Below are positions 1 to 64,000 of a DNA stretch of 64,000 nt, in pieces. The notes under the pieces are model-generated. The model did not search any database, was not told the origin of the DNA, and saw nothing but the letters and a program-made list of their open reading frames with translations. Both the position numbers and the translations under genes were made by a program. Where the stretch lies: assembly GCF_029581575.1 (NCBI RefSeq), contig NZ_CP089975.1, positions 1,860,001 to 1,924,000 of the forward strand, written 5' to 3'. Source of the DNA: Moraxella nasibovis. Lineage in GTDB: Bacteria; Pseudomonadota; Gammaproteobacteria; Pseudomonadales; Moraxellaceae. Every line of letters begins with the position of its first letter. Position 1 is the stretch's first letter.

Positions 1-379
1 GGCGTTCTAGCTGGTTTGCGATACCAACAGCTACCAAGCGAGCATCTAGGTCAGGCTGAGTGATCTCCTGGATGTTTACCTGAGCAGGTACACCCATGAT
101 TTTGGTCAGCTCTTTTTGTAGTGCTTCGATGTCAGCACCTTGCTTACCAATGATCACACCTGGACGAGCAGATGAAATGGTGATTTTGGCAGCGCCAGTA
201 GGACGCTCAATGCTGATGTTGCTCACCATGGCTTCTTTTAGCTTGTTGCGCAAGAAGTCACGCACTTTAAAGTCGTTTAGCAGGTATTCTGAATATTGCT
301 TTGGGCTGGCATACCAGTTAGCGTTATGCTTTTTGATGACGCCCAAGCGAATACCAATAGGATGAACTTTTTGACCCAT
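1..379 (-). CDS. rpsC: 30S ribosomal protein uS3 (partial, 3' end outside window)
   Basis: Reading leftwards from an ATG at 379, the product begins [13 protein letters not shown], the typical uS3 start, and continues through the KH-domain segment ([18 protein letters not shown]). The first 126 codons are present and the gene runs off the left edge. uS3 sits at the mRNA entry channel of the 30S subunit. Its start lies 2 bp beyond the rplV stop, as expected within the S10 operon, so the two are probably translationally coupled. Confidence 0.97.
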
Positions 380-381
380 GA

Positions 382-711
382 TTATGCTCCTACTTTAACA
401 GTGATGTGACAAGTGCGCTTGCTGATACGGTCAGCACGACCTTTGGCACGGGGCATAATACGCTTCAAAGTGATGCCTTCATCAACATAGATGGTAGAAA
501 CACGCAGATTATCGATGTCTAGACCATTGTTGTGCTCAGCGTTAGCGATTGCTGATTGTAGGCATTTCTTAACCAGTTTAGCACCTTTTTTGTTGCTAAA
601 AGTCAAGATGTCCAAAGCGCGCTCGATTGACTTACCACGAACTTCGTCCGCAACCAATCTTACTTTTTGTGCCGAAATAGCGGCACCGCGTAATTTTGCA
701 GTTACTTCCAT
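382..711 (-). CDS. rplV: 50S ribosomal protein uL22
   Basis: The 109-residue product has the usual uL22 length. It begins with [16 protein letters not shown] and contains the long beta-hairpin region near the C-terminus ([18 protein letters not shown]) that lines the peptide exit tunnel and takes part in macrolide interaction. It lies between rpsS and rpsC in the canonical S10 order with 9 bp and 2 bp gaps. No oddities are seen. Confidence 0.98.
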
Positions 712-720
712 GGTAGCACC

Positions 721-996
721 TTATCTCTTAGATTTCTTATCAACGCCGTGACCACGATATGAACGGGTCGGAGCGAATTCACCAAGTTTATGACCAACCA
801 TTTGTTCATTCACAATCACTGGTACATGAGTGCGACCGTTGTGAACAGAAATGGTTAGACCTACCATTTGTGGTAGAATCATCGAGCGACGAGACCAAGT
901 TTTGATTGGTTTACGGCTGTTTGTTTCAAGAGCGTCTTCGATCTTGGCAAACAAGTGCGCATCGATAAATGGACCTTTTTTCAATGAACGAGGCAT
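721..996 (-). CDS. rpsS: 30S ribosomal protein uS19
   Basis: The 91-residue protein begins [15 protein letters not shown] and has the conserved uS19 core ([20 protein letters not shown]). It binds the head of the 30S subunit with S13. It follows rplB after 11 bp and precedes rplV after 9 bp, as in the standard S10 operon. Confidence 0.98.
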
Positions 997-1007
997 TAAA
1001 TTATTCC

Positions 1008-1835
1008 TTATTTCTTGGCACGACGGCGACGGATGATCATATTGTCAGTACGCTTATTAGAACGAGTCTTAAGACCCTTAGCTTTCTGACCCCAAGGACT
1101 GGTTGGGTGTTTACCAAAGTTGCGTCCTTCACCACCACCGTGTGGGTGATCAATCGGGTTCATCGCAGTACCACGAACGGTAGGACGAACACCACGCCAG
1201 CGTGCTGCACCTGCTTTACCAAGCGATTTTAGGTTGTTTTCAGTGTTAGACACTTCACCAATTACCGCACGGCAGTTTGCATGGATGCGGCGAGTTTCGC
1301 CAGAGCGCAAACGAACGATCACATAAGCACCGTCTTTACCCAACAATTGAACCGCTGCACCAGCAGAACGAGCGATTTGCGCGCCTTTGCCGATTTTTAG
1401 TTCGATGTTGTGAATAACAGTACCCACTGGGATATTTTTAAGTGGCAAGCAGTTACCTGGGCGGATTGGAGAACCCTCACCAGATTGAACCTGATCGCCT
1501 ACAGCCAATTTTTTAGGTGCAATGATGTAACGACGCTCACCGTCTGCATATTTAAGCAGTGCAATGTGTGCGGTACGGTTTGGATCGTACTCAATGCGTT
1601 CAACAGTTGCAATGATGCCGTCTTTATTGCGCTTGAAGTCAATCAGACGATAGTGTTGCTTGTGACCACCACCGATGTGACGGGTAGTGATACGGCCGTT
1701 GTTGTTACGGCCACCAGTTTTTGCTTTTGATTCAACAAGTGGTGCATAAGGACGACCTTTATAAAGGTGTGGATGCACTACTTTTTCAACAAAGCGGCGA
1801 CCTGGTGATGTAGGTTTTGCTTTTACGATAGGCAT
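1008..1835 (-). CDS. rplB: 50S ribosomal protein uL2
   Basis: The 275-residue protein begins [14 protein letters not shown] and has the conserved RNA-binding core. The C-terminal segment contains the [10 protein letters not shown] motif, including the histidine associated with peptidyl transferase function. It ends in a basic tail ([15 protein letters not shown]). Gaps to rplW and rpsS are 11 bp each. Length and motifs are normal. Confidence 0.98.
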
Positions 1836-1846
1836 GTCTTTAATCC

Positions 1847-2176
1847 TTATTCGTTAGTCGCTGTTTCACTAGTGACTTCTTCACCAGCACCGATTTGTAC
1901 GTCTGAACCAGCTTTCAAGGTTACATACGCTTTTTTGACATCAGAGCGTTTGCCCACAACACGGCCAAAACGCTTAGTTTTACCTTTGGTGTTTAGCGTG
2001 TTTACTTTAACAACTTCAACACCTTCAAACATCAGCTCAACCGCTTGTTTGATGTCACGCTTAGTCGCATTGCTGTCCACTTTGAAAACTTGAACACCAA
2101 GGCTGTCGCCCAGACGCTGAGATTTTTCAGAGAATACAGGGGCTTTTAGCACTTGATACAGTCTTGCGTTACTCAT
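1847..2176 (-). CDS. rplW: 50S ribosomal protein uL23
   Basis: The 109-residue product begins with [19 protein letters not shown], as in uL23 proteins, and carries the motif region [14 protein letters not shown]. uL23 surrounds the exit tunnel and is the docking site for trigger factor and SRP. Its start overlaps the end of rplD by 4 bp, indicating coupled translation. The acidic tail ([14 protein letters not shown]) is longer than in E. coli. Confidence 0.96.
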
Positions 2177-2775
2177 GCTAGTGTCTCCTCAAATTGTTTG
2201 GCAGCTTCTACAGTCATGATAACTTTGTCAAAAGAAACCAAGCTTACTGGATCAACTTCACGAGCACCCAATACATTGACATGTGGAATGTTGCGAGCAG
2301 CTAGATATAGATTTTCGTCCACTTCGTGCGTTACGATCAAAGCACGCGGTGTGTTTAGCTCTGCTAGCTTAGCAACCAAACCTTTAGTTTTTGGTGAATC
2401 TACAGTGATGCTATCAACCAAAACCAGACGCTCTTGGCGTACCAGCTCAGCTAGGATGCACTGCATGGCACCACGATACATTTTACGGTTTACTTTTTGA
2501 GACCAATCTTGTGGTTTTGCTGCGAATGCACGACCGCCACCAACCCAGATTGGGCTACGGATAGAACCAGCACGAGCGCGACCAGTACCTTTTTGACGCC
2601 ATGGCTTTTTACCACCGCCAGATACTTCGCCACGAGTTTTTTGTGCACGAGTACCTTGACGAGCGCCAGCTAGGTAAGCAGTTACTACTTGGTGTACCAA
2701 GGCTTCGTTGAACTCACGACCAAAAGTCGTTTCTGATAGCTCAACCGCCGCACCTGTAACAGTTTTTAAATTCAC
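2173..2775 (-). CDS. rplD: 50S ribosomal protein uL4
   Basis: The 200-residue protein has the uL4 signature in the tunnel loop ([20 protein letters not shown], then [19 protein letters not shown]). In E. coli L4 also represses its own operon by binding the S10 leader. The long leader upstream of rpsJ here may allow something similar, but that is only an inference. It overlaps rplW by 4 bp and follows rplC by 10 bp. Confidence 0.98.
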
Positions 2776-2785
2776 GTTAATCCCC

Positions 2786-3424
2786 TTAGGCTTTCACTGA
2801 CGGACGTACGATAACATCGCCACCATTGGCACCAGGAAGTGCGCCCTTGATGACTAGTACACCTTTTTCAGCATCAATAGACACGATTTCAAGGCCTTGA
2901 ACAGTAACACGCTTGTTACCCATTTGACCAGGCATCTTTTTGCCTTTAAATACTTTACCTGGTGTCTGGTTTTGACCAGTAGAACCAAGTACACGGTGAG
3001 AAACAGAGTTACCGTGAGTTGCGTCTTGAGTACGGAAGTTGTGACGCTTAACACCACCTTGGAAACCTTTACCCTTGCTTTGACCAGTCACATCAACCAA
3101 CTGCCCAACTTCAAATAGATCTACCAAAATGTTGCCGCCAACTTCACGACCTTCAAGATCGCTCTCGTCTGCACGGAATTCCCAAACACCACGACCAGCG
3201 GCTACGCCAGCTTTTGCGAAGTGTCCTTTTTGAGCAGCAGTTACACGGCTGTCACGACGCTCACCAGTGGTGATTTGGATTGCGTTATAGCCATCGGTGT
3301 CTACTGTTTTGATTTGCGAGATGCGGTTTGCGTCAACCTCGACTACTGTTACAGGGATAGATGCGCCTGCTTCAGTAAAGATTCGGGTCATACCACGCTT
3401 AATACCGACTAAACCAATCGCCAT
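2786..3424 (-). CDS. rplC: 50S ribosomal protein uL3
   Basis: The 212-residue product begins [16 protein letters not shown] and carries the uL3 signature [20 protein letters not shown], the segment that reaches the peptidyl transferase centre. It lies 51 bp after rpsJ and 10 bp before rplD. Length and order are as expected for gammaproteobacteria. Confidence 0.98.
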
Positions 3425-3475
3425 TTTAGACCTCTTACTTTAATAATAGTTTAATATTAAACCAGTCTTGTTCAA

Positions 3476-3787
3476 TTAGCCTAGGGCGATTTGAACATCA
3501 ACACCAGCTGCTAGATCAAGCTTCATCAACGCATCGACAGTTTTGTCGGTAGGTTGTACGATGTCAATCATGCGTTTGTGAGTGCGAATTTCATACTGGT
3601 CACGAGCGTCTTTGTTGACGTGTGGTGATGTCAATACGTTGAACCGCTCAATACGAGTCGGCAAGGGAACAGGACCACAAACTTGTGCGCCTGTACGCTT
3701 TGCAGTATCGACAATCTCTTGTGCCGACTGGTCAATCAGACGATGGTCGAAAGATTTTAGTCGGATACGGATTCTCTGGTTAGCCAT
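3476..3787 (-). CDS. rpsJ: 30S ribosomal protein uS10 (NusE)
   Basis: The 103-residue protein matches the uS10 length and begins [19 protein letters not shown], with the conserved loop [20 protein letters not shown]. Besides its role in the 30S head it acts in transcription antitermination as NusE, bound to NusB. It is the first gene of the S10 operon. A GGAG-like ribosome site (minus strand, just before 3787) and a leader of about 300 nt precede it. Confidence 0.98.
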
Positions 3788-4315
3788 GCCAACAAGCTCC
3801 TAATTAAGTGCTTTATAAAACTTCCGTCATCAAAAAAGATGAGTTCAGCTATACCATTTTTCATATTTTTTGCCAAAAATCGATGCTTTTGACAAAATAA
3901 TCCAATCCCTGCCCGTCATGCACAAATGGTCAGACAGCAGGGGTGATGTTATAGTGCCAAAAACGATGCTTCGGCTGTGGCGTTGTCCTTTTTAAATTCT
4001 CTATCGTTGTTGTAGAGAACAATTTTTATCAAATTCATTCTTTTCAATCACGACATAGCGGATTAAAAAGCGCAACGCTAAAACATAATAAGCCCATATT
4101 ATACACCAAAATCGGCTAAATGCAAGGGATTTATTATGCTTTTGTCAAAATAATCGTCATTTTTATGTATGCTTTATGTATGTCGCCATTCATAAAAACT
4201 CATAAACGCATTCGATCATTTGCGTGCTATTTTATCATTTTTTTGTGATAAAAACCGCACTATTTTCATTGAATTTTTTAATTGATTTTATAAATTTAAT
4301 GAAAATAATCAATAA
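3788..4315 (-). promoter_or_regulatory. S10 operon 5' region and long leader
   Basis: This 528 bp stretch has no credible gene. On the minus strand it holds the S10 promoter (4099-4126) and then a leader of about 300 nt. Two hairpins lie in the leader. One is at 3907-3942 (CCCTGC paired with GCAGGG, plus an inner GTC/GAC). The other is near 4000-4022 (TTCTCTA paired with TAGAGAA). In E. coli the S10 leader is the target of L4 autoregulation; whether these hairpins serve that role is not shown. The left-most AT-rich part (about 4140-4315) follows rng and may hold its transcription end. Confidence 0.55.
4099..4126 (-). promoter_or_regulatory. sigma70 promoter of the S10 operon
   Basis: On the minus strand a -35 TTGCAT (4126-4121) and a perfect -10 TATAAT (4104-4099) are separated by 16 bp, with TG two bases before the -10. 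The transcript would begin near 4092 and run to rpsJ. This is the best promoter match in the region and suits a highly expressed operon. Confidence 0.75.
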
Positions 4316-5563
4316 TTATGCCCCGTTTTTGGGTAATTTTCCTGCGCCTTGACACACCGCACAAGGCTGGGTGAGTTGCTCTGCCAAGCTGACTGCGGTG
4401 CGTTTTCTGGTCATTTCAAGCAGTCCAAGCCGAGTAAAGCCTAAAATGTGTGTCGGTACAGCGTCTTTTTTAAACAGCTTGGTGAGAGTGTTTAATACCT
4501 TGGTGCGACTTTGCTCACTTGTCATGTCAATAAAATCAATGATGATGATACCGCTGATGTTACGCAGTCTTAGCTGTTTGGCGATAAGATGGCTGGCTTC
4601 TAGGTTGGTTTTTTCAATCAGTTCATCAGACGAGTGCTTGCCAACGAACGAGCCTGTATTGACATCAATCACTGTCATCGCTTCGGTCTGATCAATCACC
4701 AAAAACCCACCTGACGGCAAAGCGACCTGTCGCCCCAAAGCATCACTGATTTGCGATTTGATGCCATGATGAGCGAATAAAGAAGACTCTTGGCAAGTCA
4801 ACACAGAAGTCAAATGGGGCATGAATGTCTGGACAAATGCCAATATTTGCTCATACATCGCTTGATCATTGACGATGATGCTGTCAATTTTATTGTCAAG
4901 ACAGGCAAAATCTTGCAAATATCTGAGCGGCAAAGGCAGGGCTTGATGTATCAGTGCGTGCTTGGATTTGGCAAGTTTGGCAGTATGGATACGCTGTGTC
5001 ATCATGCCCCACAGCCGAATCAAATACACCAAATCCGCCTGCAATCGCTCCACGCCGACCGACACCGCCTGCGTGCGTGCAATCAAACCGCCCTGCACAC
5101 CCAGCGCCTGACACAGCTGGCTAAGCTCGCTTTTGAGACGCTCACGCACCGCCTGATCGCCCAGCTTAGCAGAAATGCCCAGCGGTCTGTCGTCATTGGG
5201 CAAATAAACCAGCGTCTGACTTACCAAGCTGATTTTCGTGCTAAGGCACGCTCCCTTTTCGCCAAGCTCATCTTTGATGACTTGCACGACGATTCGCTCG
5301 CCTTGATAAAACAGCTTTTCAATGCCCAAACTGCGATCTGAGCGATGCACATCATCAATGGATAAAAACGCCGTCCGCTTGCGACCAATATCCACAAATA
5401 CCGCCTGCATCGCCGACAAGACACGCACCACCGTCCCCAGATAGACACGCCCCACCAGACTGTCCGCTTGATTTTCAACAAAAAAATCACACAGCTCGCC
5501 ATTGACGACCACCGCCAACTGCGTCTGCTCTTGCCCATGCTCAATGATGATTTGCTTGGTCAT
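4316..5563 (-). CDS. rng: Ribonuclease G (short form)
   Basis: The 415-residue protein is a member of the RNase E/G family of endoribonucleases, which process 16S rRNA 5' ends and decay mRNAs. It starts MTKQIIIEHGQEQTQLAVV and has the S1 RNA-binding part (about 35-125), the 5'-sensor/RNase H-like part and the DNase I-like catalytic part with metal-binding aspartates in IDVNTGSF and IIIIDFIDM. It ends ten residues after the zinc-link (CAVCQGAGK). Homologues such as E. coli RNase G (about 489 aa) have a further small dimerisation domain after the zinc-link, which is absent here. It lies upstream of the S10 promoter, followed downstream by AT-rich noncoding DNA. Confidence 0.93.
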   Translation of the reverse strand: MTKQIIIEHGQEQTQLAVVVNGELCDFFVENQADSLVGRVYLGTVVRVLSAMQAVFVDIGRKRTAFLSIDDVHRSDRSLGIEKLFYQGERIVVQVIKDELGEKGACLSTKISLVSQTLVYLPNDDRPLGISAKLGDQAVRERLKSELSQLCQALGVQGGLIARTQAVSVGVERLQADLVYLIRLWGMMTQRIHTAKLAKSKHALIHQALPLPLRYLQDFACLDNKIDSIIVNDQAMYEQILAFVQTFMPHLTSVLTCQESSLFAHHGIKSQISDALGRQVALPSGGFLVIDQTEAMTVIDVNTGSFVGKHSSDELIEKTNLEASHLIAKQLRLRNISGIIIIDFIDMTSEQSRTKVLNTLTKLFKKDAVPTHILGFTRLGLLEMTRKRTAVSLAEQLTQPCAVCQGAGKLPKNGA

Positions 5564-5586
5564 TTTATGATACTTAACGATGATTT

Positions 5587-6180
5587 CTAGCTATCAATAT
5601 GTGATTTGACACGCTCAATCAGCGACAGCGTTTGAGCCAGTGGCAAGCCCACCACATTGGTATAACTGCCACGAATGGCCTCAACCCACGCCATCGCCCC
5701 ACCTTGAATGGCGTACGCCCCTGCCTTATCCACAGGCTCGCCTGTCTGCCAATAAGCGTGTTTCATGGCGTCCGTCAGTACCACAAAATCCACCTCTGTA
5801 CGACAAATCATACTTTGCCTAGCAAGCACCGCACCATCTGCCACCACACCAACACAAACCGCCGTCCAGACTTCATGAGTCGCACCAGACATCTTATCCC
5901 ACATAGCATAAGCATCGGTGCGATTTGTGGGCTTGGTCAGCACCCTACCATCAGGCAATACGCCAATGGTATCTGCCGTAATGATGAGCGACTGCCCTTG
6001 TAGTGGCTCCTGACACGCCTTGGCGAATTTTTCAGAAACCATACGCATGATGTAGTCTTTGGCACACTCGCCTGATTGCCAAGACTCGTCAATGGATACC
6101 GCCATCACGGTAAAATCCACGCCTGCCGTCTTTAATAATTCTTGACGGCGTGGCGAAGTTGATGCCAAAATAATATTCAT
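5587..6180 (-). CDS. maf: Maf-family nucleoside triphosphate pyrophosphatase
   Basis: The 197-residue product begins MNIILASTSPRRQELLKTAG, the hallmark of Maf proteins, and has the conserved later motifs (ITADTIG, AYAIQGGAM). These enzymes hydrolyse noncanonical or canonical dNTP/NTPs such as dTTP and UTP to monophosphates. It lies between mreD and rng on the same strand, with 23 bp to rng, an arrangement widely seen in gammaproteobacteria (mreBCD-maf-rng). The substrate subgroup was not determined. Confidence 0.93.
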   Translation of the reverse strand: MNIILASTSPRRQELLKTAGVDFTVMAVSIDESWQSGECAKDYIMRMVSEKFAKACQEPLQGQSLIITADTIGVLPDGRVLTKPTNRTDAYAMWDKMSGATHEVWTAVCVGVVADGAVLARQSMICRTEVDFVVLTDAMKHAYWQTGEPVDKAGAYAIQGGAMAWVEAIRGSYTNVVGLPLAQTLSLIERVKSHIDS

Positions 6181-6223
6181 AACCTAGTCCCATCCATCAA
6201 AATATCAATATGAAAAAGCGTGC

Positions 6224-6718
6224 CTACCAAGCACGCTCTTTCAGCTGTCCATTCACCCAGTACAAAGGATACCAAAACAGCGGAAAAATCAAAATACTCA
6301 TCACCAACGAGCCAAACCCTGCCCAAATAAAGCCATGACTGAACGACTCCAATACCCACAAAACACTGCGATAGCCAATCAAGGCCGCCGCCGCACACAG
6401 CCACGCATTCTTTAAAGTCAGCTCTGTGATATAAATGAGCAGCACTCTAAGCCCAAAGCTCATAAGCACCGCACAAAACGCCTGATGCCCCAAATGCGTA
6501 TCCAACAGCAAATCCGATGACAAACCAATCAAAAACACCACCCACACACGCATGATGGTCGGGCGATACATGAGCCAAAATATCAGCACAATCGTCAAAA
6601 ACATCGGGCGAAATTCCGCCACCGTAAAAGACAGCGGATAAATATTCATCGCTGATGCCATCACAAAGCTCAGCACAATACCCATCAGCAAAAAAGACTT
6701 GGCGTTCATCTGACTCAT
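6224..6718 (-). CDS. mreD: Rod shape-determining protein MreD
   Basis: The 164-residue integral membrane protein has about five hydrophobic segments and the family motif region IGLSSDLLLDTHLGHQAF. MreD works with MreC, MreB, PBP2 and RodA in lateral cell-wall synthesis. It starts 4 bp after the mreC stop. Moraxella cells are often coccoid or short rods; the gene nevertheless seems intact. Confidence 0.92.
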   Translation of the reverse strand: MSQMNAKSFLLMGIVLSFVMASAMNIYPLSFTVAEFRPMFLTIVLIFWLMYRPTIMRVWVVFLIGLSSDLLLDTHLGHQAFCAVLMSFGLRVLLIYITELTLKNAWLCAAAALIGYRSVLWVLESFSHGFIWAGFGSLVMSILIFPLFWYPLYWVNGQLKERAW

Positions 6719-6722
6719 CGCC

Positions 6723-7550
6723 CTACTGTTTTGGCTGCAAAATCAGCACATGGCTGCTGTTTAGGATATTTGCCGCTGGGGTCACTGTGATGTCGGCAAA
6801 GTTATCCGTGCGAGTGGTGTCGATGTCAGCAATCGTCCCCACACGATACCCTGCGGGCAGACGGCTACCCAGCCCAGATGAAACCAGCTCATCGCCTACT
6901 TGCACATCAGAAGTCTTAAAAATAAAATCCAGATTAAGACCATCGGGGCGACCGCTACCAGACACCACCGCACGCTGACCTGTACGAGCCACCACCACTG
7001 CCACTGACTGCTGCTCATCGGTGATCAGCACAAGGCGTGAAGTGTTTGGATAGGTGTTGATTACTTGTCCCAAAATGCCGTTTTCATCAATGACGGTCTG
7101 CCCGATTTTCACGCCGTCATTTTCGCCTTTATTGAGCACTACGATCTGTTTTAGTGGATTGGAGTCTGTGCCGATGATGCGTGCCAATAGCAGGTCGTGA
7201 TTGGCAGACTCAGTGGTGGACAGTACGCCTTTGAGTCTGGCATTTTGAGCGATGAGATGGTCTTGCTGTTGCAGCTGCACTTTGGCTTGCAAAAGCTCAG
7301 TTTGCAGGCGAATGTTTTCACGGCGCAGCGATTCTTTGCTTTCAAAAGCGCCATCAGCATAATGCGCCGCAAATGACGGTATGAGCGACATTTGGTAAAT
7401 CGGCTGCATGGACGCATGGCTGGCATCACGAAAAGGCACAAACCATTCTGATTTCTGGCTGTCTAGCAGCATCAAAATCAGCGACAGCACCAAAAAACTC
7501 AGCGTAGCTCGCACAAATAATGGCTTTTGGGAAAAAATACTCAGCAGCAT
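6723..7550 (-). CDS. mreC: Cell shape-determining protein MreC
   Basis: The 275-residue protein has one N-terminal membrane segment (about 14-32), a coiled coil (about 70-105, rich in LQ repeats) and a periplasmic beta-barrel core with motifs such as ARIIGTDSNPLKQIVVLNKG. MreC links cytoplasmic MreB to the periplasmic synthases. It is separated from mreB by about 80 bp containing a strong hairpin (7597-7626), so its dose relative to mreB may be reduced. Confidence 0.95.
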   Translation of the reverse strand: MLLSIFSQKPLFVRATLSFLVLSLILMLLDSQKSEWFVPFRDASHASMQPIYQMSLIPSFAAHYADGAFESKESLRRENIRLQTELLQAKVQLQQQDHLIAQNARLKGVLSTTESANHDLLLARIIGTDSNPLKQIVVLNKGENDGVKIGQTVIDENGILGQVINTYPNTSRLVLITDEQQSVAVVVARTGQRAVVSGSGRPDGLNLDFIFKTSDVQVGDELVSSGLGSRLPAGYRVGTIADIDTTRTDNFADITVTPAANILNSSHVLILQPKQ

Positions 7551-7596
7551 ATCATCTTTATCATCAAAATCTTAAACACACTCATCGACATCACAA

Positions 7597-7626
7597 AATA
7601 AAAGCGGTATCATCACCGCTTTTATT
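7597..7626 (-). terminator. Hairpin between mreB and mreC
   Basis: A perfect 12 bp stem (AATAAAAGCGGT paired with ACCGCTTTTATT) with a 6 nt loop is followed on the minus strand by a T-rich run. It lies inside the presumed mreBCD operon and looks like a partial terminator that would lower mreCD transcription relative to mreB (inference). Confidence 0.6.
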
Positions 7627-7630
7627 ATCA

Positions 7631-9154
<1,524 letters not shown>

Positions 9155-9457
9155 ATGAGCAACACTCTAAACAGCAATGACATTTTAGGCGTCGCCAATC
9201 TCGCTCGCCTTGCCATTGATGATGCCAAATCTGAAAGCTACGCCAAAGACATTGGCAAAATCCTATCCATGATGGACATTTTGTCCGATGTCAATACGGA
9301 CGATGTCAAGCCTTTAACCAATGTCCACGATGGCGTGCAAGTGCTACGCCCAGATGTGGTGGATTTGAATGGTTTGGCGGTCAATCGTGAGCAAAATCAA
9401 GCGATTGCCCCTGCGGTACAAGATGGATTGTATTTAGTGCCACAAGTGATTGAGTGA
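9155..9457 (+). CDS. gatC: Asp-tRNA(Asn)/Glu-tRNA(Gln) amidotransferase subunit C
   Basis: The 100-residue product, from ATG 9155 (MSNTLNSNDILGVANLARLA), has the usual GatC features: an N-terminal helix and the C-terminal LRPDVV...LYLVPQVIE segment. GatC stabilises the GatA-GatB complex that converts misacylated Glu-tRNA(Gln) or Asp-tRNA(Asn) to the correct amide form. It is the first gene of the gat operon. A longer reading from 9029 adds 42 residues without family similarity and was not chosen. Confidence 0.95.
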   Translation: MSNTLNSNDILGVANLARLAIDDAKSESYAKDIGKILSMMDILSDVNTDDVKPLTNVHDGVQVLRPDVVDLNGLAVNREQNQAIAPAVQDGLYLVPQVIE

Positions 9458-9466
9458 TTTTAAACC

Positions 9467-9529
9467 GTAGGGGCGAATTGCAATTCGCCCAAAAAATGCA
9501 CACAAGGGCGAATTGCGATTCGCCCCTAC
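9467..9529. repeat. Inverted repeat of the GGGCGAATT palindrome family
   Basis: Two 24 bp arms (9467-9490 and 9506-9529) are inverted copies of each other with one mismatch, separated by 15 bp. They can fold into a very stable hairpin between gatC and gatA. Each arm is itself nearly palindromic (GGGCGAATTGCAATTCGCCC). Related single arms occur at 27209-27235, 43685-43708 and 55411-55434, so this is a dispersed intergenic element. It may also tune the gatC/gatA ratio. Confidence 0.85.
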
Positions 9530-9577
9530 ACACCGATTTAAAACCTATTTAAAAAAACAAAATTTAGAGAAAAAACG

Positions 9578-11053
9578 ATGACAACTTTACATACCCTATC
9601 CGTCCGTGAAATCGCTGACGGTTTACACGCCAAACACTTTAGCTCGGTTGAATTGACTCAGCATTTTTTAGACCGCATCAATACGCACGACAAGGCGGTG
9701 AATAGCTTTGTTACCGTAACGGCTGACCTAGCCTTAGAGCAAGCCCGCCTTGCCGATGATTTGCGTGCTAAGGGCGACACTCGCCCCCTACTTGGCGTGC
9801 CAATGGCTCATAAAGACAACCTTTGCACACAAGGCGTTTTGACCACTTGTGGCTCAAAAATGCTTGCCAATTTCAAAGCTCCTTATAATGCCACGCTGGT
9901 AGAAAATATCGCGAATTTTGGCTTTATCAGTCTTGGCAAGCTCAATATGGACGAATTTGCAATGGGTTCGGACAATGAAAAATCCTATTTCGGAGCGGTA
10001 CACAACCCCTACGACCTAGACCGAGTGCCAGGGGGTTCGTCTGGCGGTAGTGCGGCGGCTGTGGCAAGCAACTTTGTCCCTGTGGCGACAGGCTCGGACA
10101 CGGGCGGTTCTATTCGCCAGCCTGCGAGCTTCTGCGGTGTAACAGGCATTAAGCCAACCTATGGGCGAGTGTCTCGCTTTGGTATGGTGGCGTATGCGTC
10201 AAGCTTTGACCAAGCAGGGGCGTTTGGACGCTCGGCACAAGACTGTGCGTATTTGTTACAAGCGATGAGCGGTTATGACCCCAAAGACAGCACAAGTGTA
10301 AACAAAGATGTGCCAAACTGGGTGGGCGAATTAGACAAAGTAGCAAGCGACAAACCCCTAGCAGGATTAAGAGTAGGCGTACCGCAAGAGTATTTTGGCA
10401 CAGGGTTAAATGCTGATGTTAAAGCCAAAATTGAAGATGCTTTAAAAGTCTATCAAGACTTGGGGGCGACTTTGGTAGATGTCCATTTGACCGACCCACA
10501 AATCACCCTTGCCACCTATTATCTCCTTGCCCCTGCCGAAGCCAGCTCCAACTTATCTCGCTTTGACGGGGTGCGTTATGGCTATCGCTGTGAAAATCCT
10601 GCCGATTTGCACGATTTGTACACACGCAGTCGCTCGGAAGGCTTTGGGGCGGAAGTGCAACGCCGTATCATTATGGGGACTTATGCCCTGTCAGCAGGTT
10701 ATTTTGATGCCTATTATGTCAAGGCTCAAAAGGTTCGCCGTTTGATTTTAAATGACTTTTTAAAAGCCTTTGAATCGTGCGACATCATCGCCACGCCAAC
10801 CGCCCCAACGGTTGCCTATAAACTTGGCGAAAATCTCTCCCCTGCCGAAATCTATATGGGCGATGTCTATACCATTGGTGTGAATTTGGCGGGCTTGCCA
10901 AGTTTGTCGCACCCTGTGGGCTTTGTGGGCGGATTGCCTGTGGGCTTGCAACTCATTGGCAAACATTGGGCGGAAAGCGAGCTGTTAAAAACCGCTCACA
11001 TTTACCAAAGCCATACCGATTTTCATCAGGCAAAGGCGGATTTGGTGAAGTGA
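9578..11053 (+). CDS. gatA: Asp-tRNA(Asn)/Glu-tRNA(Gln) amidotransferase subunit A
   Basis: The 491-residue amidase-signature enzyme releases ammonia from glutamine or asparagine for tRNA amidation in the GatCAB complex. It has the Ser-cisSer-Lys triad region: the lysine in VPMAHKDNL (about residue 77), the glycine/serine stretch [14 protein letters not shown] (about 150) and the nucleophile serine in [12 protein letters not shown] (about 175). Length is normal for GatA. It is followed by the beta-lactamase gene instead of directly by gatB. Confidence 0.97.
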
Positions 11054-11073
11054 TTTTTGGATTGGGGTGAATG

Positions 11074-11115
11074 ATAAACTTATCCCAAACAATAATAAAT
11101 TTATCCCAAACAATA
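11074..11115 (+). repeat. Two tandem 21 bp units upstream of bro
   Basis: The unit ATAAACTTATCCCAAACAATA (11074-11094) is followed at once by a second copy (11095-11115) with a single C-to-T change. The pair ends just before the ribosome site (AAAAGGAGATAATG) of bro. The reported promoter difference between M. catarrhalis bro-1 and bro-2 strains is a 21 bp deletion. Loss of one of these units would produce exactly that; the present allele with two units therefore looks like the undeleted, BRO-1-like form. Confidence 0.85.
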
Positions 11116-11125
11116 AAAGGAGATA

Positions 11126-12070
11126 ATGATGCAACGCCGTCATTTTTTACAAAAAACCTTATTGGCACTACCTATTATTTTTTCTGGCAATTTATTAACT
11201 GGATGTAAAACGAATTTATCTGATGATTATTTGCCCGATGATAAGATAACAAACAATCCAAATTTATTACAAAATAAATTAAAAGAGATATTGCCAATTT
11301 GGGAAAATAAATTTAATGCCAAAATTGGTATGACGATTATTGCTGACAATGGTGAACTATCCAGTCATCGTGGTAATGAATATTTTCCTGTTAATAGTAC
11401 CATTAAAGCCTTTATTGCAAGTCATATATTATTACTTGTAGATAAAGAAAAATTGGATTTAAACGAAAAAATCATCATTAAAGAAAGCGATTTGATAGAA
11501 TATTCTCCTGTCTGTAAAAAATACTTTGATGAGAATAAACCAATTTCTATTAGTGAATTGTGCGAAGCTACCATAACACTGAGTGATAATGGTTCTGCTA
11601 ATATCTTGTTGGATAAAATTGGGGGTTTGACTGCATTCAATCAATTTTTGAAAGAGATTGGGGCGGATATGGTGCTGGCAAATAATGAGCCTTTATTAAA
11701 TCGCTCACATTATGGTGAAACCAGTGATACCGCAAAACCAATTCCTTACACAAAAAGCCTAAAAGCACTGATTGTAGGCAATATCCTATCCAATCAAAGC
11801 AAAGAACAGTTGATAACTTGGCTTATCAATGATAAAGTTGCTGATAATTTATTGAGAAAATATTTACCAAAAAATTGGCGAATTGGCGACAAAACAGGCA
11901 CAGGTAGTGAATCAAAAAATATCATTGCTGTGATTTGGAATGAAAATAATAAACCTTATTTTATCAGCCTATTTATCACCCAGCCCCATGATGGTAAATC
12001 CCTTGATTTTAAAAATCAAAAAGATGAAATAATGGCACAAATTGGTAAAGAAATTTATCCATTTTTATAA
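11126..12070 (+). CDS. bro: BRO-type class A beta-lactamase (Tat lipoprotein)
   Basis: The 314-residue protein is a serine beta-lactamase. Visible motifs are STIK (91-94, nucleophile and lysine), SDN (153-155), an omega-loop EPLLN (188-192) and KTG (256-258). The N-terminus has a twin-arginine motif (RRHFLQK) and a lipobox ending at Cys27 (LLTGC), in line with reports that BRO is exported by Tat and lipidated. The sequence agrees with what I recall of M. catarrhalis BRO enzymes. The gene is clearly more AT-rich than gatA and gatB, and it splits the gat operon, both signs of lateral acquisition. It may be co-transcribed with gatCAB. BRO-1 versus BRO-2 cannot be settled from memory alone. Confidence 0.93.
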   Translation: MMQRRHFLQKTLLALPIIFSGNLLTGCKTNLSDDYLPDDKITNNPNLLQNKLKEILPIWENKFNAKIGMTIIADNGELSSHRGNEYFPVNSTIKAFIASHILLLVDKEKLDLNEKIIIKESDLIEYSPVCKKYFDENKPISISELCEATITLSDNGSANILLDKIGGLTAFNQFLKEIGADMVLANNEPLLNRSHYGETSDTAKPIPYTKSLKALIVGNILSNQSKEQLITWLINDKVADNLLRKYLPKNWRIGDKTGTGSESKNIIAVIWNENNKPYFISLFITQPHDGKSLDFKNQKDEIMAQIGKEIYPFL

Positions 12071-12103
12071 CCCATTAAATTTTTATAGTTAATAGGAAAA
12101 TTT

Positions 12104-13573
12104 ATGACTAACCAAGCCCCCCTAATTGACGGCTATGAAGTTGTCATCGGCATTGAAATCCATTGCCAATTAAACACCGCCACCAAAATTTTCTCCCCTG
12201 CCAGTACCGAATTTGGGCAAGAACCCAACACCCAAGCCAACATCATTGATTTGGCAATGCCGGGGGTGTTGCCTGTCCTAAATGCCGAAGTTGTTGAAAA
12301 AGCGGTAAAATTTGGACTTGGCGTCAATGCCCAAATCGGACAAATGAACGCCTTTGACCGCAAAAACTACTTCTACCCCGACCTACCCAAAGGCTACCAA
12401 ACTTCACAAATGGCACACCCAATCGTGGGGCAAGGCTACATCGACATTTTGGTGAACGCAGGGACAAAAAACGAATACACCAAACGCATTGGCATTACCC
12501 GTGCCCACCTTGAAGAAGACGCAGGCAAATCGGTGCACGATGCCGTGCCACAGATGACGGGCGTGGACTTAAACCGTGCTGGCACGCCACTCATTGAAAT
12601 CGTCTCTGAGCCTGACATTCGCTCGGCGGACGAAGCGGTTGCCTATGTCAAGACCATTCACGAGCTGGTTACTTGGCTTGGCATTAGTGATGCGATTATG
12701 GCGGAAGGCTCTTTTCGTGCCGACATCAATGTCTCGGTACATAAACCCAACACGCCCTTTGGCACTCGCTGTGAGCTTAAAAACCTAAACTCGTTTCGCT
12801 TTATTGAGCGGGCTATAAAAAGTGAAATTGAACGCCAAATTGACCTAATTGAAGACGGCGGTAAAGTGGTGCAAGCCACTCGCCTATACGACCCCGAAAA
12901 AGACGAAACTCGGGCAATGCGAACCAAAGAAGAAGCCAACGATTATCGCTATTTCCCTTGCCCTGATTTGCTCCCTGTGATGATTTCTGATGAATCGTTG
13001 CAAGCCATTAAAGACAAAATGCCAGAACTCCCCAGCGTGCGAAAAGAACGCTTTGTGAGCGAACTTGGCTTATCGGCTTATGATGCCAATGTATTAAATG
13101 GTAGCCGAGAATTGTCCGATTATTTCTTAGCAGTGGTAGAAAAAATCGGTAAAAATAATGCCAAAATCGGGGCAAACTGGATTATGGGTGATTTATTGGG
13201 TTCATTAAATAAAAATGAACTCACCATTGATAAATCACCAATCAATGCCGAACGCTTGGCGGGGTTAATTGCCCGTATTTTAGATAATACCATTAGTGGT
13301 AAAATCGCCAAAGAAGTGTTTAATTATCTTTGGGAATCTGATAAAACCGCCGATGAAATCATTGCCGAGAAAGGCTTAAAACAGACGACCGACACAGGGG
13401 CGATTGAAGCCATTATCGTCGAGGTGCTTGCTAATAATCAAGCAATGGTTGATGAATATAAAGGCGGAAAAGAAAAAGCCTTTAATGGACTTGTCGGACA
13501 AGTAATGAAAGCAAGTAAAGGTAAAGCCAATCCTGCACAGGTGAATGAATTGTTGAAGAAGTTGATTGGTTAA
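12104..13573 (+). CDS. gatB: Asp-tRNA(Asn)/Glu-tRNA(Gln) amidotransferase subunit B
   Basis: The 489-residue protein begins with [15 protein letters not shown] and has the GatB cradle domain with [18 protein letters not shown] and the HLEEDAGKS kinase-like motif, followed by the helical/YqeY tail domain that contacts tRNA. It catalyses phosphorylation and transamidation of misacylated tRNA with GatA and GatC. It is separated from gatA by the bro insertion, and a strong hairpin terminator follows at 13579-13616. Confidence 0.97.
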
Positions 13574-13578
13574 TAAAT

Positions 13579-13616
13579 AAGCCCCAAATATCGGTTGGTG
13601 TTTGGGGCTTATTTTA
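13579..13616 (+). terminator. gatB terminator
   Basis: A 10 bp stem (AAGCCCCAAA paired with TTTGGGGCTT), loop of 12 nt, is followed by ATTTTAT. The same sequence, starting with the last gatB codons (ATT GGT TAA), recurs at about 14157-14206 after the next gene. Confidence 0.8.
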
Positions 13617-13627
13617 TAGGAGTAACA

Positions 13628-14152
13628 ATGATTGATATTGCAAAAGTAACCCAACATTTTAAGAAACCAGAACTCTATCTTTCAAACAGTTTTTTAAAAA
13701 TATATTGTGCAAATGAAATAACAAATTGTGATAGTGGACATATTATCTATTGTCAAATGAATTGTCATTATTTTGACCTAGAAACAAATATTTATCTTAT
13801 TCTTAAATCTTGTGAAAACTTTTTACAATCATCGCCTACTTGGTTTGATTATTATAGATTTAAGGAAGGCTATCCATTAAAATTAAGCAATTATATCAAT
13901 GAAGCCATTCAAGAAATTCAAAGTTCAGAAAATCAAACCAACAATCATCATTTATTACAACAAATTTTAAAAGGTCAACTAGAAAAACTAAATGGAGTTG
14001 CTAAAATTTATACCTTTGAATTAAACCGAGAAAAATTTAGAAGTGCTATTTTAGACCAAATACAAGACCCGATTGACGGATTATCCAAATTGATATTTTG
14101 GATAGATAAAGATGAAAATATTCATTTTTTATGGGTGCGTGAAAGCAGGTAG
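13628..14152 (+). CDS. AT-rich orphan protein of unknown function
   Basis: I do not recognise this 174-residue protein. The start at 13628 is chosen because TAGGAGTAACA gives a good ribosome site; an in-frame upstream extension to 13595 would lie inside the gatB terminator. It has no signal peptide or membrane segment and is rich in Asn, Ile and aromatic residues. It ends IFWIDKDENIHFLWVRESR. The strong AT bias against gatB and its position after a duplicated terminator suggest an acquired gene. Small AT-rich orphan genes in such positions can be immunity proteins, but nothing here proves it. Confidence 0.7.
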   Translation: MIDIAKVTQHFKKPELYLSNSFLKIYCANEITNCDSGHIIYCQMNCHYFDLETNIYLILKSCENFLQSSPTWFDYYRFKEGYPLKLSNYINEAIQEIQSSENQTNNHHLLQQILKGQLEKLNGVAKIYTFELNREKFRSAILDQIQDPIDGLSKLIFWIDKDENIHFLWVRESR

Positions 14153-14156
14153 TAAA

Positions 14157-14206
14157 ATTGGTTAATAAAATAAGCCCCAAATATCGGTTGGTGTTTGGGG
14201 CTTATT
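14157..14206 (+). repeat. Duplicate of the gatB 3' end and terminator
   Basis: This stretch repeats 13565-13614 almost base for base (one extra A), including the last codons of gatB (ATT GGT TAA) and the AAGCCCCAAA/TTTGGGGCTT hairpin. It acts as the terminator of the 13628 gene and lies just ahead of the ribosome site of the next gene. It marks a duplication that arose when the intervening gene was inserted (inference). Confidence 0.85.
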
Positions 14207-14220
14207 ATAAGGGTAAAAAA

Positions 14221-14940
14221 ATGCCAAGCAAAAAATTTTTCCAATCCAATGATAAATTGCCACAATTTTTATCATTTGATTTTTCCGAATATCAAATTTA
14301 TCCAAAATTTCAAAACAATAATCTATCATTTTATGATTATTATTTAGCACTTGCCAACATTATTCCGCATAATTTTGAAAGTTATGCAATTTGTTTACAC
14401 CCGATTGGTTATTATCAAAATGAGCAATACATAGAACCAAAAATCAATAACAGAAAGTCAATATTTAAAGCATTTGAAATTTCGGTAAATGATGAGATAA
14501 ACTTAGATTATTTATGTGATTTGGAAAGCGAATTATTCCAAAAATATAGCTCACTACTTTACACTTCAAATGGCGATTGTTCTGATGTGCAATTTAATTT
14601 TATGATAAATACTTTAAAAAATTTGGTTGATAATGAAATTTACTATTATTATGAACTTTTAAAAATTATTAGTTATTCAGAATACGATTATAGCAAAATA
14701 TCCGAGCTATTATTTAAAGGCGAAATATTAACTCATCAAGAATTACAACAACATTCAAAAATATCCACACAACCAACTATATTATTTGATGATAGTGAAA
14801 AATGGGTGATTGCAACTGATTATGATACCCCTTATACATTTATTGGTGGAGAAAAATATTTTGTAGAGAAGTTTTTAAATAGTGAATATGATATTTATCC
14901 AATCACACCAAAATACCAATGGGTTAAGAAATATGATTAA
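14221..14940 (+). CDS. AT-rich orphan protein of unknown function
   Basis: The start at 14221 follows AAGGG with an 8-base gap; reading further upstream enters the duplicated gatB terminator. The 239-residue protein is soluble, very rich in Asn, Tyr and Phe, and carries segments such as SYAICLHPIGYYQNEQ and ILFDDSEKWVIATDYDTPYT. I cannot assign a family; a weak resemblance to uncharacterised immunity-type or DUF2711-like proteins is only an impression. It and the 13628 gene are both placed behind the same hairpin, so they look like a two-gene accessory insertion next to gatB. Confidence 0.7.
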   Translation: MPSKKFFQSNDKLPQFLSFDFSEYQIYPKFQNNNLSFYDYYLALANIIPHNFESYAICLHPIGYYQNEQYIEPKINNRKSIFKAFEISVNDEINLDYLCDLESELFQKYSSLLYTSNGDCSDVQFNFMINTLKNLVDNEIYYYYELLKIISYSEYDYSKISELLFKGEILTHQELQQHSKISTQPTILFDDSEKWVIATDYDTPYTFIGGEKYFVEKFLNSEYDIYPITPKYQWVKKYD

Positions 14941-15064
14941 TTTGGTGCGTAATACACACCTTGCCACCAACCATTTTTGTTTTCAATAAATGGACATATG
15001 CCAGTTATCCACTTGCATTTTGATAAAAATTATCTTGTGGTGATTTTATTGTCCCTTAAACACC

Positions 15065-15508
15065 CTATCCCCAAACATAAAAAAACACCAAGCCCAATAA
15101 CATCACGCCAAGCCCGATATATTTATGCACGCCAAGCGGACGCACAGGCATTTGAATGAGTCCAAAATAATCAATCGCCATACCTGCAATGAGCTGCCCC
15201 AAGATAATCAAAAACGCCATATTCACCAGTCCAATCTTGGGTGCCAAAAAAGCTGTGGCAAACACAAATACCGCACCAATTGCTCCACCAATCCACCGCC
15301 ACCAAGCCTGCCCTGCCGCATTTTGAGCCACGCTGTGCCAATCACCCTGCCAAAGCATGACAATCCCTAAACACAGCGTACCAATCGCAAACGAGAAAAA
15401 CGCCGCCGCCAATGGCTGACCGCCAAGCCCCACCGCAAGGCGTGAGTTAATCGCTGCTTGCGTGGCAACACCCATACCAATGCCAAACGCCATCAAAAAA
15501 TACCACAT
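15065..15508 (-). CDS. DMT-family transporter (DUF606/YdcZ-like)
   Basis: The 147-residue protein has about five hydrophobic helices and begins MWYFLMAFGIGMGVATQAAINSRLA, typical of the short DUF606 (YdcZ) members of the drug/metabolite transporter superfamily. Members of this size usually act as dimers; the substrate is unknown. It lies downstream of ahpF on the same strand but beyond a strong terminator, so it is probably a separate unit. Confidence 0.85.
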   Translation of the reverse strand: MWYFLMAFGIGMGVATQAAINSRLAVGLGGQPLAAAFFSFAIGTLCLGIVMLWQGDWHSVAQNAAGQAWWRWIGGAIGAVFVFATAFLAPKIGLVNMAFLIILGQLIAGMAIDYFGLIQMPVRPLGVHKYIGLGVMLLGLVFFYVWG

Positions 15509-15528
15509 AAATCATCTCTTAGCACACA

Positions 15529-15565
15529 AATAAAAAAACACACTTTAAAAAGCGTGTTTTTTTAT
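15529..15565 (-). terminator. ahpF terminator
   Basis: The stem AATAAAAAAACAC paired with GTGTTTTTTTATT, with a 12 nt loop, lies just after the ahpF stop on the minus strand. Its T-rich arms allow termination in either direction. Confidence 0.75.
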
Positions 15566-15576
15566 TTTATCACAAA

Positions 15577-17133
15577 TTAAGAATTCATCATCAGATATTC
15601 AAAGGCAGACAGACCAGCTTTTGAACCCTCGCCCATGGCGATATTGATTTGCTTATAAGGCACGGTCGTGACATCACCACAGGCGAAAATGCCCGCTTTA
15701 CTGGTGCGACACTTAGCATCAATCTCAATCTCGCCTTGTGGTGTGATGTTCACCAAGCCTTTGACCACATCAGAGCTTGGCACAAGACCAATCTGCACAA
15801 ATACCGCATTTAATGGCAAGGTTACATTTTCGCCAGACACTCGATCTTGGTAGATAAGGCTATCCACTTTACCGCCGTTTGCAGTAATTTCTGTCGTGGC
15901 GGCGTTTTTGATGATGGTGATGTTGTCTTTGGCTTCGGCTTTGTCAATCAACACTTGGTCGGCACGCAGTTTGTCGCCAAATTCTAGCACGGTAACATGC
16001 TCAACAATACCCGCCAAATCAAGTGCTGCTTCCACGCCCGAGTTACCACCGCCGATGACCGCCACAGGCTTGCCTTTAAAGAAAGGACCATCGCAGTGTG
16101 GGCAGTACGCCACGCCATTACCAATATTCTCATCTTCGCCTTTGACACCCAGCTTACGCCATTTCGCCCCTGTTGCGATGATCAGCGTGCGTGAAGTCCA
16201 GCTTGCGCCTGTGTTTAGGGTAACTTGATAACCGCCTTTGACTTCTTCAATGCTTGACACGCTCACATGCTCTTTGACCGTGATGGCGTATTCTTTGATG
16301 TGCGTGGTAAGGTTGCTTGCCAGAGTGTTGCCGTTGGTCAGTGGCACAGAGATTAAGTTTTCGATGTCTTGGGTGTCTTTGACTTGTCCGCCGATACGGT
16401 CAGCCACCAGTGCCACTCTTAGACCTTTACGAGCGGTATAAATCGCTGCTGCACTGCCCGCAGGACCACCGCCGATGACAGTAACATCCTGGGTTTCAAG
16501 CTGTTCTACCACGCCTTCGGCAAGCAGGTCAGGATATTCAGCTTGCAATTTGTCAATGATACGAGCGGTATCCACCTTACCGTTCAAAAATGGCTTACCG
16601 TTCAAAAATACCGCAGGCACGCCCTGAATGTTTTTCTCTTCTACAAGCTCAGGGAACACACCACCGTCAATCATTTCATTTTCAATGTCGCCATTTAATA
16701 GGGCAAATTGGTTCAAGGCTTGCACGACATCAGGACAGTTGTGGCAAGACAACGACACGAAAGTTTGGAATCTTAAGGGCTTTTGAATGCGTTTGACCAA
16801 GTCTTGAATGCCTTCGTCTAGTTTTAGTGTATGACCGCCCGCCTGCAAAATCGCCAAAATCAGCGAAGTAAATTCATGACCACCTGGAATGCCACTAAAA
16901 ACAATGCCCGTATCACGGTTTTCGGTGGCAATCTTAAAGCTCATTGGTGACAAATCGATATCCACCACTGTCTTATCAAAGCCGATTTTATCCGAACAAT
17001 TGGCGATTTGCTCCAAAAAATCCACCAATTCAGCACGCTTGGCGTGTTCGCCTTGACCGATGACCATTTGGATAGGACGAGTCATGTGAGCGCTGTAAGA
17101 TTTGACAGCATCAAGTAGAGATTTATCTAGCAT
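15577..17133 (-). CDS. ahpF: Alkyl hydroperoxide reductase subunit F
   Basis: The 518-residue flavoprotein regenerates AhpC with NAD(P)H. The N-terminal glutaredoxin-like domain has a CxxC pair (SLSCHNCPD, about residue 130). The C-terminal thioredoxin-reductase-like part has an FAD site ([10 protein letters not shown], about 220), the redox pair CPHCDG (about 345), an NAD site ([10 protein letters not shown]) and the closing FAD motif FACGDVT. Length is standard. ahpC lies upstream but is separated by the ydcH-like gene on the other strand, so the two are not one operon here. Confidence 0.96.
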
Positions 17134-17432
17134 GTTTTTACCTTTTATTGATTATTGAGCCGTGCAGACCGCACTAAGCGGCTTAAATAACGATTGAAAC
17201 AGCGTCTTAAATTTAGTGAAATTTGATTTTATTATTTTTATTATAAAGACAGTAGCACGAAATGAAAAATTAAGAATTTTAAAGACTAAGATTGTTAAAG
17301 CTCAACGATTGCACACACAGTGGCGCTTTTTGTTATTTTATCACTTGCCACTTGCGAAGTAGCGGCATTCTTGGTAAGATAATCATGAAGCCACTGAATG
17401 TGGTAATTTGTAACCGTTTAAGGAGAATTTTC

Positions 17433-17654
17433 ATGTTCCCAGAATATCGTGAACTCATCACCAAACTAAAAACAGAAAACGACCTACATTTTGTCAAACT
17501 ATTTGATGCGCATAACGACCTTGATGAAGAAATCAATAATCTTGAAAATGACCCAGTGGCGCACACCAGCCGCAGCGAAGAAATCGAAGGTCTAAAACGC
17601 AAGAAATTGGCACTAAAAGACGAACTTTATCAATATCTACAAACCAAAGCATAA
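17433..17654 (+). CDS. YdcH family (DUF465) small coiled-coil protein
   Basis: The 73-residue product begins MFPEYRELITKLKTENDLHF and continues as charged helical sequence (EEINNLENDPVAHTS, EEIEGLKRKKLALKDELYQ), characteristic of the DUF465/YdcH family of unknown role. The ATG at 17433 has a strong AGGAG at 17421; the upstream in-frame extension was rejected. A hairpin terminator follows at 17671-17699. Confidence 0.9.
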   Translation: MFPEYRELITKLKTENDLHFVKLFDAHNDLDEEINNLENDPVAHTSRSEEIEGLKRKKLALKDELYQYLQTKA

Positions 17655-17670
17655 TTCATCGCTTTTTAAG

Positions 17671-17699
17671 ACGCAGGCTCATTTGGGCTTGCGTTTTTT
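17671..17699 (+). terminator. Terminator of the YdcH-like gene
   Basis: ACGCAGGC pairs with GCTTGCGT around a short loop and is followed by TTTTTT. It ends the plus-strand transcript. Confidence 0.7.
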
Positions 17700-17711
17700 A
17701 TTGCCCATCTC

Positions 17712-17743
17712 AAAAAAAAATCGCCCCATTTGGAGCGATTTTT
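17712..17743 (-). terminator. ahpC terminator
   Basis: On the minus strand AAATCGCTCC pairs with GGGGCGATTT around AAAT and runs into eight or more T residues. It lies about 28 bp after the ahpC stop. Confidence 0.8.
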
Positions 17744-17770
17744 AAAGTGGTTTTTAAATCTAATGTTTGA

Positions 17771-18337
17771 TTAGATTTTACCAACCAAGTCAAGGCTTGG
17801 CTTCAAAGTGTCTTGACCTGCTTCCCAAGCTGCTGGGCAAACTTCGCCATCATTGTCACGCACATATTGAGCGGCTTTGACTTTACGGATAAGGTCTTTA
17901 ACAGAACGACCGATGCCCAGATCGTGAATCTCAGCCACTTTGATCAGACCGTCTGGATCTACTAGGAAAGTGCCACGAAGTGCAGCGTGCTGACCTTCAA
18001 TCATCACATTAAAGCCACGAGTGATCGCACCTGTGCCGTCGCCAAGCATTGGGTATTTTACTTTACCGATGGCAGGTGATGCGTCGTGCCATGCTTTGTG
18101 AACAAAATGCGTGTCGGTAGAAACTGCATATACTTCTACGCCCAAACCTTGTAGCTCTTCGTAGTGGTCCGCCATGTCTTCAAGCTCAGTTGGGCAAACG
18201 AAAGTAAAATCGTGTGGGTAAAACATGAATACCGCCCACTTGCCTTTCACATCAGCGCTAGAAATGGTCTTAAACTCACCATTGACAAAAGCTTCGGTGG
18301 TAAATTCTGGAATGTGCTGGTTGATGATCGCAGTCAT
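17771..18337 (-). CDS. ahpC: Alkyl hydroperoxide reductase subunit C (peroxiredoxin)
   Basis: The 188-residue typical 2-Cys peroxiredoxin has the peroxidatic cysteine in FTFVCPTELED (about residue 47) and the resolving cysteine in GEVCPAAWEAG (about 166). It reduces H2O2 and organic peroxides with AhpF. It is divergent from oxyR across 186 bp, so control by OxyR is likely, although I did not find a clean OxyR box. Confidence 0.96.
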   Translation of the reverse strand: MTAIINQHIPEFTTEAFVNGEFKTISSADVKGKWAVFMFYPHDFTFVCPTELEDMADHYEELQGLGVEVYAVSTDTHFVHKAWHDASPAIGKVKYPMLGDGTGAITRGFNVMIEGQHAALRGTFLVDPDGLIKVAEIHDLGIGRSVKDLIRKVKAAQYVRDNDGEVCPAAWEAGQDTLKPSLDLVGKI

Positions 18338-18523
18338 ATGTCACCTCTTATTTAATGGAAATTTATGAAAAACAGCAATCGCTTACTGTTTGCCTTTATC
18401 ATAACAAAAAAGTTGTTTTTATACAGTTAAAACTTTTAATTATCCTGTTTTGTTTTATAAAACTTAGGCTGAACATGGTATAATAAAGCATGACATTTTA
18501 AAGACGCACAAACGGTATTTTTT
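18338..18523. promoter_or_regulatory. ahpC / oxyR divergent promoter region
   Basis: This AT-rich spacer separates ahpC and oxyR. For oxyR an extended -10 TGG TATAAT lies at 18476-18484, about 40 bp before the start codon. The ahpC promoter must lie on the minus strand; no unique match stands out. OxyR commonly binds between ahpC and oxyR in this arrangement, but the four-part ATAG spaced motif is not clear here. Confidence 0.5.
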
Positions 18524-19429
18524 ATGATCACATTACGCCAACTAGAATTTGCACTGGCAGTTGCCAAGCACAAGCATTTCAAACGAGCTGCCGAAGAATG
18601 CAACATCTCGCAGTCTGCCTTAAGCCTTGGCATTGCCGAGCTTGAAAAACAGCTCGACACGCAGATTTTTGAGCGTAATAACAAACAAGTGCTCATCACG
18701 CCCATCGGCGAAGAAATCTTGGACAGAGCTCAGCGAGTGTTCAGCGAAATCAACGATCTGGTCACTCGTGCACACAGCCACCAGACACCGCTGGCTTATC
18801 CGATGACCATCGGCATCATTCCGACTGTCGCACCGTATCTACTGCCAAAGGTTCTGCCCGCCCTAAAAGCACAGCACCCACACTTTGAGCTGTCCATCAC
18901 CGAAAAACAAACCGAACGACTCATCGATCAGGTGCGCTATGGGCACATCGACACCGCCATCATCGCCCTGCCTTATCCTGTGGAGGGTCTGCATACTTTT
19001 GAATTTTGGGCGGAGGATTTTTTTGCCATTTTTCCAAAAGATGCCAGCAATGAGCTTGGGCACATCACCAGCAGCGAGCTGTCAAAGACCAACTTACTAC
19101 TGCTTGGCGAAGGTCATTGCCTGACCGATCAAGTGCTGTCCGTCTGTCAAATGAACAAAAGCGAAATCAAGTCTGGCTTTTCTGACGCAAGCCTAAACAC
19201 CATCATTCAAATGGCACTCTCTGGCATGGGCACGACGCTCGTTCCCAAGATGGCGCTCGACCAGCTCAAAGACGCTCATGACATCACTGCCGTGCCACTG
19301 GCTGAGGCAGGTCCGCACCGTCGATTGGCATTCATCACTCGGCTGAACTATGCGCGCGTCGATGATGTGCGCCTGCTGAGCGATATATTTGGTGAGGCGC
19401 TTAAAAACGACACACAAACCAAAAGCTAA
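18524..19429 (+). CDS. oxyR: Hydrogen peroxide-sensing LysR-type regulator OxyR
   Basis: The 301-residue protein has an N-terminal LysR helix-turn-helix (MITLRQLEFALAVAKHKHFK, then AAEECNISQSALSLGIAELE). The redox pair is visible as GEGHCLTDQVLSVC, matching the C199 and C208 positions of E. coli OxyR. It senses peroxide through disulfide formation and activates antioxidant genes such as ahpC beside it. Length and motifs are normal. Confidence 0.95.
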   Translation: MITLRQLEFALAVAKHKHFKRAAEECNISQSALSLGIAELEKQLDTQIFERNNKQVLITPIGEEILDRAQRVFSEINDLVTRAHSHQTPLAYPMTIGIIPTVAPYLLPKVLPALKAQHPHFELSITEKQTERLIDQVRYGHIDTAIIALPYPVEGLHTFEFWAEDFFAIFPKDASNELGHITSSELSKTNLLLLGEGHCLTDQVLSVCQMNKSEIKSGFSDASLNTIIQMALSGMGTTLVPKMALDQLKDAHDITAVPLAEAGPHRRLAFITRLNYARVDDVRLLSDIFGEALKNDTQTKS

Positions 19430-19446
19430 TCAACCACCCTTACCCT

Positions 19447-20052
19447 TTAAACCACCTTTCCCTTTAAAAGGTCGTGCCATTTTTTATAATCTGGCATGGC
19501 TTTTTTTACTTCCGCCCAAAACAACGGGCTGTGATTGGCATGGATCAGATGGCACAGCTCATGCACGAACACATACTCGGTACATTCATAAGGATATGCC
19601 GCCAGATAGACCGACAGCCATACCCGCCCTTGCCGTGTGTTGCAAGTCCCCCAGCGGGTCGTCATCTTGCGCAGGCGCACCTCATTGGCAGCCCTGCCAA
19701 CAATGGGTTGCCATTTTGCCGTCAGCTGCCCAATCCTTGCTTGTAGCTGCTGTCGGTATATCGCCAGCACAGCCGCCTCGTCATCGGGCAAATCCGCAGG
19801 CTCCCCCCACAAGGTCAAAAGCCGTCTTGATGGTGCGTTAAAGCGGCAGCGCAAGCGTTCATTTGCCTGCACCGCCCAATCAAGGCGCGCATAGACCGCC
19901 ATGATCGCAGCTTTTTCGCTTGCCCAAGCAGGCACGCTGACATGACATTCGTTCAATTTGATGCGAAAATTGATGTTTTTGACACGCTTTTTGGTGATGA
20001 CAAGCTCGATGCCCTGCACAGTAAAGGCTTGCTGTAATTCCGTTAATGTCAT
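19447..20052 (-). CDS. YgjP-like metallopeptidase-domain protein (DUF45)
   Basis: The 201-residue protein carries the zinc motif HELCHLIHANHSPLFW near residue 165, plus TTRWGTCNTRQGRVWLS, the pattern of the YgjP/DUF45 family (M48-like fold, often beside type I restriction genes or housekeeping genes). Its function is not established. It lies just beyond the dnd operon, in the same direction, after a 286 bp AT-rich gap that shows no gene and only a short AACAAC/GTTGTT palindrome near 20245-20257. Confidence 0.85.
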   Translation of the reverse strand: MTLTELQQAFTVQGIELVITKKRVKNINFRIKLNECHVSVPAWASEKAAIMAVYARLDWAVQANERLRCRFNAPSRRLLTLWGEPADLPDDEAAVLAIYRQQLQARIGQLTAKWQPIVGRAANEVRLRKMTTRWGTCNTRQGRVWLSVYLAAYPYECTEYVFVHELCHLIHANHSPLFWAEVKKAMPDYKKWHDLLKGKVV

Positions 20053-20338
20053 GGTCGCTCGTGTTTTTTATTAAAAAACAAACCACAATAACCTACATTG
20101 AAGCCATTCTAGAATTTTTAAACCAGAAAGACATCGTCTGCATAAATATAAAACAATACCAAAAGCATTCTGATTAACGCCTTAAAATAAGTAGCCAATA
20201 TTTTAAACAACAGCGATCTTAATCTCAAATTTTCATTCTAAAACAACAGTTGTTAGTTAAAGTATTGAATTTAGATTGACATTATACATCAAACACCGCC
20301 AAATCAAAATCGTTATCACAACACTAAAAACGCAAAAT

Positions 20339-21931
20339 TTAAAGGTTGTAACTATGAGCAAAAATAATTGGTTCTCCTACCCATTTAATTAAATGGTCAC
20401 CCTTGCCAAGTAGTTTTTCCGCACCTGCTACATCAAGTGCTGTTCTTGACTGATCAGCAGTATCCACTTTCATGGCGAGACGACTTGGAACATTAAGGCG
20501 TAAAGTCTGTGAAAAATTCTCACTATTTGCCGTCTGCGTACTCAAAATCAAATGAAAGCCAGTTTTTCGTGCTTCTGCAGTCAAGCGTTCTAACACTTTG
20601 GATACTTCTTTATTAACTTTAACCAATCCTGCTAACTCGTCAATGACAATAATACGATAAGGCTTTGGATTGGTCTTGCGAAAATCCGCCCAGTTGGTAA
20701 TGCCCAAATTTTCCATTTGCTCAAGACGATGATCCATTTCAACCAAGCACTCATTTAAAAATTCAAGCATTTTATCAGTATCTTTGATTGGCTGATTCGG
20801 CATTAAATTTTGTTCGTTTTCAAAGCATACATAATCTACTCGCGCCTTATCCAAAATCGCCACTTCAATTTTTGTGCCATCATCATTAAGCGTAAATAAA
20901 CTTTGCAAAAGTCCACGCATACACGCCGATTTGCCTGATTTTGTCGCCCCCGTGATAAATAAATGCGGCGCATCAAACAAATCCTTAAAAATTGCATGAC
21001 CTTGTTCATCAATACCAATACAAATTGGCAATTTAAAATCATTAGGTTGATACTGACGCAAAGCCTGTTCCAAATCCTGTTGGTTGCGCTCCAACCACTC
21101 ATGTTGTGGGCGTAAAATTTTAATCTTATAGCCAAATGACACGCCATCAGCAGGCTCAATCATCACCGATGTTTCATTTCTACCCAATGCTGAACAAATT
21201 TCATCATGCTTTTTGATTAAATCTTGATATTTTGTTAATTGTACTTGGTAACAATCATAACGCAACCCTTTGGATAAATAATCAATAGATTTGACTGGAA
21301 TAGATAAGCTATCAAAAGCTTCTTTTAATTTTGAATCTTGCTTAAAATCATCAAATACTGACGGATTTGTCAATTCTGATGTGGAAGTCGAGTCAGGATT
21401 TATCGGTTTGGCTAATTGTAAATTTTTATGAGCCAAATCAACCAATTCTTGAGCAAAAGCCTTACGAGCTTCCAAATCCGAGCCTTGCTTAAACTCTTTA
21501 CAACGCTCCCATAACGCCCACAATTCACTCGCCCCAACATGCCAAAGCTGTGTAATATATTGATACAAATCGTCTTTGGTAATTTTTTTATCAGGATATA
21601 ACTGAAATAGTTGTTCACTTAAAATCGCGAGCCATAAATGAGATTGCTTTTGAAAACACGTCTTAAATGATGAAATCTCATAGCCTTTCGTATTTGGTGT
21701 CGCTTTCAATTTTTCTAAATTTTGACCATGATTTTTAATCAGTGCATAACTCATACACAAGGTTGCCCAATCATAATGATTACTTAATGCAGGCAAAGCT
21801 CCGATTTCATTGAGCTGTTCACGGATTTTTTTACTATCAACAGTAGAAAAAATCCGCTTATCGTCCATCAACTCATAAAAATGCTCGGTATCCCACATTG
21901 CTGTCGTATTTACATTTAATTCATACATCAC
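20339..21931 (-). CDS. DndE-like domain fused to FtsK/SpoIIIE-type ATPase
   Basis: This 530-residue protein ends the dnd operon, 9 bp after dndD. Residues 1-150 are helical; the pattern (IREQLNEIGALPAL, an alternating hydrophobic helix WATLCMSYALI, TKGYEISSFKTCF, LAILSEQLFQLY, YQYITQLWHVGA) resembles the small DNA-binding protein DndE, an assignment by eye. The C-terminal part (about 300-530) is a RecA-type motor with Walker A GATKSGKS (328-335), Walker B IIVIDE (427-432), STQTA (464-468) and an AEKLLGKGDHL segment close to FtsK/SpoIIIE translocases. It lacks the FtsK membrane and gamma domains. A DndE plus translocase in one chain would be unusual. The housekeeping ftsK is a different gene at 48604. 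Confidence 0.75.
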   Translation of the reverse strand: MMYELNVNTTAMWDTEHFYELMDDKRIFSTVDSKKIREQLNEIGALPALSNHYDWATLCMSYALIKNHGQNLEKLKATPNTKGYEISSFKTCFQKQSHLWLAILSEQLFQLYPDKKITKDDLYQYITQLWHVGASELWALWERCKEFKQGSDLEARKAFAQELVDLAHKNLQLAKPINPDSTSTSELTNPSVFDDFKQDSKLKEAFDSLSIPVKSIDYLSKGLRYDCYQVQLTKYQDLIKKHDEICSALGRNETSVMIEPADGVSFGYKIKILRPQHEWLERNQQDLEQALRQYQPNDFKLPICIGIDEQGHAIFKDLFDAPHLFITGATKSGKSACMRGLLQSLFTLNDDGTKIEVAILDKARVDYVCFENEQNLMPNQPIKDTDKMLEFLNECLVEMDHRLEQMENLGITNWADFRKTNPKPYRIIVIDELAGLVKVNKEVSKVLERLTAEARKTGFHLILSTQTANSENFSQTLRLNVPSRLAMKVDTADQSRTALDVAGAEKLLGKGDHLIKWVGEPIIFAHSYNL

Positions 21932-21940
21932 AAATCTCCT

Positions 21941-24019
21941 TTATTGAAAATACGCATTAGCAGTAATGTGCGATACAGCACCACTACTATCAAGCGAAGT
22001 GGCTTCCACCAAATAGGTTTTATTTACCGCTGACGCCAAATATTTAGCAACATCGGCATTGACTTCTGTATCTTGAGCCAACAAAATCACTTGTTGGTCG
22101 AGTGATGTCCAATGTTCAAAAATACCTTGACGATGTTCACTATCCAAACGAGCCAATGGTGTATCAATCACAAATGGCATCTGATAATCGGTTACTTCCG
22201 CCATCGCTGAAATCAGTGCAATCATCAACACTTGAATTTGCCCTGCAGATAAATCTACATTCGTCTCTAAACCATTTTTACCAAAAAGTTGCATTTTGCC
22301 TTGTTCATCAATTTTGATTTTATCAATGCGATGATCATGAGCGATTTTTTGATTAAGGCATGTTGCCACTTGAGCCACTTCATCCGTTTTGAGTTTCATT
22401 AAGGCTGTGGTCAATTCCTCAATCATGTCTTGCACTTGCTTACTGCGATTAGCTTTTTGTTGTCGTGGCGTATTGTCGCTATTTTGGTCAATCAAGCGTT
22501 GCAACTCTTGATGAACACGCTGATATTCTCGCTCAACATTCAATTTGTTATTTTCACACACACCGACTTTTTGACTACTTTCAGCATAGCTTTTTTGTTT
22601 TTGTTTCAGCTCTTCCACCAATTTATCTGTACCGTTGCCTTTCATGTCATTGAGCTGATTTCTAAGCTGTTCTTGCTCATGTTCACTTTTTTGCAAATCA
22701 TCCATCACTTGACTGATTGATTGCGTATTGATTTTGCCTAAGCTACGATATTCACTTTGGATATTGGCATGGGCAGTTTGTGATAAATAATTATGGGTAA
22801 TTTGATTGGCACAATTTTCAGGCAAAGGATGATAGAGCAATTCCCAACATTCACGAACAGCATCTTTCATTAAATGATGTTGTAAAATAGGCTCAGCCAT
22901 AATGCCAAGAGCTTCTTTTACTTTTTGATTTTTTGAAAATTGATACCAAAAATCATCGACTTTACCTTCAATTTGGTCTTTACCTGCTTCATGCTCAAGG
23001 CGATTTTTCTCTTGCTCTAACTTATGCAAAAGTTGTTCAATTTGTGGGCGCGGTAATAATACCAATGGTAAATTCTCAAATGCAGATTGAATACTAGATT
23101 GCAAATGTTGAGCAGTTTGTTCTGCTTGGTTGATTGCATTTACAAGTTCTTCACTGGTCTGAATCGAACCATTGGTCATTGAGCCTAATTGTGTGGTTAA
23201 GTCATCAATCTGTAAGCGTAATTGCTCTTTGGTTTGAAGTTCTTGTTTCAGTAGCTCTTCAGCCATCTGTAATTTAACATGGGCAGTTTTCATATCTTTT
23301 TCAACCCTGTCAATTTGCTCTTGGATTTTTACCGATGAACCTGCTTTAACATGTTGATTGCGGTAGAATTGTAAACTTTCGCTCAGCTGCTCCAATAAAG
23401 TTACACCCAATAATCCACGCAAGGCTTTGGCAAGCCAAACGCCCGCCCCAGTAGAGCGAGCAGAGCTGACAATTTTTTCGCCATCAAAAAAGAAAAAAGG
23501 TGCGTAGTCAATCGGCAAAGCGTGCGTTGCAAAATACCCACTCGCCTGCTCATCTTCTAGTGGCATTGCTGTCAATGCAATACCGCCCTCATCGGCCAAC
23601 CGAGAAATAATAGCTAGCTTATGATGCCGCACCAATTTACGCTGATCATCAAAAAACCATTGACGCTTGACACGAATCCCTTCCAATCTGCCTTGAATGT
23701 TTCGTTTGAGCAAATCAATTTCAATATCAATGCAATATTGCCGACCATAACGCATTTGAGCCTGATGATGTAAAGCATGCTGTAAATAATCAGGATAACT
23801 GCGTTTTTCACTCAAGCCTGCACGGTCCAAATGACTAATCGCATCTTCATCGTATAGTCCCAAATAAATGGCTTCTAACAATGTGGTTTTACCATGACCA
23901 TTTTTTGCACCAATAATCACCAAATTTTTGCTGTCTTTAGGCTCTGGAAACTCAAAATGTGCTTCGGCATAAGATTTGAAATTCTTCAGTTTAATCGAAC
24001 TAATCCACATTTTTTTCAC
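21941..24019 (-). CDS. dndD: DNA sulfur-modification ATPase DndD
   Basis: The 692-residue SMC/Rad50-like ATPase has Walker A GAKNGHGKT (37-45), a long coiled-coil middle (about 210-560), the ABC signature LSAGQIQVLMIAL (about 590) and Walker B FVIDTPLARLDSEHR (about 620). These are the standard DndD motifs. DndD is thought to power or nick DNA during insertion of phosphorothioate sulfur. The start could be GTG at 24019, directly after the preceding stop, or ATG at 24010 (MWISSIKLKNFKSY). It lies third in the four-gene operon. Confidence 0.93.
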   Translation of the reverse strand: MKKMWISSIKLKNFKSYAEAHFEFPEPKDSKNLVIIGAKNGHGKTTLLEAIYLGLYDEDAISHLDRAGLSEKRSYPDYLQHALHHQAQMRYGRQYCIDIEIDLLKRNIQGRLEGIRVKRQWFFDDQRKLVRHHKLAIISRLADEGGIALTAMPLEDEQASGYFATHALPIDYAPFFFFDGEKIVSSARSTGAGVWLAKALRGLLGVTLLEQLSESLQFYRNQHVKAGSSVKIQEQIDRVEKDMKTAHVKLQMAEELLKQELQTKEQLRLQIDDLTTQLGSMTNGSIQTSEELVNAINQAEQTAQHLQSSIQSAFENLPLVLLPRPQIEQLLHKLEQEKNRLEHEAGKDQIEGKVDDFWYQFSKNQKVKEALGIMAEPILQHHLMKDAVRECWELLYHPLPENCANQITHNYLSQTAHANIQSEYRSLGKINTQSISQVMDDLQKSEHEQEQLRNQLNDMKGNGTDKLVEELKQKQKSYAESSQKVGVCENNKLNVEREYQRVHQELQRLIDQNSDNTPRQQKANRSKQVQDMIEELTTALMKLKTDEVAQVATCLNQKIAHDHRIDKIKIDEQGKMQLFGKNGLETNVDLSAGQIQVLMIALISAMAEVTDYQMPFVIDTPLARLDSEHRQGIFEHWTSLDQQVILLAQDTEVNADVAKYLASAVNKTYLVEATSLDSSGAVSHITANAYFQ

Positions 24020-24241
24020 CTATTTCCAATATTGTTCGTGTTCAAAAATACGGTCAAACACACTGCTGCGGTCGCTACTACGATTAACCAATTGCTGTCT
24101 GCGTTGCCAATCAACCAATTCAGCCAAAGCATCCAAATCAATGCCTTTTTCTTGGGCAATTTTATCTAAAATTGTCTTTGTTTTTGGGTCATTCCACAGC
24201 AACAAATCCGCCACCGTCTCTTGTGGATTTACTTTACTCAT
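24020..24241 (-). CDS. Small dnd-associated protein between dndC and dndD
   Basis: The 73-residue product (MSKVNPQETVADLLLWNDPK... ending FEHEQYWK) is acidic, helical and without a signal or membrane segment. Its ATG overlaps the dndC TGA as ATGA, and its stop abuts the dndD start, so it is translationally coupled to both. I recall small proteins annotated as DNA modification system-associated in such positions, but the biochemical role is unknown. Coupling argues that it is a real subunit or assembly factor of the system. Confidence 0.8.
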   Translation of the reverse strand: MSKVNPQETVADLLLWNDPKTKTILDKIAQEKGIDLDALAELVDWQRRQQLVNRSSDRSSVFDRIFEHEQYWK

Positions 24242-25362
24242 GCCTTACTCCGTTCAAAATTTTCAATCACATCTTCCGCCCACGTCCGCTTAATAAACTC
24301 AATTTCCGCAGGACTAATCAACTCTTCGCCAAATTCATCTTGCACCTGCATCAAACGTTCAAAAATCATTTGCCGTGCTTCAATGGTAAATGGGCCGGGA
24401 ATGAGCTTGCCGTTTTTCATGGTTATTTGCCCATTTCTCCTCCGGTATTGACGATATTTTTCATCATTACGAATTTCCACCAACCAGTCACGAAAATCCA
24501 ATAAGGGCTGAAATTCCGTCTTACCTACATCAACAAAACCTTGCAAACTTTTGTCTTTGGTAACCACCGTACATGTCCAGCACCCAAAACGGCTGGAATT
24601 TGTACCACAACTTGGTGCATCGTCTTCTGACAAAATCAACGGACATTCCCCACCTTTGGCATCACGATACAACTGCACCAAATCTCGGTGCGAACCACCC
24701 CACGGCGGATTATTGAACACCAAAAACTCCCACACTTCATCAGTGCTAATATCCACAATTGGGCGATAAACATAGGCATTTTTGAGTGATGTATGTGGCG
24801 TTAAATTGCTGTTTTCTAAATTTTGGTGGCTTTCTATACTGGCTTTGCGTGTCGTAGATTCATCTTTGCGCACACCTAACAGTAAAATCACTTCGCCATG
24901 TTCAGACACTTTATTTAAAATGTATTGACTGGTCGGCTGAATTTTTAAACGGTCAGTACACCAACGCATCCCCCGATTCGGTGATGGATAACCCTTACCA
25001 ATCAACAAACTCCAAAATGTTTCACTGACTTTTGGCGTGGTAATTTCGCCATCAATCGGTAATTTTAGAATTTTGGCAGACTTTAAAATTTGAGCCAGCG
25101 TTTTTTTCATATGCGAAACAACGAGCGGACTTTCCACCAAAGTATCATTGGATACAAAATAAATTTGTCGTGTGCGTAAATTTGGTGGTAATTCCAGTAA
25201 AATATCAAACACCAAATGTGCAACCAATGTGCTATCCTTTCCCCCAGAAAAGGTAACAATCCATGGGAAATTTTGCGACTGATCCAAGTATTCATCAATC
25301 AATTCTTCACGAATGGCATTAAAATCAGTTTGAATATTTATCACATCAACAACAGAAGACAT
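24238..25362 (-). CDS. dndC: DNA phosphorothioation sulfurtransferase DndC
   Basis: The 374-residue protein is a PAPS-reductase-like ATP pyrophosphatase. The PP-loop SGGKDS is at 39-44, followed by DndC-specific segments (VSNDTLVESP, GYPSPNRGMRWCTDRLK, LLLGVRKDEST, PWGGSHRDLV). Cysteines likely to hold an iron-sulfur cluster appear in MRWCTDR, GECPL, SCGTN and GCWTCTVV. DndC transfers sulfur to the DNA backbone with sulfur supplied by a cysteine desulfurase; dndA is absent, so a chromosomal IscS may serve (known for other hosts, inferred here). It is the first gene of the operon and is driven by the poly-G promoter. Confidence 0.94.
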   Translation of the reverse strand: MSSVVDVINIQTDFNAIREELIDEYLDQSQNFPWIVTFSGGKDSTLVAHLVFDILLELPPNLRTRQIYFVSNDTLVESPLVVSHMKKTLAQILKSAKILKLPIDGEITTPKVSETFWSLLIGKGYPSPNRGMRWCTDRLKIQPTSQYILNKVSEHGEVILLLGVRKDESTTRKASIESHQNLENSNLTPHTSLKNAYVYRPIVDISTDEVWEFLVFNNPPWGGSHRDLVQLYRDAKGGECPLILSEDDAPSCGTNSSRFGCWTCTVVTKDKSLQGFVDVGKTEFQPLLDFRDWLVEIRNDEKYRQYRRRNGQITMKNGKLIPGPFTIEARQMIFERLMQVQDEFGEELISPAEIEFIKRTWAEDVIENFERSKA

Positions 25363-25387
25363 AAGCTAAACTTTGTAAAATTTATGT

Positions 25388-25418
25388 ATTGTAACCCCCC
25401 CCCCTGCGATTTCGTCAA
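25388..25418 (-). promoter_or_regulatory. Putative phase-variable promoter of the dnd operon (G10 spacer)
   Basis: On the minus strand a -35 TTGACG (25418-25413) and a -10 TACAAT (25393-25388) are separated by 19 bp, ten of which are an uninterrupted G run (25404-25395). The -10 lies 26 bp before the dndC ATG. The optimal sigma70 spacer is 17 bp, so a tract of G8 would make a strong promoter, and G10 a weak one. Length change by slipped-strand replication would switch the whole operon, as known for porA and opc of Neisseria. The switching itself is inferred. Confidence 0.8.
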
Positions 25419-25430
25419 GACCGCAGACAA

Positions 25431-25466
25431 TAAAAAACCCTTTGATGTATACATCAAAGGGTTTTT
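25431..25466 (-). terminator. groEL terminator (perfect palindrome)
   Basis: A 28 bp perfect palindrome (25436-25463; arms begin AACCCTTTGATGTA) is followed on the minus strand by six T residues. It separates groEL from the downstream dnd promoter, so dnd transcription should be largely independent of heat-shock transcription, apart from read-through. Confidence 0.85.
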
Positions 25467-25484
25467 GAAGGTTAGGTGGTCAGC

Positions 25485-27122
<1,638 letters not shown>

Positions 27123-27132
27123 TTATTTGGTT

Positions 27133-27235
27133 GTAAGGTGCGTACTACGCACCACATTTAAAGTATCAGTCTAAAACGGTGCGTGCTACGCACCTTACGG
27201 TTTGTTTTGCGGGCGAATTGCCATTCACTCCTACG
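27133..27235. repeat. Two palindromic repeat families between groES and groEL
   Basis: Arms 27133-27153 and 27178-27198 are inverted copies (GTAAGGTGCGTACTACGCACC-type, two mismatches) 24 bp apart. Directly after them, 27209-27235 carries a copy of the GGGCGAATTGCCATTC family seen at 9467, 43685 and 55411. Both are intergenic REP-like elements; here they sit inside the groESL operon and form strong RNA hairpins between the two genes. Confidence 0.8.
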
Positions 27236-27252
27236 ATGACTTGGATTTTAAA

Positions 27253-27537
27253 TTACTCCAAAACACCCAAAACATCACTTTCTTTCATGATGAGCAATTC
27301 TTCGCCATCCACCTTAACGGTTTGCCCTGCATATTGACCAAACAGTACTTTGTCGCCCACTTTAACATCCAAAGGACGCACGCCACTGTCGGTGATTTGA
27401 CCCTTACCAACAGCAATGACTTCGCCTTGCTGTGGTTTTTCTTGGGCGGAACCTGGTAGCAGGATACCGCCTGCGGTTTTTTGCTCTTCTTCGGTACGGC
27501 GTACCACGATGCGGTCATGTAAAGGACGAATTGACAT
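27253..27537 (-). CDS. groES: Co-chaperonin GroES (Hsp10)
   Basis: The 94-residue protein begins [20 protein letters not shown] and has the mobile loop with [13 protein letters not shown] (about 23-35). It caps the GroEL ring. It is the first gene of the groESL operon and is preceded by a heat-shock-type promoter. Length and motifs are normal. Confidence 0.98.
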
Positions 27538-27977
27538 GAGATTCTCCGTTGTTTATTTGGTTTTTTGTAAAATTAGCCCAAAACAGGCTCAAGGCTAAAA
27601 ATGGAGTTGGATAAAAAATTTTCAAGACAAATTGCCAATAAAATCACAAAAACAGCAAAATTTTTCCAAAGTTTTTTGACAAAGATTCAAACCAAAATTC
27701 AAAAAAATTCAAAAATACCACAAAACCTGTCAGCGCCCTAAAAACCCATCGCCCAGCCTAAATCACCGTCAGAGGCGCAAAACTTAGGACGCAAATGGTT
27801 ACGAACTTCTGCCATCATTAACCAAAAACTAACCGAAAACCAACAAACAAACTCGCCCGACACCTTGAAATTGTAACAAATTTTATCCATTATAATAGGC
27901 AAAGCAATAACCAAAGCCTGCTTAAACCAAGCGGACCCAAATAATCCAAATGGAATAAATAAAAAGAGGCAAATAAC
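27538..27977. promoter_or_regulatory. groES / DUF3108 gene intergenic region with sigma32 promoter
   Basis: This 440 bp stretch between divergent genes holds no gene. On the minus strand CTTGAAA (27626-27620) and CTCCATTT (27606-27599) with a 13 bp spacer closely match the sigma32 consensus CTTGAAA / CCCCATNT. No CIRCE element is seen. The plus-strand gene at 27978 has an A-rich leader and a GAGG ribosome site; its promoter could be TATAATAGG near 27890-27898. Confidence 0.65.
27599..27626 (-). promoter_or_regulatory. sigma32 heat-shock promoter of groESL
   Basis: The -35 box CTTGAAA is a perfect match and the -10 box CTCCATTT differs from CCCCATNT at one base, with 13 bp between. It lies about 60 bp before groES. 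This argues for RpoH control, as in E. coli, rather than HrcA/CIRCE. Confidence 0.75.
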
Positions 27978-28655
27978 ATGACAATGAAAAAAACCCTACT
28001 ATTCACCACGCTACTGACACTGGGCGCAGCCGCACACGCCGCCGACCTGCCAGCGTACAGCGCCACTTATGCCGTCAAAGCCTATGGCAAATCTGGCACC
28101 GCCACACGCACCCTAAGCAAGTCTGGCAACAACTATACTTATACAGTCAATGGCACCGCAGCAGGGGTGGCAAGCCTCAATCAATCAGCGAAATTTAGTC
28201 TGTCTGGCGGTAGAATCCTGCCATCAAGCTCATCGATGTCTGCCCGAGTTTTTGGTGTGGGCAACACGCACAAGATCAGCTTTAATAATGGCGCAAAAAC
28301 CGCTGTTTCTACCTACAAAAATAAGTCCACCACGCTTAAAATGAATGCTCAGGCTTATGATGATTTGAGCTTAGAATCACAGATCCGTCAAGAGCTGATT
28401 AACGGTAAGTTTACTGGTACTTATCAACTGGTCAAAAAAACCGACATCGAAACCACCCGTTTTAGAAAGTCTGGCAGCTCAAAAATTACGGTGCCTGCGG
28501 GTACTTATGATGTGGTTCGCATCGACCGCATTCATGATGACAAAGGGCGCTCAACGAGTTTTTGGCTTGCACCAAGCCTTGATTATCTACCCATCAAAGT
28601 CAGCCAAACCAACGATGGCAAAACCATCTCTATGGAACTGACCAAAAGAAATTGA
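27978..28655 (+). CDS. Secreted DUF3108-domain protein
   Basis: The 225-residue product has a clear signal peptide (MKKTLLFTTLLTLGAAAHAAD, cleavage likely after AHA). The mature part is a beta-rich Ser/Thr/Lys protein with the DUF3108 pattern, including VPAGTYDVVRIDRIHDDKGR and FWLAPSLDYLPIKV. Such proteins are periplasmic or envelope-associated with unknown function. A second in-frame ATG at 27984 could be the true start. A bidirectional terminator follows at 28711-28735. Confidence 0.85.
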   Translation: MTMKKTLLFTTLLTLGAAAHAADLPAYSATYAVKAYGKSGTATRTLSKSGNNYTYTVNGTAAGVASLNQSAKFSLSGGRILPSSSSMSARVFGVGNTHKISFNNGAKTAVSTYKNKSTTLKMNAQAYDDLSLESQIRQELINGKFTGTYQLVKKTDIETTRFRKSGSSKITVPAGTYDVVRIDRIHDDKGRSTSFWLAPSLDYLPIKVSQTNDGKTISMELTKRN

Positions 28656-28710
28656 TGACTGGCGATAATACGGCAACTTGGCACGCCAATAAGCCAAACG
28701 CCAACAAAAA

Positions 28711-28735
28711 AACGCACCAAAAACGGTGCGTTTTG
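28711..28735. terminator. Bidirectional terminator
   Basis: AACGCACC pairs with GGTGCGTT around a short A-rich loop, with A and T runs on either side. It serves the converging genes at 27978 (plus) and 28756 (minus). Confidence 0.8.
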
Positions 28736-28755
28736 TATATTTTGCAAAAGATGAT

Positions 28756-29172
28756 TTATTTGCGCTGTTTGTGCATGGGCGGCAGTCGTCTTAGCAAGAC
28801 AAACAAATAATAATTCACCATAAAAAGCAGCCCTGTCTCCACCAAACGCAGCACCCAGACCAAAGTGGGGGCAGATTCATAATAACGAATCAACGCCAGC
28901 ACGCCTGCCACACCCAGATAAATCAGCATCACAATGCTCAAATAAATCAGCTTGCTAGGTTCATTGCCCCGCACCAGCGCTGGCGTGAATAACAGCGCTG
29001 GCATCAAAAATATCAGCTGCATCACAAGCGCCATCATGAGCGAAGCATCTGTCGTCATCGCCAATGCCAGTGGATACGCCACCGACACCATAAGCCAAAG
29101 CCACCAGACGGCAGTTAGGCGCTGATGAATGGGCTTGGTAGGCTTGGCGGGCTTTTGTGGTTTTTTATTCAT
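28756..29172 (-). CDS. DUF2069 inner-membrane protein
   Basis: The 138-residue protein has four hydrophobic segments after a basic proline/lysine-rich N-terminus (MNKKPQKPAKPTKPIHQR). This matches the DUF2069 family, which is commonly encoded next to wrbA, as here (26 bp downstream, same strand). The function is unknown. Confidence 0.8.
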   Translation of the reverse strand: MNKKPQKPAKPTKPIHQRLTAVWWLWLMVSVAYPLALAMTTDASLMMALVMQLIFLMPALLFTPALVRGNEPSKLIYLSIVMLIYLGVAGVLALIRYYESAPTLVWVLRLVETGLLFMVNYYLFVLLRRLPPMHKQRK

Positions 29173-29198
29173 GGTTGCTCTTTTTGGGATTGGCAGAC

Positions 29199-29801
29199 TT
29201 AGGTTTGGTTGGCTAATTTTTTGGCGATATTTGCCAGTCGCTCGCCTTGATGAATGGCAAGGTGGCGCTCATCAGCGGTCATGGCAAGCTCATGCGCCGC
29301 ACCTGTCACGCTGCTTGCTCCATAAGGCGTACCGCCACGCACCGTACGGCTCAGCTCGCCATGCGCATACGGCAAGCCCACCATCACCATGCCATGGTGA
29401 AACAGCACGGTCATCATGTTTAGCAAAGTCGCTTCATTGCCACCGTGCATCGTGCCACTACTGGTAAAGACGCACGCAGGCTTGCCTTGCAAAGCACCAG
29501 AGAGCCACTGGGTGACGGTATTGTCCCAAAAATATTTCATGCTCGCTGACATATTCCCAAAATGAGTCGGACTGCCCACCGCCAAGCCAGCACAATCAGA
29601 CAGCTCATCCATCGTGCAATACAAATCGCCCTCATCAGGAATGGCAGGCGACACTTGCTCAGTGGCGCTAGACACCTTTGGCACTCGGCGAATTTTTACC
29701 GCCATGCCCACATTCACCACCCCTTCGGCGATGGCGTAGGCAAGCTCTTTGGTGCGCTCGAGATTGGTGTCATACAGCACAAGAATATAAGGACTGGTCA
29801 T
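29199..29801 (-). CDS. wrbA: NAD(P)H:quinone oxidoreductase, WrbA type
   Basis: The 200-residue flavodoxin-like protein begins TSPYILVLYDTNLERTKELA (phosphate loop TNLERTKELA) and has the FMN and NADH site segments GSPTHFGNMSASMKYFWD and TSSGTMHGGNEATLL. WrbA catalyses two-electron reduction of quinones. It is co-oriented with the DUF2069 gene and probably forms an operon with it. Confidence 0.93.
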   Translation of the reverse strand: MTSPYILVLYDTNLERTKELAYAIAEGVVNVGMAVKIRRVPKVSSATEQVSPAIPDEGDLYCTMDELSDCAGLAVGSPTHFGNMSASMKYFWDNTVTQWLSGALQGKPACVFTSSGTMHGGNEATLLNMMTVLFHHGMVMVGLPYAHGELSRTVRGGTPYGASSVTGAAHELAMTADERHLAIHQGERLANIAKKLANQT

Positions 29802-30156
29802 AACATCTCTTTTTTAATTTTTTTAAGTTAATATTTTAGTAAATGCTTAAAATAAAGCAAATAAGTTTTGGACAGCCGTCATTATAGCCCAAAACCAAAC
29901 AAATACCAAAGAAATGAATCCATAAAACGCCAGTTTGTCATTTTTATCCATTTGCCGCCACATTTGGCATCATCAAACCAAATCATCGCACCAAAAAAAG
30001 CCGTCAGTTTAGTAATTTTGTAATATTTCACCAAAAAAACCTTTAAAAATGCGTGATATTTGCTACACTATAAGCTTTATGGATTTATCAAGTGCATTTC
30101 GGCGTTTTGCTGTTTTGCTGATTGATTTGATGCTTAGTAAATTAAACTGAACGATT
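29802..30156. promoter_or_regulatory. wrbA / yihY-like divergent intergenic region
   Basis: This 355 bp AT-rich stretch holds no gene. It must carry the divergent promoters of wrbA and the YihY-like gene. A TTTGCTACACTATAAG segment (about 30058-30073) may include the -10 of the plus-strand gene. No repeat or RNA gene is recognisable. Confidence 0.4.
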
Positions 30157-31656
30157 ATGACGAATTTTTTGAACAAATTACCCTTCGCCCATCATGGCTG
30201 GTTCATGTATCTGCGCCTTTTAGTGCGTCATTTTACAGAAGATGACTGCCAACAAAAAGCCGCTAGCCTAACTTACACCACTTTGCTGTCACTTGTGCCG
30301 ATATTGACAGTGATTTTGGTGGTGTTTTCAAGCGTGCCTGCTTTGTCGGACATGCGTGAACAAATGCAAGCGATGATTTATAACAACCTTCTGCCTTCCT
30401 CAGGGGCGCAGATTGGTCAATATTTTGACAGCTTTGCTGAAAAGTCGAGCAATCTGGGTATCGTCGGTGTGATCGGTTTGTTCATCACCACCATCATGAC
30501 CTTAATGACCATCGAAACAGCATTCAACAAAATCTGGCGTGTCAAAGAGCGTTCAGGTGGCACAGCAAGCATCATTCGCTACTGGGCGCTCATCACGCTT
30601 GGTCCCATCGTGCTTGGTGTGGCGTTTGGTGCGTCTAGCGCCATTCAAAGTGTCGATTTTTTGAATCGTCAAATCGGTGGCTACGGCATTGACTGGTCGA
30701 TTTGGGCGTACTTGGTGTCGTTTTGTATCACTGTCGCAGGCTTTATCGGCATGTATTGGTTCATCCCAAAAGTGCAAGTTCCCATCAAAAATGCCGCCAT
30801 CGCAGGCGTGGTTGCGGCAGTGTTGTTTGAGATTTTGCGCACCGTATTTGGCACCGTGATGAGCAATTTCACCAGTTATGAGGCGATTTATGGTGCTTTT
30901 GCTGCCTTGCCGATTTTCCTACTTTGGATTTATTTGTCATGGAACATCATCCTTCTAGGCGTTGAGATCAGCTACACCCTGACAATCTTTGACAACAAAG
31001 AAGTGCCTGTACGCCATCCGCTACTTAGCCTGCTAGACATGCTAAACCTCACCTACAAACGCTACAAAGAAGGCAAAACGGTCAGTGAGCATGAGCTGCG
31101 TGAGGTCTTGGGTCGCCGTGAGCTGCCAAAATGGAGCCTATACATCGAACAGTTGGTGGAAGGCGAGCTCATCACACGCACCAAAAATGATGAATACATC
31201 CTAAAAACCGACCTTAACAGCATCAGCCTTTGGCAGTTTTATAAAACCCTGCCTTATCCACTGCCCATCAAGGATGAGCTTGATGCGTTGAAAGCGGCAG
31301 ATTATGACCCTTGGTTTGTCGAGCTTTACAAAAACCTAACCAAAGTCGAGCGCACTGCCAAAGATGAGCTTGACATGCGACTGGCTGAGCTGTTTGAAAG
31401 TGCGCCACTTCGTCAAAAAGAAGAAATCGTACGCATCGTGGGTGAGGACGCTGATGCCCAAAGCGATGTCGATGGCTTTACCTACGGCACTCGCCGAGAA
31501 ATCGATGAAAATGGCGATGTATTCATCGTTCCTGATGGCAAGGCGATGCTTACCGAAAGCCGTCTCACTAAGACACTACGACTGCTCAAAAAGGCTTACC
31601 ATCTGTTTGGTCAGGGTAAAAAAGCCGTCAATGATGTCAAGCAAAGCTTTAAATAA
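30157..31656 (+). CDS. YihY/BrkB-family inner-membrane protein
   Basis: The 499-residue protein has an N-terminal membrane domain with about six helices (to about residue 275), including the family segments QKAASLTYTTLLSLVPIL and AIYGAFAALPIFLLWIYLSW. A long soluble C-terminal region follows (about 280-499), with a winged-helix-like stretch (ELREVLGRRELPKWS). The family was earlier linked to RNase BN by mistake; the true function is unknown. A strong terminator follows at 31687-31726. Confidence 0.88.
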   Translation: MTNFLNKLPFAHHGWFMYLRLLVRHFTEDDCQQKAASLTYTTLLSLVPILTVILVVFSSVPALSDMREQMQAMIYNNLLPSSGAQIGQYFDSFAEKSSNLGIVGVIGLFITTIMTLMTIETAFNKIWRVKERSGGTASIIRYWALITLGPIVLGVAFGASSAIQSVDFLNRQIGGYGIDWSIWAYLVSFCITVAGFIGMYWFIPKVQVPIKNAAIAGVVAAVLFEILRTVFGTVMSNFTSYEAIYGAFAALPIFLLWIYLSWNIILLGVEISYTLTIFDNKEVPVRHPLLSLLDMLNLTYKRYKEGKTVSEHELREVLGRRELPKWSLYIEQLVEGELITRTKNDEYILKTDLNSISLWQFYKTLPYPLPIKDELDALKAADYDPWFVELYKNLTKVERTAKDELDMRLAELFESAPLRQKEEIVRIVGEDADAQSDVDGFTYGTRREIDENGDVFIVPDGKAMLTESRLTKTLRLLKKAYHLFGQGKKAVNDVKQSFK

Positions 31657-31686
31657 AGACATCATTGAAACCAAAAAAACCCCAAA

Positions 31687-31726
31687 AATAATCGCCAAAT
31701 CAAAAAGATTTTGGCGATTATTTTTT
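31687..31726. terminator. Bidirectional terminator
   Basis: AATAATCGCCAAA pairs perfectly with TTTGGCGATTATT around a 9 nt loop, followed by T6. It lies between the converging YihY-like gene and pyrC'. Confidence 0.88.
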
Positions 31727-31759
31727 ATGATTGATAAGCTTAGACTTTTAAATAATGAA

Positions 31760-32911
31760 TCAAGCAAAGAAGGTCTTAATCACTCTACCAGTCAAAACCT
31801 GCCCCAAAAATGGCGTGTTTTTACCCGCAGACAGCATGGTGTCTTTGCTGACCTGCCATGACAAATCTGGGTCAATCAAGACCGCACCACCGATGCGCTC
31901 ATAGTCTTTGATGCCTGCGATTTTGGCAGGATTTAGGCAGATTTTTTCAATCAGTTGTTCAGCCGTCAAAACACCATCTTTGACAAGCTGCACACCCAAC
32001 GACACAAAGGTATCAAAATTACTGATGCCTGCCGTGCATTCACCAAAAGGCGCCTGCTTTGCGCTGCCTGAAAGTGGCTCATGGTGCGAGCAAATGGCAT
32101 CGATGGTGCCATCTTGTAGACCTTCGATCAAAGCTTTTTGATCGGTGTTGGAACGAAGTGGCGGCATGACAAAGGCATTGGCATTATAGCCTTCTAGCGC
32201 ATCATCCGTCAGGTGTAGCTGGTGCATGGCGACATCGCAAGTGATCGGCAAGCCCTTTTGTTTTGCCCAGCGGATCAGCTCCACCGAAGTGCGGCAAGTA
32301 ATCTGGCTAAAATGAGAAGCGATGCCCGTCTCTTCCACCATGAGTAGCTGCTTGGACAAAGCGATGGTCTCCGCCAGCCAAGGAATACCCGCCAGCCCAT
32401 GAAATGAGGCGATGTAACCATCATGCGCCACGCCGCCAGACAGACTGGGTTCATCAGGATAAAAAAACACTTTAAGATCAAAAGTGGCGGCATATTCTAG
32501 ACAGCGCAGCATCACCAGATCAGACTCAAAGCCACGAGCTGTATTGGTCACGCCGATGACACCGCCTTGTTTTAATCCTGCCAGATTGGCAAGCTGCTTG
32601 CCTTCTAGCCCCTGTGTCAATGCACCCAAAATATGCAAATGAATGTCGCCATCTTGCTGCGCCTTTTCACGCAATCCTTTAAACAATGAGCCGTTTTCAA
32701 GTACAGGATTGGTATCAGGTGGCAATACAATGTGCAAAATGCCATTTTCTCGTGCTGCCCTGCCCTCACTGGCTAAGGTGCCATGCGACTGATGACCTGG
32801 CTCACGCAGGCGAGCGCACAGATCTACGATGGGCGGAATCAGCCATTTGCCAGCTGTGTCGATACCATCTAAGTTTGGCTGTTGCCAAGTGGAGGAAAGT
32901 AGATTTTTCAT
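31760..32911 (-). CDS. pyrC': Dihydroorotase-like, probably noncatalytic PyrC'
   Basis: The 383-residue protein belongs to the type I dihydroorotase family (LREPGH near 36, VMPPLRSN, ICSHHEPLSG, FGECTAGISNFDT). The metal-binding HxH ahead of LREPG is replaced (VDLCARLREPG), so the active site seems lost. In Pseudomonas, PyrC' of this kind is an inactive partner needed to assemble aspartate carbamoyltransferase. Its gene follows pyrB in the same operon, as would fit here, except that two Sel1-repeat genes lie between. A true dihydroorotase should be encoded elsewhere. Confidence 0.9.
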   Translation of the reverse strand: MKNLLSSTWQQPNLDGIDTAGKWLIPPIVDLCARLREPGHQSHGTLASEGRAARENGILHIVLPPDTNPVLENGSLFKGLREKAQQDGDIHLHILGALTQGLEGKQLANLAGLKQGGVIGVTNTARGFESDLVMLRCLEYAATFDLKVFFYPDEPSLSGGVAHDGYIASFHGLAGIPWLAETIALSKQLLMVEETGIASHFSQITCRTSVELIRWAKQKGLPITCDVAMHQLHLTDDALEGYNANAFVMPPLRSNTDQKALIEGLQDGTIDAICSHHEPLSGSAKQAPFGECTAGISNFDTFVSLGVQLVKDGVLTAEQLIEKICLNPAKIAGIKDYERIGGAVLIDPDLSWQVSKDTMLSAGKNTPFLGQVLTGRVIKTFFA

Positions 32912-32941
32912 AATTTTCTCTTTTACTGATGTTTTTAAAAA

Positions 32942-33409
32942 TTAATAGCCTTGTTCATTTAATACTTTATAATTATAGCAACCAATTCTACCGCTATTTT
33001 CACAGGATTTACCATACCATTCTTTAGCAATATTATAATTTTGTCGAACTCCATAACCATTATAATACATCGCACCAAGATTATTTTGGGCTTTTGCATT
33101 GCCTTGATTGGCGGATTTATTATACCACTCTAGGGCTTTGGTGTTATCTTGAGGGATAATGCCACAGCCGAAGTCATATATAATTCCAAGCATATACTGA
33201 GATTTGGCATTGCCTTGATTGGCAAGTTTTTCTACCCAATAAAACGCATTGGTATAATTTTGTTTATTGTGACAATAACCTATCAATTCCATTTGAGCTT
33301 GCACATCACCATTCTCCGCCTTTTGAATTAAACCTTGCAAGAACTCATTGGCAAATACCGACACCGATAATAATAACCCTGCGGTTAATAAAGACAGTTT
33401 TTTAAACAT
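32942..33409 (-). CDS. Secreted Sel1-like repeat protein (short)
   Basis: The 155-residue product has a signal peptide (MFKKLSLLTAGLLLSVSVFA) and about three Sel1 repeats (NAKSQYMLGIIYDFGCGI; NAKAQNNLGAMYYNGYGV). Such TPR-related repeats mediate protein contacts in the periplasm. It ends in a Cys-containing tail (GRIGCYNYKVLNEQGY) like that of the larger neighbour (GCVNHQALVQQGY). It is more AT-rich than its neighbours. It lies between the longer Sel1 gene and pyrC' and appears to be a later insertion (see 33432-33470). Confidence 0.85.
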   Translation of the reverse strand: MFKKLSLLTAGLLLSVSVFANEFLQGLIQKAENGDVQAQMELIGYCHNKQNYTNAFYWVEKLANQGNAKSQYMLGIIYDFGCGIIPQDNTKALEWYNKSANQGNAKAQNNLGAMYYNGYGVRQNYNIAKEWYGKSCENSGRIGCYNYKVLNEQGY

Positions 33410-33431
33410 AATTGCTCTCTTATTAAATGGG

Positions 33432-33470
33432 TTAAAATATGATTGCCAAGCGGGGAAGTAGGTTTTTCAT
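33432..33470 (-). pseudogene. Duplicated remnant of the pyrC' start
   Basis: A 12-codon ORF on the minus strand starts MKNLLPRLAIIF and stops. Its first codons and upstream 30 bp closely match the true pyrC' start region at about 32883-32935 (MKNLLSSTW), then lose frame. It looks like the stump left when the short Sel1 gene was placed between the long Sel1 gene and pyrC'. Confidence 0.7.
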
Positions 33471-33517
33471 AAGATTCTCTTTTGCTGATGCTTCTTGCAA
33501 TTAGTGGTTTGGCTGAC

Positions 33518-34315
33518 TTAATATCCCTGCTGCACAAGTGCTTGATGATTGACGCAACCTTGTTGATATCCTTGCTCACACGCTCGACCAACCCACAACT
33601 TGGCTTGGGTGTGGCTTTGCGCCACGCCCTGCCCAAGATAATACATCACGCCCAAATTAAATTGCGCTCTGGCATAGCCTTGCTCGGCGGATTTTTTTAG
33701 CCATGCGAACGCCTGCGCATCATCCTTGGGCACGCCTCTACCCCATCTGTACATCTGCGAAAGATTGAACTGACCCTCCCAGTAGCCTTGCTCGGCGGAT
33801 TGTTGATACCAAGCCACCGCCATCTCATCGTCTTTGCTTGTGCCACGAGCGTTGGCATACATGAGCCCAAGGTTATTTTGGGCTTGGGCAAGTCCATTTT
33901 CTGCGGCTGCCTTGAACCACTCGAACGCCTTGTTATCATCCTGAGGCACACCCTGACCATCACGATACATCACACCCAGATTGTATTTGGCAGCAGCATA
34001 GTCCTGCTCGGCGGCCTTGACATACCAGTCATAAGCCTTGGCATAATCTTGGCGCACACCCTTGCCCAGTCGATACATCTGCGCCAGATTAAACTGCGCC
34101 ATCAAATGCCCTTCCTCAGCAAGCCGCTGCATCCAATAAAATTGATTGGCGATGTCCTGAGTACTGCCATAATAGTCAGCAAGCGCCATCTGCGACTGCA
34201 CATCACCACTGTTTGCCAGCCTGGTTAAGGTCGCAAGGTCAGATGACAACGCCAAACTTGGCACACCTAGCGACACAAATGCTGTCAATAGCGCCTTTAA
34301 TATCAATCGCTTCAT
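33518..34315 (-). CDS. Secreted Sel1-like repeat protein
   Basis: The 265-residue protein has a signal peptide ([20 protein letters not shown]) followed by about six Sel1 repeats of 36 residues with the pattern AQxNLGxMYxxGxGV (for example AQFNLAQMYRLGKGV, AKYNLGVMYRDGQGV). The ATG at 34315 overlaps the pyrB stop as TGATG, which couples its translation to pyrB. Its role is unknown; coupling to a pyrimidine gene is probably accidental to its function. Confidence 0.88.
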   Translation of the reverse strand: MKRLILKALLTAFVSLGVPSLALSSDLATLTRLANSGDVQSQMALADYYGSTQDIANQFYWMQRLAEEGHLMAQFNLAQMYRLGKGVRQDYAKAYDWYVKAAEQDYAAAKYNLGVMYRDGQGVPQDDNKAFEWFKAAAENGLAQAQNNLGLMYANARGTSKDDEMAVAWYQQSAEQGYWEGQFNLSQMYRWGRGVPKDDAQAFAWLKKSAEQGYARAQFNLGVMYYLGQGVAQSHTQAKLWVGRACEQGYQQGCVNHQALVQQGY

Positions 34316-35337
34316 CAAACCAGCCCTTTGACCTCATCTTGCCCACGCATCGCCATCGCCATCACCGCCATACGAATGGCAATGCCGTTATTGACCTGCT
34401 TTAAAATCACCGACTGCTCGCCATCCGCCACACTGGATGCAATCTCCACCCCACGATTCATCGGACCCGGGTGCATAACTAGGGCGTTTGGCTTGGCAAG
34501 CTTAATGCGTGCGTCGGTAATGCCATAAACTTTAAAATACTCAGAAGTCGAAGGCAGTAGTGGCGAGCCGATGCGTTCGTTTTGGATGCGTAGTCCGATG
34601 ACCACATCCACGCCTGCCAAGCCTTGCTCCATGTCCTCAAACACGCTCACGCCATAACGCTCAATGCCTTTTGGCAGTAAGGTTTTTGGGGCGATGACAC
34701 GAATGTCTTTCACGCCAAGCGTCATCAACGCCGAAATGTCCGAGCGAGCCACACGGCTGTGCTTGATGTCGCCGATGATGGCTACCGACAGCTCATCAAA
34801 CGATTTACCAGACTTCATACACAGCTCACGATGAATGGTCAGCATGTCTAGCATGGCTTGGGTTGGGTGAGCGTGCCAGCCATCACCTGCGTTGATGATG
34901 GCGACATTGGGCGTCACTTCTGTCGCCATAAAATGCGCCGCACCGCTTGCAGAATGACGCACCACGAACATATCGGCGCTCATCGCCTCCAAATTCCACA
35001 GCGTGTCTCGCAAAGTCTCGCCCTTGTTGGTGCTGGATTTGGCGATGTCAAGGTTGAGTACATTTGCCCCAAGGCGTTTTTGTGCCGCCTCAAAAGTCGT
35101 ACGGGTACGGGTTGAATTTTCAAAAAACAGATTCATCACCGTCTTGCCAGCCAGCTCATCGGTGTTGATGAGTCGCCCGCCATCATCGAAGTATCCCATC
35201 GCCTTATCAATGATGTTCTCAAGCTGGGTACGATTGAGCCCTTCCACGCCGATAAAATGACGAATGCCGCCACCTTCGGTAAGCTGGGGGCGAGCCAAAG
35301 ATTGGTGCAGGCGGGTGCGGATGTCGGTGTCAGTCAT
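34315..35337 (-). CDS. pyrB: Aspartate carbamoyltransferase catalytic subunit
   Basis: The 340-residue protein has the carbamoyl-phosphate motif [12 protein letters not shown] (about 72-83) and later [12 protein letters not shown] (about 150) and [11 protein letters not shown]. It catalyses the first committed step of pyrimidine synthesis. The N-terminal extension and the pyrC' partner fit the class A (PyrB-PyrC' dodecamer) type. No pyrI regulatory subunit is present. It is first in an operon with two Sel1-repeat genes and pyrC'. Confidence 0.96.
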
Positions 35338-35704
35338 GATGATTCCTTATGATGGCTGTGATGCGTGCTGGTCGGTGCAGACCTTTTTAAAGCCTAATTT
35401 AATATTAAAAATTTATTTAAATAAAATGAACAAATTTAACAAGCTTGGCAACTTCGCCAAATCATCTTGTCAAATTAAAAACAAATTAAGTCATTCTATC
35501 AAAATTCACCACCTTTGGGCAATGCGATTTTGATAAAAATTCTTGATTATCCACAAAAAAGTCATCGGACTTGGCACGACTGTCTGACGGCTTGGCATTA
35601 TGCGTCTTTTGTGAAATTTGTCTGATTTTATGGTAAAATATCTAAGGCTAAAAACGCACCATTTGGCGCTTTGCAGATTTTATTGTTAAGGATAAGGAAA
35701 CATC
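35338..35704. promoter_or_regulatory. pyrB / fbp divergent intergenic region
   Basis: The 367 bp stretch is AT-rich and without genes. It carries the promoters of pyrB (minus) and fbp (plus). For fbp an extended -10-like ATGGTAAAAT lies at about 35630-35639, and GGATAAGGAA is the ribosome site. No pyrimidine attenuator with a clear terminator hairpin was found ahead of pyrB. Confidence 0.4.
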
Positions 35705-36703
35705 ATGACCACGCTTGCTCAGTATTTACAAACACACACCACAGCACAAATCGCCAGTACGATGACCACGCTTGCCACGGCGAGCGTTGCCATCAGCAAT
35801 CTGCTCTCACAAGGGGCGCTGGCAGGCATTCACGGCGAGGCAGGCGGTCAAAATGTGCAAGGCGAAGCACAAAAAAAGCTCGATGTCATCTCAAACGACC
35901 TGTTATTGAACTCGCTAATCCAAAATCCCAACTGTGCTGGCGTGGCATCAGAAGAGCTTGACGACATCAACCCCGCCAATGAAAATGGCACGCTGCTTGT
36001 CACCTTTGACCCATTGGACGGCTCGTCCAACATTGACATCAACATGACGGTGGGAACGATTTTTTCTATTCTGCCTTATCACAATCAAGGTCAAAAAGCG
36101 ACTGAGAGCGACTTTTTGCAAGCAGGCAAGCACCAAGTGGCGGCAGGTTATTTTATTTATGGCACATCCACGATGCTTGCGGTAACTTTTGGGGCAGGCG
36201 TTGCGATGTTTAGCTTTGACCCTGTTTCCCAAAACTATGTCCTGATCAACGAAAAGGTAACCATCAGCGAGCAAACAGCAGAATACGCCATCAACTCATC
36301 AAATCGCCGTTACTGGCTACCACCGATCCAGCAGTACATTGAAGAGCTGACCCAAGGCGACACTGGCGTGCGAAACAAAGACTATAACACACGCTGGGTG
36401 GCGGCGATGATCGCTGATGTGCATCGTATTTTGATTCGTGGTGGTATTTTTATGTACCCTTATGACACCAAAATCGAAGGTAAGGCAGGCAAACTTCGCC
36501 TGATGTACGAGGCCAATCCGATGAGCTTCATCATTGAGCAAGCAGGTGGGGCAAGTACCGACGGCGTACAGCGCATCATGGACATTGAGCCAACAGGCAT
36601 TCATCAGCGCATCCCTGTGGTGCTTGGGGCAAAAGAAGAAGTAGAATATATCAAAGCATTGCACGAGATGGCGGGGATTTTGGCGAATGGGGAAAAGGCT
36701 TAA
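35705..36703 (+). CDS. fbp: Fructose-1,6-bisphosphatase class I
   Basis: The 332-residue enzyme has the metal-binding motif [10 protein letters not shown] (about residue 103) and the C-terminal substrate segment [15 protein letters not shown]. It dephosphorylates fructose 1,6-bisphosphate in gluconeogenesis, important for asaccharolytic bacteria such as Moraxella. A GGATAAGGAAACATC leader gives a good ribosome site. Confidence 0.96.
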
Positions 36704-37449
36704 TGCCTGCCATTAGAACGCATTAGCAAGATAATTTTCCTAATACTATTATTGATAGAAAACTTGCCGATGCAACCGCCCATTAGTGCTATCAAAAAGC
36801 CAAAGCAGGTGATACGCTTTCTGCCTACATTTTGGCAAAAGAATTGGTATCAGAAAATGCCATTGTAAAATTAACCCCATTATTAAAATCCGATGTTGTT
36901 TTAACACCTGTTTTGGCAGAAGAATGGGTTGGATTAAATAAAATTCCACTTGCAACCGCTTATGTCTTGTCTGAATATTTTAATTTAATGGTTGAAACAG
37001 AAATTCTACAAGCTGAAAAAGTTTCTCGCACCAGTGGAAGTGGCTGGCACAGATTGGCATTTTCGCCAAGTTTTGTTGGTCAAGTACAAAAAGGTCAATC
37101 TTATTTTTTGATTGATGATACCCAAACACAAGGTGGAACTTTTGCGTCTCTCAAAGGCTATATTGAAACCAATGGCGGTATTGTCATTGGTTGTTATGCT
37201 TTGACAGGCAAACAATATTCTACCCAATTAAAATTATCCCAAGAAACATTACTTACTTTAAGGCAACATTATGAATCCCTTGAACCATTCTGGCAACAAA
37301 CATTCGGCTATGGATTTGACTGCCTTACAGAATCCGAAGCAAGATTTATCCTTAATAGCCGTAAAGACATTGAGCAAATCCGAACTATTATCCTTGAAAC
37401 AAGAAATGCAGGACTCACTCAAACAATTACAAATGATGACTGTTCTTAA
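36703..37449 (+). pseudogene. Phosphoribosyltransferase-family gene with in-frame amber codons
   Basis: The readable part (36832-37449) carries a PRPP-binding loop LIDDTQTQGGT (about 107-117 of that part), placing it in the type I phosphoribosyltransferase fold. Continuing the frame upstream gives plausible coding sequence (NFPNTIIDRKLADATAH, then CYQKAKAGDTLSAYILAKEL) interrupted by TAG at 36784-36786, and a second TAG sits near 36724 after an ATG that overlaps the fbp stop. The gene therefore seems to have lost its N-terminus. A shortened protein from TTG 36832 is possible but lacks a ribosome site. The substrate is unknown. Confidence 0.65.
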
Positions 37450-37493
37450 AAATAGATAGCCTTACTTCCCATTTACCCAGTACAAAATCCCCT

Positions 37494-38264
37494 ATGATTA
37501 TCACTTCCAAAGACAATCCTCTAATCAAAACCGCCCACGCCTTATTAACTGACCCCAAAAAACGCAAAAAAATGGGACAAACGGTCATCGAAGGCACGCA
37601 TTTATTGGACGCTTATTTAAAAGCAGGCAAAATGCCAATCACAACCATTGTCAGCGAAAGCGGAATGGCAAATGCTGAAATTCAAAGTTTAATTGCCAAA
37701 TTAAATAAAAACCCTATTATCATCAGCGATACGCTTTATAAAACTATCCGCACACTGGGGACAAGTTTGCCGCTTATGGCGATGATTGAAATGCCAAATT
37801 TGACCTTAAATCACACCATTGAAAATGATTGCTTGATTTTAAATGGCATTCAAGACACGGGCAATTTGGGGACATTATTCAGAACAGCAAGTGCCACAGG
37901 CTTTAAAACCGTCATTTGCACCACAGGCACAGCTCACGCCTACAATCCCAAGACTTTGCGGGCAAGTATGGGAGCAAATTTTAGCTTGGATATTTATGAA
38001 AATGTCAGTATTGATGAGATTTTTGAATTTATTAAAGTGCCACTGTTTGCCACTACTTCGCACGCCAATGGCCTCATTTATCAAAAAAACCTAACCAAAC
38101 CACTTGCCCTAATCATGGGTAACGAAGGACAAGGCGTGGATAAAGTATTGCTAGATAAATGTGAGCCTTTGACCCTACCGCAATTTGGCGAAGAAAGCCT
38201 AAATGTCGGCGTGGCAGGGAGCGTGTGTTTGTATGAGATTTTACGGCAGAGAAAGTTTGCTTAA
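37494..38264 (+). CDS. TrmH/SpoU-family RNA 2'-O-methyltransferase
   Basis: The 256-residue SPOUT methyltransferase has an N-terminal substrate-binding part (DNPLIKTAHALLTDPKKRKK) and the C-terminal knot motifs NGIQDTGNLGTLFRTA (about 119-134), ALIMGNEGQGVDK and LPQFGEESLNVGVAGSVCLY. It probably methylates tRNA or rRNA ribose; the exact target is not evident. A terminator follows at 38276-38303. Confidence 0.9.
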   Translation: MIITSKDNPLIKTAHALLTDPKKRKKMGQTVIEGTHLLDAYLKAGKMPITTIVSESGMANAEIQSLIAKLNKNPIIISDTLYKTIRTLGTSLPLMAMIEMPNLTLNHTIENDCLILNGIQDTGNLGTLFRTASATGFKTVICTTGTAHAYNPKTLRASMGANFSLDIYENVSIDEIFEFIKVPLFATTSHANGLIYQKNLTKPLALIMGNEGQGVDKVLLDKCEPLTLPQFGEESLNVGVAGSVCLYEILRQRKFA

Positions 38265-38275
38265 CTAAATCGCAA

Positions 38276-38303
38276 AAACCCCATCTTAAAAGACGGGGTT
38301 TTT
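38276..38303. terminator. Bidirectional terminator
   Basis: AAACCCC(A)TC pairs with GA(C)GGGGTTT around TTAAAA, followed by TTTT. It separates the converging methyltransferase gene and etfA. Confidence 0.8.
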
Positions 38304-38323
38304 GTTGGATCAGATTGCTAGAT

Positions 38324-39256
38324 TTACAGCTTAGCGGTCAATTCTGGCAAAGCAGTAAAGATGTCCGCTTCTAGGAAATAATCCGCCACCTGAGCGATTG
38401 GTGCTTCTGGGTCGTTGTTGATCGCCACGATGGTTTTAGAATCTTTCATGCCCGCCAAGTGCTGAATCGCACCTGAAATGCCAGCAGCGATGTACAGATT
38501 TGGCGCCACGATTTTACCTGTCTGACCCACCTGCATGTCGTTTGGCACAAAGCCTGCATCTACTGCTGCACGGCTGGCACCGACCGCTGCGCCCAATTTA
38601 TCTGCCAATGGCTCGATGTATTTGGCAAAGTTTTCGCCACTTGCCAACGCACGACCGCCAGACACCACGATGCCTGCTGAGGTCAGCTCTGGACGGTCAG
38701 ACTTGGCAAGCTCTTCTTTGACAAAGCTTGATTTGCCAGCGTCACTGCCTGCCGACACGCTCTCCACAGCCGCACTGCCGCCAGTCGCTGCTGCTGCATC
38801 AAAGGCGGTGGTGCGCACGCTTAGGATGACTTTGTCTTCGGCAGTTTGTACGGTCGCCGTGGCGTTGCCTGCGTAGATCGGGCGCTCAAAGGTCTTAGCA
38901 TCAATCACAGCAGAGATGTCCGACACCATGCTCACATCCAAAAGTGCCGCCACTCGTGGCAAAAAGTTCTTACCAGTGGTGGTGGCAGGGGCGATGATGT
39001 GGCTGTATGGCGCAGATACTTCCACCACCAGCGGTGCGATGTTTTCTGCCAACTGATGAGCAAAAGCGGCATCATCAGCCAGCAACACTTTGCTCACGCC
39101 TGCGATTTGGGCAGCAGCGTCAGCCACGCCTTGGGCGTTTTGACCTGCCACCAGCACATGCACATCGCCATCGATTTGGGCGGCGGCAGTCACGGCAGAC
39201 AGAGTCGCTGCTTTCAATTCATTATTGTCGTGTTCGGCATACACTAATACAGTCAT
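38324..39256 (-). CDS. etfA: Electron transfer flavoprotein subunit alpha
   Basis: The 310-residue product from ATG 39256 (MTVLVYAEHDNNELKAATLS) has the EtfA C-terminal FAD domain (VSGGRALASGENF, VGQTGKIVAPNLYIAAGISG, IQHLAGMKDSKTIVAIN). An AAGGA ribosome site supports this start over the TTG six codons upstream. EtfAB passes electrons from acyl-CoA and other dehydrogenases to the quinone pool. It follows etfB by 56 bp. Confidence 0.95.
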   Translation of the reverse strand: MTVLVYAEHDNNELKAATLSAVTAAAQIDGDVHVLVAGQNAQGVADAAAQIAGVSKVLLADDAAFAHQLAENIAPLVVEVSAPYSHIIAPATTTGKNFLPRVAALLDVSMVSDISAVIDAKTFERPIYAGNATATVQTAEDKVILSVRTTAFDAAAATGGSAAVESVSAGSDAGKSSFVKEELAKSDRPELTSAGIVVSGGRALASGENFAKYIEPLADKLGAAVGASRAAVDAGFVPNDMQVGQTGKIVAPNLYIAAGISGAIQHLAGMKDSKTIVAINNDPEAPIAQVADYFLEADIFTALPELTAKL

Positions 39257-39312
39257 GATTTTATCCTTTTTCAATAATTTTTCAGTAATTTTTAGTCTAA
39301 AACACTTGTCAA

Positions 39313-40062
39313 TCAGATGACTTTGGCTTCATTTTTTAGTTTGTCAATCAGCTCATCGACGCTTGCCACTTTCACGCCTGCTTTGCGCTCTGCTGGTGCT
39401 TTTACTTTCAGCGTGGTCAGCTTAGAAGTCATGTCCACACCAAAGTCGGCAGGCGTCTTGACATCCAGTGGCTTTTTCTTGGCGGCCATGATGTTTGGCA
39501 GCTTTGGAAAGCGTGGCTCGTTCAGACGAAGGTCGGTGGTGATGACGGCAGGTAGTGATAGCTCAACAGTTTGCAAGCCGCCATCAATCTCACGAGTTAC
39601 CTGAACTTTGTCGCCATTAACCACCACTTCAGAGGCAAAAGTGCCTTGCGATGCATTCATCAACGCAGACAACATTTGACCTGTTTGGTTGTTGTCGTCA
39701 TCGATGGCTTGTTTGCCAAGCAGAATAAGACTTGCGCCCTCAGCTTCTGCCACGCCTTTTAGGATTTTGGCGACTTGTAGCGGATATGGCTTCTCATCAG
39801 TCTCAACCAACACACCACGGTCTGCGCCCAAAGCAAGTGCCGAGCGGATTTGCTCTTGGGCTTGGGTTGTGCCAACAGACACAGCGATGATCTCGGTGGC
39901 GACGCCTTTTTCTTTTAGGCGCACCGCTTCTTCAATGGCGATTTCACAAAATGGATTGACACTCATTTTGGCGTTCGCCAACTCAACGCCAGACTCGTCA
40001 GCCTTGACACGCACCTTGACATTGTGATCGACAACACGCTTGACAGCAACTAATACTTTCAT
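39313..40062 (-). CDS. etfB: Electron transfer flavoprotein subunit beta
   Basis: The 249-residue protein begins [20 protein letters not shown] and contains the AMP-binding segment [20 protein letters not shown] (about 118-137), the EtfB signature. It forms a heterodimer with EtfA. It is the first gene of etfBA. Confidence 0.96.
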
Positions 40063-40206
40063 AATGACTCCGTTTTTAGGTTGTTTTTAAAAAGCTTACT
40101 TGATGTGAATATATCATATTTATCTGCTTTATGCCAAGCTGATTGTCTAAAATTTAAGAATTTTGGTCAAATATTTATCGTGAATGAGCAGTCATTTTTT
40201 ATGCTG

Positions 40207-40401
40207 TCAGACACTGATATTCATCACCGCCCAAATAATCAGCCAACAATAAAGTCCAAGTAAGGCATTCAAAATCACACAAGCACCCATACCCAAGATG
40301 CGCCCAAGCACTTTTGATTGAATTGCCTCATAAAAATAATAACAACTAAAAGGTAAGCCAATCATCAAACCAATCGCCATCAACACAACAAAACCGAGCA
40401 T
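40207..40401 (-). CDS. Small inner-membrane protein, unknown
   Basis: The 64-residue product has two hydrophobic helices (MLGFVVLMAIGLMIGLPFSC and VILNALLGLYCWLIIWAVMN) with a short charged loop (EAIQSKVLGR). The ATG at 40401 follows GGAG with an 8-base gap. I do not recognise a family. It lies downstream of the cold-shock gene, beyond a terminator. Confidence 0.6.
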   Translation of the reverse strand: MLGFVVLMAIGLMIGLPFSCYYFYEAIQSKVLGRILGMGACVILNALLGLYCWLIIWAVMNISV

Positions 40402-40418
40402 ACTTAGTTTCTCCAATC

Positions 40419-40457
40419 AATAAAAAAGCACCCGATTGATTTGAGTGCTTTTTTATT
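40419..40457 (-). terminator. Terminator of the cold-shock gene
   Basis: AATAAAAAAGCAC pairs with GTGCTTTTTTATT around a 13 nt loop, 19 bp after the cold-shock stop codon. Confidence 0.8.
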
Positions 40458-40475
40458 GTCATTGAAAAATACTGA

Positions 40476-40688
40476 TTAGATTTTTTCGATTTCTTCGGCT
40501 TGTGGACCTTTTTTGCCTTCGCCCAGAATGAACGCTACTTTTTGACCTTCGGCTAGGGTCTTAAAGCCAGAGCCTGTGATGGCACTGTAATGAGCGAACA
40601 CATCTTGACCGCCATTGTCCTGAGCGATGAAACCAAAACCTTTGGCTTCGTTGAACCATTTTACGGTGCCTTGTACTTTATTTGACAT
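40476..40688 (-). CDS. Cold-shock domain protein (CspA family)
   Basis: The 70-residue single-domain protein has both RNA-binding motifs, [11 protein letters not shown] (RNP1) and DVFAHYSAI (RNP2-like). Such proteins act as RNA chaperones; they may be cold-induced or constitutive. The AT-rich 291 bp upstream (to 40979) may include a long 5' leader, common for cspA genes, but no distinct promoter was identified. Confidence 0.95.
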
Positions 40689-40979
40689 AGCAAATTTTCC
40701 TGTATGATTGAAAATATGGCAAAATTACCAAACGAAATATTTATGTTGCCAAAACTGCAAAAAAGTCTCAATGTAAAAAGACGCTTAACTTTCAACCAAT
40801 ACAAAACACTGTTCAAATATTGCTCAAATACGCCCTAAAACCCACTCGTGTGCAAGTTTCAAAGTCGTTTTAACACTCGCCAAAGGCGCCCTGCAAAACC
40901 TACTACGGTACATAAATACCAAGCGCCAGTATAGCAGACTTCACAGGCAAAAGGTGAAATATTTTTGGAAAATCGGCAT

Positions 40980-41411
40980 TTATTTGTAACCAAACGCCGA
41001 GCCGATGGACAAATGCGGCGAGCACAGCACAAAAACGCACAAAATCGCAAACACCAAAGCAAAAGCACGACCAAAATCCAAATATTTAGGCGGCATCACC
41101 AGATCCATCGGATCATCAATGTCGGTGAGTGAAATCAGCTTCGCCCCATAAATCCAGCTCGCCACAAAATACACGCCATAAGAGACGGCGACGCTCATCT
41201 GCAAGTTATCAAAATCCAAGAAAAACAATGCCAAGCCAGACACTACCAGCCACGATGAAGTCATCAGGCTGATGATCGCAAAGACGCCCGACTCAGGCAG
41301 CTTACCTTGATTGTTGCGTATCCAAGTGGTTTCAATCCACACCAAGACCGCCATCACCAAGCTGGCAAGCACATACATACGCTCCAAATTCAAATCAAAA
41401 ACACCCAGCAT
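40980..41411 (-). CDS. Four-helix membrane protein, unknown
   Basis: The 143-residue protein has four hydrophobic stretches (YVLASLVMAVLVWIE, GVFAIISLMTSSWLVVSGLA, SVAVSYGVYFVASWIYG, AFALVFAILCVFVLC) and a conserved-looking loop TDIDDPMDLVMPPKYLDFGR. I do not recognise the family. It is probably transcribed alone. A similar role to other small Moraxellaceae membrane proteins can be guessed, not shown. Confidence 0.65.
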   Translation of the reverse strand: MLGVFDLNLERMYVLASLVMAVLVWIETTWIRNNQGKLPESGVFAIISLMTSSWLVVSGLALFFLDFDNLQMSVAVSYGVYFVASWIYGAKLISLTDIDDPMDLVMPPKYLDFGRAFALVFAILCVFVLCSPHLSIGSAFGYK

Positions 41412-41521
41412 ATTTCACAACACTCACTCACAAAAATTTAACAATCACTTTAAACCATGTCTATCATCAGGGCGTATTGTACATGAATTTTTAGGGAAAG
41501 TTGGGGTTTATTGTGGCAAAT

Positions 41522-42565
41522 TCACCCAAAAAACCCATCAATCCACCCATCAGGCATGTCCGCCAAAGTATATCGCCACTTAGGATTTTTGTCTTTATCA
41601 ATCAATAAAGCTCGCACGCCTTCTTTAAAGTCGCCTTGTAGCACGCACTGGGTCGCCACTATTTTTTCAATCTCAAACATCGCACGCACAGATTTTGGCT
41701 TGATGTGATGATAAATCCGCCAAGTAATCGCTTTGGTCGTATCCGAGCCTTTGATATAGCTATCAATGGCACTACTGATGAACGCACTGTCGCCTTGATA
41801 ATTTTTCAGTGCCGAATCCACTTCTTTGAGCGAGCCTTGATTCATGAGCTGATTGATGGTGTGAAAGTCTGCGATGATTTGGCTGGGCCTAACAGGATTT
41901 TGATGAAATGCGGATAAAATTTGCGATAATTTGCCATGATGATCGCCCCCTTGCCAGTCAGCACGGACGCACGCATCCAGCACTTTTTCAAAATCATCAT
42001 GTGCCAAAAACGCATCGCCCAGCCCCAAATACAAAGCATCCACCCCATCAAAGCGACCGCCTGTCAGCCCCAAAAACAGCCCCACCTTACCCATCATGCG
42101 ATTTAAAAACCACGAACCGCCTGCATCAGGAAACAGCCCAATAGATACCTCAGGCATCGCCATCAGCGTCTCATTCGTGACGACCTTATGACTGCACGCC
42201 GACAAAAGTCCCAAACCGCCACCCATGACGACCCCATGCCCCCACGCCAACAAGGGCTTGGGATAATCGTACATCTCTGCCATCAGCCCATATTCTTGCT
42301 CAAAAAATGCACGAACATCATCCACCCCAGTCGCTTGGGTAAGCGACTTGATGTCGCCGCCAGCACAAAACGCTCGCTCGCCTGCCCCATGAATGACAAC
42401 GGCGGCGACTTTCTCCTCATCTCGCCATGTCAGCAATCTCTCCCTCATCGCCCGCACCATGTCTAGATTTTGGGCATTTAGGGCTTTTGGGTTGTTCAAT
42501 GTCATCACACCAATGACATGATCGTCCTTAGTCTTAATGGTATTAGTAATGATTAAATCTGTCAT
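41522..42565 (-). CDS. Enoyl-CoA hydratase/isomerase-family protein (3-hydroxyisobutyryl-CoA hydrolase-like)
   Basis: The 347-residue crotonase-fold protein has the oxyanion-hole segments HGAGERAFCAGGDIKSL (about 58-74) and GHGVVMGGGLGLLSACSHKV (about 108-127) and the acidic ELxxGLFPDAGG-type motif (MPEVSIGLFPDAGGSW). The length and C-terminal extension fit 3-hydroxyisobutyryl-CoA hydrolase of valine breakdown, but other acyl-CoA substrates are possible. It stands alone. Confidence 0.85.
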   Translation of the reverse strand: MTDLIITNTIKTKDDHVIGVMTLNNPKALNAQNLDMVRAMRERLLTWRDEEKVAAVVIHGAGERAFCAGGDIKSLTQATGVDDVRAFFEQEYGLMAEMYDYPKPLLAWGHGVVMGGGLGLLSACSHKVVTNETLMAMPEVSIGLFPDAGGSWFLNRMMGKVGLFLGLTGGRFDGVDALYLGLGDAFLAHDDFEKVLDACVRADWQGGDHHGKLSQILSAFHQNPVRPSQIIADFHTINQLMNQGSLKEVDSALKNYQGDSAFISSAIDSYIKGSDTTKAITWRIYHHIKPKSVRAMFEIEKIVATQCVLQGDFKEGVRALLIDKDKNPKWRYTLADMPDGWIDGFFG

Positions 42566-42750
42566 ACCCCCTCCTTTAAAAACTCCATTAACATCATCCG
42601 CTCATTCCTAGCATCTGCGCAAAAGCCATGCCCATCAAAAGTGCCTTTGCTGACAAACACAAAATACTCACATCAAGCATAGCAAAATATCTGCATACAG
42701 GCAAGCAACAAAAATCAACAAGCAAAATCCAATCATTGGCAATTTTAACT

Positions 42751-42778
42751 TTGTATTTTGCCTAATTTTACCTATAAT
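42751..42778 (+). promoter_or_regulatory. sigma70 promoter of yaaA
   Basis: TTGTAT at 42751-42756 and a perfect TATAAT at 42773-42778 are 16 bp apart, 44 bp before the yaaA start. Confidence 0.65.
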
Positions 42779-42822
42779 AAAGTCATCCAATAGAAAGTCA
42801 TCAAGCCAATAAGGAACACGCC

Positions 42823-43605
42823 ATGTATTTTTTATTATCTCCTGCCAAAAACCTAGACGAAAAAACGCCCGTACCGCTTGCCTTGGGCGAGCATTACAGC
42901 CAGCCTGCCCTCATCAATGAAGCCATTGACCTAATGGCAACCTTAAAAACCAAAGATGTGCTAGACCTGCAAGAACTCATGCACATCTCCGCCAAAATCG
43001 CTGAGCTGAATGTCGCACGCAATCAGGCTTGGAGTTATCCGTTTGATGGCACTGCCAAGCCTGCCGCTTATTTGTTTGATGGCGATGTCTATACTGGACT
43101 GGACGCTTATTCTTTAAACTCCGAACAAATGATGTATTTAAACAAGCATTTGGGCATTTTATCAGGGCTGTATGGCCTGTTAAAACCACTGGATTTAATG
43201 CTGCCTTATCGCCTTGAAATGGGGACAAAATTCAAAACACCCCATGCGGACAATTTGTACGAATACTGGGGCGATACCATCACCAATCTCATCAACGAAC
43301 GCATCGCTCAAAGCGGCTCGGATGTCCTCATCAACCTAGCGTCTGGCGAATATTATGGTGCGGTCAAGCCCAATAAAATAGACGCCAGCATCATCACACC
43401 AAAATTCCTTGATCAAAAAAACGGACAATATAAAATCATCAGTTTTTATGCCAAAAAAGCTCGTGGCCTGATGGTCAATTTCGCTGCCAAAAACGCCATC
43501 ACAGACGCAGCGACATTGAAGGATTTTGACACCGATGGCTATTATTATGACGAATCATCAAGTAGCGACACAGAGTGGGTATTCAAGCGAGATGAGATGC
43601 GATGA
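42823..43605 (+). CDS. yaaA: Peroxide stress protein YaaA (DUF328)
   Basis: The 260-residue protein begins MYFLLSPAKNLD and has the conserved segments GLYGLLKPLDLMLPYRLEMG and INLASGEYYGAV, standard YaaA features. YaaA lowers free iron and oxidative DNA damage in E. coli. AAGGAACACGCC is the ribosome site. It lies apart from oxyR-ahpC in this window, but belongs to the same stress response in other species. Confidence 0.92.
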   Translation: MYFLLSPAKNLDEKTPVPLALGEHYSQPALINEAIDLMATLKTKDVLDLQELMHISAKIAELNVARNQAWSYPFDGTAKPAAYLFDGDVYTGLDAYSLNSEQMMYLNKHLGILSGLYGLLKPLDLMLPYRLEMGTKFKTPHADNLYEYWGDTITNLINERIAQSGSDVLINLASGEYYGAVKPNKIDASIITPKFLDQKNGQYKIISFYAKKARGLMVNFAAKNAITDAATLKDFDTDGYYYDESSSSDTEWVFKRDEMR

Positions 43606-43684
43606 TTGCCTATAAAACATGGCGCATACAGCTTACTGACTGCCCTTAAAATCATTCAAACGCAAGCCAAATCAACATAAGGCG

Positions 43685-43708
43685 GTAGGGGCGAATTGCC
43701 ATTCGCCC
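43685..43708. repeat. GGGCGAATT palindrome family, single arm
   Basis: A 24 bp copy (GTAGGGGCGAATTGCC, then ATTCGCCC) of the element found as an inverted pair at 9467-9529. It lies between yaaA and rlmA. Confidence 0.8.
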
Positions 43709-43808
43709 TTGCAAATTAAGTTTAAGTTTGGTTAGTGGGTGGCTTGACATGGTAAAAATGCTTTTTTTGCGATAAAATAAGCATTCTGACAATCACCATA
43801 CCAAGCAT

Positions 43809-44633
43809 ATGCTCACCTGCCCCATCTGCCACACTGCCCTAAATCTACAAGGCAAAACCTATACTTGCCAAAACCGCCACAGCTATGATGTCGCCAAAGA
43901 CGGCTATGTCAATCTGCACATCGTCCAGCACAAAAACAGCCACACCGCAGGCGATACGCCAGAGTCAGTGCAGGCTCGCAGGCGATTTTTAGCCAGCGGG
44001 TTTTATCAGCCACTGCGTGATAAAATATCTAGCATTATCAATGAGTTATCGCCAAATACTGTCCTAGACATCGGCTGCGGTGAAGGCTATTATACCAGTA
44101 GCCTTGCCCAAAATGACCGCCAAGTCATTGGGCTGGACATCGCAAAAGCCGCCATCATCGCCGCTGCCAAAGCCCACAAAACGAGCCCAAACGGCAACAT
44201 CTCATGGGTGGTCGGCACAGGGGCGGTACTGCCTGTGGCGGACGGTAGTGTGGATATTTGCACAAGTTTTTTTAGCCCCTTGCCAAAGGCTCAAATGCTA
44301 AAAGTTCTGCGGACAGATGGACTATTGCTCGTGGCGACACCAGCGGCAAACCATCTCTACACGATGAGAGAGCGGCTGTTTGACACGGTCAATTTACACA
44401 ACCCTGCCAAGTTTGTCGCAGAATTATCGCCAGAATTTACGCTGATGGATGAGTGGCAAATTGACGCACCGATGGTATTAGACCGCCAAAATTTGTCCGA
44501 TTTGATTGACATGACACCTTATACTTATAAGGCAAAACTTGAACGCAAAACTGCCCTAAAAGCGTGCGAGCGGTTTGAAACGGCGGCAAGTTTTTGTGTG
44601 TATCTGTTTAAAAAATCATCGCAATCATCGTAA
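43809..44633 (+). CDS. rlmA: 23S rRNA (guanine745-N1)-methyltransferase RlmA
   Basis: The 274-residue protein has an N-terminal zinc site (CPICHTAL and CQNRHSYD) followed by DGYVNL and the SAM-binding motif VLDIGCGEGYYTS (about 83-95). This matches RlmA/RrmA, which methylates G745 in helix 35 of 23S rRNA. Length is normal. It begins right after a short A/T-rich leader; the ORF is monocistronic. Confidence 0.9.
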   Translation: MLTCPICHTALNLQGKTYTCQNRHSYDVAKDGYVNLHIVQHKNSHTAGDTPESVQARRRFLASGFYQPLRDKISSIINELSPNTVLDIGCGEGYYTSSLAQNDRQVIGLDIAKAAIIAAAKAHKTSPNGNISWVVGTGAVLPVADGSVDICTSFFSPLPKAQMLKVLRTDGLLLVATPAANHLYTMRERLFDTVNLHNPAKFVAELSPEFTLMDEWQIDAPMVLDRQNLSDLIDMTPYTYKAKLERKTALKACERFETAASFCVYLFKKSSQSS

Positions 44634-44713
44634 ATTGCACGCACCATAATCCACCAACACGCCAAACTTAAAATCATGCAGTTTGGCAGTTGGTAGGCAA
44701 TTATGATTTACAG

Positions 44714-45256
44714 TCATTGAGCGGTTTTTTGGAAGGATGCTAAGTCGTAGCCGGACTGCTTGGCGATGCGTAAATACCGCTCATAAGTAGCGTCGTCAAG
44801 GGATTTGTCACGAGACAAAATCCAAAGATACTTGCGGTTGGGTGTGCCAACCAACGCAGATTGATAGCGGTCATTCTCGCCATCAAGTGCCAGCACCCAG
44901 TAGTCCGCCTGACCAAAGGGAAGTTTTTTAAGAATGGATGGCAAAAACGACACTTTAAGCTTAGCATTAGTATCATCAATGGCATAAGCCTCGCCCTTGG
45001 CGGTGCTTAGCTTGCCTGAGCGGGTCAGGCATTCGTTATGCACGCTGATTTTGCCGTTGTTTTTTAAGGCGTAAGTCGCCTTGACATCAGAGACGCACTT
45101 GTTTTGAAAGGGCATGGGCAGCCTGCCAATCTCATACCATTCACCCAGATAAGCATCCAGCACCACCTCAGGTACGGTGGCAGGCTTAGCATGTGCTGAT
45201 ACTACGCTCAGCATGGCGCAAAGAATGGCTGATACTGCAAGAAATTTTTTCATCAT
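44714..45256 (-). CDS. blc: Bacterial lipocalin (Blc-like), secreted
   Basis: The 180-residue protein has a signal peptide (ending SAHA-KPATVPE) and the lipocalin motif YLGEWYEIGRLP, followed by CVSDVKATYAL, FGQADYWVLALD and LWILSRDKSLDD. Lipocalins of this family bind lipids in the periplasm or outer membrane. E. coli Blc is a lipoprotein; a lipobox is not clear here, so this one may be soluble. It follows topA by 36 bp on the same strand. Confidence 0.9.
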   Translation of the reverse strand: MMKKFLAVSAILCAMLSVVSAHAKPATVPEVVLDAYLGEWYEIGRLPMPFQNKCVSDVKATYALKNNGKISVHNECLTRSGKLSTAKGEAYAIDDTNAKLKVSFLPSILKKLPFGQADYWVLALDGENDRYQSALVGTPNRKYLWILSRDKSLDDATYERYLRIAKQSGYDLASFQKTAQ

Positions 45257-45292
45257 ATTAACCTCAAATCCAGATTCATACCAAGAACAATC

Positions 45293-47920
45293 TTATTCAG
45301 ACACCCACGCACCATTTCGCCACACAAGTGCAAATTTGGTTGCTTTGCCGTCTTTTTCAGAGCCGATATATTGCTCGTTATTTTTACGAGACCAACGCAA
45401 AATGGTTGGATTACCATTATCATCAACATCGGGAGCGGCGAACAGATATTGAAATTTTTCGTCCAGCTGTTCTTGGATGCTGCGTAATTCAGCAAGTTTT
45501 GGCGGACGAGTTTCACGCACTTTGGGGAATTTGCTTGCCGCTAGGAACAAGCCTGCCGCCCCTTCACGCAGCACATAATGATCGTCAAACTTCGCCGAAC
45601 GCAACTGCGGCATACTGATTGCTGTCATTCGTGGCGGTGCTGCTTGTCCGTTTTTGAGCACCTTGCGGGTGTTATCGCAGCTACGGCAAGCAAAATACGC
45701 CCCAAATCGCCCTGTTTTTAGCGCCATTTGTCCATCGCATTTGTCGCAGTCAATGGTCGGTGCGTCATTGTCCACGCCGCCTACCACTTCAAAAACGCCC
45801 TTTTCAAGCGTATAACCATCGCAGTCAGGGTTGTTGCCACAGATGTGGAGTTTTAGACCACCATCAACGATGTAGCTGTCCATCGCTGCGTTACATTTTG
45901 GACAGCGTTTTTTCTCCATCAGGGCATTGACTTCGGCAGATTCATCATCAGCATCAAAGACGAATGCCGCTGCTGGCATTAAGTTTTTAGTGCCTTTGCA
46001 GCGTTCTTTTGGTGGCAGATTATAGCCTGTACAGCCCAAAAACACGCCCGTTGAGCCTGTGCGGATTTGCATTGGGCGGCTGCATTGCTCGCAGTGAATG
46101 TCTGGCACATTGGTCGGGTCGTTTGGACGCATACCGTCTTTGCCTTTGGCGGTGTCCAATTTGCCCTTAAAATCGCCATAAAAACTGTCCAGCACACCCT
46201 TCCAGTCTTGATGACCGTCAGCGACTTCATCCAGTTTGCCTTCAAGCCCTGCGGTAAATGCATAATCCATCAAATCAGGAAAGCTCTCCACCAAGCGTTC
46301 GGTTACGATGTCGCCCATTTTTTCGGCATATAGGCGTTTGTTTTCTAGGCGGACATAGCCACGCTCTTGAATGGTTGAGATGATGGACGCATAAGTTGAT
46401 GGTCGTCCGATGCCACGACTTTCTAGCTCTTTGACCAAACTTGCCTCCGAATAGCGGGCAGGCGGTTTGGTAAAATGCTGGCTTGGCTCAATGTTAATCA
46501 GCGGTAACTGGTCGCCCACTTTAACGCTTGGCAGTAGCACATCATCACTTTTGGCTGGTGGCTGAACTTTGGTGTAACCATCAAAAATCAGCGTACGCCC
46601 TTTGGCTTTTAGCTCCACACCGCCAGCATCAACCAGCAAACTCACTGACTGATAGCGAGCTGGCGTCATCTGGCACGCCACAAACTGTCGCCAAATCAGC
46701 TCATACAGACGCTGGGCATCTCGCTCCATGGCGGTGAGCTGACCTGATTTGACAGCGACATTAGAAGGACGAATCGCCTCGTGGGCTTCTTGAGCGTTTT
46801 GTTTATTGCCGTAGAAATTGGGCTTTTCTGGCAAGTACTTTTCGCCAAAATTCTGCCCAATGTAGCCACGCACCGCCATCAAGGCATCTTGGCTTAAAAA
46901 GGTAGAATCCGTACGCATATAAGTGATATGTCCTGCCTCGTATAGGCGTTGGGCTAAAATCATCGTTTTTTTGACGCTAAATCCCAAGCGAGTGCTTGCC
47001 GCCTGCTGCAAGGTTGATGTGATGAACGGTGCAGACGCACGAGACTGAGTCGGCTTTTCGTCAATGCTTGAAACGACAAAGGGGCTATTTTGTAGGATGC
47101 TGACAATGCCATTTGCCTCATCAGCATTGCCAAGTTTTAAGGTTTTGCCTTGATATTTGGTCGCCTCTAAGCGCAAGGTCTCGTTCAAGGCGGTGTTGTT
47201 GGTGTGGATTTCCCAATATTCCACTGGCACAAAAGCACGAATCTCTCGCTCTCGCTCCACCACCAAACGAGTGGCAACCGACTGCACACGCCCTGCCGAC
47301 AAGCCACGAGCCACTTTCGCCCACAATAATGGCGACACCATAAAGCCCACCACACGATCCAAGAATCGACGAGCTTGCTGAGCATTGACACGATCTAGAT
47401 TGACTTTGGCAGGCTGCTCAAAGGCGTTTTGCACGGCGGTTTTGGTAATTTCGTTGAACACCACACGGCTGTATTTGGCATCGTCCCCACCGATGACTTC
47501 TTGCAAGTGCCACGCAATCGCCTCCCCCTCTCTATCCAAGTCCGTTGCCAGATAGATTTTATCAGCGTCTTTGGCGAGTGCTTTTAGCTCTTTGATGACT
47601 TTGGTTTTGTTGGGCAAAATCTCATATACCGCCGCCCAATCATGCTCAGGATCGACGCCCATACGACGCACCAAGGCTCGCTGGGCTTTTTCTTCACGAG
47701 ACAATCCTGTTTCATCGCCTTTGACTTTGGTCTTATCCGTGCCAGAAACGGGCAAATCACGAATATGCCCCACGCTTGAACGCACGATAAAATCATTACC
47801 CAGATATTTATTAATGGTTTTTGCCTTGGCTGGCGACTCCACAATGACCAAAGATTTGCCTTTGGCAGATGGTGTGGTCGTTGATGTTTTGGTTTTTTTG
47901 GTGGTTGTCTTTACAGCCAT
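45293..47920 (-). CDS. topA: DNA topoisomerase I
   Basis: The 875-residue product from ATG 47920 ([13 protein letters not shown]) has the Toprim motif [19 protein letters not shown], the [15 protein letters not shown] metal site, the active-site tyrosine in [12 protein letters not shown] and three C-terminal zinc ribbons (CEQCSRP, CPKCNAA, CDKCDGQ). It relaxes negative supercoils. The AAGGTAGC ribosome site supports this start; a 29-residue extension to 48007 was rejected. It is slightly longer at the Lys/Thr-rich N-terminus than E. coli TopA. Confidence 0.96.
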
Positions 47921-48045
47921 AAAGCTACCTTTTTCTTTATCATCATTATCAATTTTTAAAAAATAAATCAGGCACGAAAAATCGTCCATTTTTATAAAAT
48001 AGCACACATTGAGCCATCATGACAAGATGGCAATGCGTTTTAAGA

Positions 48046-48579
48046 TCATTTGCGTGCGTTGATGTCATCGCCGATCGCCATCAACGCCTGCTGCAAGGCG
48101 GACAAATCTGCTTTGGCGAGCGTCTGGTCTAATTTTTGCACACCTCTATCGCCCTGATAGCGAACATCCAGCCAGTATAGCACCACGCTGTTGGCTTTGT
48201 ATTGTAAGCCTATGGCATGAGCTTTAATGGGCGTAGGCAAGCAGTCTAGCACCGATAAATCCACAGCAGCATCAACCGCTCGCCACACATTTTCTTGATA
48301 AATCAGCCGCCCCATCGGCAGTCGCCAGTCGTCATTGACCACGCCATACACCGCCACAAGGTCGGTTTTGGTGGCGTGATGATTGTGCCTTTGGGCTTTG
48401 GCAGGTAGCCAATCTGGGCGTGCGACAAGTTTTGGATTAAAGCCAAATTGACGAGCCAGCAGACGAAAATCTGCCGAACGCACTTCGTAAGCCTTAGGTT
48501 TTAGGGCAAAGACATTGCCAAGCAAAAACCCTGCCACGCCCAGCACAACAATGATCGGTAGATAAGTTTGAATGTCCAT
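48046..48579 (-). CDS. Membrane-anchored protein of unknown function
   Basis: The 177-residue protein has one N-terminal hydrophobic helix (TYLPIIVVLGVAGFLLGNVF) and a soluble domain beginning with LRLLARQFGFNPKLVARP-like sequence (ADFRLLARQFGFNPK) and DWLPAK. I do not recognise a named family. It lies between ftsK and topA on the same strand (24 bp after ftsK), so it may be co-transcribed with ftsK. Confidence 0.75.
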   Translation of the reverse strand: MDIQTYLPIIVVLGVAGFLLGNVFALKPKAYEVRSADFRLLARQFGFNPKLVARPDWLPAKAQRHNHHATKTDLVAVYGVVNDDWRLPMGRLIYQENVWRAVDAAVDLSVLDCLPTPIKAHAIGLQYKANSVVLYWLDVRYQGDRGVQKLDQTLAKADLSALQQALMAIGDDINARK

Positions 48580-48603
48580 GCAATCCCTATTACATCAAAA
48601 CCG

Positions 48604-51471
48604 TTACATCAGAATTTGGCGTTTGCCGTTATTGTCTGGAGCAGAGACGATGCCTCGTTCTTCCATCATATCCACAATGCGGGCGGCTCGGTTATAGCCA
48701 ATGCTAAATTTACGCTGTAATGCCGAGATGGAGACTTTACGAGTATCTAGCGTGTGCGACACCGCCAAGTCAAAATACTCATCATCAGAGCCAGCCCCTG
48801 TATCGCCACTGCCCTCGCCCTCAAAAGTATAACTTTCGGTCAAATCAATATAATCAGGGCTACCACGCTCACGCCAAGCGTCGGTTACACGATTGACCTC
48901 ATCGTCCTTGACATACGCCCCATGCACACGCTCGGTCTCAATCGCCCCTGGTGCTAAAAACATCATGTCGCCATGACCCAGCATGTTCTCCGCCCCAGAC
49001 TCTTCAATGATGATACGGCTGTCGGTGGCTGAATTGACACGCAAAGCCACACGCACAGGAATGTTAGACTTAATCAAGCCTGTAACAACTGTCGCCACGG
49101 GTCGCTGAGTCGCCAGTATCAAGTGAATGCCTGCTGCACGAGATTTTTGGGCAAGGCGGACAATCGGCTCTTCGGCAGTCTTACCAAGTTGCATGATCAT
49201 GTCGGCAAATTCGTCCGCCACGACGACGATTTTTGAAAGTGGCTTTTGGCGTGGCACCATGTCGCTGACATGATCGGACGCACTCCATAGCAAATCTGCG
49301 ATCGGCTCGCCTGCCTCTTCGGCCTCTTTGACTTTTTGGTTGAAGGCGGCGATATTACGCACACGCAGTTTGCTCATCAGTAGATAGCGGCGTTCCATTT
49401 CAGCCACGCACCAGTTGAGTGCGGCGGTCGCCTCCGTCATGTCGGTGATGACTGGCGTTAATAGATGCGGAATGTCGCCATAGTTGGCAAGCTCTAGCTG
49501 TTTTGGGTCAATTAAGACCAGTCTTAATTCTTCTGGCGTGTATTTAAGTAGCATGGACACCAAAAATGAATTGACCAGCACCGACTTACCAGAGCCTGTC
49601 GTACCAGCCACAAGCATGTGCGGGGCTTTGGCAAGGTCGGCAATGACAGGCTTACCGCTGATGTTCGCACCGATGGCGATACTGATGCCTGCATTTGGGT
49701 CTTGATAATCTGGCGTATCCAGCAGTTCAAGTAGGCTGACAATTTGCCGTTTTTTATTTGGCACTTCAATGCCAATATAAGGCTTGCCTGCAATCACAGG
49801 AATCACACGCAGTGAAGTCATGCTCAGCGAGCGAGCCAAATCCTGAGCCACCTTAATCACACGGCTCGCCTTAATCCCTGCCGCCAAATCCACTTCAAAG
49901 CGAGTCACCACAGGACCAACCAATGCCGAGATGACGCTTGCTTTGATGTTAAATTCTTGTAATTTAATCTCCAAAAGCTCGGACAACTGCTCAAGCTCTT
50001 GGGGTGTATAAGTAACGACTTTTTCAGGCTTGGGATCCAAAATATCCAATGTCGGCACAGGGCTTAGGCTCATGCGATATTCAAGCGTACTCATGGCGTG
50101 CGATTTTGGTCGCGCCGTGCCACTTGCCATGTGATTGGGCAGATGATCCACGCTTGTCGCCTGAGTTGGTAGAGCCTTGGCGTGTGCTGGCGACAGCTTG
50201 GGCGAAACTGGCGTTTGAGCTGACTGATAAGCCTGCTCGTCCTGTTCATCTTTTTGCTCATCCGCTTGGTCATGCCATGCTGATACGGCAGGCTTGGTGT
50301 CAGACTGCACAACCATATCATCAAGCCGTGCCTGATTGTTATCCACATCAGCCACTGGACGCTCACTACTCATCAACGCTTGCTCTTGTTGCCAAGCGTT
50401 CAAGTCCACGCCAGCAAAGGCAGTCGTCTGGGCGTGAGTATCATCAGAGTAAGCGTCATCGGAGTAGGTATCATCAATGCCATCATACCGCACATCCTCG
50501 GCTCTCTTGCCTGCCGTTTCATCAGACCATGCCACACCAGCATCACCGACATCGTGCGCCATGTCGTCAGATGGTGTATTTTGCACTGCCCAAGCCGCAC
50601 CTGCTAAGCCATCGACTTCGTGACTGTCTGTTTTGGCATTATCCAATGCTTGATCGGCAGACCACTCATCTGCCTGCTCTTGTGCCTGCCAAGATTCTTG
50701 GTGATGCTCATCAGCTTGTGCGTCGGCGTGTTTTTTGGCAAGCAAATCTTCACGCAAGCCTGAATTGACCAAAAAACTCTCCAGCGTGCCTTCATGATTG
50801 TGCGCTTGATAGACAGGCGTTTTTGGCGTGTTTTGGCTGATGATGAGCGCCTCTTCTTCAAGCTCATGATCTGCCTGCTCATCCTCACTTTCTGCCTCAT
50901 CTGGCGTGTTTTGCTGACGCTTTCGCCACAATGCCGACCAATGAATGTCAAAGGTCAAAGTCGCCACAATCGTGCCGATGACCACCAAAAACCCCACCGA
51001 CATCGCCACGCCCAAAACGCCCGCCAATGAAGTCATCAGCTCATGCCCCAGCATGCCACCAAATACCGCCGACTCACCCGACCACCATGCGCCAACCTGC
51101 GCAAAAATCGCACTCAAACACAGCAACAAAAACCCATAAGCCAACAGCCTAAGCACCCAAAATACTGGCGTTCGCACCCACCACAGGCGCACCAGCTCAT
51201 GACTTAGCATCACCACAAAAAACCACGCCCCAAGCCCAAAAAATGCTCGCAAAATGTCCGCCGTCCAAGCACCGAGCTGACCGCCGACATTGGTGATGTT
51301 CTGATGGCTGCCGACATGCGACCACGCAGGATCGGCAGGATTATAAGAAAATAATGCAATGAACAAAAAAACCAATAACGCCACGCCAATGACGCTAAAA
51401 AACAGGCGTTTGACGATGGGCAGCTGACCGAGCATTTGATTGACAGAATCGTTTTGTAAAAGTTTATTCAT
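48604..51471 (-). CDS. ftsK: DNA translocase FtsK
   Basis: The 955-residue protein has four N-terminal membrane helices (to about 185), an acidic low-complexity linker rich in Asp, Glu, Gln and His (about 190-440), and the alpha-beta motor with Walker A GTTGSGKS (about 630), Walker B VVADEFAD and the AENMLGHGDM segment. The gamma winged helix closes the protein (FSIGYNRAARIVDMMEERG). It pumps DNA at the septum and activates XerCD at dif. It is intact, in contrast to the compact FtsK-like gene in the dnd operon. Confidence 0.97.
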   Translation of the reverse strand: MNKLLQNDSVNQMLGQLPIVKRLFFSVIGVALLVFLFIALFSYNPADPAWSHVGSHQNITNVGGQLGAWTADILRAFFGLGAWFFVVMLSHELVRLWWVRTPVFWVLRLLAYGFLLLCLSAIFAQVGAWWSGESAVFGGMLGHELMTSLAGVLGVAMSVGFLVVIGTIVATLTFDIHWSALWRKRQQNTPDEAESEDEQADHELEEEALIISQNTPKTPVYQAHNHEGTLESFLVNSGLREDLLAKKHADAQADEHHQESWQAQEQADEWSADQALDNAKTDSHEVDGLAGAAWAVQNTPSDDMAHDVGDAGVAWSDETAGKRAEDVRYDGIDDTYSDDAYSDDTHAQTTAFAGVDLNAWQQEQALMSSERPVADVDNNQARLDDMVVQSDTKPAVSAWHDQADEQKDEQDEQAYQSAQTPVSPKLSPAHAKALPTQATSVDHLPNHMASGTARPKSHAMSTLEYRMSLSPVPTLDILDPKPEKVVTYTPQELEQLSELLEIKLQEFNIKASVISALVGPVVTRFEVDLAAGIKASRVIKVAQDLARSLSMTSLRVIPVIAGKPYIGIEVPNKKRQIVSLLELLDTPDYQDPNAGISIAIGANISGKPVIADLAKAPHMLVAGTTGSGKSVLVNSFLVSMLLKYTPEELRLVLIDPKQLELANYGDIPHLLTPVITDMTEATAALNWCVAEMERRYLLMSKLRVRNIAAFNQKVKEAEEAGEPIADLLWSASDHVSDMVPRQKPLSKIVVVADEFADMIMQLGKTAEEPIVRLAQKSRAAGIHLILATQRPVATVVTGLIKSNIPVRVALRVNSATDSRIIIEESGAENMLGHGDMMFLAPGAIETERVHGAYVKDDEVNRVTDAWRERGSPDYIDLTESYTFEGEGSGDTGAGSDDEYFDLAVSHTLDTRKVSISALQRKFSIGYNRAARIVDMMEERGIVSAPDNNGKRQILM

Positions 51472-51643
51472 GAGCGTGATGGGCTGTATTTTAGATTGAA
51501 CCCTACATTATATAGGATAACGGCTTGATGTCGCAAAGGTTTTCATTAAAGATTTGCAAAAAAAAGATTTGCAAAATTTTGATGAACTAGGGCGGTTTCG
51601 GTATGGTTAATTTTATCAAAGATGGAATTTGGCGGAAATTGGC

Positions 51644-51673
51644 TTGCAATTTTTGGCGCATTTGCCCTATACT
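51644..51673 (+). promoter_or_regulatory. sigma70 promoter of trxB
   Basis: TTGCAA (51644-51649) and TATACT (51668-51673) are 18 bp apart, about 35 bp before the trxB ATG. Confidence 0.55.
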
Positions 51674-51675
51674 AG

Positions 51676-52647
<972 letters not shown>

Positions 52648-52747
52648 TCCTTAAAACTGACAAAGTAACCATATCGGTCATCAAATCCGCAAAAACCCAT
52701 TCAATTTGAACCCCACCCCAAAAGTTAGACACCTTTGGGGTGTTTTT

Positions 52748-53265
52748 ATGACCAAATACACAGATGACCTTGAGCTTTCAGTCATTCATCATTACCTTAA
52801 TGGATATGGCTATGAGCAAACCGCCAAAGTCTTTGGTATGGATGACAAACAAGTAGAGCTTTGGGTGAAGCTCTATCAAGCCCATGGCATTGATGGTATT
52901 CGTACAAGAACAAGCAAAACTGTTTATTCATCAGAATTTAAGCACCATGCCGTATTACAGATATTGGCAGGTAAATCCATCAGACAACTTGCCATAGAGC
53001 TTAACATTTCAAACCCTGCTTTATTATCAAGCTGGTTAAAAGCATATCAAAATCATGGTACATGGGACTTAACTCCAAACCCAAAGGCAAAAACCCCATG
53101 CATAAAACCAATCAAGCACGCTTTAGTTCTAAACCTGATGATAAAAAGATCCAAGCTGAACTGATTGCTGAATTACAGTACTTACGCATGGAGAATGATG
53201 TCTTAAAAAAGTTAAAATCCTTGGAGCGTCAGCAAGCAAAAAACAACGCCTTGCAAACAAAATAA
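52748..53265 (+). pseudogene. IS150-type orfA, frameshifted
   Basis: The reading frame from 52748 gives helix-turn-helix sequence (YGYEQTAKVFGMDDKQVELW and SIRQLAIELNISNPALL), but near 53060 the similarity moves to another frame (LNSKPKGKNPMHKTNQARF, then LRMENDVLKKLKSLERQ ending at 53265). One base indel is enough to explain this. The product would be the DNA-binding half of the transposase. Confidence 0.85.
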
Positions 53266-53267
53266 CC

Positions 53268-54108
53268 GTGATTGACGAACTAAGGCACATGCATCCATTA
53301 AAACACTTGTTGGTTTATCTTAGTGTTGCCAAAGCAACCTTTTATTATCATCTTAAGCGGTTAAAACAAGCAGACAAACATCAAGCCATCAAGGCAGATA
53401 TGGTTATCGTAGAATCACCCTTGCCTTAAAGCAATTAGGCTTTGTCATTAACCATAAAAAAGCACAACGCTTGATGCAGCAAATGGGACTAAAAGAGTGA
53501 TTCGTCGCAAACGCAGATTTAGTACTGACAAGGGCAAAATAGGCAATATTGCTCACAATGTGCTTAAGCGTGATTTTAAAACAGACAAGCCCAATCAAAA
53601 ATGGGCAACAGACATTCCTGAGTTTAAGATGGTAGATACATAAGGCAATACAAAAAAACTGTACTTATCACCCATCATAGACTTGTTTAATGCAGAGATT
53701 GTCAGTTATTGCCTAAAAGACAGACCGGTTTATCCACTGGTTGATGAAATGTTAAAAGATGCTTTGACCAAGCTTAAAGCAGATGAAGCACCAATATTGC
53801 ATTCAGATCAAGGCTGGCATTATCAAATGCAAAGCTATCAACAAACCTTAAAAGATAATAACATCATTCAAAGCATGTCAAGAAAAGGAAATTGCTTGGA
53901 CAATGCAGTGATAGAAAGCTTTTTTGGGACATTAAAAGGAGAGATATTCTTTCATGATAAACATCAAAAAAGATTTACTTCCATTGACAAGCTTAAACAA
54001 GTGATTGATGAATACATACACTACTACAATCATGATAGAATAAAGAGCAAATTAAAAGGACTAAGTCCTGTACAATACAGACACTTAGTCCTTGGTTCAA
54101 CCGCTTGA
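53268..54108 (+). pseudogene. IS150-type orfB transposase, several lesions
   Basis: Similarity to IS150 transposase is spread over several frames: VIDELRHMHPLKHLLVYLS; then a shift near 53400 to YGYRRITLALKQLGF; another near 53500 to VIRRKRRFSTDKGK; then a TAA at 53641; then an open frame to 54108. The DDE residues are still readable: WATDIPEF, ILHSDQGWHYQ and DNAVIESFFGTLKGE. At least four lesions make it inactive. Confidence 0.88.
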
Positions 54109-54183
54109 CCCAAACTTAAACCCAACCCAACCTTTTAATCTTAACTTTGTCTAAGAATTGGGGGTCGGTTCATTGGCACGCTC

Positions 54184-54465
54184 ATGAGACCATCACAAAT
54201 CATTCAATCCAAACGCAATGAAATTTACGCCATCGCCAAGCAGTTTTCCATTGATGAATTAAAAGTTTTTGGCTCGGTGGCAAATGGCACGGATACACCA
54301 ACAAGCGATTTGGATTTGCTCATCACACCCCATGACAAGACCACCTTATTTGATTTATGTGGTTTAAAAATGGAGCTTGAAGAATTGTTGGGCATCTCCA
54401 TTGACATTGTAACGCCTAGAAATCTGCCTTTTCAAGACGCACTACAAACAGCCAAACCACTATAA
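54184..54465 (+). CDS. MNT-type minimal nucleotidyltransferase
   Basis: The 93-residue protein has the nucleotidyltransferase motif GSVANGTDTPTSDLDLLI (GS then DxD) and LGISIDIVTPRNL, as in the MNT partners of HEPN toxins. In MNT-HEPN systems it neutralises the HEPN toxin by modifying it. No HEPN gene follows; the next 150 bp is a palindromic repeat and then aat. It begins 12 bp after the IS right end, so its upstream region has been replaced. It may be an orphan remnant or a solitary antitoxin. Confidence 0.82.
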   Translation: MRPSQIIQSKRNEIYAIAKQFSIDELKVFGSVANGTDTPTSDLDLLITPHDKTTLFDLCGLKMELEELLGISIDIVTPRNLPFQDALQTAKPL

Positions 54466-54471
54466 GTGGTC

Positions 54472-54553
54472 GTAGGTTGGGCTGAGTGAAAAAAACCCAA
54501 TAAATTCAATAATTTACCAAGAAATGTTGGGTTACGCTCAGCTCTCCAACCGA
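54472..54553. repeat. GGTTGGGCT palindromic element (MITE/REP-like)
   Basis: The element starts GTAGGTTGGGCTGAG and ends with an inverted counterpart (GCTCAGCTCTCCAACC), with AACCCAATAAATTCAATAA in the middle. Related copies are at 60838-60922 and, degenerate, at about 56935-57003. It occupies the gap between the MNT gene and aat. Confidence 0.7.
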
Positions 54554-54614
54554 CATCGGCAAGCATATAAATCGGTCAGATGTATTGTAAAAAATAGCTT
54601 TAATACCACACCAC

Positions 54615-55352
54615 ATGAACCCACTTAACCTAACCGACCTGCACGCCATCGCCGACCGCTCTGCTTTTGATTTTGGCTCGGTCATTGAACTTGCCGATGA
54701 AGACGGATTTATCGGCGCTGGGGCGGATTTATCCACCGCCACCTTGCTCAACGCCTATCGCACAGGCGTGTTTCCTTGGTTTAGTGCTGGCGATCCGATT
54801 TGTTGGTGGTGTCCGCCCATTCGCTGTGTCATCAATCCAAACGACTTTCGCCCTGCCAAATCACTGATTCGCACCGCCAAAAAATCAAACTGGCAAATCA
54901 GCACCAATTTGGCATTTGATGAAGTCATGCGAGCGTGTGCCGAACCTAGAGCCTATACCGATGAGACTTGGATTGTTGATGAGATGATTGACGCTTATAC
55001 ACGCCTGCATGAGCTTGGCGTGGCGTTTAGCGTAGAAGTGTGGGCAGACACACCCAAAGACAGCGAGCTGCTGGGCGGACTGTATGGCTTACAGCTCGGC
55101 TCGCTGGTATGTGGCGAGAGCATGTTTCACAGACGCACGGACGCCTCAAAAATCGCTTTTTGGGCGATGACAGCATTGGCAAAACACGCAGGCGTTCAGC
55201 TGATAGATTGTCAATTAGAAAATCCGCACCTGATGAGCCTTGGGGCAAGCCTACTTCCAAAAGACGATTTTCTTGCCCAAATTCACACCCTAAATCGCAC
55301 CGACACACCGCACATTCACGGACGAATGGCAGTGCAAGACTTGGCTTTGTGA
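54615..55352 (+). CDS. aat: Leucyl/phenylalanyl-tRNA-protein transferase
   Basis: The 245-residue enzyme shows family segments AYRTGVFPWFSAGDPICWW (about 49-67) and GGLYGLQLGSLVCGESMFHR. It attaches Leu or Phe to N-terminal Lys/Arg, making substrates for ClpAP. The rare N-terminal loop (DLHAIADRSAFDFG) is slightly longer than in E. coli. It stands alone, followed by a palindromic repeat at 55411. Confidence 0.94.
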   Translation: MNPLNLTDLHAIADRSAFDFGSVIELADEDGFIGAGADLSTATLLNAYRTGVFPWFSAGDPICWWCPPIRCVINPNDFRPAKSLIRTAKKSNWQISTNLAFDEVMRACAEPRAYTDETWIVDEMIDAYTRLHELGVAFSVEVWADTPKDSELLGGLYGLQLGSLVCGESMFHRRTDASKIAFWAMTALAKHAGVQLIDCQLENPHLMSLGASLLPKDDFLAQIHTLNRTDTPHIHGRMAVQDLAL

Positions 55353-55410
55353 TGGTTTTTGATACCAGCCCATTGATACCGCCGAGTCAAAAACTCCACC
55401 AAAATCATCA

Positions 55411-55434
55411 GGGCGAAAGATTTTTCGCCCCTAC
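55411..55434. repeat. GGGCGAA palindrome family, single arm
   Basis: GGGCGAAAGATTTTTCGCCC followed by CTAC, related to the arms at 9467-9529 and 43685. It lies between converging aat and the flavoprotein gene and may act as a terminator. Confidence 0.65.
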
Positions 55435-55486
55435 TTGATGAAAATTTTGCATCATTTTTTAGATTTTAATCCCTTTTGCCACCCCA

Positions 55487-56728
55487 TCACCAATCCATGC
55501 CCACCGCTTCACTGCACGCATAGGCACTTGCCCACGCCCACATGAAGTTAAAACCGCCCAAATGCCCTGCCACATCCAGCACTTCTCCAATAAAATACAG
55601 ACCAGAACAGCATTTGCTCTCCATCGTCTTACCTTTGATTTCATCGGTATTGACACCGCCACGAGTCACTTCCGCCACCCGATAGCCTTCCGTGCCAGAC
55701 GGCTTGATTTGCCATGCGTTAATGAGTCGTCCGATGTCTTTAAGCTGTTTATCCTTGATGTTGGCAAGCTCCAATTCCGCCACAGCTTGCCAAAACAACT
55801 CTTGCAATGCCATCAGTAGTTTCTTTGGAAAATATGGCGACAGCACCGTACGAATCAGCTGTTTGGGGTGTGATTTTTTGGCAGTCACGAGCAATGTCGC
55901 CACATCATGCGTGGGCAATAAATTCACGCCAATCGTCTCGCCCAACTGCCAATAATTAGACAACTGCAACATCGCAGGCCCTGATAGCCCACGATGCGTA
56001 AATAACATTGGCAAGGCAAAGCTCGCCTTATCATTAAAAGCAATCACATCAAGGCTAACCCCTGCCAACTGCCGTGCCAACTCGCCCACCTTATCAGTAA
56101 AAGTAAAAGGCACTAAGGACGCTTCGGTCGGCACGATGGTATGCCCAAATTGTGTGGCGACTTGGTAGCCAAAGCCACTCGCCCCCAAAGTCGGAATGGA
56201 AAGCCCGCCTGTGGCAATAATCAAATGACGGCACCCCAAGCGATACGGCTTGGCATTTTTTGGACAAACGGACAACACAAAACGATCTGCCTGCTCGTCT
56301 TTGACCACGCCATCAATGCTGGTATTTAGCCGAATCTCCACGCCTGCGTCCGCACATTCGTCCAGTAGCATGTTTAAAATGTCTTTCGACGATTCATCAC
56401 AAAACAGCTCGCCATGCGACTTTTCATGGTAAGCAATGCCGTGCTTTTGCACCAGTTTAATAAAATCTTCGCTACCGTAACGACTTAGGGCAGACTTGAC
56501 AAAATGGCGATTTTGACCGACAAATTCGTTCGGTGTGATGTGCAAATTGACAAAATTACAACGACCACCGCCTGACATTAGGATTTTTTTGCCCGCTTTA
56601 TTGGCATGGTCCAGCACTAATACCTGCTTGCCGTACAAAGCGGTATGAAATGCACAAAACAGCCCAGACGCCCCAGCACCAATGATGATGGCATCAAACT
56701 CTTGCGATGACAATGACACATCACTCAT
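55487..56728 (-). CDS. HI0933/BaiN-like FAD-dependent oxidoreductase
   Basis: The 413-residue flavoprotein from ATG 56728 has an FAD site IIIGAGASGLFCAFH (about 16-30), the HI0933 motif KKILMSGGGRCNFVN (about 51-65) and the C-terminal GYRVAEVTRGGVNTDEI and GHLGGFNFMWAWASAYA. The role of this family is little known; some reduce bile-acid-like or sulfur compounds. Its start overlaps the small CCNGC protein gene by 8 bp, suggesting coupled expression. Confidence 0.88.
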   Translation of the reverse strand: MSDVSLSSQEFDAIIIGAGASGLFCAFHTALYGKQVLVLDHANKAGKKILMSGGGRCNFVNLHITPNEFVGQNRHFVKSALSRYGSEDFIKLVQKHGIAYHEKSHGELFCDESSKDILNMLLDECADAGVEIRLNTSIDGVVKDEQADRFVLSVCPKNAKPYRLGCRHLIIATGGLSIPTLGASGFGYQVATQFGHTIVPTEASLVPFTFTDKVGELARQLAGVSLDVIAFNDKASFALPMLFTHRGLSGPAMLQLSNYWQLGETIGVNLLPTHDVATLLVTAKKSHPKQLIRTVLSPYFPKKLLMALQELFWQAVAELELANIKDKQLKDIGRLINAWQIKPSGTEGYRVAEVTRGGVNTDEIKGKTMESKCCSGLYFIGEVLDVAGHLGGFNFMWAWASAYACSEAVGMDW

Positions 56729-56882
56729 CGGCTTTCTCAATCAAATGCTGATATTTGGCGTCATAGTCGGCTTTTTGCATGCGGTAGATTTCAAACACGC
56801 ACAGCTCATCACAGCCGTTATCACAGCATTCGTAGTCTTCTGGTGGCTCTGGCGGCGGGGGAATTTGGGTAATGTCGGTCAT
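56721..56882 (-). CDS. Small cysteine-rich oxidoreductase-like protein
   Basis: The 53-residue product (MTDITQIPPPPEPPEDYECC...) has a proline-rich N-terminus and the motif CCDNGCDELCVFEIYR, like the N-terminal oxidoreductase-like domain family (PF09791). The four cysteines might bind metal. The end overlaps the start of the flavoprotein gene by 8 bp, so both probably form one unit. The ribosome site is weak; a longer reading from 56954 is possible but less convincing. Confidence 0.7.
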   Translation of the reverse strand: MTDITQIPPPPEPPEDYECCDNGCDELCVFEIYRMQKADYDAKYQHLIEKADE

Positions 56883-57078
56883 GATGGTCTTATGATTTGG
56901 GATAAATTGGATATGGTTGTCGGTTGGGGTAATTAAAAAACATAACAAATTCAATGGCTTACAAAATACTTAGGCTGGGCTTAGCTCGCCAAGCCCACAC
57001 AAGCTGTATGACTTTATCAATTCGGTGGGTGTAAATCAGCACGAACGGACAGTTTTGTGCATTTTTTGTAGCAATGAC

Positions 57079-57106
57079 TTGTATTTATTTTGGCATTTAT
57101 TATAAT
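57079..57106 (+). promoter_or_regulatory. sigma70 promoter of the M48 protease gene
   Basis: TTGTAT (57079-57084) and TATAAT (57101-57106) are 16 bp apart, about 46 bp before the start codon at 57152. Confidence 0.65.
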
Positions 57107-57151
57107 TGAATTGGTCAAAAATTACACGCTTTTGCTGAGCAATAGGACAAT

Positions 57152-57976
57152 ATGATGAACGCACTCAAAAAATCACTGATGGTCGCCGCTTTGAGCGCAA
57201 GCACCGTCGTCGCCGTGACGGGCTGTTCTAGCACTACCGATGCAGGTGCGGTGGGCGCTGACCGCAAACAGCTCATGCTTGTTTCTAGCGATCAAGTGAT
57301 GCAGCTGTCCAGTCAGGCATATCAGCAGACCATCGCCCAAGCTCGGGCGCAAGGCAAACTTGACACCAACAGAGCCCAAGTCGCTCGCCTAAAATCCATC
57401 GCCAACAACCTGATTCCGCACACGGCTGTCTATCGCCCTGATGCGACAAGTTGGAACTGGCAAGTACACGCCATCACCGCCAACGACATCAATGCCTATG
57501 TCATGCCTGGTGGCAAAATCGTCTTTTATAGTGGCATCATCGAACGCCTAAAACTCACCGATGCCGAGATTGCCGCCATCATGGGGCACGAGATGGCACA
57601 CGCCCTGCGTGAGCACAGCCGTGAAAAAATGAGCCGCAGCGTGGCAACTTCTGGCGTGCTTTCCATCGCCACCGCCGCACTAGGCTTATCATCAGGTCAG
57701 CAGGAATTGGCAGGCATCGCCAGTCAATTAGGTCTAAACCTACCACACTCACGCACCCAAGAAGCCGAAGCGGACAGAATCGGGCTTGAACTCATGGCTC
57801 GCGCTGGCTACGACCCAAATGCCGCCATCACGCTTTGGCAAAAAATGCAAGCAGCAGGCGGTGGCAGCGCCCCTCAGTTTTTAAGCACTCACCCAAGCAG
57901 CAGTAGCCGCATCGCCGCCATGCAAGCGCTTATCCCAACAGTCATGCCGCTGTACCAAGCCTCAAATAAGCGCTAA
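57152..57976 (+). CDS. M48-family metalloprotease lipoprotein
   Basis: The 274-residue protein has a lipoprotein signal (lipobox VTGCSS, Cys about 25) and the zinc motif MGHEMAHALREHSRE (about 148), with the third ligand in EAEADRIGLELM. It resembles the periplasmic LoiP/YcaL/BepA group of quality-control proteases. A second ATG follows at once, so the start is 57152 or 57155. bolA follows after 29 bp and may be co-transcribed. Confidence 0.9.
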   Translation: MMNALKKSLMVAALSASTVVAVTGCSSTTDAGAVGADRKQLMLVSSDQVMQLSSQAYQQTIAQARAQGKLDTNRAQVARLKSIANNLIPHTAVYRPDATSWNWQVHAITANDINAYVMPGGKIVFYSGIIERLKLTDAEIAAIMGHEMAHALREHSREKMSRSVATSGVLSIATAALGLSSGQQELAGIASQLGLNLPHSRTQEAEADRIGLELMARAGYDPNAAITLWQKMQAAGGGSAPQFLSTHPSSSSRIAAMQALIPTVMPLYQASNKR

Positions 57977-58005
57977 GCTGGGTTTGAAAAGTTTTAGGAA
58001 ATGCG

Positions 58006-58332
58006 ATGAACACACCCACCGCCGACGCCATCATGACAGCCATGCAAAGCTTGGATCCTACGCATTTGTCGTTGGACAATGAAAGCCATAAACACGCAGG
58101 TTATTTTGAAGGTAAAGAAAGCCATTTTAAACTGGTGGTCGTAAGCCAAGCTTTCACCACCAAAAGACTGGTGGCACGCCATCAGATGATCTACGCCTTG
58201 GCGCAGCCTTTGATGACGGCAAATGGCGGTACGGTTCATGCGCTCGCCATTCATGCCTACACGCCTGATGAGTGGGCGGCACAGTCACAAGCGCCAGACA
58301 GCCCAAACTGCGCCGGTCAAAACAAAGCCTAG
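58006..58332 (+). CDS. bolA: BolA-family protein
   Basis: The 108-residue protein has the BolA core (DNESHKHAGYFEGKESHFKL, then VARHQMIYALAQPLM, with the FxGxxxxxRH-like ending GTVHALAIHAYTPDEW). BolA proteins bind [2Fe-2S] clusters with monothiol glutaredoxins and affect cell shape and stress response. The C-terminus is a little longer than E. coli BolA. Confidence 0.9.
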   Translation: MNTPTADAIMTAMQSLDPTHLSLDNESHKHAGYFEGKESHFKLVVVSQAFTTKRLVARHQMIYALAQPLMTANGGTVHALAIHAYTPDEWAAQSQAPDSPNCAGQNKA

Positions 58333-58550
58333 CCTGATAGGAGCGACCGCCAAACATGATGGTCATCATGCGAGCAGTCGTCATGGCTCAGCCCTGATTC
58401 GACTCTGATTTGATTAGCCATTTTTATCGTTTCTTCTTATTATTTTTATCGTTTCTTCTTTATTATTGTTTTATTGATTTTATCATTATTGATGATTTTA
58501 TAATGAACAATTTTACAATCATTTTTTTCCTCAACCACACAGAGATACTC

Positions 58551-58949
58551 ATGAAAAAAATCCTTTCTCTTGGTGCAATTTTTGCTCTTACCCTGACAGG
58601 CTGTGCCACCACAGGCAACATCACCCCACAGTACATCAACCCAAACGACTACGCCACTTATGACTGCTCATTTTTGCAAAGTGAAGTGGCGCGCATCACC
58701 AAGCTTGCCGAAAAGACCCAAAACGAGCAGACACCTTTGTCAGCGACAGGCATTGGCATTGGCATCGCAGGTGGTCGTCATGGCATCTATCCAAATATCA
58801 GCTTTGGCGTGGGCTCTGGCAGCTCAGCCCGTGCCAACCGCACCAACAAGCTGGCTCGCCTCTACGGAGAGCATGATGCGATGATCATCGCCGCTCGCCA
58901 AAAAGGCTGTGCTTTCGCCCAAAATGTCAGCATCTATGGCGAAAAATAA
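58551..58949 (+). CDS. Small lipoprotein of unknown function
   Basis: The 132-residue product from ATG 58551 has a lipoprotein signal (MKKILSLGAIFALTLTGCAT, Cys18). The mature part has a glycine-rich stretch (ATGIGIGIAGGRHGIYPNIS, then FGVGSGSSARANR) that could line a membrane, and a C-terminal AIIAARQKGC segment. The upstream in-frame reading to 58410 is T-rich noncoding DNA. No family is recognised. A terminator follows. Confidence 0.75.
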   Translation: MKKILSLGAIFALTLTGCATTGNITPQYINPNDYATYDCSFLQSEVARITKLAEKTQNEQTPLSATGIGIGIAGGRHGIYPNISFGVGSGSSARANRTNKLARLYGEHDAMIIAARQKGCAFAQNVSIYGEK

Positions 58950-58984
58950 CACAAAAAATTTTGACAACTGCGTCAAAATCCCCC

Positions 58985-59019
58985 AAAATAAGCCGTCTTT
59001 TGATGGCTTATTTTTTTTA
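58985..59019 (+). terminator. Terminator of the lipoprotein gene
   Basis: AAATAAGCCGTC pairs with GATGGCTTATTT around TTTT and runs into T8. Confidence 0.85.
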
Positions 59020-59039
59020 TTTTTTGTATTGAGCTTACA

Positions 59040-60749
59040 ATGTTCATTTTTCCAGCTTGGATAAACACCCTAAAACAGCAGCCCAAACTCATCACCAACG
59101 ACCTAAGCGCAGGCTTGATGATGGCGGTATTGGTCATTCCTCAAAGCCTAGGCTATGCAGCACTGGCAGGTCTGCCGCCCATCATGGGGCTGTACGCCTC
59201 CATCGTGCCGACTTTGGTGTATGCCTACATCGGATCTAGCAGCGTGAGCGCCTTAGGTCCTGTGGCGGTGACCGCCATCATGACCGCCAGCGCCTTATCC
59301 GACTATGCCACAGGCAGCATTCAGTACATCTCACTGTCCATTACGCTTGCGCTCATGGTCGGGGTGATTTTGTGCTTATCCAGCGTACTAAGGCTTGGCT
59401 GGATCATGCAGTTTGTCAGTCGGGGGGTGTCCAGCGGCTTTGTCAGCGCAGCAGCTGTGATGATCATCATCTCTCAGCTCAAAAATCTCATCGGCGCACC
59501 CATCACTGGTGGCAGTCTCACCGACATCATCAAAAACCTCTCTCACGGCGGCTTTTATATCCACACAAGCACCGCCATGCTCGGGCTTGGCGCTTTTGCC
59601 ATCTTACTTGCAAATCGCTACATCAAGTCTTTGTGGTCGTGGCTGCCCAAGTCGAGTGCCGATTTTGCCAAGCGTCTGGTCGTCATCGTCATCACGGTCA
59701 TCGCCATCATCTTGGCAAATCATCTTAATTGGCAAGCGCTTGGCATTCGTCTGCTCGAACCTTTGCCCACAGGGTTTCCAAGCCTAAGCCTGCACCTGCC
59801 CTCCATCAGCACGATCATCGCCATGCTACCATCGGCACTGCTCATCGCACTCATCGCTTTTATTTCAAGCTCAGCCGTGGCGAGCAACTATGCACGCACC
59901 CATAAAGAGCCGTTTGACAACAACAAAGAGCTTTTAGGCTTAGGCTTTGCCAACATCGCCAGCAGCATGTCTGGCAGCTTTGCGGTCACAGGCGGTATCT
60001 CTCGCACCAGCCTAAACATCGGACTTGGCGCAAAGACCCCTTTTGCATCCGTGGTGTGTGCACTGGGCATTTTACTCATCTTGCTGTTTTTTGGTCAGTA
60101 TTTGACAGGCCTGCCCTATGCGGTGCTATCCGCCATCATCGTCATCTCAGCGGTGCAGATGGTGGATACCGACACCCTAAAAAGCGCCATCAAACACGAT
60201 ACTGCCGATGCATGGTGCTGGGGCATCAGCTTTGCCGTGGCGATCGGCTTTGGGCTTAATGTCGGTCTGATCGCTGGCATCTTAGCAAGCTTTGCACTCA
60301 TGGTGTACCGCTCACACCGTGTGAACATCGCCACCATCGGACAGATTGGCGACAGTGGTCACTTTCGTGACATCACCCGCCACAAGGCGACCACTTTTGA
60401 CAGCCTACTCATGCTGCGTATCGATGAGAGCCTGTATTTTGGCAACGCCACGACCATCCACGACACCCTGCGTCGTCGCTACTATGAACACCCAAATGCT
60501 CGTGAAATCATTCTCATCATGACGGCCGTCAACCACCTTGATCTTACCGCCCAAGAAATGCTCATCGATTTCAACCAAGAAGTCAAATCCCAAGGCAAGC
60601 GTCTGCACCTGACCGAAGTCAAAGGACCCATCATGGACATCTTAAAAGACGGCGAACTGCTCAACCAGCTGACAGGCGAAGTGTTTTTAAGCACCAAGCA
60701 AGCGGTGGATAAGCTCAAATATCAAGGTGGCGACTGGTGTGGTCTGTGA
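59040..60749 (+). CDS. SulP-family anion transporter with STAS domain
   Basis: The 569-residue protein has 12 or so membrane helices (to about 415) with the SulP signature AVLVIPQSLGYAALAGLPPIMGLY-type region (IPQSLGYAALAG) and the Ser-rich VTGGISRTSLNIG loop, then a cytoplasmic STAS domain (LRIDESLYFGNATTIHD, AVNHLDLTAQEML). Substrates in this family include sulfate, bicarbonate and dicarboxylates; it cannot be decided here. Its 3' end is duplicated downstream (60744-61014). Confidence 0.92.
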   Translation: MFIFPAWINTLKQQPKLITNDLSAGLMMAVLVIPQSLGYAALAGLPPIMGLYASIVPTLVYAYIGSSSVSALGPVAVTAIMTASALSDYATGSIQYISLSITLALMVGVILCLSSVLRLGWIMQFVSRGVSSGFVSAAAVMIIISQLKNLIGAPITGGSLTDIIKNLSHGGFYIHTSTAMLGLGAFAILLANRYIKSLWSWLPKSSADFAKRLVVIVITVIAIILANHLNWQALGIRLLEPLPTGFPSLSLHLPSISTIIAMLPSALLIALIAFISSSAVASNYARTHKEPFDNNKELLGLGFANIASSMSGSFAVTGGISRTSLNIGLGAKTPFASVVCALGILLILLFFGQYLTGLPYAVLSAIIVISAVQMVDTDTLKSAIKHDTADAWCWGISFAVAIGFGLNVGLIAGILASFALMVYRSHRVNIATIGQIGDSGHFRDITRHKATTFDSLLMLRIDESLYFGNATTIHDTLRRRYYEHPNAREIILIMTAVNHLDLTAQEMLIDFNQEVKSQGKRLHLTEVKGPIMDILKDGELLNQLTGEVFLSTKQAVDKLKYQGGDWCGL

Positions 60750-61014
60750 TGGGCATGGCGGATTGCTTGGCATAAATTATTCCTAATTTTGAAAATTTTT
60801 TAAAATTTTTCATATTTTGGAATATGCTTATGTAGATGTCGTGGGTTGGGTTGAGCAAAGCGAAACCAAACAAATTCAATAACTTACGCTAAAAATGGTG
60901 GGCATCGCCCATCCTACACGACTGTGATGGGTATGGTGAAATGCTTGGCAAAACTTATTCCTATTTGTGCAAATTTTTTAAATTTTTTCATATTTTGGAA
61001 TATGCTTATGCAGC
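60744..61014. repeat. Direct repeats of the sulP 3' end around a palindromic element
   Basis: Two direct repeats of about 90 bp (60744-60835 and 60922-61014) begin CTGTGATGGG (containing the sulP stop TGA) and end at AATATGCTTATG. Between them lies an 85 bp palindromic element (60838-60922, GTCGTGGGTTGGGTTGAGC ... CCTACACGAC). The 359 bp gap 60750-61108 contains only these and the promoter region of the next gene. Confidence 0.8.
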
Positions 61015-61108
61015 AATCAGCATTGAAGTGCCGATAAAATTTCGCTAAGATAATGGGACAAAATCAACTTGTCCCATTATTTTTTTACGATCAAAATTAG
61101 GAAAAATC

Positions 61109-61438
61109 ATGAATACAAACGCCATCACACTCTACAAACAAATCTACCCACACCAATGCCAAACCCTATCAAATCTAGGCTTTAAAAGCCTGATTAACCT
61201 GCGTTTTGATGACGAATGCGACAACCAGCCCACCGCAGACGCCATCAACCAAAGCGCCAGCAAAACAGGACTTGAATATCGCCACCTGCCTGTTGATGGC
61301 GACAGTCTGCACCTAGATGTGGTAGAAAAATTCGCCAAACTGCTGCGTGAATTACCAAGCCCTGTGATGGTGTTTTGCGGTACAGGCAATCGTGCCAAAC
61401 GCCTATATCAAAGTGCGGTGGTTAGCGGTTTGATTTGA
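61109..61438 (+). CDS. DUF442 (TIGR01244-like) phosphatase/sulfurtransferase-fold protein
   Basis: The 109-residue protein has a dual-specificity-phosphatase-like fold with LGFKSLINLRFDDE and the active loop VFCGTGNRAKRLY (Cys about 90). Homologues are found as stand-alone proteins or fused to persulfide dioxygenase/Blh beta-lactamase-fold proteins in sulfide detoxification. No such partner is adjacent. AGGAAAAATC is the ribosome site. Confidence 0.8.
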   Translation: MNTNAITLYKQIYPHQCQTLSNLGFKSLINLRFDDECDNQPTADAINQSASKTGLEYRHLPVDGDSLHLDVVEKFAKLLRELPSPVMVFCGTGNRAKRLYQSAVVSGLI

Positions 61439-61618
61439 TGATAAAATATCAACCATGGATTAATCATGTTAAAAGACAGCAAGCCAACATCACAGCAAGG
61501 TGGTTTTGGTAGATGGAGAATTTAAGGTAGATTTTAAGGCGTGATGATATGGGTAAATTTTTTGGAGATTAGTATCTACTCTGGGTGCTGTTTTGGGTCG
61601 GTCAAGGTATAACGAATG

Positions 61619-61656
61619 CAAAATAAGCCACTATCAACATAGTGGCTTATTTTTTA
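61619..61656 (-). terminator. Terminator of the NYN gene (bidirectional)
   Basis: A perfect 14 bp stem (AAATAAGCCACTAT paired with ATAGTGGCTTATTT) with a CAAC loop. It lies 25 bp beyond the NYN stop and after the DUF442 gene on the other strand. Confidence 0.85.
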
Positions 61657-61661
61657 TCAAC

Positions 61662-61680
61662 ATTGGTTACAATGCAACTT
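61662..61680. repeat. 19 bp direct repeat, left copy
   Basis: ATTGGTTACAATGCAACTT, abutting the NYN stop codon. The identical 19-mer occurs at 62548-62566, so the NYN unit is bracketed at an 886 bp interval. Confidence 0.85.
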
Positions 61681-62376
61681 TTAATATTTTTGCGCAGTGC
61701 CATTTTTCCTTTGATTAGCATGATAGGTTGTCCATAGACCATCAATATGCTCAAATAAATCATCAGAAATTGGCTGATGCATCGCGTCTAGGATAAAATC
61801 TACGCCTTCACGCCGAGCAAGTTTGGCGGCTGGTACAAAATCAGCATCGCCAGCGATAAGGACAATGCGACTGGCTTGCATCTTTAAGCTGACAGTGGCG
61901 ATATCTACGCCAATTCGCATGTCTACACCTTTTTGTGTAACATTGAGAGAAAAGTCGTCGTCCTTGAGTGTCTGCCATTGTTTCTTGCCTTTTAAAAGTG
62001 CTTTTTGAACTTCTGGCTTTAATTTCCAATCGCTACCATAGTCCGCCAAGCGTCCGAGCCGCAGAGCGAATTTGCGTTTTTTAATCAGCTCTTTATGTAG
62101 CTCTTTGCGAAAAATCGCTTCATCTGATTTGGATAAATCTAAGGCTTTACCGCTGACGGGTCGATGCATTTTCTTTTCAAGGGGTGGGCAATCATAAAAG
62201 AAAACACGATATAAATCGTCTGTTTCTTTGCTTTGGTTACGTAGTTTTAGGTGTTCCAATGCCATGCCCATGGCAATATCCGCCATCTTTTTGGCGTTGT
62301 AGTGGTCAGCATCGGATAGATAATGGCGTAAGCGTTTAACAAAAAACGCACCGTCAATAAATACAGCAGTCGTCAT
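61681..62376 (-). CDS. NYN-domain (LabA/DUF88, PIN-like) protein
   Basis: The 231-residue protein from ATG 62376 (MTTAVFIDGAFFVKRLRHYL) has the NYN nuclease pattern: FIDG near the start, DMRIGVDIA in the middle and LIAGDADFVPAAKLARREG near 175, all with the acidic residues of PIN-like RNases. NYN proteins often act on RNA in processing or defence. It has its own near-perfect promoter and a structured leader, and is bounded by 19 bp direct repeats. The upstream in-frame extension to 62508 runs through the leader and was rejected. Confidence 0.88.
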   Translation of the reverse strand: MTTAVFIDGAFFVKRLRHYLSDADHYNAKKMADIAMGMALEHLKLRNQSKETDDLYRVFFYDCPPLEKKMHRPVSGKALDLSKSDEAIFRKELHKELIKKRKFALRLGRLADYGSDWKLKPEVQKALLKGKKQWQTLKDDDFSLNVTQKGVDMRIGVDIATVSLKMQASRIVLIAGDADFVPAAKLARREGVDFILDAMHQPISDDLFEHIDGLWTTYHANQRKNGTAQKY

Positions 62377-62388
62377 CTTTTTTTTCCC

Positions 62389-62460
62389 AAAAAATAAAAA
62401 AGCCCAAAGGCTTGGCACTTTGAATATGTACATCAAAGGCGTACTGCTAAGGGCTAGATG
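62389..62460 (-). ncRNA. Candidate small RNA or attenuator leader upstream of the NYN gene
   Basis: From a start near 62460 the transcript would have a CTTTGA/TCAAAG hairpin (62438-62418) and then AAGCC-TTTG-GGCTT (62413-62400) followed by TTTTTTATTTTTT, a Rho-independent terminator ending about 12 bp before the NYN ATG. AGCCC at the 5' end (62455-62451) could instead pair with GGGCT of the terminator. This looks like a short RNA of about 70 nt or an attenuator with exclusive structures. No known family was recognised. Confidence 0.5.
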
Positions 62461-62466
62461 TCTGTT

Positions 62467-62495
62467 ATTATAGAGGCATCTATATTTTTTGTCAA
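62467..62495 (-). promoter_or_regulatory. Consensus sigma70 promoter of the NYN unit
   Basis: TTGACA (62495-62490) and TATAAT (62472-62467), 17 bp apart: an exact match to the sigma70 consensus in both boxes and spacing. It is the best promoter in the window. Confidence 0.85.
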
Positions 62496-62547
62496 GCTTG
62501 TAACACACAATCTACTATTGAGAATCAAAGTCTATTATCAAATAAAA

Positions 62548-62566
62548 ATTGGTTACAATGCAACTT
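62548..62566. repeat. 19 bp direct repeat, right copy
   Basis: Identical to 61662-61680. It lies one base beyond the stop codon of the neighbouring gene at 62568, upstream of the NYN promoter. Confidence 0.85.
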
Positions 62567-62567
62567 C

Positions 62568-62852
62568 TTAACCTGGACTCAGACCCAGGTCGTTATCGAC
62601 ATCTCTTGAACGCTCAATATCCGCCCAAGCTTTGTTTCTTTCTTGTAGGTTTTGCTCTGGAGTAGGTACATAAACTTTATCTAAACCTTCTCGATACAAT
62701 CCTAGCTGGTAATTAACCGCCGCCAATTTGTCGTTGATGTGCTGTTTGATGTTTGATATACCATTTAACAAATCATTTACTCGCTCTGCGTCTGTCCCAA
62801 AAAAGTACCGAGACACCTCTCTAACAGCATCTGTGGTGTTATTAACGGGCAT
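62568..62852 (-). CDS. Small helical protein of unknown function
   Basis: The 94-residue product (from MPVNNTTDAVREVSRYFFGT) is charged and helical (NDLLNGISNIKQHINDKLAAV, AWADIERSRDVDND), without signal or membrane segments. I do not recognise it. It starts 19 bp after the pseudouridine synthase stop; a longer form would overlap that gene. Codon use looks ordinary. It could be a remnant of a larger accessory gene. Confidence 0.5.
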   Translation of the reverse strand: MPVNNTTDAVREVSRYFFGTDAERVNDLLNGISNIKQHINDKLAAVNYQLGLYREGLDKVYVPTPEQNLQERNKAWADIERSRDVDNDLGLSPG

Positions 62853-62871
62853 TTTTGCAGGCGAGCTGGCA

Positions 62872-63684
62872 TCAAAACGGCACTTCACTTTCCCAATTCA
62901 TCCACACGCCGTGCGTTGGGTGTTTTAGGCGCAGCTTATGGGCGTGCAAATTTAGCCGTGGAGCAAGCTGCAGTGCCACGCCTTCGGCATAAATCGGATC
63001 GCCAATCATCACATGACCGATATGCACCATATGCACTCGCAGCTGATGACTGCGCCCTGTAATGGGTTTTAGGGCGACACGAGTGACAGGGTGTGATTTG
63101 CCCGCATGATCGCACCTAAGCTCATGGTGTAGCACTTCATAATGCGTCAAGGCTCGCTTATTCCAATCCATATCCACGATGTGTCGTGGCTTGGTGGCAG
63201 GTTCATAACGCACAGGCACATCAATCACGCCTTTTTTGTCGTCAAGAGCGATCGTCCCTACCACCACCGCCTGATATTCTTTGGACGGAATGCGTTCAAT
63301 GAACTGCTTAGAAATGTGCGTCTGAGCGTGTTCATTTTTGGCAAAAATAATCAAACCCGATGTGTCCATATCCAACCGATGAATGAGCTTGATGTTTGGA
63401 TATACTTTTAATAGCCGAGATTGTAGGCTCACCTTAAGTGTGCGTCCATCAACGCTAAGCAGTCCTGCTGGCTTATCGCCCACCCAAATGTCATCGTCTT
63501 CATAGACGGTGATGGCTTTGATGAATTGCTCAAAAAATGCAGAATCTCTCGCCAATTCTTCGGCGTTCATTTGTGCAATTTTGTCTTCAGACAGGCGGTC
63601 GTGACGGCTGGTTTGATTCATAGGATTTTTAAAAGTGAAATGTTTGGTGTAATTAATCTGGATTATTGACAAATTTAATGGCAT
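62872..63684 (-). CDS. RluA-family pseudouridine synthase
   Basis: The protein has the RluA catalytic motif IHRLDMDTSGLIIFAKN (about 98-114) and the later RSHQLRVHM and GDPIYAEG motifs. It isomerises uridine in rRNA or tRNA; RluA itself modifies U746 of 23S rRNA and tRNA position 32. There is no S4 domain, as in RluA. The start may be ATG 63684 (270 aa) or ATG 63621 (249 aa, MNQTSRHDRLSED); an extended -10 TGCTATAAT lies just upstream at about 63711-63719. Confidence 0.88.
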   Translation of the reverse strand: MPLNLSIIQINYTKHFTFKNPMNQTSRHDRLSEDKIAQMNAEELARDSAFFEQFIKAITVYEDDDIWVGDKPAGLLSVDGRTLKVSLQSRLLKVYPNIKLIHRLDMDTSGLIIFAKNEHAQTHISKQFIERIPSKEYQAVVVGTIALDDKKGVIDVPVRYEPATKPRHIVDMDWNKRALTHYEVLHHELRCDHAGKSHPVTRVALKPITGRSHQLRVHMVHIGHVMIGDPIYAEGVALQLAPRLNLHAHKLRLKHPTHGVWMNWESEVPF

Positions 63685-63943
63685 AAAATCTGTCTTTTTG
63701 ACAAAATTTTGCTATTATAGCACATCTGACTTGGCATTTTTCACGCTCATTGCTTAGGATTTGTCGGCACGCCCCGAGCGGTGTCACTTGCCTGATGCAT
63801 CAGCCGTGGCGAGAGTAAGCCAAGCTTCATTTACCTTGGCATTTTTGAGAATATTCCTTGTCAATCTCACCCAATCATCTTGAAAAATCATCCGCCAAGT
63901 CCCATAATTTAAAACACACAAACCAACCAAAAGGCAGAAAATT
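63685..63943. promoter_or_regulatory. Divergent rluA-like / trxA intergenic region
   Basis: This 259 bp region carries the extended -10 of the pseudouridine synthase gene and the trxA promoter. A GC-rich segment at about 63757-63810 (CGGCACGCCCCGAGCGGTG and GTGGCGAGAG) might form a structured leader but matches nothing I know. Confidence 0.35.
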
Positions 63944-64000
63944 ATGTCACTAATCAACACCACCGACGCAACCTTTGAACAAGATGTCCTACAATCTGAT
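63944..64000 (+). CDS. trxA: Thioredoxin 1 (partial, 5' end only)
   Basis: The last 57 bases read MSLINTTDATFEQDVLQSD, which aligns with the start of TrxA (TDDSFDTDVLKAD in E. coli). AAGGCAGAAAATT is the ribosome site. The active-site CGPC lies beyond the window. It is a disulfide reductase fed by TrxB. Confidence 0.75.
   Translation, partial: MSLINTTDATFEQDVLQSD

Follow-up and report, generated by a model that had tools for sequence, protein, structure and literature searches.

In the porA and opc promoters of Neisseria meningitidis, a homopolymer lies between the -35 and -10 hexamers, and promoter strength depends on their spacing. DNA modification can also be controlled by slippage, as described for modM of type III systems, for type I hsdS phasevarions and for pglX of Pgl/BREX; phase-variable restriction-modification (phasevarions) and pglX have possible effects on defence and on gene regulation. 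Phase variation of DNA methylation is well known. Discussions of phase-variable restriction-modification are available (PMC12707154, PMC11868660). In Moraxella catarrhalis, a poly-G tract is located 29 bp upstream of uspA1 and comprises 6-11 G's among five strains, with a 21-fold difference in mRNA between G10 and G12 (PMC7302503).

Here we describe a G10 tract in front of a Dnd operon of Moraxella nasibovis, within a stretch of 64,000 nucleotides that was analysed as a whole (the window). The dndC promoter resembles that of uspA1, a gene of the same genus in which tract length grades transcription, in having poly-G close 5′ of the start codon (32 bp here, 29 bp there). The uspA1 promoter, however, drives an adhesin gene, whereas the dndC promoter drives a DNA-modification and defence operon. 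The placement of the tract between -35 and -10 is shared with porA and opc, but these encode surface proteins and belong to another family of bacteria. Phase-variable restriction-modification systems act through methylation and usually carry the repeat in coding sequence; in contrast, the dnd operon concerns backbone sulfur modification and its tract lies in a promoter. The DndC-Sp-DndD-DndE/FtsK variants of Burkholderia glumae and Aureimonas plasmids have these four genes in identical order, and relatives with the four genes also occur in many proteobacteria, but no slippage tract precedes dndC at the B. glumae and Aureimonas loci. Phase variation is not mentioned in a description of DndE fused to clade-3 HerA/FtsK (PMC10853773), and phosphorothioate (PT) heterogeneity has been reported in other strains with no genetic switch behind it (PMC6459556). 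In the one open-access library searched, neither Dnd nor Zorya was found described as phase-variable. Judged by that library, this would be a familiar slippage switch in a defence system lacking such a description.

The dndC promoter and its G-tract

Read directly from the sequence, the minus strand from 25418 to 25388 is TTGACG-AAATCGCA-GGGGGGGGGG-T-TACAAT (Table 1). The G10 falls exactly between the two hexamers and the spacer is 19 bp, both as stated in the preliminary description; its distance of 26 bp upstream of dndC has to be corrected to 25 bp, from the -10 to the ATG at 25362. This is the sole G/C run of at least 8 in the window. The promoter was missed by a standard promoter scan because the scan accepts only spacers of 16-18 bp. 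A TAG is present in the dndC frame two codons 5′ of the ATG. The G10 is therefore untranslated and must act before translation, and a coding-frameshift mode is ruled out by the in-frame stop.

We consider it likely, with a probability of roughly 0.8, that this tract is a phase-variation device, conferring slippage-controlled, graded expression on the four-gene Dnd operon. The sample is one genome of this species, and the homopolymer length in the assembly may be off by one or two. We infer for this organism that replication slippage would add or drop G's, and that the number of G's would set the distance between -35 and -10, which is 19 bp now and would be 18 bp with G9 and 17 bp with G8. This spacing would in turn set the strength of the sole evident promoter of dndC-sp-dndD-ftsK, which is expected to be weak at 19 bp and should be strengthened by the loss of one or two G's. 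A clonal population would consequently hold cells with unequal levels of PT modification, and the likely benefit would be to hedge the gain from phage defence against what it costs. The sequence agrees with the earlier proposal of a phase-variable Dnd promoter at every point where that proposal could be tested on it: the tract is non-random, the -10 is good, a terminator lies upstream, the tract is outside the reading frame, and the other long G-tracts of the genome are all found at phase-variable-type genes.

Should dndC transcription start elsewhere, or should spacer length barely matter, the tract would be a bystander and modification would be constant. We regard this as unlikely, although TACAAT and TTGACG are good rather than perfect hexamers, a 19-bp spacer is weak and the closest relative has no tract upstream of dndC. 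Against it stands the strong terminator of groEL, on account of which transcription of the dnd operon should begin at or 3′ of the G10 promoter, and no second promoter-like site was found by the promoter scan between this terminator and the dndC ATG. Furthermore, the position of the tract beside the -10 is common to six other promoters of the genus, and uspA1 provides a precedent for control by such a tract (PMC7302503).

Table 1. Features of the dnd locus, with positions in the window, and of the Zorya operon located outside the window in the same genome.
Feature	Position	Strand	Evidence
-35 hexamer TTGACG	25413..25418	-	sequence; strict promoter pattern
AAATCGCA between -35 and G10	25412-25405	-	sequence
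G10 homopolymer, predicted slippage site	25395..25404	-	sequence and run-length statistics
T between G10 and -10	25394	-	sequence
-10 hexamer TACAAT	25388..25393	-	sequence; strict promoter pattern
groEL, left flank of insertion	25485..27110	-	empty groEL-ygjP site in relative G008
groEL intrinsic terminator, 15-bp stem	25433..25466	-	-19.6 kcal/mol, z -5.3
dndC, 374 aa, PAPS-reductase-like sulfurtransferase	24238..25362	-	TIGR03183 5e-116; PADLOC DndC 4e-128
Sp-DndD family small protein, 73 aa	24020..24241	-	PF20306 4e-9, above cut-off
dndD, ABC/SMC-like ATPase	21941..24019	-	TIGR03185 1e-66; PADLOC PbeC/DndD
FtsK/HerA translocase, 530 aa	20339..21931	-	FtsK_SpoIIIE 3e-19; family alignment
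ygjP-like metallopeptidase gene, right flank	19447..20052	-	PF01863 2e-41; empty site G008
Type II Zorya operon zorA-zorB-HNH zorE	G000:C1:1654077-1656999 (L054:6078-8999)		ZorA2 4e-117, ZorB2 2e-91, ZorE2 1e-85

Gene content and setting of the dnd operon

The four genes form a compact variant of Dnd, dndC-Sp-dndD-(DndE-)FtsK, and neither dndB nor dndFGH lies beside them. Its initial description as a phosphorothioation operon holds as far as DndC is concerned, which scores 388 bits against TIGR03183 (cut-off 290), but the operon is this four-gene variant and not classical dndBCDE. DndD aligns with TIGR03185 over nearly its full length at 225.6 bits, the cut-off being 245.9; both the PbeC and the DndD models of PADLOC score on it, and its position in the operon fits DndD. 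The dndD start is a GTG at 24019, and relatives begin at MWIS, equivalent to the ATG at 24010. The translocase gives no match to PF08870 (DndE), its putative domain probably being too divergent to score. In a homologue (L278), an N-terminal DndE domain is detected in the same place (PF08870, 4e-6, above cut-off), which fits the DndE-HerA/FtsK fusions of PMC10853773. The TIGR03238 (DndH) profile found no match, but its controls gave none either. The role of the cysteine desulfurase (DndA/IscS) is expected to be filled by a genomic IscS.

The GC content of the operon is 37-41%, compared with 46% in the genome sample; dndC was found in none of the 21 congeneric genomes; and groEL and ygjP are adjacent in G008, which represents the empty site. 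Taken together, these observations identify the dnd operon as an acquired cassette, which would have been gained horizontally between groEL and ygjP and then put under tract control. A tract ancestral to the region downstream of groEL was rejected, as relatives are without it and the site in G008 is empty.

Other repeats occur next to groEL in the genus. The sequence directly 3′ of groEL in G016 contains an independent promoter with a G14 tract (TTGACA..TAAAAT; L076, G016:C42:43098-43126), which precedes a gene for a solute-binding lipoprotein, and in G003 groEL is followed by a long array of the short A/T-rich repeat GAAAATTA, a possible contingency repeat (L051).

Long G/C tracts in the genome and the genus

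In shuffles of the window, 6 out of 100 reached three 8-G matches, and the single-window test alone is not decisive. In 464 kb of this genome, 193 G/C runs of length 5 and 14 of length 6 are present, none of 7-9 and a single one of 10, which is the dndC promoter tract. The whole genome of 2.23 Mb contains seven runs of 9-12 and zero of exactly 8. Extrapolation of the observed tail predicts 0.03 runs of at least 9, against the seven observed; an order-1 Markov model predicts 3.6, yet also about 13 of exactly 8, where none is observed. The dndC promoter tract is not a chance run; the genome-wide evidence for this is strong and that from the window only is modest.

All seven long tracts are located in or before genes of phase-variable type. 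Adhesin or autotransporter genes account for four of them (two upstream, two inside), and the other three lie before dndC, before zorA and within a mod gene of type III with res after it. The latter tract, a C9 at G000:C1:1832130 (L055:4131-4139), breaks the mod frame, corresponding to an off state in this assembly. Across 22 genomes of the genus, the strict TTGAC-tract-TANNAT pattern has 7 matches, and the reversed control has 0.

The bases preceding the tracts were also recorded. Among 94 distinct G-tracts of at least 9 in the genus, nine directly follow CGCA and nine directly follow TGC, each of which precedes about 1% of short G-runs, an enrichment that is strong but post hoc and uncorrected for related promoters. 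CGCA precedes the dnd tract and TGC the Zorya tract. A more general GCA signal before tracts was discarded, as comparison with a matched background gave p 0.06, short of significance.

The zorA promoter of this genome reads TTGACA-AAATATGC-G10-TAAAAT (G000:C1:1654077-1654106, with the G10 at 1654091-1654100) and precedes zorA-zorB-zorE, in which ZorA2, ZorB2 and an HNH ZorE2 are consecutive, as is characteristic of type II Zorya. Its hexamers are separated by N8 plus G10, giving a spacer of 18; the tract-in-spacer design is that of the dndC promoter, although the proteins are unrelated. The orthologous promoter in G009, where ZorA shares about 80% identity along most of the protein, reads TTGACA-AAATAAGC-GGGGTGGG-TAAAAT, with a spacer of 16 versus 18. 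Both hexamers are thus kept and the tract is shorter and interrupted, which backs the promoter assignment and marks the tract as the changing part. In G018, whose Zorya II is more distantly related, a C16 lies about 45 bp before zorA.

The interrupting T in the G009 orthologue indicates that a tract can become locked. The dndC tract could similarly have arisen by slippage and now be selected at one length with constant low expression, a reading compatible with a sample of one genome of the species. The dndC tract is, however, a pure G10 that lies within the strain-variable range of 6-11 found for uspA1 in M. catarrhalis, and we consider such a fixed state very unlikely.

If the dndC tract is instead a phase-variation device, the genus would apply the same tract control to adhesins, restriction-modification, Zorya and Dnd alike. 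Further defence genes bear tracts within their coding sequences: DarT1 with a NADAR antitoxin in G009 (C10, L351:5101-5110), hsdS in G018 (G13, L359:2778-2790) and a type IIG enzyme in G016 (G11, L196). Together with a switched Dnd, Zorya and the type III system, these type I, type IIG and DarT1 genes would suggest that whole defence repertoires, beyond restriction-modification, can be bet-hedged.

Two further observations concern candidate loci of this kind. The interval from smc to tauE/birA holds tract-controlled cassettes that differ by species (L054, L087, L359), namely Zorya II, a gene for a DUF4407 membrane protein behind a G11 promoter, and hsdS; it is a possible hotspot for switchable defence. 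L188 (G011) and L365 (G017) each contain an ORF pair, of about 105 aa and then 430-500 aa, split at G9-G11, and the long frame of L365 has no family match. These split frames are a candidate phase-variable gene.

Dnd loci in other bacteria and the reach of a possible switch

The closest relative resides on an M. osloensis plasmid, with a DndC that is 78% identical and an operon broken by an insertion. No tract is present upstream of its dndC, and the cassette therefore does not carry the tract as a conserved element. An upstream tract was likewise missing from all further dndC loci scanned within the family to which the window belongs, including Acinetobacter-like ones, and the scan of about 120 dndC loci yielded no comparable promoter tract.

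In Stenoxybacter acetivorans, which has the same four-gene Dnd operon, a C13 lies shortly after the dndC ATG (L217:6982-6994); the frame from this ATG meets a stop, and the C13 is out of frame. A Neisseriaceae genome, G726, also has an out-of-frame C13 at the 5′ coding end of dndC (L333:1485-1497, gene strand). The G726 sequence resembles a draft, and its dndD looks broken, which makes Stenoxybacter the stronger parallel case. The DndC tree places the two C13 genomes as sisters and joins the window to the M. osloensis plasmid, a placement that requires a tract to have been gained at least twice in this Dnd subtype. The at least two gains on the tree would represent two mechanisms, acting through the promoter in Moraxella and through coding sequence in Neisseriaceae. 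As the Neisseriaceae parallels use the coding frame, they point to switching by frame or length; a role of the dndC G-run as a G-rich structure or protein-binding site irrespective of its length, conceivable since unusual structures are possible in G-runs, is most improbable for a single loopless run that fills a promoter spacer.

On balance, we favour a picture broader than the dndC promoter as a phase-variation device, namely a phase-variable immune repertoire in which Dnd, Zorya II and type III restriction-modification would be switched independently by their own G-tracts, a clone would split into combinations of defences, and Dnd would have come under slippage control at least two times. 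If sulfur modification switches in the way that methylation does, this would constitute a heritable and reversible source of otherwise unexplained PT heterogeneity (PMC6459556), and PT-on and PT-off cells could be compared naturally within one clone. The question of why a defence is not always on would thereby become directly testable in one genus.

Several other runs and matches were set aside. The G8-9 runs about 640 bases into dndC of GC-rich Burkholderiales are ordinary coding sequence, placed by our reading of the sequence at conserved PWGG codons, and the tracts in L097 and L093 were rejected as control elements of dndC since they are positioned downstream of it. Single-sequence dndC scans of genome-contig and viral-contig collections returned no match, and a match of a promoter 20-mer in a viral contig proved to be unrelated phage coding sequence.

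None of the remaining 15 dndC loci identified in Neisseriaceae bears such a tract at this gene. Most Neisseriaceae dndC genes are accompanied by a divergent XRE-type regulator, which is missing at the tract-bearing loci. Repeats of the TTTTAGGT type are common in the promoter region that these dndC genes share with the regulator (L213-L215, L319-L331), and regulator and repeats together represent another way of controlling this operon.
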